From a virus: DNA of 42,766 nt. Below the pieces are notes generated by a model. It was not told the origin of the DNA and ran no database searches. It saw only the letters and a list, made by a program, of their open reading frames with translations. Shown here piece after piece: positions 1 through 42,766 of this stretch. The first letter of the stretch is position 1. Every line of letters starts with the position of its first letter. Both the position numbers and the translations under genes were made by a program. The DNA lies in IMG/VR virus record IMGVR_UViG_3300017967_000057, positions 1-42,766 of that record; one strand, given 5' to 3'.

Positions 1-830
1 ATCAGCGTGTTCTGAGAACCGACGAACTCGCACTCAAACTCCTGCGCGAACTGTTCCTTTGAGGTGTTGCGGATTGTAGATTCTTTCCACTCCTCATCTC
101 TCCCCGGAACCTCGGACCAGTGTACCTCCACTGGAACGTATTCCGACTTTCCCTCGTTTGCGTCCATCCACATTCTGTAGAAGTGATTCATACCACAAGG
201 GGTAGAGATGATCACCATCTTGGTGGTCTTACCAGAAGAGATGGTCGGATATGTGGATGCGAAGAACTCTTCAGCGATGTGTCTGGGAACGAATGCGAAC
301 TCGTCCAGCAGCAGCATGTTGAACGATCCACCTCGAATGGCGGAAGAGGAGGTGGATGCTGCGATGATCTTCGACCCGTTCTCCAGTTCGATAGATCCCT
401 TGTTCCATGCAAGAACACCCTGCTGTAGAAAGAACGGAAGGTTTTCGTATGCGAGCTGATAGCGAGCAAGAATGTCACGCGCAAGCTGCCCTTTGTTAGC
501 CAGAATAGCACAGTTCACATTGTCGTTAAATAACGTATAGTGTAGGAAATATGCGACGACTGTTGTTGTCTTTCCTGTCTGGCGTGGGAGCTTACCGATC
601 GTAAATCTATTGTCATGGATCGTTCGGATGATCTTCTCTTGGAAGTCATACATCTCGAAAGGAACTAGACCTTCATCCAAACTGACAATCTTGACATAGT
701 TGCGAACGAAATAAATCGGATCTTTCGCACACTTCACATACTCTTTGATTTCGTCTGGGGTGTATTCGTGATTGACACCTACTTTTTTTAGTAGGGGATT
801 ACCTTGATAGCCATCTTCTTCTGTTGCCAT
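1..830 (-). CDS. gp17: Terminase large subunit gp17, N-terminal ATPase part (cut by window edge)
   Basis: This is the DNA-packaging motor ATPase that pumps genome into the prohead. I translated it by hand from the ATG at 830; 276 codons are present and the gene runs off the left edge, so the C-terminal nuclease domain is not visible. Walker A LPRQTGKTT is at residues 81-89, Walker B MLLLDE at 172-177 with the catalytic glutamate, and the STP coupling motif at 209-211, all as expected for T4-type gp17. The start overlaps the end of the upstream gene by 32 bases and has a weak AGGGAAAG ribosome site. Identification is firm. What is odd is the extra gene separating it from gp16. Confidence 0.95.
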   Translation of the reverse strand, partial: MATEEDGYQGNPLLKKVGVNHEYTPDEIKEYVKCAKDPIYFVRNYVKIVSLDEGLVPFEMYDFQEKIIRTIHDNRFTIGKLPRQTGKTTTVVAYFLHYTLFNDNVNCAILANKGQLARDILARYQLAYENLPFFLQQGVLAWNKGSIELENGSKIIAASTSSSAIRGGSFNMLLLDEFAFVPRHIAEEFFASTYPTISSGKTTKMVIISTPCGMNHFYRMWMDANEGKSEYVPVEVHWSEVPGRDEEWKESTIRNTSKEQFAQEFECEFVGSQNTL

Positions 831-1290
831 TTACTTTCCCTAACACACCAAGCATGATTAATCCTGCTGTGATCATCATTCCAAATCCAGGCTCAGGAAT
901 GGATGTCGTTGTCCAACTTGAACATGACGTGCCTTCACATGCACGCACCATTATCCACCCATTCGGTTCTGGATGAAACACATCAATACCAAAACATCTG
1001 CTCGCGTTATCTGCTATACACAAAAGTATCTCATTTTGCGTTGGTGGTATGAAAATACTTGTGAGATTGTCAATAACAGTCAATGACTCCTGACACATAT
1101 ATTCTATTTCAACGAGTTGATCCTCTGTGCAATCTAACCAGACATTAGATGCCGTTTCGTATGCTTCTAACGGATTGTTTAAGTCTGGATTTCCACTAAC
1201 ATCCTCTATTATTTGTTGCCACTCATGGTAAGTTGGATCAGGCGCATTTTCCGAATATGGTTGAACAAATCGAAAGTTTGTTATGGGCAT
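799..1290 (-). CDS. Protein with PEP-CTERM-like C-terminal sorting signal, inserted between gp16 and gp17
   Basis: This 163-residue protein has no family I recognise over its body. Its end has the three-part PEP-CTERM layout: SIPEPG at residues 130-135, a hydrophobic helix at about 136-151, then a basic tail with RRR at 157-159. In bacteria this tail is recognised by exosortase (EpsH/XrtA family) at the inner membrane. Six cysteines (54, 66, 91, 99, 118, 123) would suit an exported, disulfide-bonded protein. However, there is no N-terminal signal peptide, and an in-frame TGA four codons upstream (1300-1302) rules out a longer start. The ATG at 1290 has an AGGA site 5 bases upstream and follows the gp16 stop by 5 bases. 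A tail-anchored membrane protein is the main alternative reading. Confidence 0.75.
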   Translation of the reverse strand: MPITNFRFVQPYSENAPDPTYHEWQQIIEDVSGNPDLNNPLEAYETASNVWLDCTEDQLVEIEYMCQESLTVIDNLTSIFIPPTQNEILLCIADNASRCFGIDVFHPEPNGWIMVRACEGTSCSSWTTTSIPEPGFGMMITAGLIMLGVLGKVNGNRRRWLSR

Positions 1291-1295
1291 TATTC

Positions 1296-1733
1296 CTACT
1301 CATCAGTTTCGACCTCAGATGTTACATCAATCTCGTCCATCTTTCCCTTGAGAAGCTGTTGAAGCTGCTTTGTAGAACCAGTAAATAATATATTATTGGT
1401 CGTTTGGGTTTTGGGTGCTTCGTTTTTCTGACCAGTCAACTCTCTGATCTTCGTCTGATGATCCATTAGTTTCTCTGCGACTTCAGCAGTAGACTTCATT
1501 ACCGTAGCAAACACCTCGTATGCTCGTGGATGATCCATCGCTTGAGCAAGCGTCAACGCGTCAGCAGTAGCAATACGACCAGACTCCAAAGCAGTCACAA
1601 GAGCATCTCGCACTTTGTTGTAGTCTTTGTATGTGTCACGCGGAATATCAAGCGCGCTCAAAATGCTATCCATCGCAGGGTCGGTTTCTTCACTTTCGAC
1701 CACTACTGGTATGTGTGTTTCTTCATTTTCCAT
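1296..1733 (-). CDS. gp16: Terminase small subunit gp16
   Basis: This is the DNA-recognition partner of the packaging ATPase; in T4 it forms rings that regulate gp17. The product is 145 residues (T4 gp16 is 164). The core around residues 60-90 has the HPRAYEVFATVMK pattern, and the segment NNILFTGSTKQLQQLLK near residues 112-130 is typical of marine T4-like small terminases. The acidic N terminus is variable. The start overlaps the gp15 stop by one base in TAATG, and the gene keeps the T4 order 13-14-15-16. It is followed by an inserted gene rather than directly by gp17. Confidence 0.88.
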   Translation of the reverse strand: MENEETHIPVVVESEETDPAMDSILSALDIPRDTYKDYNKVRDALVTALESGRIATADALTLAQAMDHPRAYEVFATVMKSTAEVAEKLMDHQTKIRELTGQKNEAPKTQTTNNILFTGSTKQLQQLLKGKMDEIDVTSEVETDE

Positions 1734-2875
1734 TACAGATCCTCATCAACACCTGTTACGAGATTGCGACGAGTTCCCTCTGTTGGTAGAGTGTTGTTCG
1801 CAGCATATCCCCAATCATCATCAATATCAATACTACTTAGTGGTACAGATAGAGCGATGTCTGAAGTTGGATTTCCTGCTGCTGTCAATCCGGGTTGGAA
1901 ATATAGTCGTGAAGCAGTCGGCACACCTGCGATCTGATCTGGATCAATTCCTTGCTCTCTTGTTCCTCTATACTGAATACGATATGTCCAGTTCGCACCC
2001 GGAATATCAAGGAAGGCTGGATTAACAACAATCACTTGATCTGATCCATTATGAGATGTGATCACTCTGGTATTTCCTGTGATACCTGTGGTGCCAGATC
2101 CCTCTCCGGTGATTGTGATATATCCTGAACCAGAATATACATCATCGGTTCGCGCAGATGTATTTGCCTGAAGAAATAGATGCGTTCCGTTTGCTGATGC
2201 TTGAGCAAGAGTACCGCTATGATAACGAGTGAAGCTGTCGGGAATGAAGAAATCTACATAGGCTTTCTTGATGATCTTTGGTGTTGATACGGGACCAAAC
2301 AGCATGGTCTTCATCGTAAATGTCAAAGTCCAGATCAATGTTCTTCCACTTTCAAAGTCACCGTCATATGCGTCTTCTCTGCTAATTGAGTCGAGTCGAA
2401 TGGGAATGTCAACATCTATCTCATGCTCTGTTACATTGTTAAGCGTAAGCGTGAACTCTGGTGTGAAGAACGGAAGAATCTGTTCAATAATCTTAGAACA
2501 ATCTGCTGCGTTTCTACCATACATAGCAAGTTCAAAATTTAGATCATATGGCACACCTTCATACATCATTCGCTTTGTGTTACCAGTTTCATCACTTGTA
2601 TTGATTGAGGAATATTTGTTCATTGTGCCTAGCTTGCGCTCGGACGCGTAATTTATAGCTACCAAATCATAACTAATACGGGGAAGAGATGTCATAATCT
2701 GCTGTGCAAGATCGGGATCAGTTAGACGAGCATACCACTTTTCTTTGCTGGAGTATGTAATAGGCACAGAGATCCACGTTCCATTCGATCTCTGGATCTT
2801 GATGTTATTGAAAAGTGTCCCGAAGGCTATAACACATTTCCGAATGATGTCGTGATTAAAAGGTGTACCCAGCAT
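1733..2875 (-). CDS. gp15: Tail terminator / sheath stabiliser gp15
   Basis: This protein caps the finished tail tube and sheath and provides the docking face for the neck. The N-terminal two thirds match the family: FNHDIIRK near residue 6, the GTLFNNI segment at 19-25, KEKWYARL at about 44-51, and the LPRISYDL strand near 64-71. It is 380 residues against 272 in T4. The extra length is mainly a beta-rich insert at about 219-304, containing a GNTRVITSHNGSDQVIVV pattern, that resembles inserts in gp8 and the DUF4815 protein of this window. It is joined to gp14 and gp16 by TAATG overlaps on both sides. Confidence 0.9.
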   Translation of the reverse strand: MLGTPFNHDIIRKCVIAFGTLFNNIKIQRSNGTWISVPITYSSKEKWYARLTDPDLAQQIMTSLPRISYDLVAINYASERKLGTMNKYSSINTSDETGNTKRMMYEGVPYDLNFELAMYGRNAADCSKIIEQILPFFTPEFTLTLNNVTEHEIDVDIPIRLDSISREDAYDGDFESGRTLIWTLTFTMKTMLFGPVSTPKIIKKAYVDFFIPDSFTRYHSGTLAQASANGTHLFLQANTSARTDDVYSGSGYITITGEGSGTTGITGNTRVITSHNGSDQVIVVNPAFLDIPGANWTYRIQYRGTREQGIDPDQIAGVPTASRLYFQPGLTAAGNPTSDIALSVPLSSIDIDDDWGYAANNTLPTEGTRRNLVTGVDEDL

Positions 2876-3561
2876 TAGCTATAATCTCCAAATGGGCTAT
2901 CTTCACTTAGATCCAATACGCCCAGACCATCAGTCTCAAGAGTCTGATTATCGGCAATGCTGTTGTCTGGCATTGTGTTTCCTGTGAAGTTAACTCCGCT
3001 TGTGTTCTCATTGAAGCTCTGGTCGATATTTACAATACCTGTGCTGAACGTCTCCTGTGCGTAGCGGAAGTCTTCGCAGCGGATTTCATACATCTGTAAA
3101 TTTCCCACCTGATAGAAGATACTTTCATGCTCAACAAAGTTGATTTCCATGAATGTGCCTTGACGTTGAGCTGCTGTATTTGGAACAGTCAAATCAAAAT
3201 AGATTAAGTCCCCCTCTTTTGGGCGCGAGCGGGTTGCACCTAGATGAACTTGCTCGGAGAGAAGATTATCAAAATCACGAATGGCAAGATTAAGTGTCAA
3301 CGTCTCGCGAATTTCAAGACCAAAGCGAGTGATAATGTCTCGCTCACCGCCCCATCCTTCAGCAGTCGCGACATAGAACGGCAACACATACGCTTCATCA
3401 AAGTAGCGATCCGTGCTTTCTCCGTAGATACTATCCTCTGTTCCCTTGCGCGGAAGCCAATAAGCAGGAACTCCGTAGATGCTAATAGCTTCTACAACCA
3501 GATCCTCGATGAGCTTTTGCTCTGATGGGATATTATATCCGAAGTAGTGGTTTTTAGGCAT
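2875..3561 (-). CDS. gp14: Neck protein gp14
   Basis: This head-completion/neck subunit forms, with gp13, the connector between the portal and the tail. The product is 228 residues (T4 gp14 is 256). The N-terminal FGYNIPSEQKLIEDLVVEAI and the FDEAYVLPFYVATAEGWGGE stretch at about 54-73 are characteristic of the family. The C-terminal 50 residues are low-complexity and acidic. The start ATG at 3561 is preceded by a GGGGTGA ribosome site that overlaps the gp13 stop region. The gene lies in T4 order between gp13 and gp15. Confidence 0.9.
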   Translation of the reverse strand: MPKNHYFGYNIPSEQKLIEDLVVEAISIYGVPAYWLPRKGTEDSIYGESTDRYFDEAYVLPFYVATAEGWGGERDIITRFGLEIRETLTLNLAIRDFDNLLSEQVHLGATRSRPKEGDLIYFDLTVPNTAAQRQGTFMEINFVEHESIFYQVGNLQMYEIRCEDFRYAQETFSTGIVNIDQSFNENTSGVNFTGNTMPDNSIADNQTLETDGLGVLDLSEDSPFGDYS

Positions 3562-3565
3562 CTAA

Positions 3566-4321
3566 TCACCCCATGTAAAAGTCAGTAGGCAGGGTGTATG
3601 AGTCTTTCAGTTCTTGTCGCAGACGTTCAAGGTTCTGTTGAGCTTCTTGCTTGATTGCAGGTCCGTCCAGAGTGACACCACCCGGAAGCTGAATACCAGC
3701 GAATTTGGATAGATTTTGCCCCCACTGCTCTCGCACCAACTCTGTCACATATTCTTTCAGCCACAGATCACCGTAGACTTTTGTATAGCTAGTTGGATCA
3801 ACAATCTTGAACGCCTCAACAACAATATAATCACCGACACTAACATCTGTTTCCCAATCCCAGTCGATATTCAATTTGTTCATGTGCCGAGTAAATCGAA
3901 TAGGAGCAACACCGACTAATACTTCCTGAAGTAAGGAGAGATGTTGATGATACATTTTATAGCCTGTGATATTATCTCCCCATGTCGCTGATCCAAATGC
4001 TGTATAATCTTGAAGTCGAAGCTGATACTCAAGATTGAACATACCAGATCCACCCACATTATTCTCTGGTAGAACTTGCGTGATATTTGTATATGTATCT
4101 GAATCAAAAGTGATATACTTATTAGTGATGTCGTCTGCCGTTATCTGATACGGTTCATATACCTTTTCGGTAGCGTCCATATGAAACTCTTGCCACATCT
4201 TCAGAGCTTCATCCAGGCGATCCTCTAACTGCTCGCAATCTACATTGATTTCGATGACAGGTTTTCCGAGACGCCGGAGCGCATATTCGATTAGACTGTC
4301 CCTGCTATTTGGAACTGCCAT
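3566..4321 (-). CDS. gp13: Neck protein gp13
   Basis: This is the neck ring subunit that binds below the portal and closes the packaged head. The product is 251 residues (T4 gp13 is 309). Family features seen are the N-terminal helix SRDSLIEYALRRLGKPVIEI, the DCEQLEDRLDEALKMWQEFH segment at about 28-47, and the C-terminal KQEAQQNLERLRQELKDSY helix. The TAG stop of the upstream gene doubles as the start of its ribosome site (TAGGAGAAG). It opens the neck/terminase block 13-14-15-16-17. Confidence 0.9.
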   Translation of the reverse strand: MAVPNSRDSLIEYALRRLGKPVIEINVDCEQLEDRLDEALKMWQEFHMDATEKVYEPYQITADDITNKYITFDSDTYTNITQVLPENNVGGSGMFNLEYQLRLQDYTAFGSATWGDNITGYKMYHQHLSLLQEVLVGVAPIRFTRHMNKLNIDWDWETDVSVGDYIVVEAFKIVDPTSYTKVYGDLWLKEYVTELVREQWGQNLSKFAGIQLPGGVTLDGPAIKQEAQQNLERLRQELKDSYTLPTDFYMG

Positions 4322-4330
4322 TTACTTCTC

Positions 4331-4684
4331 CTAGTCTACTGTCATGCTTCGATGAACAGTAATGGTTCCTCGAACTACTTGATGAACTAATCCAGAGATT
4401 GTCGTCGCTTCAACATCATATAGGTATCTACCATCTTCGAGTGATGCAGTTGTAACATTATCTAATGATATAGTTACAATTCCGTTTGCTGCTCCGTCTT
4501 GTGGTAAACTTATTGTGAGTGGTGTATATGTAGTGGAGCCTACACACTTACGCATATAACCTCTCTTAAACGAGTAATTTGAAGTATCAACCGGATAACG
4601 ACCTGATGTGTTTGATGTATAGAATACAACATTCGCTGTAAAGTCTGTTCCTTGCGAAATGAATAGGTTGTGTTCGTATGACAT
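4331..4684 (-). CDS. Small beta-rich virion protein of the marine T4-like type, unassigned role
   Basis: This 117-residue protein is built almost wholly of predicted beta strands. The layout is an N-terminal LFISQGTDF strand, a conserved central RYPVDTSNYSFKRGYMRK region, and a C-terminal GRYLYDVEAT...VVRGTITVH pair. From memory the same layout recurs as a small structural protein in marine myoviruses, near fibre or neck genes. A baseplate or fibre accessory role is inference. It shares a TAATG overlap with the upstream assembly-chaperone gene and ends 9 bases before gp13. No signal peptide or membrane segment is visible. Confidence 0.6.
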   Translation of the reverse strand: MSYEHNLFISQGTDFTANVVFYTSNTSGRYPVDTSNYSFKRGYMRKCVGSTTYTPLTISLPQDGAANGIVTISLDNVTTASLEDGRYLYDVEATTISGLVHQVVRGTITVHRSMTVD

Positions 4685-5163
4685 TAGTTTTCTAAATCCT
4701 TAATCTGAATTTTGATTTTAGAAATATCCTTGAGCTTGGTTTCATACTTTTTTTTGGGAGCGTCAATGATCTTTTGGAGCTTTTCTCCGACAACCTGCGG
4801 AAGATCGCGAAGCTCATCTTTCTTCTCCTTGATCTTCTTGAGCTTGTCCATATCACCATCTTCTATTGCTCGCATAGAAATTAAATCTAGCTCCGCGAGC
4901 TTTTGGTTTCTAATCGACCGAAGTCGATTCATAATTCGATTAGCTTTTGGTAGCACATCAACGACGATCTTTCCCTTCTGAAGTCTAAGATCGGTTGGAT
5001 CTGTGTATTCTGGTAGATCATCTTCGCACACAACAACTCCATTCAGCTCATCCGCCTTTTTGTCATATTCTTCTCGCGAACTACCCATTCGGAGTTTGGT
5101 GAATGTGAGCGGACCACCCGTGAAAGTTTCTTTGACAATCACATATTCTTTCGTTTCCATCAT
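4684..5163 (-). CDS. Probable tail fibre assembly chaperone
   Basis: This small charged helical protein (159 or 158 residues) lies directly after the long fibre gene. The C-terminal half carries RLRSIRNQKLAELDL at about 80-94 and LRDLP at 118-122. That pattern (arginine-rich helix, RN..L...D, then LRDLP) is typical of phage tail-fibre assembly chaperones. The N-terminal half may be the fibre-binding part. Two adjacent ATG codons (5163 and 5160) are possible starts; AGAGG sits better spaced for the second. The first ATG abuts the fibre stop codon. The role is inferred from the motif and position. Confidence 0.6.
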   Translation of the reverse strand: MMETKEYVIVKETFTGGPLTFTKLRMGSSREEYDKKADELNGVVVCEDDLPEYTDPTDLRLQKGKIVVDVLPKANRIMNRLRSIRNQKLAELDLISMRAIEDGDMDKLKKIKEKKDELRDLPQVVGEKLQKIIDAPKKKYETKLKDISKIKIQIKDLEN

Positions 5164-8100
5164 TTATCCTCTAAACTTCGCTGGATCAACTGCGCCTATG
5201 ACCACAACATAGACTTCATCTTCATCAATTAAAGCGGTGGAAGATGAGTTTCTAGTTACTTTACCTGAGCCTTCTGCCCTATACCAATCTGTTATTGGTG
5301 TTCTTGATTCTATTTGAATGTAAGTGCTGTTTGCAACACGAACATGATGTGTTGATAATGCTCCATAATCAACTAGACCATCGTTTGTTGAACCTGATCC
5401 TTGTAGACCTATAATTTGACCTGGGCTTGTTCCAGTACCAGATGCCTCAAATTGTCGGCGGCGCGTCAAAACAGTATCCAATTCACCCGCAGACACGGCG
5501 CCGTCATTAAGGTCTTGTTCAAATAAACCCGCAAGATACAGATTGCTTGTTCCTGTCACGATCAAAGAATAGTTATTTCCATTTTGAAATCCTGCGGGAA
5601 GTTGAATTTGGAATCTTCCAATTCCGACCTTTGTGACTGATTGAATATTGTGCCCATCCCAAGCAAAAGTAGGAGGCGAAGCATATCCTGTTTCTGTCGT
5701 GTCTGCTGCGACAATGGGATTTTGATTGATACCTCTTGGAAGAAGTCGAGCCCATGCGATAACCGAGTTATTTGCGTAGATACCACCCTTCTCGACGTGA
5801 ACACCCTGATATGTAGTGTTCGCGTGAATGGTCATCACATGATTATTGGACGATCCAAAGAGGTGAGATTCGGTGTATTCCTGATTCTGATAATTTGCTT
5901 TGTCGTTGTCACGCTGTGGTCTTCGTTCCCACCACACCTTCATTGATTGTTGACCCATGAAGGTATCATCTGCCATGGCACTCGTTCCAAAGAACTCGCT
6001 ACCTATACCCGGAGCAGGAATAGCAAAACTATTGTCTACGCTGATTCCATCGAACCATCCCAAGTTATTCCAGTTCGAGAGTGTAGCAGCCGAAGGGCCA
6101 GTTCCAGCACCATCAATCCATCCCTCAGAGAATCGTCGAAGACCCTCTGTTCTCTTCATTATGTTACCATTTCCAACTGAAGATTGATTGGAGAGATTTG
6201 ATGTTGATCCCGCAACAACACTGATGGGTTTGAACGCTCCGTTTGCGTTTGGAATAGGTCGCAATCCAAGAACGACATTGGTGGGATAGTGACCGTAGTT
6301 CTCGTCCGACGCCGCTGTCGCGCCAAGTTGAATAACAGCTTTTTGAGTAAATATTCTTCTTCGACCATCACGATCACCCGCAGGAACGTCGGTTACATAC
6401 AATCCAGCAGCGAGTGGGTGACTGTTTGCGTTAATACCAACTGATCCACCAGAATACCAATCTTCTCCAAGATTTTCTGGAATGTATATTCTTTTATCTA
6501 GGCTGGCGTGACTGGATGTGGGAGAATACAATGACGTGTTTGCGAGAACACTAACTGTAATATTCTTGCTTGTGTTGTGAATATTTGTATCGTTTGGTCC
6601 GAGATTTTGAGCAATGCTCAACGATCCATGTCTGGACCCAATGTGATATGTTCGTTCTGGTACGACGCTTCCACCGGCCGCGCCGCCTGGATCTGTAAGT
6701 GCCTCGTCCCCGTCCGCCGACGACCATGTGTATGCTGCATGAGTTGGTGATGGGTCAATCAAACGAACACCAGCTTCCGCACCATACACAGCAACACCGC
6801 TTGAATCAGCATTGTAGCCATTGACTGTCAGTGTGTATCCGGGGAATGTGTTTCCGATACCAACACGCCCAGCATAGCTTCCGCCCCAGTTTGTTGATGT
6901 GGTGTTTGCTGGTGTATAGACGGTCAGTGTGTTATGTTCTGGTCGAAGACCAATCTGGAAAATTTGCATGTGCATCTTGTCATCACGCATTTCCATAGCA
7001 AGAATACCATCTTGCATGTTGGTGGTCTTTTGCGTGTGCGTTCCGAGAGGATTACCCAGCGTTCGGCCCTGGATGCCCGTAAACACGAAAGGATCAGTTG
7101 ACTTTCCGACTCCCTTGAAATCGTTGTTGATACCGAAGAGCCATGTTCGGTTCCCGGCGTTACCATTACTGTGTCCCACATCGTGAAGGCTCATTGCAAT
7201 CATTGTGTTGGCAGTTGTATCTCCGGGCTGTCTGTGCTTGGTGATGTCCAACGACCATGATGGATTGATGATGCTGATGGAATCCTTATTCTGGTTTCCA
7301 CCCGTCGCACCAAACGCAGGATTACCCAGCCCCAGATGACCTTCTGCTGTAACATGAAGGATTTGTTTGCTGGCGTTATACCGGGCACGGTCACGGAGAG
7401 AAATGGTAAGTGATCCAAAGCCGGTTCGATTGTCTTGGGTATTTCCGATTAGGAACGAGCGTGCCCCGAAACCCGGAAGCGCACCACCTTCTCCCGTTCG
7501 GACGCCGATATATCCCATATCGTAGGCCCAACCGTCATTATGGTCTGTTACAGCATTTCCGTCTCCGGTTCCCTGCTGAGCATCAATGCGGAAACTAATG
7601 CCTGTTCCGATACCATTCACATTCCAGTTCTGATTGTGGATATATCGAGCTGATGTTCCTATGCTACCGGCTGCAAGATTGGTCTGATACGAGATGAATG
7701 GTACTTTTCCATCTTTCAGATTTGCAAACCCTCCGGTGGGATATGTTCTGTTTGGGTTAATGGCCTGGGTGACAGCGAAATCGTTTCCAGCACCAGTTAC
7801 AATGACTCTGGCTCGTGTATCGTCCTTGGGTGCAGTTGCTCCGTATTCACTCTCAACCCAAACGGTAGCATCTTCACGCTCGCGATCAACGTGAATAGCA
7901 TATTGGGGAACATTTGTTCCGAATCCCCAATATGTGTTTGCACTACTGCTCTTGTAAGCAAACAACCCAGCGTTTGTGAATGTTTTGTAGTTTGTGTCTC
8001 CATCGTATCCAAGAGAGTTTCGTGGGAAAATGCGGAACTGAGTAGAGGCATTGTTATCAATGATCCATGTATCGGGACGACCAGTCGGATCTTCATAGAA

Positions 8101-9633
8101 CCGCGCACGGTTTGATCCCATCCAAATCTCAGCACCTTCGCCTGTGCTGTACCCACCATCCATCAAGAAGGTTGTACCACTCGACGCGCCTTGGCCAGCA
8201 GAGGCTCCTGCGTTTGCAGAACCGAAGATGAAATATGTTGTCGCATCAGTGGGGGCAATACTAAAGATATTATTAGCCTGCCCTGTCCAACTATCATCAA
8301 TAAATTGCGTCAACCGCACTCTGGATTGACCTGAATTGGTATCGTAAACATCCCACGCAAACTTTCTACCAGCAGTGTAAGTTGCTTGTGGATTTTCCAT
8401 CTTAAAGACTGGGCGTGACCGAGTCTTTTCTCCGCCAGGCGTATCATCACCACGAATCATCAATCCACCGTAGTTGGAGCCTGTTTCAAATGTGTGCTGA
8501 ATGAGAAGTTGTGACCATTGCATGTTTCCATCAAGAATGGTCCAATTAGGAGCAGCACCTCTAGAGGTAGATAGATCAAGATAGTGAGTATTGGAAATCA
8601 GCACAGCGCCTTGGGCGGCTGTTCCTGTGATGTCACCACCCGGAATAACCTTCATCACCTTCTCTAGCAGGCCTGCTCCGCTCCGAACAGAGAACTCAAG
8701 CGACGATGAAACGGATCGAGCAAGATTGTCATCATCCTCTCGATTGATTTCTGCGGAAATGCGCGCACCAACAGAATCTTCTGTTGTGGTATCAGCACCA
8801 TTCGCTGCGAAGTCCAGAGCAGCATAGGTGTTTGCCTTTCGTGCTGCGGTCAGCGTTCGATCGCCAATGAGAATGCGAACGGGAGGGGTATCATTGACTC
8901 CGACTCCACCATACGCATCAGTATATCCACGAACGGAGAGAAGAGGAGCGGTGTTGGATGTCTGTGGGTCGTGATTAACAGCACGATCAATGCGAAGCTG
9001 TGCGGCTAGATGTGCAGTTGGTCCACCATGCGGCGCGATACCTGAGATTTCTCCACTGTCATCGACGGCTGAGTTTTCACCTGAGGTCAAGGTAAATCGA
9101 GTGGCCGATGATGTATCGACTGTATTTCCCCATCCCCATGATTCTGAAGCGTAAATATGATCAATCTCATAATCTGTGTACGCCGTTCCCAGCGTAATCA
9201 TACCAAAGCGAGATGTGGTATTTGATGTGACGGATAGGAATCCGAAATTATTTGCTTGAGGATATGATGCTGTGTTTGATGCTTGAAATGAAACGTAAGA
9301 TATACCTGAAGCTGTATTTTGAGAGAGATTTAACTTCGCGTTTCCAGAGTTATTATAAACATGAATGTGTCCGTTTATATTCGGATCGTTAGCACCAAGA
9401 AAGCTACCAACACCTAATCCTGCCGTGCTTAAAATGTAGAGTGCGCCTGGATCAAAAGTAGGAATAATACCAGAAGAGTTGCCGTCGATTACTCCGCCTT
9501 GACGGGTAATGTCTCCTCGCACAGTAGATGGAAGACCATTTACAACATCAATCAACTCATTAACAGTTACTCTGAGCTGTTGAAATGTATGTTTTCCAAG
9601 GAGCTTCTGAACTTGTATCGTATTGACTGGCAT
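5164..9633 (-). CDS. Large tail fibre / receptor-binding protein
   Basis: This 1489-residue fibre probably recognises the host surface. The N-terminal 40 residues (FQQLRVTVNELIDVVNGLPS) look like a baseplate attachment segment shared with marine T4-like fibres. The long Gly/Asn/Thr-rich shaft has repeated turns of the form GxGxxxPxxxLxV at about residues 569-584, 766-775, 923-939 and 1063-1083. The C-terminal domain at about 1290-1480 is a beta fold containing VTKVGIGRFQIQLPAGF, typical of fibre tips. I see no C-terminal S74 intramolecular chaperone. The start overlaps the preceding gene in TAATG, and a probable assembly chaperone follows directly. Confidence 0.82.
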   Translation of the reverse strand: MPVNTIQVQKLLGKHTFQQLRVTVNELIDVVNGLPSTVRGDITRQGGVIDGNSSGIIPTFDPGALYILSTAGLGVGSFLGANDPNINGHIHVYNNSGNAKLNLSQNTASGISYVSFQASNTASYPQANNFGFLSVTSNTTSRFGMITLGTAYTDYEIDHIYASESWGWGNTVDTSSATRFTLTSGENSAVDDSGEISGIAPHGGPTAHLAAQLRIDRAVNHDPQTSNTAPLLSVRGYTDAYGGVGVNDTPPVRILIGDRTLTAARKANTYAALDFAANGADTTTEDSVGARISAEINREDDDNLARSVSSSLEFSVRSGAGLLEKVMKVIPGGDITGTAAQGAVLISNTHYLDLSTSRGAAPNWTILDGNMQWSQLLIQHTFETGSNYGGLMIRGDDTPGGEKTRSRPVFKMENPQATYTAGRKFAWDVYDTNSGQSRVRLTQFIDDSWTGQANNIFSIAPTDATTYFIFGSANAGASAGQGASSGTTFLMDGGYSTGEGAEIWMGSNRARFYEDPTGRPDTWIIDNNASTQFRIFPRNSLGYDGDTNYKTFTNAGLFAYKSSSANTYWGFGTNVPQYAIHVDREREDATVWVESEYGATAPKDDTRARVIVTGAGNDFAVTQAINPNRTYPTGGFANLKDGKVPFISYQTNLAAGSIGTSARYIHNQNWNVNGIGTGISFRIDAQQGTGDGNAVTDHNDGWAYDMGYIGVRTGEGGALPGFGARSFLIGNTQDNRTGFGSLTISLRDRARYNASKQILHVTAEGHLGLGNPAFGATGGNQNKDSISIINPSWSLDITKHRQPGDTTANTMIAMSLHDVGHSNGNAGNRTWLFGINNDFKGVGKSTDPFVFTGIQGRTLGNPLGTHTQKTTNMQDGILAMEMRDDKMHMQIFQIGLRPEHNTLTVYTPANTTSTNWGGSYAGRVGIGNTFPGYTLTVNGYNADSSGVAVYGAEAGVRLIDPSPTHAAYTWSSADGDEALTDPGGAAGGSVVPERTYHIGSRHGSLSIAQNLGPNDTNIHNTSKNITVSVLANTSLYSPTSSHASLDKRIYIPENLGEDWYSGGSVGINANSHPLAAGLYVTDVPAGDRDGRRRIFTQKAVIQLGATAASDENYGHYPTNVVLGLRPIPNANGAFKPISVVAGSTSNLSNQSSVGNGNIMKRTEGLRRFSEGWIDGAGTGPSAATLSNWNNLGWFDGISVDNSFAIPAPGIGSEFFGTSAMADDTFMGQQSMKVWWERRPQRDNDKANYQNQEYTESHLFGSSNNHVMTIHANTTYQGVHVEKGGIYANNSVIAWARLLPRGINQNPIVAADTTETGYASPPTFAWDGHNIQSVTKVGIGRFQIQLPAGFQNGNNYSLIVTGTSNLYLAGLFEQDLNDGAVSAGELDTVLTRRRQFEASGTGTSPGQIIGLQGSGSTNDGLVDYGALSTHHVRVANSTYIQIESRTPITDWYRAEGSGKVTRNSSSTALIDEDEVYVVVIGAVDPAKFRG

Positions 9634-9848
9634 TACTTATCCTCGATTAGCTTTTGTACGAGTTCTTTGAGCATAGATAACTCATTTTTCATACTATTTA
9701 GCTCTTCTTTTTTGACTCGCTGTCTAGCAACTTCTTCTTCGTGTTGCTTTTTCGCGTTTTCATCTACACAAATAATAGCACCGCTTTGCAGATCACGAAC
9801 CCATCCAAGTTGATCGGTCTTTACATACTCTGAATTTATTTTGCTCAT
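9633..9848 (-). CDS. Small coiled-coil protein of conserved T4-like type
   Basis: This 71-residue protein starts at the ATG at 9848, which follows the upstream stop by one base and has a GGTGGAA ribosome site. An in-frame upstream start (9878) would overlap the previous gene and is less likely. Residues about 10-30 (LGWVRDLQSGAIICVDE) form a small conserved head, followed by a charged helix with heptad spacing (EELNSMKNELSMLKELVQKL). Similar small proteins are common near structural genes in T4-like phages, but I do not know their role. Its position between the DUF4815 protein and the fibre suggests a fibre or baseplate accessory; this is inference. Confidence 0.65.
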   Translation of the reverse strand: MSKINSEYVKTDQLGWVRDLQSGAIICVDENAKKQHEEEVARQRVKKEELNSMKNELSMLKELVQKLIEDK

Positions 9849-9849
9849 T

Positions 9850-12800
9850 TTATTCCACCGCAATAGCGCGCATATCATAGATAATCGGGACGCGAGTAGA
9901 ATCGCTTGTCTGCATTAAAATCTTGATTGCGAACTCGTTGAATGACATATATCGTTCTCCTTGTCCTGATTCTGAGTCATCAGATACAGAGGTATATGCA
10001 AATGGAAATGTGTCGTCCTCTCCTGTTCCTCGGAATACCAATTCCCGTCTCAATCCCTTGTCACCTGAAATCTGAGAAGCATCTGATGTTGATTGACCAA
10101 GAAGCTGCCATGGCTTGTCATCAAAATCTCCGGGGTCCATCGAAGATCGCACTTTGGCAAAAACATGAACCCTTGCTGTCTCAGGGACAGAAGCAGAAAG
10201 AATCACACGAATATCTCTTGATTCAACTCCTTGCTTCAATCGCACGCGCTTCGACACATAGCGAGCTTGGAAGTTACCCGGATGCTTCGGATCATCTTCA
10301 CCTATGTAGGAGATTACTGCTCCAGTCGTCGGTGTGGACCCTGTCACCGAGATGGTTGGTGCAGTCAGATATGTTTGCCCTTGATTCGTTAGGTTGAATC
10401 CGATAATACCACCAGTAGAGTTGGTGACTGGATTTCCAGCAGCACCCGCTCCGACCTTACCCGATCCCGTAGTGATCACGAGCGTATCGGTATTTGCGTA
10501 GCCAAGTCCACCACTCTCAATGTAGAATCCACCACCCACGACTGTTCCGTCACGATACTTGCGGCTGTATGGCCATGTGTTAGCGTGAAGTCCACCATTG
10601 TTGACGATATTCTTAAAGATCGTCAAGCTCATTCGCTCCAAGTTTACGATTGGAGAGAGATCAGGAGAGGAAGTTGAGAGTGTTCCTCGGAGTAGAAATG
10701 ATCCTGTCTTGTCCTTCAGGATGGTCATTCTTCCATTTGGATCAATCGTGTTCGTTGACATATTCAACGACTTATATCCATCCGTTTCGCTGAACTCAAG
10801 TGTGAATGGATCAGGTGGAATAGTCTCACCCGGTCGCGCACAGTCATACTCCCAGTTAACGCTCGATGATGGAAACTCCAGTGTAGTCGTATCTATTCGA
10901 AACTCATCAAAGTTGTAATCGTTCTGCCACAGCTTAAACTCTGTTGCATTTGAGTATGGAGTTGAGAGTGTACCGGGAATAACATTATTGATGTTTGGGT
11001 GCCATAGAGGCTGATTTATACGAGTTGTAGCAGATGCCGTGGAATCAGAAATAGCATTTACTGTCTTCCATATAATCGTGGATGGCGTATCTGTGGTGAA
11101 GATACACTTATGAATTGCGAACATGAGATCCTGATCCTGTTCTGCGGTCCACGTTACACCATTTTGAGATTTGAAGAACGATCCGTAGTGACTGTTTTTA
11201 TCCACAATCTTCTCTGCTACACCAGTTGTTCCGCCCGTTCCAACGAGTGCATCACCCATCTTTGCTGTCCATACAACATAGTCAAGAGAGTCAGATCGAA
11301 GAACAATAGCATATTCTTGTCCAGCTTCAAGCATCAGAGGGCGATCAAATGTAAATGTTGTTTGACCTGTGTTAAAAGTGGGAGTTGAAGTTGTCGTGAC
11401 AGCGGAAGGGAGCAGTGTTTTGCTTGCAAGTACCTTCGATCCACTTGGTACTCCTGAACTTGTTGGTCGAATCTCCAGCGTTATCGGCAACTGTGTTCCA
11501 GCATTATCACGATGCTTTGTTTGGAACCAAATATCAACTGCGTTGATAAAAACACCACCGGGATGAAGATTGTGATCAATAACAAACGATTGTGCTACAG
11601 GATCAAAATATTTGATGGTATCTCCTGTGAGCTGTTGTCCAAGAGAAATATCTTCAGTTGAGGATCGAGAAATTTCTCGTTGTTCTGCAATATCAGTAGT
11701 GATCTTTATGATGTCGAAGACGCTTCGGTATCGGAAAGTATCAATCGTACCTGTTGAACTAAAAACGCCTTCAACATGCGTTGTTAAATCGGATTCAAAT
11801 GGATCTGGAGATGAGCGCAAAGAGAAATTCTTCTGCCCTGATGGAAATCGCAATCTATCATTTGTTCGCTGATCGGACACAGCAGCCTGGTTCCAATATT
11901 CATCATCTGTATTGAGTGCTTCGATATACTCCTGAGCTGTTCGATTAGCATAAGAATAGTTAGGAACATAAAACACACCGTAGGATTGTCCTGCCAGATC
12001 ACTATACAGTTCTCCGATTGAGAAACGCGAGTCGGTGTTTGGCTGCAAATCCCAAGGGAAGTCAATAGTGACAACACCAGTGTCTTCATCAAATTCAATG
12101 ATCTCTCGATTCTGCCCGTATCCACGTCCTTCTACGATGTAAAGTTTACGTCCGTATAGATCAACTTCCGGTGAATATGTCGTCGAGGCTCGGGCTCCAA
12201 CAGAAGTTGTTCTCCAATGGATTTGTCCGTATGCTCGCGTGTCGAAGAGCTGAATCGTTGTTGTCGTCGGATGATTGAGAATACTTCCTGAATATTGCTT
12301 ATATTTGACAACAGTAACAGGAGGTGTTGTACCACTAAGTGATCGGTAAATTGTCGATCCAGCAACGAATGTTCCGTTCGCAGATGTAACGTAGATAGTA
12401 TTTGCAAACGCTCCAACTGCCATTCCAGAATTTCCGTTGGTGGCATTTCCGATTGCTTCTTCTTCGCGAATGTCACCATAGCCGTCACCAAACGGATTGC
12501 TCCATGCAGTTTCAACTGGATTCATTTGAAGAACTAACTCATTTGCACGCTCAACGTAATTATCTACGTTTATACCATCAAAAATTGGATAAATTGTTGT
12601 TCGTGGCTTGAGTCCTTTTGCTCTAAATGTAATATCAACTGGACGCATATAAGGATATACTATGTCCGAGATTTGAACATCATCAACGAGTATTGTATCT
12701 TCGTCAGTGGCGAAACGAACCTCAACTCCTTGTCGCGTAGATAACCCAGTTTCAGTTGTGATTGTTCGCTGAATCAACTCGTCGGTTACATTTACCTGTC

Positions 12801-15800
12801 CAGCAACAGTAACGTCAGGGCTAGTGTTGTTACGATTGATATGAAAACGTACCCAGTCAACCTCCCCACCAATATAGTCCCATCCGGCTGGAATCGCATT
12901 AGATTCAAGCTGCCGCAGATTTGATACTCCAGGTCGGAATCCAGCAGCCGTTTGAGCGTATGAGTATCCATCCACCGGATTCCATATCACATTTCCAGCA
13001 TTATCGCGGAAGAGAATTTGGTTCAACCAGTGATTAGAAAGAGACTCTGGTGGATTATCCAACACATATTGATATGCTGCTTCTGGATCTTTGAAAAACG
13101 TGCTTACTTCAGTTTCCGCACCAAACCAAGTATCCTCCCATGAACCCCAGACCGTATCACCCTCTCCACGATCGAGTCGATCCTGAATTAATGACTCTGC
13201 TGCCATGCGAGCTTGATTTCTATCTGCAACACTAACTGGTAAATCGCGAGTAGATTTCCAATTATCGCTACTTGGTGTAAGCGAAATTTCTCCATAAAAA
13301 GGTTGAATTTGGAATGGATTTACATTCTCTCCACCGTTTTGTGTAGCTTGAATTTGCGATAATCCTCTAATACCTCTGGTCGTGGTAAATGGAAGCATGG
13401 CAATACCGTTCTTAGCGTAAAAGTTTGAGCTATTATCGCGATCAAGAATCATATCAAGATTGTCCTGCTCAACTGCTGGACGGAGCATACCATTTCCCAC
13501 GGAAGCATTGAACTGAGGATTTGGTGCGCCAGGCACACCAACATCAGACGAAGAGAATCCTTCGAATGTGTCCACGAGGATTCCATTCTTGAAGTATTCG
13601 ATTCCATCGTCATCGACAATCTTGAGTCCAGTAGTCTGCTGCTCGATTGCAGACATTGACGCAATTCGTTCAAGACGAGTAATGCGCTTCTCCAACTTAT
13701 CAATATCACCCATCGAATATCGTCGAGTTGTGTCTTTCGTAATAATAACGTCAGATGCTTGCTTTGTGTAGGATGGAATGGTAAGTGTAAATAGTGCCAA
13801 ATCATTTTGAGACACATACGGCATCGTAGCAGGAGACTGCGTTGTCGATCCAGAGACAATCTGAATTGTTCCTGTGTTCGATCCAGAGGAAGATTGACGA
13901 TCACCAAGAATGATCCTATCGAAGCGAGCAGCAAAATACTGCATGTAGTAAAGGAAAGCACCAGCAGCATCAACCTGACCGATAGAGTATGATCCAACTG
14001 GATTTGTCTGCGGAGTTGGCACGATCGGTGTGTAGTACGATGCGTTAGCTGTTGATGTTCCCGTCAGATCGGTAGCACGAACTGGTCGGAAGTCAATGTA
14101 GTCCTTCAAGTGATACCGAATACCACTCGTCGTTGATGTAAATGATGGGATGTCTTCAATTTTAACTTGGTTGTGATACGAGTCAACGGAGAAGAATCCA
14201 CCTTCAGGATCAGCACCCGTTTCGTCCGTATGCGAAAAATAATCATATACAACTAACAACTTTCCAACTGGTGACGGCGCACCAGGCTTGAGCGTGATGC
14301 TCGCATAATCGTAAAGATCCTCTCGCTGTCCGTCATTCAACGAGTATCGAGATGTGATGTCATACGCCGAGTTGTTCAGCATATCATCAGTGGGATCAGT
14401 GGAAAGACTTCCTGTGTCAATCACCGCACGGAGTCGATACACATCAGGCATACCCAGATTGTCTGATCCCCCCGGAACACGATTTGGTGTGTCAAAGATA
14501 ACGTGTCCGTTCGATCGGTTCTGGACGATCGTATACGTTGTTCCGCGTGTGTTGAATCCCTGTCGCAGCGTCTTGCGCTTTGCTCGGGTTCCATTCACAT
14601 TGACTGGAGCATAGAGACGAAGTGTCTGCGCGTTTGTAATCAGACTACTTGCAATGGTGATCGTGGAGGACGTAGCGGAGAACGAGGAGAAGTCCTTTCG
14701 GTCAATAACGCGAGCGTCACCTGCTCCCACTTCCTCAAGCACAAGAACAACATTTTCTGATGTAATCCCTTCAACGAACTCTGTGTAGTTTGCTGTTCCA
14801 AGTCGGAACTGGTCAGCATCGAACGATACCGTATCACCAGACGAAGTAGAGGTAGCACATAATCGTGCCATATGATGCAACGATCCACCCGTAACTGCTT
14901 CCGCAATCGAGTTAGCAACGCGCGATCCTCCTGTGGCAATCGGGAAGAGCAGCCCGACTTGATCGCCACCTCGGATTGGATGCGTGTTCGCGTATCCATC
15001 TGCGGAGTTCATCATATTAGCGTTTGCTGTAGAGACACGCGCTGGATTATACACACCACCACCGATCGCAACATCGTGACCGACGATAGGAGAAGGAACA
15101 ACACAACCGTTTCCTGTCATTGAAGCAACAGGCTCAAGCACCAAAGAGTAGCTTTCAGCCTCGCCAGGGAATCCAACACCTGTATCTGTGCCGTCTGTAG
15201 CATCTGCGTAAGTTGTGTTAGATGGTGGCTGATTGAATGGTTGATTGAGAGTTAGTGTGCCGCCGGCGTCACTTGCGATGACAACGCGAGTCTGATTAGC
15301 ATAATCTGTCTGGCTATCGAGTTCCGATCCAGTGATCGAAATGCGCGCACCAACGTAAGCATTGACTGTTGTGTTGCGTCCTGTCAGCGAGATGTGAACT
15401 GTCTTACCACCGTCAGTCGAAACATCATCAAAGTTGCCAGAGAGTGCGTTCGATGTTCGGAAGTCCTGAATATACATCGTATGAACATTAGCTGCTGCTG
15501 CGTTCCCGAAACGTCCTGCTGTCTTGAGATCACGAAGCCGAAATGATCCAATTCGAGTTGAGTTGTATTCAGACTCAGAATTAACATTTACATTTTCTTT
15601 TGAAACAGAGTGAATGTCCCAAACAGGAAGTTTCCCTGCATCAAGAACACCCTCACCAAGATGATCAGATACTTCCAAATCACGAACAGTAATAAATGAT
15701 CCAATCGGTGTTGGTGTGATAAGATTTTCTTTGATCGCTGTTCCACGAGCTTTGTTGATAATTCTGCTCCATGTTCCATTGAGTGCAAACTCTTGTCCGT

Positions 15801-16926
15801 TAACATATGCTCGCGACGCATCACGGCCGTGTGCTGGAGTGAGTGTAACTCGGAGTTGATCGCTCGAAGGTACAGTTTCTTCAACACGACAGATAAATGG
15901 ATCAACAATGAAGTTTCCTTCTGCGTCATGTGTTCGCCGAGCCATTGCCTTTCCGACTTCAGAATACACCTTATTTGTCTCACCACTAGCCCCGAGGCTG
16001 AAAATGCGAATTCCGTTCTCTATTACCATTAGCTCAACATAGTCTGTAGCAGTATCAGGATCAATGGTAACGCCATCTGACCCAGGTTTAACTTGAAGAT
16101 TAAGCGTGATCTGAAGACGATGGGCTCCCGGTGCGGTCGGCTGATAAATGCCACCAGCATTGTCATTTAGCGAACTATCATCCGATTCCGTAACAAACTT
16201 CTCTACAACTTTGAGTCCAACGCTATATGTTGCAGTCTTATTATACTTGGAAATAACAATACGCTGAGAGGGAGTGTGAACAAAATGGGTTCCTGTTGAA
16301 CTCTTAATATAAAACACACCATCGGTAAGTGTGACGATCATAGAATCACCAACAGCAGCATCAGCGCCAGATTGTGAGTCGTATTTGATAACTGCATTAT
16401 CGAAGGCGGTGGTGAAGTCAGCATCAACAACAGATTTGATTGTATCTCCGACTTGGAACTCGTCCTCGCTTTCATATGTAACTATAAGTGTGTTTGGTGT
16501 CGATCCATCGCGAGAGAGTGCATAAGTGACAACAGCCACGGGAGATCGACCGTCCGACGTAATCACATTGTCGTCTGCATCGCGAGCCAACTCAACATTG
16601 TCATCAAGCACGATTCGCGCACCAGAAAGTGTTGTGGTATTATACAGTCCTGTGACATCAATCGCAGGGTTAACAGCATCATCTCCTTCATAATCCGCCA
16701 ACTGAATATATTTAACATTACTATGTGCTGCCTTACCACCAAGTACCGCGGCTCCATGTCGGAAGACATGATCCCCAAATCTTTCGATCTGATTCTGCAA
16801 TATTGTTTGCAGTTGCGTAAGTTCGCGAGCCTGAACGGGCCTACCGGGATTGAACAGGATACGATGAAAGTTCTTCGTTGTATCAAAGTCGTCGTAGTAT
16901 GGAGCTGTATTTGCATTTAGCGGCAT
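9850..16926 (-). CDS. DUF4815-type baseplate/adhesin protein
   Basis: This very large virion protein (2358 residues) opens with YYDDFDTTKNFHRILFNPGR and VQARELTQLQTILQNQIERFG, hallmarks of DUF4815 baseplate proteins. The DUF4815-like core continues to about residue 970 (YHLKDYIDFRPVR near 938-950). A short coiled coil DIDKLEKRITRLER follows at about 1074-1087. The C-terminal half has a DPVAQSFVIDHNLHPGG stretch at about 1775-1791, typical of baseplate-periphery proteins. Related beta inserts appear at about 507-575 and 1565-1640. It occupies the place of T4 genes 9-12, so a wedge-periphery or host-contact role is inferred. The upstream gp8 stop overlaps its GAGGAAAT ribosome site. Confidence 0.8.
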   Translation of the reverse strand: MPLNANTAPYYDDFDTTKNFHRILFNPGRPVQARELTQLQTILQNQIERFGDHVFRHGAAVLGGKAAHSNVKYIQLADYEGDDAVNPAIDVTGLYNTTTLSGARIVLDDNVELARDADDNVITSDGRSPVAVVTYALSRDGSTPNTLIVTYESEDEFQVGDTIKSVVDADFTTAFDNAVIKYDSQSGADAAVGDSMIVTLTDGVFYIKSSTGTHFVHTPSQRIVISKYNKTATYSVGLKVVEKFVTESDDSSLNDNAGGIYQPTAPGAHRLQITLNLQVKPGSDGVTIDPDTATDYVELMVIENGIRIFSLGASGETNKVYSEVGKAMARRTHDAEGNFIVDPFICRVEETVPSSDQLRVTLTPAHGRDASRAYVNGQEFALNGTWSRIINKARGTAIKENLITPTPIGSFITVRDLEVSDHLGEGVLDAGKLPVWDIHSVSKENVNVNSESEYNSTRIGSFRLRDLKTAGRFGNAAAANVHTMYIQDFRTSNALSGNFDDVSTDGGKTVHISLTGRNTTVNAYVGARISITGSELDSQTDYANQTRVVIASDAGGTLTLNQPFNQPPSNTTYADATDGTDTGVGFPGEAESYSLVLEPVASMTGNGCVVPSPIVGHDVAIGGGVYNPARVSTANANMMNSADGYANTHPIRGGDQVGLLFPIATGGSRVANSIAEAVTGGSLHHMARLCATSTSSGDTVSFDADQFRLGTANYTEFVEGITSENVVLVLEEVGAGDARVIDRKDFSSFSATSSTITIASSLITNAQTLRLYAPVNVNGTRAKRKTLRQGFNTRGTTYTIVQNRSNGHVIFDTPNRVPGGSDNLGMPDVYRLRAVIDTGSLSTDPTDDMLNNSAYDITSRYSLNDGQREDLYDYASITLKPGAPSPVGKLLVVYDYFSHTDETGADPEGGFFSVDSYHNQVKIEDIPSFTSTTSGIRYHLKDYIDFRPVRATDLTGTSTANASYYTPIVPTPQTNPVGSYSIGQVDAAGAFLYYMQYFAARFDRIILGDRQSSSGSNTGTIQIVSGSTTQSPATMPYVSQNDLALFTLTIPSYTKQASDVIITKDTTRRYSMGDIDKLEKRITRLERIASMSAIEQQTTGLKIVDDDGIEYFKNGILVDTFEGFSSSDVGVPGAPNPQFNASVGNGMLRPAVEQDNLDMILDRDNSSNFYAKNGIAMLPFTTTRGIRGLSQIQATQNGGENVNPFQIQPFYGEISLTPSSDNWKSTRDLPVSVADRNQARMAAESLIQDRLDRGEGDTVWGSWEDTWFGAETEVSTFFKDPEAAYQYVLDNPPESLSNHWLNQILFRDNAGNVIWNPVDGYSYAQTAAGFRPGVSNLRQLESNAIPAGWDYIGGEVDWVRFHINRNNTSPDVTVAGQVNVTDELIQRTITTETGLSTRQGVEVRFATDEDTILVDDVQISDIVYPYMRPVDITFRAKGLKPRTTIYPIFDGINVDNYVERANELVLQMNPVETAWSNPFGDGYGDIREEEAIGNATNGNSGMAVGAFANTIYVTSANGTFVAGSTIYRSLSGTTPPVTVVKYKQYSGSILNHPTTTTIQLFDTRAYGQIHWRTTSVGARASTTYSPEVDLYGRKLYIVEGRGYGQNREIIEFDEDTGVVTIDFPWDLQPNTDSRFSIGELYSDLAGQSYGVFYVPNYSYANRTAQEYIEALNTDDEYWNQAAVSDQRTNDRLRFPSGQKNFSLRSSPDPFESDLTTHVEGVFSSTGTIDTFRYRSVFDIIKITTDIAEQREISRSSTEDISLGQQLTGDTIKYFDPVAQSFVIDHNLHPGGVFINAVDIWFQTKHRDNAGTQLPITLEIRPTSSGVPSGSKVLASKTLLPSAVTTTSTPTFNTGQTTFTFDRPLMLEAGQEYAIVLRSDSLDYVVWTAKMGDALVGTGGTTGVAEKIVDKNSHYGSFFKSQNGVTWTAEQDQDLMFAIHKCIFTTDTPSTIIWKTVNAISDSTASATTRINQPLWHPNINNVIPGTLSTPYSNATEFKLWQNDYNFDEFRIDTTTLEFPSSSVNWEYDCARPGETIPPDPFTLEFSETDGYKSLNMSTNTIDPNGRMTILKDKTGSFLLRGTLSTSSPDLSPIVNLERMSLTIFKNIVNNGGLHANTWPYSRKYRDGTVVGGGFYIESGGLGYANTDTLVITTGSGKVGAGAAGNPVTNSTGGIIGFNLTNQGQTYLTAPTISVTGSTPTTGAVISYIGEDDPKHPGNFQARYVSKRVRLKQGVESRDIRVILSASVPETARVHVFAKVRSSMDPGDFDDKPWQLLGQSTSDASQISGDKGLRRELVFRGTGEDDTFPFAYTSVSDDSESGQGERYMSFNEFAIKILMQTSDSTRVPIIYDMRAIAVE

Positions 16927-16936
16927 TTTAATTTCC

Positions 16937-18775
16937 TCAGAACTCGATTACGATTGTTGCTGTTTCGCGCTGATCGGGAGATCGCAAGATTGGCGTTCTA
17001 TTTTCGACATAAAGAACTTCTCCTGTTCCTGATTGCAACTCTCCTACCTGAACAACATCAAAAATTGTTCCGGGGATTGTTACATCATCATTTACCCATC
17101 CATCACTATGCCCATTTGCTACGATCCAGTTATTAGTGCTTGGTACATATCCAGTGTATGTTTGTGTGAGTCGCAATGCTTCATCTGGAAGAAATCCACC
17201 ACCTGAGCTATTCGCTACAACATTTGTAATATTTAGAATGCCATTTCCAAAACTATTAAACTCAACAACTCGTGCCTTTGCTCCACTATTCACACCCTCA
17301 ATTTGATCATCAGGCAGTGGGCCCACTTGAGAATGCCATTCGTCAAATTTCTGCATAGCTCTACCATCCGAATGATCCAAGGATGTTGTATTACACACAA
17401 TGTAAGTAGACATATGAACTGATTCAGTATTAGCAAACCAATTAGAACCTGATGTAGCAGGAGTTAAAACATCTTGACTATAACCATTTGACAATAAAGC
17501 ATTTCTAATCAATGAAATGACGCGATAATCATTTGATACTGGATAGTTATTACCTGTTCCAGCTCCATTGACAGTTTTATTGATTAGAATGTTGAACCCA
17601 TTCAACTCTTCTGCTGGATCACGTCCATGCCCGCCTGGAGGAGGAATAATTGCACGAACCGTTGCTCCCGACCCTGTTGTTTTATTTTGTGGATCAATCT
17701 GCACAGTAGCATAGGTATAGCTATTTCCTGTATTTGCGTTTAATGTTTTGACCTGTCTGATGCTTCCTGTATCGGTGCAAATTGCGTATGCGTTTGCACC
17801 CACTCCATCACCAGTCACCCAAACTGTCGGGCCAATACTATATGTGTCCGGGGAATCGGGGAAGAAGTCCATATCCGTATCTACAACAACGACTCGATTT
17901 GTCTGTGTGTAGTCAGTAATAACACCTGATGTCACATTACCCGTTGTTGCGTGAGTGACAGTAATGGTAGCTCCAATGAGGGAGTCATCTGCATAGCTGT
18001 CGAGAATAGTATCAGATGAAAGCTCGAACTGTGTCTTGCTGACGCGAGTTGCGATCGTTTTTACAGTAAACGGGCCACTATGCTTGTTAAAACCAGCGCC
18101 ACCACTCGAAACAATATACGACTCAATAGATCCTGTGTTTGCTTGTTCCTGAACCTTTTTTTGATCCTCATAACCAACCGGAACGCTTGCTGTTGGATGG
18201 AGATTGACTGTTAATATTGGAGCGAAATTAGTGGTTAAAAACTTTTGAGCGGACACAGGAGTTTCTGCCATAAATTTCCATCGGTATCCATCAGAAAGAA
18301 CAAAACTAGACGAAATGAGCCCAGAAGTAGGCTTTGTTGGGCGAACAGTAGACGCTGCTCCGTTGTTGTTATCTAAGCATTTGAAAATGTTTCCGGTATT
18401 TGGCTCATAGACGTAAAACCGAGCTGTACCCCCATTAATTGTTGGATCTTGATCGTCATACTGAGTATATACGGTTCCTGAAGTCCAGTCATATCGACGA
18501 ATGCCCAAAGACATATCAGTTGTGGTGATGCGTCCCGCAGCAAGTCCATCACGGAAAACATTAAATCCTGTTGCCACATCATCATCTGGATCTGGTGGAT
18601 TTGTGTCATCAGATCCAAAATTAGTTTCGTCCCAAGGAATAGGCTTACCTATAGCAAGATAAACATAATTGGTTCCATCATATGCAGACGGTCCGCCTTG
18701 ACTATCTCCAAGTAAATTGGTAAGAAAGGTCTTAGCGTTTCGGACACGGAAACTTTTAGTTATGATTGCTGGCAC
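16937..18775 (-). CDS. gp8: Baseplate wedge protein gp8 (GTG start)
   Basis: This wedge subunit is 612 residues against 334 in T4. The N terminus PAIITKSFRVRNAKTFLTNLL and the RFYVYEPNTGNIFKCLDNN and DGYRWKFM segments at about 119-137 and 162-169 match marine T4-like gp8. A beta insert at about 246-316 (SLIGATITVTHATTGNVTSG) resembles inserts in gp15 and the DUF4815 protein. The start is GTG at 18775, with GGAG 8 bases upstream. A late promoter CATAAATA lies at 18797-18804, giving a predicted leader of about 16 bases. No in-frame ATG suits the family start better. Confidence 0.85.
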   Translation of the reverse strand: MPAIITKSFRVRNAKTFLTNLLGDSQGGPSAYDGTNYVYLAIGKPIPWDETNFGSDDTNPPDPDDDVATGFNVFRDGLAAGRITTTDMSLGIRRYDWTSGTVYTQYDDQDPTINGGTARFYVYEPNTGNIFKCLDNNNGAASTVRPTKPTSGLISSSFVLSDGYRWKFMAETPVSAQKFLTTNFAPILTVNLHPTASVPVGYEDQKKVQEQANTGSIESYIVSSGGAGFNKHSGPFTVKTIATRVSKTQFELSSDTILDSYADDSLIGATITVTHATTGNVTSGVITDYTQTNRVVVVDTDMDFFPDSPDTYSIGPTVWVTGDGVGANAYAICTDTGSIRQVKTLNANTGNSYTYATVQIDPQNKTTGSGATVRAIIPPPGGHGRDPAEELNGFNILINKTVNGAGTGNNYPVSNDYRVISLIRNALLSNGYSQDVLTPATSGSNWFANTESVHMSTYIVCNTTSLDHSDGRAMQKFDEWHSQVGPLPDDQIEGVNSGAKARVVEFNSFGNGILNITNVVANSSGGGFLPDEALRLTQTYTGYVPSTNNWIVANGHSDGWVNDDVTIPGTIFDVVQVGELQSGTGEVLYVENRTPILRSPDQRETATIVIEF

Positions 18776-18779
18776 GGCT

Positions 18780-18783
18780 ATTC
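18780..18783 (-). promoter_or_regulatory. Ribosome binding site for gp8 GTG start
   Basis: GGAG stands 4-8 bases before the GTG at 18775 and within the short leader expected from the late promoter upstream. It supports the non-ATG start. Confidence 0.6.
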
Positions 18784-18796
18784 TCCATCTATCTGT

Positions 18797-18804
18797 TATT
18801 TATG
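18797..18804 (-). promoter_or_regulatory. T4-type late promoter upstream of gp8
   Basis: Read on the minus strand this is CATAAATA, one base from the T4 late promoter consensus TATAAATA and equal to the NATAAATA form used in marine T4-like phages. It lies in the 53-base spacer between gp7 and gp8. If it occupies -13 to -6, transcription begins near 18791, leaving a short leader that just holds the GGAG site. Confidence 0.75.
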
Positions 18805-18828
18805 CGAAACTTGCCAAGTTCTGACTAT

Positions 18829-21800
18829 TTAGTCCTTATAATCTGAATCTTTCTTCTTGCGAATCCTAATCTTCGCATTTGCCCAAGTCTTGAATCCTGT
18901 CGGCGCTCCAGCACCCGGAAGTCCCAGAGTCGGGAGAGTCGTTTCGAATCGGTTTGGATTGTATCCTTCTTCGATCAACACTTGAGCAAACTGTCCTGTA
19001 TCTGTGAGGTCATACGACCCATCACTATTCGGTCGAATGGAAGCTACTAACGCTTTTCCATCATTCATTTCCATCAAGACAAATACCAACTCTCCAGTAT
19101 CCGGTTCAACGTCCCAATCGGCAATAGTTAGATTTTCATATGTAGCATGGACATCGGTTGTTGGAATCTCTGCTTGATACTCCTGTGGAGAATATGCTGT
19201 CGAGATTACATTTGTGCTGGTATCGAACATATAGACGTTTGCTCGTCCTCGCAGGAACAGTCGTCCGCGCGAGTCTACCTTGATCTTTCCATATGTCGAT
19301 TCCATCTGATAAGGATACGTTGTTGGGTCTGTGTGAACACCCGGATACCACCCAAGCGGAGGAACTGTCGCACCATTTGTAAAGTTGGTGTTCCAGTAAT
19401 CATATGTATCGGGGATGAGCTGAGTGATAGTTGTATCACCGATCTCATATGAATATCCCTTCGGCTCAATCTTGAAAATCGTATTCGATGTTGCATAATA
19501 CAGATTAGGTGGATCATTATGATCGAGCGCCATTCCAGAACACCCTTGGAAGATGTCTGTCGTGTGCGCGGTGTTTGCATACACTGGATACACATTCAAC
19601 GAGACATACGCACCTGTCGATACATTTTGTGTTGGAACAACATGATAACAGTAGATCGTGTTGTCCCCGAACTCTATGTTGTAGTTGTTGCACGCAACGA
19701 AGTACGATCCCTTCGGCCCTTCAATGATTCCATGAGGTGCCCATGTCCCCAGAGCAACAGCATTTGAGTCAAGGGTTGTTGAATTAGCAAGCTCAAATTC
19801 TTGAACACCCGCGATAGCTGATCTATCTGGACCTACGCGAACCGTTCCCATTCCTTCATTATAAGGAACATCAAACACAATAGATTCAAGATCGAGGATC
19901 AACGGAAGCTGCTCTGAATCTGTTCCGTCACGAGATTTGCCAGGTGCAGGTTTGATCATCACCATGTTGTGCGACTCGCGACCCACCATCTGAAGGTGTC
20001 CGCGCTCACTAACGATCATATCCACACCAGAATAATGAGTCAACTCAGTAAAGTGTCCAGATGGATTACCCGCAGTGACCGATCGCGGACCGTTTCCGAG
20101 TATTTCTGCTCCCGTTCCAGATGTGTTCCCATAGAACGCAATCTCCGTGTTATAGGAGTTTCCTGTTCCGTAGAATGAGTGTCCTGTATTTCCACCAATC
20201 ACGCCTGTTGCTGCTACATTTGCGGTAGGTTGATAATGGAAGATGAAGTAAGGTCTGGCATTGGTTGACCCGTCATAGATACGATCAACTGGATAGTTGA
20301 AGTTGCTCGTCCCTGGCCAAGCAGTTTGATCTTCCGAATACGAATGCCCAACGAACAGTGTATCATTTCGGTCGATTTCCAATCCCATCATATCCCAGTT
20401 CTGGATAGATGATGACAGATCGGTGCCAATGATGTAGTTATCAACTTCAGTGTTTGCTTGGAGAATATCAGTAACGATCCAGTCTGTTGTATTTGCTGTG
20501 TTCGCAGAGATACGAAGAATGTGACACTGATCATCTGTCGGTACGTTGATTTGGGACGCGCCCGAGGAATGGAGCCCCGAGCGTGTCTTGGACATATAGA
20601 TCACGGTTGAGTTGTTGCCTGCTGTATTGGCATAGTTTATTGTTGAATCTTCAGGTACACTTGCAGTAAGAGAAAACTCTCCGATTACACGAGTGGAATA
20701 GTCCCACGAGCTGTTGACATAGAGTGTGTTTGGATTTCCACCAACACCTGCTCCATCACTCTCTTGCGTTCGTTCGCCGAGGAGTTCTGTTAACTGATTA
20801 GTTCTTCCAATAGGCCATATATGATTTCCGCGAGGATACTTGGTTCCATCGTCTACCTGAATCCAGTCGATCTCATACTTCTCCACCGACTCTGTTGGAT
20901 TAGCAGACAAGGTAAATCCGAGCCATCCAATATTGTAGTTCCTGTTGTCGGCGGCTCCACTAAAATGATCACGAAACACAGGTCGTGTTGTTCCAATATT
21001 TAATGGATTTGGGACCGTTCCTGCTCCAATCTGGTGCATATCCCACTCAAGGATATGCCACGGGGACTTGGTGTTAGGATCAGATCCAGCAGGAATGATC
21101 ATCGTCGAAGGTTGCGATATTGTGTTCGCACCGATGCACGCTTCTCCCAGTTTCGGTTGATTCCACGAAAGTCCACCAGGTTGTCGATAACGGCTGTTAG
21201 GATCAGTAGGTCTTGACGCATATTGAGTAGACTCTGCTTGACAAGCACCAAGCCAATCATTGTCATCATATCCACCCGGACCAATACGACGCACCTTCAT
21301 ACGAACATAGCGGTATCTACTCGCATCAATGTCGAGCGGAAGACCCTGCGTGTTCTGCCAGAAGATGCCATCGTTCGAGTCTTCGCTTGCACGGGCGTGC
21401 CCATCGAGCGCACGGACATTGCGGCCTCCCTTCATAATGAACGTAATTGACTCGACGTAATAGATGTTTGGTGTGGGTGTTGCTCCGGCGTTGCGATCAA
21501 AGTCAAATCGAATGTCACCGATATTCTTTACATCTTCCCAAGTTGTGCTGACATCCCAATCAACATCATGCCAATCGCTTCCCCATGTAGGTTGCGTTGT
21601 GTTTAACGAATCGGGAGCCCCAAAAGGATAGTCATTCGGCAGAACATAACCGTCTAAGGCGCCCTCAGGGCGATTGTCTGCTCCATCATAACCAAGTCCC
21701 CAATACATCGTGCCAGACCAAGCAGCATCGTCCGGTGATGTGTCTGATGTTCTCTTCATTCGCACACGAACCGTCTTAACATCCTTTCCTCTGATATTTG

Positions 21801-24800
21801 TACCAAAGCTATCTGGGGTGCTGCCTGTATCGAAGTTTGGATAGTTTACTGCGGCCGCAGGATTATGCTTGAGAACCATATATCCATCACTACCTGGATC
21901 TGACGTTTCCCATGACAAAAATCCAGAACGTGCGGTCCAGCGCGTCTGAGGCGATAGATATGGCAACGAACCGAACTCAAGCTGTGTTACATCCGTTCCC
22001 TCAACATAATTAGCGGGATAGGTGGAAGAATAGGTGGGAGAGTCGATAAAGCTATAGGAAATATCCTGCTTTGCACGACTAGCATCATATGACTCCTCGT
22101 AAGCAGACACGAGACGCGAGTGCGCTCCAGTCACTTCCCAGATCAATGATGTCTTTGTTGGGCGTGTTGCTGTGTTTGACGTTGCAAACGTAGGATCAGG
22201 GAGAAGATCATAGCTGTAGTGCTGTTTAGCATACGGCATATCATTAGGTGACTGATCCCATGCGATCCACGCAGGTCCGTCGTTTGTTCCATACCGATAC
22301 GAATCTTTATGAACAAACTGAATCTTCTTGATCTCAAACAAACTATCCGATCGCTGACCATCTTGACCGTCATTGAAGTGATGGTAACCAAACCCAGCTT
22401 CGAAACTCTCATATGGCCACAATCTTTCAAAATGGAACGAAAGAGAAGTAATAATATTCGATGACCATGAAGATATTCGACTCATATCCCATGTCACCCA
22501 CTCAAAATCATTACCCCACTGTGGTTCTTCAACATCCAGTGAACCTTGATTATACGGATTATTATTAACCGCGTATTCTCCTTTAGCGCCGAAATATAGG
22601 GTACCCGACCAATATCCATTTCGCCCAGATAATTTTCGCATCAAAACACGAACATAGGGATAATCTGCTCCGTTGATGTTAAATGATTCTGATATAAACG
22701 CCCGCTCCTCGTCCGAATAAAATATCAACCATGGCGAGGCAGCAGGAGTATCAATGGTGCTTATGATAACACCATCTGAGCTGGGCGTTCCTGCTCCAGC
22801 ATAATTTCTCCATCGGTGTCTTAGAATAGCAGGATCTTGATTGATACTTTGATCCAAGTAAATGTGGGCAGAAGTTGTAGTGCATCCTGCGAAATCAAGA
22901 GTAATATCATTGGAAGAGGGTGAGCTGTTGTATCCGAGAATATCAAATTCACCGTGTGCAAGATCCAGATCAAACGGAAGCTGCGATGTATGATTATAGA
23001 GTCCGAAGTCAGACTTTATTGCAACATCGCCTTTTAATGATCGGCTATCCCATTTTGTGATTGAAACATTATCCTCGGAAACAACATTCTCTTCAGTATC
23101 ACCAATAAGTGCTTCCTCTGCTCCACTATAGAAAATAACGAACAGTTTCAAAAGAGAATCAACAAACGCTTCGACCTCTGGTGTTATACTTACTTTGCTC
23201 GTAAGGTTCACTTCACCGAAAAGTTTTTTACCAGAAGTGTGTGTCATTCTCTCAACAAGGTCTTTATACCGATTAATTGATAAACCACTACGAATAACAT
23301 ACGAATATGTTTGATAGAAATTATTGTCGCTAAGATACTGAGGAGTCCATGAGTTAGTTGATGATGTTGATAATTTTCCAGCATCACCAATAGATCGTGA
23401 AGGCCATTCAAACTCACCCGCAATAGACGCAGATAGGATGGCTTCGCGCTGCGCTTCTATTTTGATATACTCAATGTCCGTAGAAAGGCCGGCTCCCCAA
23501 TCTGTCCATCGAAGAACTGGTCTATAATATGTTGCATTGGATGTTGCAAGAGATGAATCACCATAGAGCTTGGCTGGATTTTCCCAAGTGTATGTTCCCT
23601 CACCGCTTCCTTCTGCTGCCCATCCAGACTGTGATGTGTTGCCACCAAAAACAGCATTCTTTATTACCCACGAGGTTCCGAGTCCTGTTCCTGATTGAAC
23701 GATAGGCTGAACATAATCCCAGTCGTCGTTATTACTATATCCAACGAGGGTTGTTCCATTATTAGAAATAGTTGCGAGTCCAAACTGAACATTCGCTGTG
23801 TCTGCTCCATTGTTTTTTGCCTTAACGGACATCTTATAGTGTGCTGTGGGATCGAAGACAAAAGACTCATCAAATACCAACTGGAAGCCTGTTGTTGCAT
23901 CATCACAACCAACGCGAACGTGATAAGCATCTTCTGTCTCATCGTAACGCACTTCGGTTGCTGTATTGCCAGAAACAAGTGGATTGACTATTGCCCAGTC
24001 GCCAAGCAAGGTTTTATTGAACCGGCCGCCCGGATTCTTGAACAGCAGAGCAATATCCTGCTCGTCCAGAGCTTTGTTGTAATAGCGAACTTCAGCATAT
24101 CTACCATGAGCAGATGAAGCAGGATTTTGCTCTACGCTATTGCTATCACCGTTAGCAGAAGCGGAAGCTGCTCCCATAACAACAGCACGCCCTTCTGTAT
24201 CTCCATTTAATACGGGCCATCCTTCCGACCCAGAATAGAGAGCAGTTGAAAATACTGTGTTTGAGTCAACAGAGGCATCAATGCTAAATCCGTTGGAAGA
24301 ATGAAACCCATCTACCGTGTTAAAGAAATATAAGTTGCCGACATGATTAGTGTAATCAATCGACAATGCGATCATATTCCATGTCTGCGCGCGAAGTGAC
24401 CCGCCGCCAGCGTTCAGCGTTCCTGATATGTGCCCTGGATACAATCCAGAAGTATTCGCGATCTGCCCGTTCGCAGCGTTTCCGTTGTCCCAAGTTGCTC
24501 CTTGGAAGCGGAAGATCACATCGTGATAATCACTTGACGATGTTGATGTCGCGTTAGCCTGAAGTGCCCAATACGCACCACCATCGCGACTCAGAATATT
24601 TGGAGCATTGTTCGCATCAAACTGAGCAGCCGTTGAAGCATACTGAGCCCAAGCTGTGTCGTTATTATATGTTCCACCGAAGTATCCGATTTCACCATAT
24701 GGATAATACCACATCACCCACGTTTGAGTATTCGCGTTTCGCAGATCGTCATGTGAGCGAAGAACAACACCACCAAGACTCTTCTGATCGTCAACTCCGT

Positions 24801-26760
24801 TGGGGCCATTCACCCAAGAGTTCGCGGTCGTTACTGTTGCTACATCAGGTAACTGATAGATTCCATTAGCCGAAAACGCACCCTTACTGAACACATTTGC
24901 TCGTCCGGTAAATCCTGCGGCCGGAGCCAAAACATCAGTAGTTTGTACCCACGCATGATTCTGATTACCAGAACTATCTAAAACAATAGGTTTGAAACCT
25001 GTTATTCCTGCTGTATTGTAAGTGTTGGTCACCCACTGTTGCATGTATATGTTAAATGTATTACTTGTTACTGTGTTTGTAGACAGAGCGTTCTGAGAAG
25101 GCTGATTGATGTTTAATACGTTTAGATTACCATAACCAAACGCAGGATCTCGCGGATTTGATGTGAATACCGAATCCCCAACTCTCGGGCCCCAATATCC
25201 TTGATTAGTTAGATTAGCAACAGGATCATTACCGTCTCTGAATGTTCCATCTTTGGTGTTGATTGTAATCGCCTTTGGGGTTATATTATATGAACTAAAT
25301 TTCCAATAAGCCTCAAGACCTTTTTCTTTACCAGGGATAGTAATAAAATTACTAAAGCTGTTTGCATCAGTACCAGCAGGATTTCTCACCGTTGCATTGT
25401 TTATGTCATATAAACTAAATCCAACTGCACCAGTATTGGCTTGCCCTGCTCGATTGTCAGATTCGGCAAAAAAAGTATTAGCTGTATCTGCTGCGTTGAG
25501 TTTGTAATCAAGAATTGTCTCAAGTTTTCCTTGATTAAATCGTAAAGATCCAGATTCTCCGCCATGAGGGGTTCTAATTGTAATCGTTGGTACTGAAGTA
25601 AATCCTACACCCGGATCGTTAATTCGAATTCTCTTAATTGCACCAGTTACATCATCAACTTCAGACACCTCTGCGAGCAATCCACGCCCATCGCCTTGAA
25701 CCTCAATTCGATCACCGACGGCATAATTTGATCCACCATCAATGACATTAATGTCTGTGACCGTGCCATAATTCGTACACTCAATAGCGATTGGTTGATT
25801 TGTAGTGAAGTCTGTATATGCTACGCGAAGAAGTTCACCTGCGATAAAGGTTCCATTTTTATCACTGATGTCAATTTCTGTGAACGCAGATCCAGCATAA
25901 AGAATTCTCTGTGCGCGTTCAATAATTGCAGTCGCACCAGAAATTTGCCCTGTAATAAGTTGCCCAATAATATCAGTCTCATCGCGGGACGCACCATTCA
26001 CATCGCTATCTCGATCTGGAGGGCTGATACGAAGAACAACTCTCTCTTCAAATTCACCAACACTCGGCCGTAGCATTATGTCTTTGGGTAGAAATATATC
26101 AATATCTTCCCCAAAAACGAGTCGAAAGAGAAGTCGAAATGAGTGTTCTGTTCCTTTAGATTGATAAAAATCTCTTAGGTTCTTCAGCGCGGTTCGCGTA
26201 TCAACACCTTTCGTAAAATTAACAGGCAACCCGGATGCAATTTCACGTTTGATAAACTTCAAATATTGAGTTGTCATTTGATCCAAATCGCGAATATTAC
26301 TAATGTCATATGCAGCTTGAATCGTCCCAGTAGGAGATTGTGTTACATTAACAGCCGGCCACCACTTTGCACCAGATGTCTTGCCGATAATTTCACGGTT
26401 TCGTAAGAATCGTCCGAGAGAGCCACCGATTGTTGTCACTGTAACTATTGCTTTTGTTGACGTTGCGACTGATGCGAATACTGTAGCTGATGCGGTTACG
26501 TCTGTTGGATCATTATCATTTGCATATTGCTCAATAATCTCACCAACCTGAAATGCAGATTTTCCATACGGATTGTATGCAGTGTATACTATCTTATTTG
26601 GATTATCTACGAGAAGTGGAATATCAACAGGAGGAGTTACCTGCTCCAAAAATTCATAATAAGACTTCACAAATTCAACAAAATTATGATGATCTTCTCT
26701 AATGAACTCTGGAATCTGCCCTTCAACAACGGTAGATATTTTATTATTTGCGAATGACAT
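18829..26760 (-). CDS. gp7: Giant baseplate wedge initiator gp7 with carbohydrate-recognition-like regions
   Basis: This is the wedge initiator on which gp8, gp10 and gp6 assemble. It is 2643 residues; T4 gp7 is 1032. The gp7 core is visible at residues 1-400 (FVKSYYEFLEQ, FYQSKGTEHSFRLLFRLVFGED near 198-219) and again at about 1147-1210 (YSYVIRSGLSINRYKDLVERM). Inserted at about 480-910 is a LamG/concanavalin-like region ending in AEVRYYNKALDEQDIALLF. Three related beta modules follow at about 1343-1487, 1613-1780 and 1783-1972. The C-terminal region at about 2010-2590 has repeats such as IKVDSRGRLFLRG and GMALDHNDPPNLYYA, suggesting a beta-propeller. It starts directly after the gp6 stop (TAAATG). 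The family is firm; the added domains are inferred from sequence pattern only. Confidence 0.88.
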   Translation of the reverse strand: MSFANNKISTVVEGQIPEFIREDHHNFVEFVKSYYEFLEQVTPPVDIPLLVDNPNKIVYTAYNPYGKSAFQVGEIIEQYANDNDPTDVTASATVFASVATSTKAIVTVTTIGGSLGRFLRNREIIGKTSGAKWWPAVNVTQSPTGTIQAAYDISNIRDLDQMTTQYLKFIKREIASGLPVNFTKGVDTRTALKNLRDFYQSKGTEHSFRLLFRLVFGEDIDIFLPKDIMLRPSVGEFEERVVLRISPPDRDSDVNGASRDETDIIGQLITGQISGATAIIERAQRILYAGSAFTEIDISDKNGTFIAGELLRVAYTDFTTNQPIAIECTNYGTVTDINVIDGGSNYAVGDRIEVQGDGRGLLAEVSEVDDVTGAIKRIRINDPGVGFTSVPTITIRTPHGGESGSLRFNQGKLETILDYKLNAADTANTFFAESDNRAGQANTGAVGFSLYDINNATVRNPAGTDANSFSNFITIPGKEKGLEAYWKFSSYNITPKAITINTKDGTFRDGNDPVANLTNQGYWGPRVGDSVFTSNPRDPAFGYGNLNVLNINQPSQNALSTNTVTSNTFNIYMQQWVTNTYNTAGITGFKPIVLDSSGNQNHAWVQTTDVLAPAAGFTGRANVFSKGAFSANGIYQLPDVATVTTANSWVNGPNGVDDQKSLGGVVLRSHDDLRNANTQTWVMWYYPYGEIGYFGGTYNNDTAWAQYASTAAQFDANNAPNILSRDGGAYWALQANATSTSSSDYHDVIFRFQGATWDNGNAANGQIANTSGLYPGHISGTLNAGGGSLRAQTWNMIALSIDYTNHVGNLYFFNTVDGFHSSNGFSIDASVDSNTVFSTALYSGSEGWPVLNGDTEGRAVVMGAASASANGDSNSVEQNPASSAHGRYAEVRYYNKALDEQDIALLFKNPGGRFNKTLLGDWAIVNPLVSGNTATEVRYDETEDAYHVRVGCDDATTGFQLVFDESFVFDPTAHYKMSVKAKNNGADTANVQFGLATISNNGTTLVGYSNNDDWDYVQPIVQSGTGLGTSWVIKNAVFGGNTSQSGWAAEGSGEGTYTWENPAKLYGDSSLATSNATYYRPVLRWTDWGAGLSTDIEYIKIEAQREAILSASIAGEFEWPSRSIGDAGKLSTSSTNSWTPQYLSDNNFYQTYSYVIRSGLSINRYKDLVERMTHTSGKKLFGEVNLTSKVSITPEVEAFVDSLLKLFVIFYSGAEEALIGDTEENVVSEDNVSITKWDSRSLKGDVAIKSDFGLYNHTSQLPFDLDLAHGEFDILGYNSSPSSNDITLDFAGCTTTSAHIYLDQSINQDPAILRHRWRNYAGAGTPSSDGVIISTIDTPAASPWLIFYSDEERAFISESFNINGADYPYVRVLMRKLSGRNGYWSGTLYFGAKGEYAVNNNPYNQGSLDVEEPQWGNDFEWVTWDMSRISSWSSNIITSLSFHFERLWPYESFEAGFGYHHFNDGQDGQRSDSLFEIKKIQFVHKDSYRYGTNDGPAWIAWDQSPNDMPYAKQHYSYDLLPDPTFATSNTATRPTKTSLIWEVTGAHSRLVSAYEESYDASRAKQDISYSFIDSPTYSSTYPANYVEGTDVTQLEFGSLPYLSPQTRWTARSGFLSWETSDPGSDGYMVLKHNPAAAVNYPNFDTGSTPDSFGTNIRGKDVKTVRVRMKRTSDTSPDDAAWSGTMYWGLGYDGADNRPEGALDGYVLPNDYPFGAPDSLNTTQPTWGSDWHDVDWDVSTTWEDVKNIGDIRFDFDRNAGATPTPNIYYVESITFIMKGGRNVRALDGHARASEDSNDGIFWQNTQGLPLDIDASRYRYVRMKVRRIGPGGYDDNDWLGACQAESTQYASRPTDPNSRYRQPGGLSWNQPKLGEACIGANTISQPSTMIIPAGSDPNTKSPWHILEWDMHQIGAGTVPNPLNIGTTRPVFRDHFSGAADNRNYNIGWLGFTLSANPTESVEKYEIDWIQVDDGTKYPRGNHIWPIGRTNQLTELLGERTQESDGAGVGGNPNTLYVNSSWDYSTRVIGEFSLTASVPEDSTINYANTAGNNSTVIYMSKTRSGLHSSGASQINVPTDDQCHILRISANTANTTDWIVTDILQANTEVDNYIIGTDLSSSIQNWDMMGLEIDRNDTLFVGHSYSEDQTAWPGTSNFNYPVDRIYDGSTNARPYFIFHYQPTANVAATGVIGGNTGHSFYGTGNSYNTEIAFYGNTSGTGAEILGNGPRSVTAGNPSGHFTELTHYSGVDMIVSERGHLQMVGRESHNMVMIKPAPGKSRDGTDSEQLPLILDLESIVFDVPYNEGMGTVRVGPDRSAIAGVQEFELANSTTLDSNAVALGTWAPHGIIEGPKGSYFVACNNYNIEFGDNTIYCYHVVPTQNVSTGAYVSLNVYPVYANTAHTTDIFQGCSGMALDHNDPPNLYYATSNTIFKIEPKGYSYEIGDTTITQLIPDTYDYWNTNFTNGATVPPLGWYPGVHTDPTTYPYQMESTYGKIKVDSRGRLFLRGRANVYMFDTSTNVISTAYSPQEYQAEIPTTDVHATYENLTIADWDVEPDTGELVFVLMEMNDGKALVASIRPNSDGSYDLTDTGQFAQVLIEEGYNPNRFETTLPTLGLPGAGAPTGFKTWANAKIRIRKKKDSDYKD

Positions 26761-28623
26761 TTACAAACTCTCTTGTTGCATAACAACTGTTACGTCGTCA
26801 CTAATAATAGATAAAATACTTCCTCTTCCAACGAATATATCATTCTTAACTGGGGTTGCAATAATCGACATAATTCCACCAGATCCGACGCTTGTGGGAC
26901 GAAATGCGTTCAAGTATATAGTACCTTCTGTATAATCAACAGTTCCTATACCTTCAGCAACATTTGTTGTACCACTCACAACATTAACAATTCCATTTTT
27001 ATCTACTAGCGCACAATTAATTATTCCATTGTATGTAAACGAAGTGCTAGTAATAGATCCGATCTCGATAGAATTTTCAAAACCAATTTCATAATTAGAA
27101 TCAACATTAATTGTTGGAGCCACTTCTTTTCGCATCTGAATTGTTGTAAGATTGCCAACTATTCCATTGTCATAATCATCAATCAACGTAACAAAGGGAG
27201 AATATCTAAATGGCTCATCAAACTTTTCCAGATTGTTGTCACCGAAGTCAAGAATTGTTTTTCTGATTCCATCTCTTAATGTATATTCTGTAAGTCCAGT
27301 TAATCGAGAGTTCCACGTCACATTAGAAACAACGCGAAGATATGTATATTCAGGATCAACAATTATAGGAGTAATACCAAAAACACTTCTAGGCTTCAGG
27401 ATGTCATTAACGATTCGATTCTTTTCTGTCGTACTGAGAAAGTATCCTTCAGTTGGCTTGATCGCAACATACACATTTCCATAGATAGGCACGCTTGCTT
27501 CTTCGCCTCCCCAGACGGACACTGTTTCCACCTGTGGATATTCTGTTCGAATAGCAGTAACATAATCCTGCTTTGTGACTGCTCGGTTCTGTGACTCATA
27601 ATTCAAGGGAGCAAGAAATCGAATAGACTCAATAGATTCGCGATCCGCTCCACCACCAGCGTTAATCACGGTAGATACTGTTGGTGTATATGTTGTTGTC
27701 GATCCACCCGTTCCGTAGAATGGCGAGCGAATGGGATCAGACCTGAAGATTGTCGCACCATTACCAGCTTCTGGCTCAGGAACAACATAAGTGATGTCTA
27801 TAATAGACCCGTCAGCCGGCTTCTTTCCTACAATTCCATCTCCGAAGTATATTTCAAATCGCTGATCTGATCCCTCACTAATAAAGAATACAGTAGAATT
27901 TTCATCCAGATTTGCGTAATTTTCATTTTTTGTAAAAACTTCTGTGGCAGAAGATGTTACAGAATCGGTAACCAAAACACTAATGGTATCTGTGTCTACT
28001 CCTGTATTTGGAATAATAAATTGTTGATCTATCTGTGAGTTGAAAATGTATTGAGAAGTGGAAAACACACCTTGTGTAATTTTCACATCCGAAGCAACAT
28101 AAGGTACAACACCATCAGAAATATTATCACTGACCCAGTATCCTCCATCTGAATTTGCGACCGGACGAGCTACAACAGATTCCGTTGTAACAAAAGCGTA
28201 TGTTTTATCGGAAAGCTCTGTAGTAAACACAGATCCTTTCGGAAGTGTGACTTCTGTTCCGAGTCTTGATTCTGGTGTGGCCTGTCCATTAGACAACGCG
28301 CCTAAATCATTTGGATTAAACACCAAATCAACATAAGCTGTTGCTCCCGTTACCGAGCGTGGAGTGTATCCAATTCCCTTAGCGAGAGATACCAATGCTT
28401 CTCTTGTGGAAGCGGTATCCAAAAACGACTCATTGGCAATCATGTTTAGATAAAATGCTTGATAGTGTGTATTGTATGCAAGGATGTCCAAAAGAACAGA
28501 AAGACCAGAAGACTCAAAATCATAGTCAGAAAATTCTGCCTGATTGTTTAGAAATCTTTTTAGACTGTCTTTGATTCGATCGAAATCAAGTTCTGTAACA
28601 TTTAGTCTTTCTGTATTGGCCAT
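26761..28623 (-). CDS. gp6: Baseplate wedge protein gp6
   Basis: This wedge backbone protein forms the inner baseplate ring and controls sheath contraction. It is 620 residues (T4 gp6 is 660). The N-terminal FDRIKDSLKRFLNNQAEFSD and the conserved SVLLDILAYNTHYQAFYLNM at about 42-61, ANESFLDTA and GYTPRS are diagnostic of the gp6/J-like wedge family. The RFLAPLNYESQNRAVTKQDY motif near residue 340 is the typical J-family central segment. The start overlaps the gp25 stop in TAATG, and gp25 and gp6 are structural partners. Confidence 0.94.
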   Translation of the reverse strand: MANTERLNVTELDFDRIKDSLKRFLNNQAEFSDYDFESSGLSVLLDILAYNTHYQAFYLNMIANESFLDTASTREALVSLAKGIGYTPRSVTGATAYVDLVFNPNDLGALSNGQATPESRLGTEVTLPKGSVFTTELSDKTYAFVTTESVVARPVANSDGGYWVSDNISDGVVPYVASDVKITQGVFSTSQYIFNSQIDQQFIIPNTGVDTDTISVLVTDSVTSSATEVFTKNENYANLDENSTVFFISEGSDQRFEIYFGDGIVGKKPADGSIIDITYVVPEPEAGNGATIFRSDPIRSPFYGTGGSTTTYTPTVSTVINAGGGADRESIESIRFLAPLNYESQNRAVTKQDYVTAIRTEYPQVETVSVWGGEEASVPIYGNVYVAIKPTEGYFLSTTEKNRIVNDILKPRSVFGITPIIVDPEYTYLRVVSNVTWNSRLTGLTEYTLRDGIRKTILDFGDNNLEKFDEPFRYSPFVTLIDDYDNGIVGNLTTIQMRKEVAPTINVDSNYEIGFENSIEIGSITSTSFTYNGIINCALVDKNGIVNVVSGTTNVAEGIGTVDYTEGTIYLNAFRPTSVGSGGIMSIIATPVKNDIFVGRGSILSIISDDVTVVMQQESL

Positions 28624-29027
28624 TATCTTAATCTCTCTAATAACAACTCTGTGGATTGCGGAGTTGCGTTATTTGCAATATAATATGTAATCGTTACTCC
28701 ATATGCGTTCATATCAGGTTTCGATTCAACTATAATTGAAACCACTCTTACTCTTGGTTCATAGTTGTTGATAACATTCAAAATTTCTTGGCGTAAAGAG
28801 AGTTCCGTCTGAGGACCAAAATTTTCAAACAACATGGATTTAAGTTTGCTTCCTATCTCTGGATGAAATGGTCGCTCATAATGTTGCGTTAGAAGTATAT
28901 TTCGTAAGGCTCTACGAATCGCCGCTTCGTCCTTGAGTGTAATCAGGTTCTTGGAGTTTGGATGAACATTGAAGTTCAAATCCAAATCCCGAAAAACTGA
29001 ATTCTTTAGAGGTGTGTTGCGTGCCAA
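28623..29027 (-). CDS. gp25: Baseplate wedge protein gp25 (TTG start)
   Basis: This sheath-platform protein of the wedge is 134 residues (T4 gp25 is 132). It carries the family pattern: DLDLNF near residue 14, IRRALRNILLTQHYERPFHPEIG at about 37-59, the MLFENFGP segment, and the conserved NYEPRV near 92. The start is TTG at 29027, with AGGAG 7 bases upstream and a late promoter CATAAATA 25 bases upstream. No in-frame ATG lies in the right place. It is translationally coupled to gp6 by a TAATG overlap. Confidence 0.95.
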   Translation of the reverse strand: MARNTPLKNSVFRDLDLNFNVHPNSKNLITLKDEAAIRRALRNILLTQHYERPFHPEIGSKLKSMLFENFGPQTELSLRQEILNVINNYEPRVRVVSIIVESKPDMNAYGVTITYYIANNATPQSTELLLERLR

Positions 29028-29034
29028 GAAATCT

Positions 29035-29039
29035 ACTCC
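29035..29039 (-). promoter_or_regulatory. Ribosome binding site for gp25 TTG start
   Basis: AGGAG, 7 bases before the TTG start codon at 29027, is the strongest ribosome site in the short spacer after gp5 and fixes this start. Confidence 0.65.
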
Positions 29040-29051
29040 TGATGTTTGATC

Positions 29052-29059
29052 TATTTATG
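29052..29059 (-). promoter_or_regulatory. T4-type late promoter upstream of gp25
   Basis: Minus-strand CATAAATA in the 38-base spacer between gp5 and gp25. If it spans -13 to -6, transcription starts near 29046, 18 bases before the TTG. A second, weaker CATAAATC lies ten bases upstream and overlaps the gp5 stop codon. Confidence 0.78.
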
Positions 29060-29065
29060 CCTGAT

Positions 29066-30634
29066 TTATGCTACTGGAATACCAGACCAGTACGGTGAAG
29101 TTGAATCGTGAGGCCCGTGCTTGTGTGTTGCTAATGTTCTTTTGCTGGCCTGGATGCTATTGTATGCTATAACATCACCTACCGACGAAGAAATTTGTCC
29201 AAGAGCAGTTATCGTTCCTGTCGTACTCATAGATGCTCCAGTATGAACTATATTTCCGCCACTAACAGTTAACTGAAATCCATTTACGGCGACTGTTCCC
29301 CCAGAGAAAGTCGTGGCACCAACAGTTGTAAATGCTGTAGCACCAGTACCAGAGAAAGTATATCCACCCGTTGTGTTGAGCGCGTGAAGACCAGTGGTAT
29401 TACTAATATAAGCACCATTGTAGTTGTCGGTTGCGAGCCCCGTAACATTCTGCGTCTTCGCAAGATTGAACGTCTGTGTCTCTAGCCCGTTAATCGTGGT
29501 TGTCCGCGCTCCATCCACGGTTTCCCAAGCTACACCAGCAGTATAGTTGGAGCGCACACCACCAACGGAATCAATGCGGGTTCCTCGTGTCTGCTCATAG
29601 CGAACCCCATCGACCTGATCCATTTCATCCCCTCGAACAGTTCGCGCGAAGGAGATTGGAGTGATTCCTGTTCCATAGATTTGAGACACGTTTCCGCGTG
29701 TGGTAAAGATATGATCCCCTTCCACCTGAACCTTATACGATCCACCCTCATTACCCTTTCCGATACCAGCACGAAGAGGATCAATCGAACGCCCAACCAT
29801 CAAGGTATGATCAGCATGATAGTCATTTACCACATCATCAGCCACGCGCTCTGTCTTCTTTCCCTTGACGAGAAGATTGTAATCACCATCTACCTGATGC
29901 GTGAAGTTACCCTTGGTGTAGAAGTTACAGTCACCCTCAATGGTAACGATCGCTGATCCCTGAATGTTGACATTCTCGTTACCCACAATGACTGTGAAGT
30001 CGTCTCGAACGATCTTTGTTACTCGCGATCCATCGGGACCAATCTCGTAATATGTTCCCATGCGGTGCGCTTCTTTGATGCGCTCCGCTCCCGGTGTATC
30101 GTCTGCTTCAAATAGATGCCCAGACTCCGTGTTGCGAACGTGATTGTATGGATACCGAGCATTGAATGGATTTTCTGTTTGAGTGACGGTTGGATTCTTA
30201 CCACCAGTCCATGTGTCATCTTCATGCGACGGGAATCCTGATTTTTCAAAGGTAGCCACAGATATATCGAATGTCGTGCGCTGATCGTGAACCTCTGTTA
30301 GTGTATCTGCTTTCTGTCCGCGAGCTTGTCGAGGAACGGTGGATTCCAGAACACTCGGCCATCCTTGAGCAGCACGAGACTGAGGGTAATCTTCATGTAC
30401 CGCTTCTCCGGTGCCATTCATATTTGACTTAATGCGACGCGGAGCATAGTTGACATAGTTGTTCGCATTGCGCTGTCGGTCGTCGATGAATCCTTCAGTC
30501 GTACCAGTACGAGCAACCGGACCAACGAAATCTTTCGGCTGTCCGTCATCATCCAAGAACAAAGCAGGAAGACGCGAATGAGGCAGCATCTTCCTCTTGG
30601 AAATCCAAATCATTTTAGTTAGAATATCACTCAT
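29066..30634 (-). CDS. gp5: Central spike beta-helix part of gp5
   Basis: This 522-residue protein matches the C-terminal part of the T4 gp5 cell-puncturing spike. Residues 159-209 (YPYNHVRNTESGHLFEADDT, then GTYYEIGPDGSRVTKIV) align with T4 gp5 just before its triple-stranded beta-helix. Residues about 210-480 are short V/T/G repeats (for example IVTIEGD, NFYTKGN) as expected for the helix. The C terminus holds HKHGPH at 504-509, like metal-binding HxH tips of other phage spikes. Residues 1-150 are not recognised. No lysozyme domain is present. The OB domain is encoded separately two genes upstream. The start overlaps the preceding gene in TAATG. Confidence 0.88.
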   Translation of the reverse strand: MSDILTKMIWISKRKMLPHSRLPALFLDDDGQPKDFVGPVARTGTTEGFIDDRQRNANNYVNYAPRRIKSNMNGTGEAVHEDYPQSRAAQGWPSVLESTVPRQARGQKADTLTEVHDQRTTFDISVATFEKSGFPSHEDDTWTGGKNPTVTQTENPFNARYPYNHVRNTESGHLFEADDTPGAERIKEAHRMGTYYEIGPDGSRVTKIVRDDFTVIVGNENVNIQGSAIVTIEGDCNFYTKGNFTHQVDGDYNLLVKGKKTERVADDVVNDYHADHTLMVGRSIDPLRAGIGKGNEGGSYKVQVEGDHIFTTRGNVSQIYGTGITPISFARTVRGDEMDQVDGVRYEQTRGTRIDSVGGVRSNYTAGVAWETVDGARTTTINGLETQTFNLAKTQNVTGLATDNYNGAYISNTTGLHALNTTGGYTFSGTGATAFTTVGATTFSGGTVAVNGFQLTVSGGNIVHTGASMSTTGTITALGQISSSVGDVIAYNSIQASKRTLATHKHGPHDSTSPYWSGIPVA

Positions 30635-32061
30635 TACTGCCCCGTAATAATCACACGACCATTTTCAACCTGGTCAAGTCCAGTTTCAGTAAACAGCCTA
30701 TTAAGCTCTGCGAATGGATCGTCGCTCTGAAGAGCTGCCTTCTCCGCTTCAAGATCGGTCTTTTCATCCTTGAACGCCTTGAGCCGTGCCCTAGCAGTCT
30801 CTTTGGCTTGCCCAGATGTTTCATCTCCTTGATTGTATACTTGCTGTTGATCAGCAATCAACTCATTCAACACTTCGAGTCGCGCATCAACCTCCACGAT
30901 TCGTTGTTCATTCTCGGCATTTGTTGTTACCGAGTTCTTATCAACGGGTGCTGGAGCGGGTTCTGTGTTTTCTTCAACGAACACAAACTTGGGTGGGAGC
31001 CATCGAATGTCCCCGTGCTTTGGCTTGAGGATTTTGCGTACCTCTTCAAGTGGTTCACATGGAACAGAAGAAACACCACCGCCAGTGATGTCAACCTTCT
31101 CTACTGATATGCCTGTTGTTGGATCGTCGAATGTCCCAATCCACACATTGTATGCGTATTCATTTGGATTTCTGGGATCAAGGAATATGTGTGGGTATTG
31201 TTGAGCAGAGCCATTTGTCTGATACATTTCCTGAAGCATTTGAAGCGTAGTGGTTTGCGCTTGTGTCAATCTTCCTGGTAATTCCCTTGTTGTAGATGAT
31301 GAGGGAAGATTCTGATTCAGTCGAGCCTGAGCAATGATCCTCTCCTCATCATTAGTGAGCGTTGACGTGCTAGATCCAGCAACAAAAGACATCAACGCTG
31401 CTTCTTCCTCTGGTGTTGCTTCCTGATATAGAGTGCCAGCATTTTCCTGTGTCGCTGAAGCTCCCGCTGCTGGATTAGTTGGTGATGGGGTGCTGGCTTG
31501 AATTTTAGCCTCTTCTGTTCTACCACCAGCCTCCGACCCGGCAGCATCACCATAGAGACAATCAATCGCTTTTTTGAAGCCTGGGAAGTTAACAGCAAGC
31601 TGATTCTTGACAGTATCATCAAGCTGTGTTACATCTCCCCTGAAATCGGTATATCCCTGCTCGATTGCTTCTGTTGTTCGTGTTATGGTGTTTGCTGTTT
31701 CATACCAAGCATCCCACGCCGCGGCCGCGATCCTCGATTTCTCTTCTCTGATCTCTTTAGCTACACGCTCGACTGTTTGTGAAACCTTTTGACTAGCAGT
31801 TGCCAAAAGAGATTTGGATTCATTCTCTGCGGCTTCTGGATCGGGAATCTCGGTGAGTCTAGCCTTCAATGAAAGCGCAGGATCAATCAAAGCACCAGCG
31901 GCTTCGATAATATCCAAGACTTCCTGAAGTTGAGGGAAGTCGGAAAGGATAAGTTCAGCAATATTAGGGCAAACTGGTTCTGTAGAATTAGCAGCTTTCG
32001 CCTGTCCGTCCGTAATAGCAGGCTGCTTCACTTCACTAGCGTTTTCTGGATGTTGACTCAT
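30634..32061 (-). CDS. Unrecognised coiled-coil protein between the two gp5 parts
   Basis: This 475-residue protein belongs to no family I recognise. It is Ala/Glu/Thr rich. Residues about 35-165 are predicted helical (for example SQTVERVAKEIREEKSRIAA), 170-215 form a Pro/Ala/Ser linker, about 290-360 is a compact mixed region (YPHIFLDPRNPNEYAYNVWI), and 380-445 is a coiled coil. It sits exactly where T4 gp5 has its lysozyme domain, between the OB and beta-helix pieces. I see no lysozyme or peptidase motif. It overlaps the OB gene by ATGA and the beta-helix gene by TAATG, so it is probably part of the hub or spike complex (inference). Confidence 0.65.
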   Translation of the reverse strand: MSQHPENASEVKQPAITDGQAKAANSTEPVCPNIAELILSDFPQLQEVLDIIEAAGALIDPALSLKARLTEIPDPEAAENESKSLLATASQKVSQTVERVAKEIREEKSRIAAAAWDAWYETANTITRTTEAIEQGYTDFRGDVTQLDDTVKNQLAVNFPGFKKAIDCLYGDAAGSEAGGRTEEAKIQASTPSPTNPAAGASATQENAGTLYQEATPEEEAALMSFVAGSSTSTLTNDEERIIAQARLNQNLPSSSTTRELPGRLTQAQTTTLQMLQEMYQTNGSAQQYPHIFLDPRNPNEYAYNVWIGTFDDPTTGISVEKVDITGGGVSSVPCEPLEEVRKILKPKHGDIRWLPPKFVFVEENTEPAPAPVDKNSVTTNAENEQRIVEVDARLEVLNELIADQQQVYNQGDETSGQAKETARARLKAFKDEKTDLEAEKAALQSDDPFAELNRLFTETGLDQVENGRVIITGQ

Positions 32062-32360
32062 GGCCGATACGCTCCTGTGTCAATAGTTCCAAATATCACT
32101 CGATCCTGCGCGTCTTCTCCATCACGGAAAAATCCAATCACCCACGTTCCCTCTTTGGGTGCATGAACCTGTCCTCTATCGCTATTCAAGGGTAGAACTG
32201 GATATGCCCATGGCAAGTGTTCTGTTGGGACTTCATCACGATTCTCGGAGTCAAATCCGAAAGCACGGACTCGACATCGACCGAGCCCGAGCGGGTCCAT
32301 GCGATCTTCTATGACCCCCTCGAACCAGATAAATCCATTTAGCCCCATTCCCTTTTTCAT
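32058..32360 (-). CDS. gp5: Stand-alone gp5 N-terminal OB-fold domain
   Basis: This 100-residue protein matches only the N-terminal OB domain of T4 gp5, which binds the gp27 ring. Diagnostic segments are WFEGVIEDRMDPLGLGRCRV at about 12-31, VPTEHLPWAYPVLPL at about 44-58, and the EGTWVIGFFRDG...DRVIFGTI C-terminal strands. T4 gp5 continues into a lysozyme domain here; this protein stops with TGA instead, in an ATGA overlap with the next gene. The ATG at 32360 follows the kinase-like gene's TAG by one base. The separate gene is not a sequencing frameshift artefact in any obvious way, because the downstream protein is a different one. Confidence 0.88.
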   Translation of the reverse strand: MKKGMGLNGFIWFEGVIEDRMDPLGLGRCRVRAFGFDSENRDEVPTEHLPWAYPVLPLNSDRGQVHAPKEGTWVIGFFRDGEDAQDRVIFGTIDTGAYRP

Positions 32361-32361
32361 A

Positions 32362-33252
32362 CTATCGTCCCTTGATGTCCTTGATCACTTCTTTTGGAGC
32401 ATTTGCCATTACCCACTTATGGATCTGACTATCAACATATGTGTTCTTCTCGAATTTTCTACCCTCGCGCTTTACGTCGATGCTCGTAAAACTCTTGACG
32501 AGCTTGACAGGCTCTCCTTTATTCTTTCCCCACTTCGGCACTCGCTCTGAATTGTCGAAGAACACCGTCTCTTCATTGTTGTTCAATATAACAGTGATGC
32601 GCCCGTTAAGCCCTCGCGGAACATTGCCTCTGACAATATCCATCATCGTAGTAGCAGCTCCCGTATGTGTCTGTTTAAGAATGTATTCAGGAACTCTCCG
32701 AGGTCGTGTTTTATTGCGATCAATCGCAACGGTAAAGTTTGTGAGAATCCAGACGAGATGAATATTTTCTGGTTTGTATCCAAGAGATAGTAGCATTGGA
32801 ATGTTTCTGGAAACCTGATTGAGATTTTTCATGGTGATGTCAAATACGATATTCGGAAGGCGATCTGCGTTCTTTGCCCCGGCAAGAAGCAGATCCAACG
32901 TCTTCTCCTTCCATCCAAGCTGATCGACCATATCGTGAAGGCGGAACACATCCTCTTCGTTCTTTAGGTTCAGTTCCGAAGCGCGAACACCAAACTTAGC
33001 CTTGGTGTCGATACCCTTTTGCTTATATCTGTCATCCGTTTCCGCAGCAATCGCATCTAGCTTCATTAGAGCCTTTTTCCACTCGTCTACGTCACGCACC
33101 TTGAACTTCTCAGGTTGCATGAAGTTCTCCAGAGCGAATCCCTTACCAGAAGCAGCACCACCAGCAAGAAACACCACCTGACCATAATTCTGCCCCTGCT
33201 GAAACATAATAACTTTCTCATCTAACTGTTGGTGTTCGTCGAAACGTAACAT
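32362..33252 (-). CDS. P-loop kinase-like protein inside the baseplate hub operon
   Basis: This 296-residue protein has a Walker A motif GGAASGKG at residues 31-38 after a hydrophobic strand (VVFLA). Downstream are a FDITMKN segment and an NKTRPRRVPEYIL stretch, a layout like zeta-toxin/nucleoside-kinase type P-loop proteins. Its substrate cannot be told from sequence. I set the start at the ATG at 33252 because AAGGAG stands 6 bases before it; a longer frame start at 33315 would overlap gp27 by 53 bases without a site. It lies between gp27 and gp5, an unexpected place for an enzyme. Confidence 0.75.
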   Translation of the reverse strand: MLRFDEHQQLDEKVIMFQQGQNYGQVVFLAGGAASGKGFALENFMQPEKFKVRDVDEWKKALMKLDAIAAETDDRYKQKGIDTKAKFGVRASELNLKNEEDVFRLHDMVDQLGWKEKTLDLLLAGAKNADRLPNIVFDITMKNLNQVSRNIPMLLSLGYKPENIHLVWILTNFTVAIDRNKTRPRRVPEYILKQTHTGAATTMMDIVRGNVPRGLNGRITVILNNNEETVFFDNSERVPKWGKNKGEPVKLVKSFTSIDVKREGRKFEKNTYVDSQIHKWVMANAPKEVIKDIKGR

Positions 33253-33258
33253 GATAGT

Positions 33259-33264
33259 CTCCTT
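33259..33264 (-). promoter_or_regulatory. Ribosome binding site deciding the kinase-like gene start
   Basis: AAGGAG overlaps the gp27 TAA stop and is 6 bases before the ATG at 33252. It argues against the longer reading from 33315. Confidence 0.7.
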
Positions 33265-34597
33265 AGGTCGGAATTGTTGTTTTATCAAAAATTGTTTTTG
33301 TTGGTAATTTTTCAAACATAGAATCTTTTATAACCCTCATGTGCGTAGTAAATCGTACAGATCCAGCAGGATTGCGCGTAATCTCTTGTCGAAGAGAGTG
33401 TATTAGGTAACGACCTGATAAATATTTATCATGTTGTCCGCGATACTCATCATAATTGTTGAGGCCGCGAGACGGAATGTCAAGATGGATAACCTCTCCA
33501 ATCGTTCTTTCTGAATCCCCAGGCACAGAAATTCTCATGGACATATTATCAAACTGTGCTAATTTTGACATTCTCGCCAGTTTAGTTTCATATGTTCTTG
33601 ATGCAGAAATGTCGTCTATCTTTGAATATGCGTAACTTTGTTTTGGTACGATAACAAAACAAGAATCACTCAGAACTCCAAATCGTTCATCATTGTGAAT
33701 TTTGTAGTCGTTGAGATTGACTTGATTGAGTTTATCATCGTAGTAGTTTAGAGATTTCTTTTGAATTGTGCGAAGAATTGGATCATGGATCAATATCGTC
33801 GATGCGTATGTACCATCCTCAAGCATAACAAGATGATTTTTGGTTTGCGGAATATATACACTCATATTCGTAAAGCCTTGTTGAACATCATCCAAAATTT
33901 CTTGTGAATTTGCAATACTAACAGAATAGTTTGCAACAACATTCGTATTCTTTTTGTCGATTAGTGCCTCAATAGGAACAAAAAAGTATCCAGTTCGATT
34001 TTCAAAAAATTGAAAAGTTGCAGCGTCTCGATATAAAGGAGACTTTGCCCACTTAGCAAGCCAATTAATTGCTGCAATCGGAGAGATATTTGGAATCACT
34101 TTCGAATCTGGAACAAGGGTGTCTGCAACGGTAAACGATTTTCCTGATGCGGGAGCAAGATACTGCGTGTGGATGTCTTTTACCATATCACTAATAAATG
34201 TATTGTTGTATGATTTTCTAACCTTGAGTGATTTTGATCTTACAAACTCCGCCGAAACAAACTCCAACACGACAGTTTCAGAACCCTCACCGCCCGTACT
34301 ACCAGTACGGGTCGGAATATCTACAATGTACCCAACTCTTTCTTCATAATCAAATGCACTTGCTGTTTTATAACGAATAACAATACGATCATTCATAAGA
34401 ATTGGAGTTGTTTGTATTAGATTCTGTGTATCCTCAAACACTAATTGACCGAGGATATAAGATTTGGTCATATCCTCAAAGAATGTGATATTTTCCCAAA
34501 TTGTTGAAATATCGAGGGGTATATTATTTTCCGAAGAATATATCCATACTGAAGATACTTGTACGTCACCAGGCTTTTGCATCTTATCTTGAGTCAT
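33263..34597 (-). CDS. gp27: Baseplate hub protein gp27
   Basis: This hub ring protein links the tail tube to the gp5 spike and is structurally related to gpD/VgrG hub proteins. It is 444 residues (T4 gp27 is 391). Supporting features are the N-terminal two-barrel region with ITFFEDMTKSYILGQLVFED at about 37-56, an RSKSLKVRKSYNN segment near 120, the AINWLAKWAKSP stretch at about 176-187, and a C-terminal SGRYLIHSLRQEI strand. It overlaps gp53 by ATGA and lies one gene upstream of its partner, the gp5 OB domain. Confidence 0.87.
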   Translation of the reverse strand: MTQDKMQKPGDVQVSSVWIYSSENNIPLDISTIWENITFFEDMTKSYILGQLVFEDTQNLIQTTPILMNDRIVIRYKTASAFDYEERVGYIVDIPTRTGSTGGEGSETVVLEFVSAEFVRSKSLKVRKSYNNTFISDMVKDIHTQYLAPASGKSFTVADTLVPDSKVIPNISPIAAINWLAKWAKSPLYRDAATFQFFENRTGYFFVPIEALIDKKNTNVVANYSVSIANSQEILDDVQQGFTNMSVYIPQTKNHLVMLEDGTYASTILIHDPILRTIQKKSLNYYDDKLNQVNLNDYKIHNDERFGVLSDSCFVIVPKQSYAYSKIDDISASRTYETKLARMSKLAQFDNMSMRISVPGDSERTIGEVIHLDIPSRGLNNYDEYRGQHDKYLSGRYLIHSLRQEITRNPAGSVRFTTHMRVIKDSMFEKLPTKTIFDKTTIPT

Positions 34598-35856
34598 TGA
34601 ACAGTCCTCAACAAATATTGAAACTCAGATACAAATTGATTTAACAATTCCTTCTTCAACAGGATAATATTACGCTTTTTTTCTTGTTCTCGAACCTCAT
34701 AATCAAAATTAGAAACAATGCGTTTAGTTGATGCTGTCCCTATCGTGGTATCTACATATTGATTTTTAGTGATACGATGATCACCAAGGAGCAATGTTCC
34801 ATCATCACTATACACGTCCATTTCAAAATGATGAATACCACTATGGAGAGTTATATCATCACCTTTAATGAGAATATCACCTGAAGTAAAATCTTTTCCA
34901 TAAGTGATTGTGTAAGCCCAACCAGCCTCAAATGTTACTGGAAGTATAGTAGTATCATCAAGTTCGAGTATAGTGAATGCGTGGTTGTAATTTTGAATCT
35001 TAAAGGTTGTTTCATTAACATCAGAGTATGGTGTTCCAGAAAATGTAATGAACCCATTACTTGCATATAAATCATTTTGCGTCGAGGTATCAAGCCAAAC
35101 GTGTGTCTGATTCGCCGTATCAGTTGCTATCGGATCAACCGTGACTCCAGTTTCAACACGAAGATAATGATCTGGCGTCCAAGTAAATATTGGATACCGA
35201 GAAGAATCCATATTCGTTGAGATCACATAACCATCCGATCGCGTAGATTTTGCAAGCACGGTTGCTGGTTGCGTGTAACCGAGCTTCGCGCTTTCTGAGC
35301 TTTTAATATCATGCCAATAGGATGGAACCAAAAGCTCTACTGTATCACCAACATCAATGATTGTGAATGGATTGGATGAACCAGTGAGTTTGATCGCTGT
35401 GGTCTTTCCTGCTGGAATCGTTCCACTAACGAGTGCTGTATTATTGTCTGATGTCTGAACTTCATTGTAATCTTCTGATGTTATAGTTGCGTTCGGGAAC
35501 ACTCCCATATCTGTAATTAGTTTGGATACACCAACAGCCCGTGCAAACGATCCATAAGTATCATCAATATACTTATTGAAGTTTTCGCTGGTTAATGGAA
35601 AGTCATAGATATTATGATATGCGTCATTGACAAGCATTATCACCCAATGATATGATGAGTCTCCATAATACTTGTCTGCAATAATTTCTGGTGTGTCCCC
35701 TTCCTGCATTGGATAATTATAGAAGATACTACCATTGACAATAAAATTTGCTTTCCGGCGAATTCTTGTAAGAATGTTTGATGCGAGCTTAATGTTTCCC
35801 GTATCATTAATGTCGTATTGAATTACTGGTAGTGTTTCAAAGTAGTTTCTTGGCAT
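34594..35856 (-). CDS. gp53: Baseplate wedge protein gp53 with a large internal insert
   Basis: This wedge protein clamps inner-baseplate wedges together. The N-terminal 110 residues match gp53/LysM-like wedge proteins: IFYNYPMQEGDTPEIIADKY near 43-62, then YHWVIMLVNDAYHNIYDFPL at about 68-87. The C-terminal VREQEKKRNIILLKKELLNQFVSEF is also family-like. Total length is 420 residues against 196 in T4; residues about 120-375 are an added beta-rich region. The start follows the gp48 stop by 2 bases, and it overlaps gp27 by ATGA. Confidence 0.85.
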   Translation of the reverse strand: MPRNYFETLPVIQYDINDTGNIKLASNILTRIRRKANFIVNGSIFYNYPMQEGDTPEIIADKYYGDSSYHWVIMLVNDAYHNIYDFPLTSENFNKYIDDTYGSFARAVGVSKLITDMGVFPNATITSEDYNEVQTSDNNTALVSGTIPAGKTTAIKLTGSSNPFTIIDVGDTVELLVPSYWHDIKSSESAKLGYTQPATVLAKSTRSDGYVISTNMDSSRYPIFTWTPDHYLRVETGVTVDPIATDTANQTHVWLDTSTQNDLYASNGFITFSGTPYSDVNETTFKIQNYNHAFTILELDDTTILPVTFEAGWAYTITYGKDFTSGDILIKGDDITLHSGIHHFEMDVYSDDGTLLLGDHRITKNQYVDTTIGTASTKRIVSNFDYEVREQEKKRNIILLKKELLNQFVSEFQYLLRTVQ

Positions 35857-35858
35857 GA

Positions 35859-36986
35859 TTAGTAACCTGCATCTACCTTATTCTTATCAAGAATAGAAAG
35901 TTCAAGGAAGTCAAGAGTGAGTTCTACAACTACTGGATATTTATCATAAAATGTAGCGTTTCCTGTTCCAGCGCCAGAGTAGTTCACATCAACATTTGTA
36001 AGAGCAGATTCCATATATTTCTGCGTTTCTTTCTGATTATGAAACTCAATATCAAACACTTGCGGATAAGAGAAAAACAATCCTGCTTCTCCATCCTCAA
36101 GCCCAGGAGCAGCAGCATACTTGAACATTTGAATAATTTTTTGAATCTCACGCGCATCTGCTGAATTTCTTGGAGCAAGAACAAAGCTAAACCGAATAGT
36201 TCGAAACGCTACACCTTTGAAGAATGCAGTGAGCTGATTATTATAGGCCGCGTTCACGTTTCGGAGAACGAGCTGTTCGCCAGCTTCAGATGAGGTTCCA
36301 GTCAAACCTCCAACAACGGCTCCTACCTTACCTGCTCCAACTCTACCAAAATTATTAATGAGTCCTTTGATTACAGCATTGTCCTTTAATCCTCCGCCGC
36401 CAAGCGCATCTTTAATTGCTCCTCCACCAGCTTTTGTGTCCATCTGCTCCCAAGTAAACGCAGATGAAACCTGCTGATTTACAGGAGCATATAGAACAAT
36501 CGCAGCCAGTGAATCTTTTTTCATCCTAGAGGCATCTTTAGATTCGAATAATCCTCGTGCAATATCAGATAACCCAGGCGGAAGTTCACTAAGAAATTGA
36601 TTTGTAACACCCTTGGCAATCGCTACTGGAGCTTGAATGGCAGTTTTTGTTAAAGCAGATGCTTTATCCACACCAGCCGAAACGAGTTTATTAATAATCC
36701 CCCCGTTAGATTGTTCAGCGAATAAATCTCGCGATGGATATTTTTTGATAGCAACACCTTTCATTTCTTTAATATTAAAACGAATCCAAGTGTTCTCTTC
36801 TGCACTTTCAATCCTTTTAGGAAATTGCAGAAACACATTCTTATATTTGTTATCATAAAGAGACGCAAGCGGAGTTGTTCCTTGTTGCGTTATCTCTGAT
36901 AACTTATTAGTAGCGTCGGTAAGAACATTTGTATCTGGATTCCCGGCGTTGCCCGATGCGTCGTTATCTTCTGGTTCTATTGCCAT
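35859..36986 (-). CDS. gp48: Baseplate tail-tube initiator gp48
   Basis: This protein sits on top of the hub and starts tail tube growth. It is 375 residues (T4 gp48 is 364). The N-terminal LQFPKRIESAEENTWIRFNI strand, a Gly/Ala-rich middle (residues about 100-250), and the C-terminal tube-like half (FRTIRFSFVLAPRNSADAREIQ...IIQMFKYAAAP near 267-300, then VELTLDFLEL) are typical of gp48. It directly follows the tape measure gene, with a GGGGAATAG ribosome site. Confidence 0.85.
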   Translation of the reverse strand: MAIEPEDNDASGNAGNPDTNVLTDATNKLSEITQQGTTPLASLYDNKYKNVFLQFPKRIESAEENTWIRFNIKEMKGVAIKKYPSRDLFAEQSNGGIINKLVSAGVDKASALTKTAIQAPVAIAKGVTNQFLSELPPGLSDIARGLFESKDASRMKKDSLAAIVLYAPVNQQVSSAFTWEQMDTKAGGGAIKDALGGGGLKDNAVIKGLINNFGRVGAGKVGAVVGGLTGTSSEAGEQLVLRNVNAAYNNQLTAFFKGVAFRTIRFSFVLAPRNSADAREIQKIIQMFKYAAAPGLEDGEAGLFFSYPQVFDIEFHNQKETQKYMESALTNVDVNYSGAGTGNATFYDKYPVVVELTLDFLELSILDKNKVDAGY

Positions 36987-36988
36987 TG

Positions 36989-38731
36989 CTATTCCCCAAA
37001 GGCTGATGTGTGTTGAACTGGTACAACAGGAGAGTAGTTGACCGATTCTGAGTAGTAATTGGATTGGTAGCTCTGAATAGGAACATCATATCCCATATCA
37101 CTCGAACCTCCCTCAGAGCCAGGAGATGCCCTTAAAGAGCCCGGATCTGTAGATGTGGACGGGCGCATTGGAGCTGATCTGTCAACAATCTTATCCGCAT
37201 GATTGGACATGATTCCAGAACCAATAGATACCAGCTTCGCGCCGATCTTATCCAAGACTGTGCTGAGCGGCCAACTGGATACTCCAGCTTCCTGCTCCAT
37301 CGCGAGCCCTGCGTTTTGAATCTTCTGCCCGAGCAGCGCCATAGGAACGTGGAAAGCATTATTCAGAAGGGCTGCGAGGTCTTTTCCAGCGTTGGCTGCG
37401 CCAAGCATAAAGTCATCAATCACTCCCGAAACCCAGTTGCCAATCACTTCTCCGAGTAACTGGATCTTCGGGATGAGATAGTGACCGAGTTTGGCATATC
37501 CTTGGTTCTCGTTTTCAAACCATGTCGTTACACTAGTCCACATTTTGTCTAACAGCTCTGTGAACGAAAAGTTTTCCCACCACGCTTTGAAGTCTGTGGT
37601 CAACTCTGTCCAAGTTGTAGATAACCATTCCCCGAGCGAGTCCAGACTCACCATCAGCGACCCCCACCATTCTTCAATCTTATCTGGAATCTGCCGTCCA
37701 AACTCTACCATCTTTTCCTTATCACCAAACAATCCGAACGTGAAGAAGTCGAAGATTTCCACGAATCCAGCCCAGATGGAAGACCATAGTGTTCCTTCTG
37801 GGCTGAAAAACTCATTGAAGAACCCATCAAAGAACTGCCATATTGCGGTCCCGATTAAGAGAATAGGATTCATCGCACCAAGCACTCTCCCTATTCCTCT
37901 TATCAATGCTCTTGGACTAAAGAGGACGCGAAGAGCGGTCATCAGCCCCCTAGCCATCAGAGTTATACCCTCTATGAACACGAATTTCAATCCTTTAAGA
38001 ATGAGTCCAGGTATACCCAGAAAAAACTTTAGAATAGTTCCCGATAGTGACTTTAGTTTCATACCTAGGCCAGCAAGAGTAAGGCCTTTCAGCAAATCAC
38101 CAAGAAAGCCACCGCTCTTCTCTTCCTTTTTATCAAAATCGAAAGAGAGCTGTTCGGGCTCACCCTCACCCTTACTCCGCTCCGCTTCCATTTTGTCTTC
38201 CTCGGATTGCCCGAAGAAGCCAGACAACTTACGGCCGGTCGCGCCGAGAAAGCCTGATGCTGCCTTGGCCGCGGACTTACCTTTCTTCGCTAATTTTCCT
38301 TTAGGGCGAAGAACTTCGATCAAATTTTCTAACTGAAGGACAAGAGACTCGATGGAGCCAACCAGTGGACTTATTCCTCCCAACTCGGGAAGATACTTTT
38401 CCATAATATCAGCAGACTTCTCTGTGTTGTCTGAGATTTCTTCTACAGCGTTGTCTGGTTTACCTTTGCCCATTCCCCTAAGGGCGTTCATCATGGTACC
38501 AGGTTTCGGAGCGCGCTTCCCTGATATAACACCAGACATCGCTCCACCAATAGCACTTGCAGAATCACTGAGAAATGATCCTGCAATCGACAGACCGGGA
38601 GGAAGATCCATAGACCTTGTCGGATTCATCAAAACCGACATTGCATTGTTAATGGGTAGCAACGCGGGAGCAGCCATTGTTGAAATGGCTCTTGCTCCAC
38701 TTCCTGCGATTGTTGGTAACACTCCAGGCAT
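36989..38731 (-). CDS. gp29: Tape measure protein gp29
   Basis: This protein fills the tail tube lumen and sets tail length. It is 580 residues, close to T4 gp29 (590). The sequence is mostly helical with Gly/Ala/Lys-rich N-terminal parts, a long hydrophobic stretch at about 206-330 with alternating amphipathic helices (LGIPGLILKGLKFVFIEGI), Trp-rich segments at about 350-430, and a Ser/Tyr-rich C terminus. Its position between the gp51-like chaperone gene and gp48 supports the call. The start overlaps the gp51-like gene in TAATG. Confidence 0.85.
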   Translation of the reverse strand: MPGVLPTIAGSGARAISTMAAPALLPINNAMSVLMNPTRSMDLPPGLSIAGSFLSDSASAIGGAMSGVISGKRAPKPGTMMNALRGMGKGKPDNAVEEISDNTEKSADIMEKYLPELGGISPLVGSIESLVLQLENLIEVLRPKGKLAKKGKSAAKAASGFLGATGRKLSGFFGQSEEDKMEAERSKGEGEPEQLSFDFDKKEEKSGGFLGDLLKGLTLAGLGMKLKSLSGTILKFFLGIPGLILKGLKFVFIEGITLMARGLMTALRVLFSPRALIRGIGRVLGAMNPILLIGTAIWQFFDGFFNEFFSPEGTLWSSIWAGFVEIFDFFTFGLFGDKEKMVEFGRQIPDKIEEWWGSLMVSLDSLGEWLSTTWTELTTDFKAWWENFSFTELLDKMWTSVTTWFENENQGYAKLGHYLIPKIQLLGEVIGNWVSGVIDDFMLGAANAGKDLAALLNNAFHVPMALLGQKIQNAGLAMEQEAGVSSWPLSTVLDKIGAKLVSIGSGIMSNHADKIVDRSAPMRPSTSTDPGSLRASPGSEGGSSDMGYDVPIQSYQSNYYSESVNYSPVVPVQHTSAFGE

Positions 38732-38913
38732 TAGTATCTCCTATTACGATTAAGCTCTTCTTCTTGCTCTTTGATGAATTCTTGTAAAAGCAAAACGTAT
38801 ATTGATCTTTCGTAGGGATACATATTTTCAAGCTCGGTCAGCGAGTATTTGTGGTGTTGCATTAAAGCAAAGTTGACTCTATAATGATTCACCAACGAAT
38901 CGTGTCCGAGCAT
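38731..38913 (-). CDS. gp51: Baseplate hub assembly protein gp51-like
   Basis: This 60-residue protein has the layout of the short protein between gp26 and the tape measure in marine T4-like phages: RVNFALMQHHKYSLTELENM, PYERSIYVLLL, then a charged C-terminal helix. The set resembles tape-measure chaperones of other phages, suggesting help in hub or tape measure assembly. It is tied to its neighbours by TAATG overlaps on both ends, so gp26, gp51 and gp29 are probably translated as a unit. The family call rests on pattern and synteny. Confidence 0.8.
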   Translation of the reverse strand: MLGHDSLVNHYRVNFALMQHHKYSLTELENMYPYERSIYVLLLQEFIKEQEEELNRNRRY

Positions 38914-39626
38914 TAGCCGAAAAAATTCTGCATCCCCTCAATCGTTACTTTCTGTTTATGTGAACATTTGCCACATTTAATATCTGTTTCTGCAACTACC
39001 TTCGGCATTTCATCAAAGAAATCTCGTATTTTCTCGAACTGCTCCTGAGTCAAATCCTGAAGCCACTCTTCAATCTCCTTCAAAGACACATCAGATTTGC
39101 TATAGACATTATCTGCGTCGTAAATCTGTTCAACACAGGCTGCAATGAGGCTAAACGCTTTCTCGATCTCTCCCTTATCCTCTGCACCAATATCACCCGC
39201 ATCGTCAATCTCAGGCCACCGAAGCACGATACCTACCGTATCCGTTAGCTTGATGTTTGGATCAGGCATATCACCTTTGCTCTTAACTTCGACTGCGTTC
39301 AAGTCAACCTCAAACATAATAGCAGTTTCGCATTCTTCGCAGGGAATACTCAAGTCTACAGTTTCACCAACGCTGCGTGCGCGGAGCTGAAGGAACATAT
39401 AATCCACATCGAAGCTCGCAAGATGGTCAATGTCTACGTCACCAGAGATGATGCAGTTGTTGAGAACCTGCTTTACCGCTCTCGCGATTGCTTTGGGATC
39501 TCCATCCTCCTGCGCGAGCATAAGAATCTTCTCTTCCTTAACAATAAACGCTCTGTATACAACCTCCTGTTGTGTGCTGGGAACTTTCATAGTGAATGTA
39601 GGATGATCAAGTTTCGGTAGTGCCAT
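38913..39626 (-). CDS. gp26: Baseplate hub assembly protein gp26 with zinc ribbon
   Basis: This 237-residue protein starts ALPKLDHPTFTMKVPSTQQE, the typical marine T4-like gp26 opening, followed by EEKILMLA and LASFDVDYMFLQLRARSVGE at about 69-88. Two CxxC pairs, C96/C99 and C218/C221, probably join to bind one zinc ion. In T4 gp26 is needed for hub formation. GAGAGG upstream of the ATG at 39626 serves as ribosome site, and the stop overlaps the gp51-like start. Confidence 0.88.
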   Translation of the reverse strand: MALPKLDHPTFTMKVPSTQQEVVYRAFIVKEEKILMLAQEDGDPKAIARAVKQVLNNCIISGDVDIDHLASFDVDYMFLQLRARSVGETVDLSIPCEECETAIMFEVDLNAVEVKSKGDMPDPNIKLTDTVGIVLRWPEIDDAGDIGAEDKGEIEKAFSLIAACVEQIYDADNVYSKSDVSLKEIEEWLQDLTQEQFEKIRDFFDEMPKVVAETDIKCGKCSHKQKVTIEGMQNFFG

Positions 39627-39640
39627 AATAACCTCTCATA

Positions 39641-40327
39641 TTAAACAATATTTGTCAAGAACGAGCCGCCCTTCTGAACTCCAGTCAAGAACTGCCCATC
39701 TGCTCTATTTACTACACCCATTCCAAACTGATCAATAAGACCACCAAAATCAAAGTTTGGATAGAGTGCGTTAATTGCAAGATTGTTTCCGAACGGCGTA
39801 AGCGGAAGCGGCTGCATCTGCCAACGACGATACGCGAACATTACATTTAGATTATGATAATTTGTTGATCCATGATCTAGCGTCATTGGAGCCACTTGAA
39901 TGGGATAAGCATCAATTAACTTTACAGCAAATGTTACGTTTTCGCGCTCATCATATTGCTCAATTTCCATATCGCAAACATATTGATCAAAGTAATTAAC
40001 TCGATTATTGTAGCTGCTCACAATCATATTTTGCCATTCATCGAAAAGATCACGAGGAAAAAGATTTCCATTCAAACAACGAATGTTCAAAGACATATCA
40101 TCATAGATATTCAGATATGGATGTTTGACTTGTGGTCCATGTGTATAAATGTCGGCTGTGGCTAACATTCTTGCAGGGATCTGCGCTCCATGCACCAAGA
40201 AAGCTAAAGCTCTTGCTGATGATGTTTTAAGCACCCCACCTGTAATCAGAACACGAAAATGAGATTCGCGAGCCAATCCTCCTCGGCGACTGACTTCAGA
40301 CTTGAATTCATTCATGTTAAGTGGCAT
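39641..40327 (-). CDS. Tail-tube-fold baseplate protein, gp54 candidate
   Basis: This 228-residue protein has the tail tube (gp19-like) pattern: HFRVLITG strand, LAFLVHGAQIPARML, the GPQVKHPY loop, RDLFDEWQNMIV, YDERENVTFAVKLIDAYPIQV, and a final NLNVMFAYRRWQ strand. T4 gp19, gp48 and gp54 share this fold. Because gp48 is identified elsewhere in the window and the true tube gene normally lies beyond gp17 next to the sheath gene, gp54 is the best candidate. A main tail tube protein cannot be excluded. Confidence 0.72.
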   Translation of the reverse strand: MPLNMNEFKSEVSRRGGLARESHFRVLITGGVLKTSSARALAFLVHGAQIPARMLATADIYTHGPQVKHPYLNIYDDMSLNIRCLNGNLFPRDLFDEWQNMIVSSYNNRVNYFDQYVCDMEIEQYDERENVTFAVKLIDAYPIQVAPMTLDHGSTNYHNLNVMFAYRRWQMQPLPLTPFGNNLAINALYPNFDFGGLIDQFGMGVVNRADGQFLTGVQKGGSFLTNIV

Positions 40328-40330
40328 CTC

Positions 40331-40957
40331 TTACCCCTTATTATACTGTTTTTTACTTTCCAACCAAATTTCATTTGGTTTTGCTCCAACAAAACGATGA
40401 ACGGGAAGAAATAATGCAACTTTCCACTCTTCTTCGTCAATCTGTAGCATTCTAGATCGCATGTTGGAAAACAAATACCTCTTAATTGCTGGCTTGTAGT
40501 ATTTATACCGAGAACCAAAGGATTCGAGTGTTTGATATGAAAATCTGAAACGATTCAGCACTCTTCTTTCATCTGTTTCCGCCTCAAATGCCTCCAGAAT
40601 ACGATCCATCAATAATGCACGATGATAAGGATCAAGGTAATGAAAATTTATACCTAATATACCTTCTTTGGTGACTTCTAATGGCAAAACAAGCGGAAAT
40701 CTGTCATAGTAGGGTAAAGTTTTCTTACCTTTTGGGTCGTAATTAAAGAAAAAGAGATTCCCCACCATGACGTATTTTATACGAGGAGCAGTTTTTCCAT
40801 CTTGATTAGTGTCAAGTCCCTGATCTGGAATAGTGATGTTACGCCGAAACTGTCTCGTTTTCGCAAAAAACCAGCGATTGGCAGTCTGAACTGCCATACT
40901 AAACACTTTGTTTTCTGCGGCGGCCACAAGTATTTTACTAAAATTAATTCCTGCCAT
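40331..40957 (-). CDS. Conserved T4-like protein of unknown role following gp4
   Basis: This 208-residue protein has a conserved centre, NLFFFNYDPKGKKTLPYYDR and FPLVLPLEV at about 67-95, then GINFHYLDPYHRALLMDRIL and a basic C-terminal half (KYYKPAIKRYLFSNMRSRML). From memory this is a widespread unassigned protein in marine T4-like phages. In T4 the gene beside gp4 is the DNA end protector gp2, but I cannot see sequence support for equating them. The start has an AGGTAGAG site overlapping the gp4 stop. It has no signal peptide or membrane segment. Confidence 0.7.
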   Translation of the reverse strand: MAGINFSKILVAAAENKVFSMAVQTANRWFFAKTRQFRRNITIPDQGLDTNQDGKTAPRIKYVMVGNLFFFNYDPKGKKTLPYYDRFPLVLPLEVTKEGILGINFHYLDPYHRALLMDRILEAFEAETDERRVLNRFRFSYQTLESFGSRYKYYKPAIKRYLFSNMRSRMLQIDEEEWKVALFLPVHRFVGAKPNEIWLESKKQYNKG

Positions 40958-40961
40958 TACT

Positions 40962-41405
40962 CTACCTGTATATCTTCATTCCGAGGGATTGAAGGTGTTT
41001 TTCTGTCCAGACCTCAAACTTCCACCCGCGACTTTCTGCGTATTGTTTCGCAGCCTCCCACTTGGACATATTCATGGCATATGATCTAACTTCTTTCAAA
41101 TATCGTCTGCTCTGTCTTTGAGGTTTCTTTGGAGGCTTTGTTTGTTTCTCCGGCTTGATCTCGACGAGTGTGGTGGTCCCGTCTGTCCATGTGATCTTCA
41201 AATCCATATAGTAGCGTCTGATCTTACCATCCACCGCATTGCGATAGGGTATTACCGTCTCTTCGCTATTCCAAAATTTGATTTTGGAATTGTCGTCGCA
41301 CCATTTGAACGCAGCTCTCTCCCACAGCGAGCGAAAGATAATCTTATTCGGATCGCCTTCGTATTTCTCTGGATTCTTCGGTGCCCATCGTCCTTTGTAT
41401 GCCAT
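40962..41405 (-). CDS. gp4: Head completion nuclease gp4
   Basis: This 147-residue head completion protein matches T4 gp4 (150 residues) from its first residues: MAYKGRWAPKNPEKYEGDP. It keeps the FRSLWERAAFKWCDDN segment and the nuclease-like acidic/lysine set RRYYMDLKI...LVEIKPEKQTKPP at about 64-90 (D and ExK pattern). A GTG at 41420 would add five residues, but the family N terminus fixes the ATG at 41405. No ribosome site is visible before this ATG. It follows a terminator closing the phosphate module. Confidence 0.92.
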   Translation of the reverse strand: MAYKGRWAPKNPEKYEGDPNKIIFRSLWERAAFKWCDDNSKIKFWNSEETVIPYRNAVDGKIRRYYMDLKITWTDGTTTLVEIKPEKQTKPPKKPQRQSRRYLKEVRSYAMNMSKWEAAKQYAESRGWKFEVWTEKHLQSLGMKIYR

Positions 41406-41410
41406 AGAAC

Positions 41411-41418
41411 TATTTAGC
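41411..41418 (-). promoter_or_regulatory. Possible late promoter at the gp4 start (one mismatch)
   Basis: Minus-strand GCTAAATA differs from NATAAATA by one core base. It lies in the 15 bases between the terminator T-tract and the gp4 ATG. If it spans -13 to -6, the +1 base falls on the A of the ATG at 41405, predicting a leaderless gp4 transcript. Moderately supported, because otherwise gp4 depends on read-through. Confidence 0.45.
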
Positions 41419-41420
41419 AC

Positions 41421-41454
41421 AAAAAAAGAAACCCCCTTCCGAGGAAGGGGGTTT
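41421..41454 (-). terminator. Strong intrinsic terminator after pstS
   Basis: A perfect 12-base stem (41429-41440 with 41443-41454) with a two-base loop, followed on the minus strand by C and seven T. It lies 25 bases after the pstS stop codon and ends the porin-pstS transcript. The plus-strand side lacks a T-run, so it is directional. Confidence 0.92.
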
Positions 41455-41479
41455 GGAGTATCTCTTCTGTTTATTTTGA

Positions 41480-42463
41480 TTAGTCACCAGCAGGAATCAG
41501 CCCTCGATCTGATAGATAACCATCCACACCGATGGCACCATCCGAAGTAAACTCTTCGACGAACTCACGAAGACCTTCAACCTTGCTATAATGAGCAGTC
41601 TTTACATAGAAATAAAGTGCGCGCGAAATAGGATAAGATCCATCAGCGATGTTCTCGAAGGTGGGCTCGTTTCCGTTTACGAGACTACCCTGAATCTTAT
41701 CTGCGTTCTGATCCAAAAACGAAAATCCAAAGATACCTAAAGCAGTTGGATTCGCGTTTAGCTTCTGAACAATCAGATTATCATTCTCACCTGCTTCAAT
41801 GAACTTTCCATCTTCTCGAATATCGTGGCAGATATTCTTATATTGTGCCTTGTCGATTTTCTTCAAATCCTTGATGAAAGGAAAAGTCTTACACCCACCC
41901 TCCATCGCAAGCTCAACAAATGCGTCACGAGTTCCGCTTGTGGGAGGGGGGCCAAACACTTCGATCTTTACATCAGGAAGTGTTGGATTGATCTCTGCCC
42001 AACTTGTGTATGGGTTTTCAACAAGCTCATTTGATTCGTTAGGAACATTCTTGGCAAGAGCAAGAAACACATCGCGTAGTGTAAGTGAATACCGCTTCGA
42101 CTCCTTGGCATTGGCAATCACGATTCCATCAAAACCAATCATCACCTCATCAATCTCGGTGACGCCATTGGAATTACACATATCAATCTCGCTCTGCTTG
42201 ATACGACGAGATGCGTTGGTAATGTCAATAGGATTGTTTCCACCCACTTCAGCGCAGAACAACTTCATTCCACCACCCGTTCCAGTTGATTCAATAACAG
42301 GTGTCTTGAAATCAGTCTTTCGACCAAACTTCTCTGCGACAACAGAAGAGAATGGATACACTGTAGATGATCCAACGATTCTGATCTGTCGATCATGGTT
42401 ATTCGCAATCGCTGGTGTCGTAGCCAAAATACCAAATACAATAAAACAAAGTAACTTTCTCAT
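41480..42463 (-). CDS. pstS: Periplasmic phosphate-binding protein PstS
   Basis: This 327-residue protein is the phosphate receptor of the high-affinity PstSCAB ABC importer; it would deliver phosphate to the host's own PstCAB. Residues 1-20 form a Sec signal peptide with a likely cut after AIA. Ligand-site motifs are visible: GSSTVYPF at about 32-39, ESTGTGGGMKLFC, NASRRIK, and PPTSGTRDAF near 171-180. The sequence resembles alpha/other proteobacterial PstS more than cyanobacterial forms (from memory). AGGAG at 42470-42474, overlapping the porin stop, precedes the ATG by 6 bases. It is the last gene before the terminator. No PstC, PstA or PstB genes are present. Confidence 0.96.
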   Translation of the reverse strand: MRKLLCFIVFGILATTPAIANNHDRQIRIVGSSTVYPFSSVVAEKFGRKTDFKTPVIESTGTGGGMKLFCAEVGGNNPIDITNASRRIKQSEIDMCNSNGVTEIDEVMIGFDGIVIANAKESKRYSLTLRDVFLALAKNVPNESNELVENPYTSWAEINPTLPDVKIEVFGPPPTSGTRDAFVELAMEGGCKTFPFIKDLKKIDKAQYKNICHDIREDGKFIEAGENDNLIVQKLNANPTALGIFGFSFLDQNADKIQGSLVNGNEPTFENIADGSYPISRALYFYVKTAHYSKVEGLREFVEEFTSDGAIGVDGYLSDRGLIPAGD

Positions 42464-42472
42464 AGCTATCTC

Positions 42473-42766
42473 CTAAAACAAAATCTGTGTTCTTGCTTGA
42501 ACGATATTCAAATCACCACCGGGAGCAATGTCAGCCCAAACGTAGTTTAGTGAAATCTTCAGGTTCTTTCGATAGAACCAGTTGACGCCTGCTGTCACAT
42601 TCTTCTCAGTTCCACCACGAATATCATTGTCATTTGCGTCAAGATATGAGAAGCGTGTTGCGACTTGCCAAGCTCCGATCTTCTTATCGAGTGGATCGAC
42701 TCGGTTATTGAACTTGCCGAGATTTCGATTATAGTTTCGATGTTCTCCAGTTAGATAATAACTAGC
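42473..42766 (-). CDS. Phosphate-selective porin O/P, C-terminal end (cut by window edge)
   Basis: Only the last 97 codons are present; I translated them from the edge in frame to TAG at 42473. The product shows Porin_O_P (OprP/OprO) C-terminal features: YYLTGEHRNYNR, GAWQVATRFSYLDANDNDIR, GGTEKNVTAGVNWF, then alternating strands and a terminal phenylalanine (ILF), the signal for outer-membrane barrel insertion. Such porins pass phosphate or polyphosphate across the outer membrane. Its stop overlaps the pstS ribosome site and lies 9 bases before pstS, so the two are co-transcribed. The promoter and N terminus are beyond the window. Confidence 0.88.
   Translation of the reverse strand, partial: ASYYLTGEHRNYNRNLGKFNNRVDPLDKKIGAWQVATRFSYLDANDNDIRGGTEKNVTAGVNWFYRKNLKISLNYVWADIAPGGDLNIVQARTQILF

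Follow-up and report, generated by a model that had tools for sequence, protein, structure and literature searches.

The closest described system to the protein analysed here is that of the PEP-CTERM proteins (TIGR02595/PF07589) with the exosortase EpsH/XrtA (TIGR02602). Shared features are a Pro-Glu-Pro motif, a membrane helix and a C-terminal basic cluster, together with a body that has few basic residues and a moderately raised share of Thr, Ser and Asn. A signal peptide is found in about 97% of PEP-CTERM proteins (PMC1569441), and the positive-inside rule was applied to them by Haft et al. 2006 (PMC1569441). The genomic site has described counterparts as well, i.e., Sullivan et al. 2010 (PMC3037559) count the interval between gp16 and gp17 among the cyanophage hot spots, and the hot-spot genes of cyanophages S-PM2, Syn1 and Sf-FR1 occupy the same insertion site as the gene reported here. 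PEP-CTERM tags turn up readily in IMG/VR contigs, though no paper on phage-encoded exosortase tags was found in the literature searched.

The window, i.e., the whole stretch of 42,766 nucleotides that was analysed, carries the T4-type terminase and baseplate genes of a marine T4-like (Kyanoviridae-type) phage, and its terminase is nearest to those of cyanophages and pelagiphages. An ORF of 163 aa (799..1290, minus strand) lies between the genes for the terminase small subunit gp16 (1296..1733, minus; phrog_445, E 7.8e-28) and the terminase large subunit gp17, which is cut by the window edge (3..830, minus; phrog_5989, E 2.8e-61). Five nt separate this late-operon gene from the gp16 stop, and its last 32 nt overlap gp17, so that the gp17 start codon lies inside it. 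The protein consists of an N-terminal body (residues 1-130; 901..1290, minus), the motif IPEPGFG (residues 131-137; 880..900, minus), a hydrophobic helix (residues 138-151; 838..879, minus) and the basic tail KVNGNRRRWLSR (residues 152-163; 802..837, minus), whose Arg cluster (814-822, minus) falls within the overlap and is covered out of frame by the 5' end of gp17. The C-terminal order is thus SIPEPG, hydrophobic helix and NGNRRRWLSR, and the full tail reads SIPEPGFGMMITAGLIMLGVLGKVNGNRRRWLSR. The acidic body has a net charge of -17 over residues 1-129, with six Cys, no Lys and three Arg (3 basic residues in 129) and with 8.5% T, 7.0% S and 7.8% N; its Cys content is 4.7% versus 0.4% typical for PEP-CTERM proteins. 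Neither hydropathy nor the reading frame gave an N-terminal hydrophobic stretch or signal peptide. A longer start is ruled out, since stops occur in frame just a few codons ahead of the first ATG. The start without a signal peptide is conserved, because a homologue read at the end of contig L012, where gp16 is 82% identical, begins at the same position with MPITKF. These observations bear out the earlier note in its description of a SIPEPG motif, a hydrophobic helix and an RRR tail at 799-1290, of a cysteine-rich body, and of a missing signal peptide with a stop barring a longer start. AlphaFold2 models had a mean pLDDT of 36 and 40, and a sequence search of the PDB gave no meaningful match.

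The same note regarded the ORF as inserted cargo on the premise that gp16 normally adjoins gp17. The insertion is supported by the nearest gp17 relatives (L018-L020), in which the gap is almost closed. The premise does not hold for marine T4-like phages, where the two genes are usually non-adjacent (PMC3037559): among the sampled relatives having both genes the interval ranges from an overlap up to 3634 nt, and S-PM2, Syn1, Sf-FR1, Sf-CH11 and Mosig have one to six small genes in this interval. Because the gap varies and the hot spot is documented, we regard the ORF as hot-spot cargo. A PEP motif with a helix tail was present in none of roughly 150 other gap ORFs in related phages; the hot-spot ORFs of S-PM2, Syn1 and Sf-FR1 also differ from the 163-aa ORF in this respect.

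Profile searches place the tail at the border of the PEP-CTERM class. TIGR02595 matched neither the window protein nor its relatives, and PF07589 scored the isolated tail at 12.4-13.0 bits, below its cut-off of 20.7; Pfam found nothing on the whole 163-aa protein and no match on the tail of the divergent homologue in contig L229. NCBIfam gave weak matches with the 163-aa protein (E 0.049-0.25) and with its 40-aa tail (E 0.006-0.21), and all matches of the protein, its tail and L229 fall on the C-terminal ends of PEP-CTERM models. With a tail HMM built from 109 PEP-CTERM tails in IMG/VR contigs and used at its softest setting, the real tail reached 12.5 bits and the training tails at least 24.6 bits. 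None of 2000 full-composition shuffles reached the score of the real tail, which is average among shuffles keeping the PEP, helix and basic tail, where 934 of 2000 did. When the real tail and 49 shuffles were run against NCBIfam, TIGR02595 matched 15 of the 50, the real tail not among them. The shuffle and profile outcomes indicate that the resemblance lies in layout and motif and not in the usual LGLGLLGL helix text. A six-frame scan of the window and related loci gave 1478 ORFs of 60 aa or more; 38 of them terminate in a helix with a basic tail, and the 163-aa ORF alone has a PEP immediately ahead of these. The protein therefore has the PEP motif, the helix directly after it (mean hydropathy 2.0 in the window, 2.3 in L229) and the C-terminal basic cluster (RRR and RRRR, respectively). 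It lacks a profile score above cut-off, a signal peptide and the Cys-poor body of PEP-CTERM proteins, and differs from them further in I instead of V before PEP and in being phage-encoded with packaging genes. As the profile, signal-peptide and cysteine features all fail, we report the tail not as a PEP-CTERM member but as a variant with a possibly similar action. The reading of the tail as a PEP-CTERM-like sorting signal thus survives as a real layout kept by selection but not as formal family membership.

Phage-linked PEP-CTERM tails are not unique to the window, because other IMG/VR contigs have them. When IMG/VR was searched with a pattern for the canonical tail, 94 of the first 98 examined among the matches listed were C-terminal PEP-CTERM tails. 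These viral-class contigs (L098-L217) resemble the window in that at least 7 of the 20 such records tested also carry a terminase large subunit; those without one could be host flank or pieces of prophage. Their proteins differ from the 163-aa protein in having canonical VPEP...LGLGLLGL tails, in most cases an N-terminal hydrophobic stretch, and unrelated bodies. Two of these unrelated proteins, in L126 and L106, score above the TIGR02595 cut-off; like the 163-aa protein they lack a signal peptide and have stops just upstream of their starts. The L126 protein (3239-3682) overlaps a purA-like gene, and that of L106 (672-1214, minus) adjoins a DUF5906 (primase/helicase-type) protein. Canonical tails are encoded by many of the L098-L217 contigs, with one recurrent family ending VGTSIGSFTSSVSGTFSA..VPEP. 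In the region of about 8600-11618 of the 184-kb phage contig L117, a PEP-CTERM-tailed protein rich in Lys and Pro is encoded about 1 kb upstream of the gene for a subtilase-family protease (9990-11618).

Homologues of the ORF are present in nine other IMG/VR contigs, eight of which hold near-identical copies; the close homologues are 94-100% identical and carry little information by themselves. The divergent homologue in L229, which was found by a DNA pattern for the motif, has a body 60% identical over 101 residues and keeps all six cysteines. Protein and DNA-pattern searches yielded no body homologue besides it, a GTDB scan with the 163-aa protein found no relative, and tblastn against phage isolates, with the protein or its tail peptides as query, gave only chance matches or none. 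The PEP motif near the C-terminus is conserved in every homologue covering it. Between the window and L229, IPEPGFG differs by four synonymous changes, among them changes in the Pro-Glu-Pro codons, and by no amino-acid replacement; of 116 windows of seven codons it is the sole one free of replacements (permutation P 0.027, a test that depends on this one divergent homologue). The helix drifts in sequence (pN 0.36, body 0.225) and is still hydrophobic. The basic tail is constrained in the gp17 overlap, where none of the 4.7 synonymous sites in gp17 codons 2-9 has changed; beyond it pS reaches 0.92 (codons 10-20) and 0.74 (codons 21-88). Because a control pair without an overlapping gene (L018, L020) has a gp17 pS of 0.86 in codons 2-9, the suppression is not merely a start-codon effect. 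These codon comparisons support selection for the layout of PEP, helix and Arg tail. A sorting tag behaves in this way, with its motif and basic tail conserved and its helix text free to change. A second conserved PEP, in HPEP[ND]GW (residues 106-112), indicates that a PEP can persist in this protein for other reasons. In L229, an intein-like insert breaks the reverse-strand gp17 frame immediately past the Walker A segment GKLPRQTGK; this insert begins ALSLDTPIPTPYG, contains LAGLIDADG-like segments and is absent from the gp17 of the window.

We hypothesize, with a confidence that stops close to even, that the 163-aa protein is a late product held in the membrane and exposed to the periplasm, and that its tail works like an exosortase tag and is either cleaved and sorted or occupies the enzyme. 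Made from the packaging operon, the protein would be anchored in the host inner membrane by its single C-terminal helix. Under the positive-inside rule the Arg cluster would be cytoplasmic; the acidic six-Cys domain would then be periplasmic, and the PEP motif would lie at the periplasmic surface of the inner membrane, within reach of a host exosortase. The enzyme would then cut the protein and sort it towards the surface or be occupied by the tail, presumably to the benefit of the phage. The N-terminal domain could cross the membrane without a signal peptide by N-tail translocation, which for a domain poor in basic residues is known from E. coli ProW. This route has been discussed for YidC substrates (PMC8920935). 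The lack of a signal peptide and the many Cys speak against exosortase handling it as a usual substrate.

The main competitor, which we consider quite possible though we would not favour it, is a small single-span phage membrane protein, e.g., for superinfection exclusion or lysis timing, in which the conserved IPEPG caps the helix or makes a protein contact and has nothing to do with exosortase. It would account for the lack of a profile match above cut-off and of a signal peptide, for the second PEP in the body and for a helix text unlike that of candidate host tails, which carry LGLGLLGLG. It sits poorly with a PEP-helix-Arg order and spacing that are the textbook layout, with a PEP and Arg tail kept while the helix drifts, and with the roughly 150 gap ORFs of related phages, none of them similar. 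The same shuffles that match the score of the real tail once PEP, helix and basic residues are kept, and the low information in the close homologues, could also be read as a chance resemblance that arises from scanning very many proteins, the ORF then being hot-spot cargo without a membrane role. We give this reading little credence, as it is already disfavoured by the divergent L229, in which motif, helix and Arg tail are all retained and the Pro-Glu-Pro codons have changed synonymously; the synonymous suppression in the gp17 overlap also speaks against it.

The orientation of the anchor can be questioned as well. A cytoplasmic protein inserted tail-first, with its N-terminus inside, the Arg tail outside and the tail serving purely as an anchor, would need no signal peptide and would avoid moving a large N-terminal domain out by N-tail translocation, a mode of export that is difficult for domains of this kind. 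An Arg cluster outside would break the positive-inside rule and the six conserved cysteines would sit in a reducing cytoplasm, which makes this topology barely credible. If the exosortase-like tag is real, a virulent-type phage that keeps it under selection ties infection to exopolysaccharide-linked protein sorting, and a tag without a signal peptide raises the question of the route by which the substrate reaches exosortase. A wider and rather unlikely extension is that proteins with a PEP-CTERM tail and no signal peptide form a phage-borne class (the 163-aa family, L126 and L106), whose members would reach exosortase from an N-out anchor and jam it or ride to the surface, as a strategy against hosts dependent on exosortase-linked exopolysaccharide.

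The clue to the host lineage is a PstS-like phosphate-binding protein (41480..42463, minus; PF12849, E 5.1e-46). The closest PstS proteins found are up to 67% identical and belong to one order of Pseudomonadota, with members of which the phage PstS groups in a tree with moderate support (92/78); two rows of this tree (G047, G132) have very long branches and odd composition, probably from a wrong frame, and leave the phage placement unaffected. An exosortase above cut-off is present in 18 of the 20 best sampled genomes by closest pstS versus 66 of 398 (17%) in the phylum sample, and PEP-CTERM proteins above cut-off occur in 14 of 16 of the closest-pstS genomes. In many sampled genomes of that order (G473, G440, G431 and others) pstS and the exosortase gene are about 8-10 kb apart. 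Five MAGs with binned gp17 relatives have no exosortase; host inference from them was dropped, their gp17 identity of 54-66% being too low. An exosortase-bearing host, as the earlier note had suggested, is therefore plausible through pstS kinship but indirect, and no more than that because the order seems generally exosortase-rich and pstS can come from elsewhere. Next to pstS, the window edge cuts an OprO/OprP-type phosphate porin, of which the C-terminal part is present (42473..42766, minus; PF07396, E 2.5e-19); it had no match among phage isolates, and a phage-encoded outer-membrane phosphate porin adjoining PstS would be unusual. Elsewhere in the window, a gene within the tail/baseplate cluster (32362-33315, minus) encodes a zeta-toxin-like domain (PF06414, 28.2 bits, cut-off 22.3).
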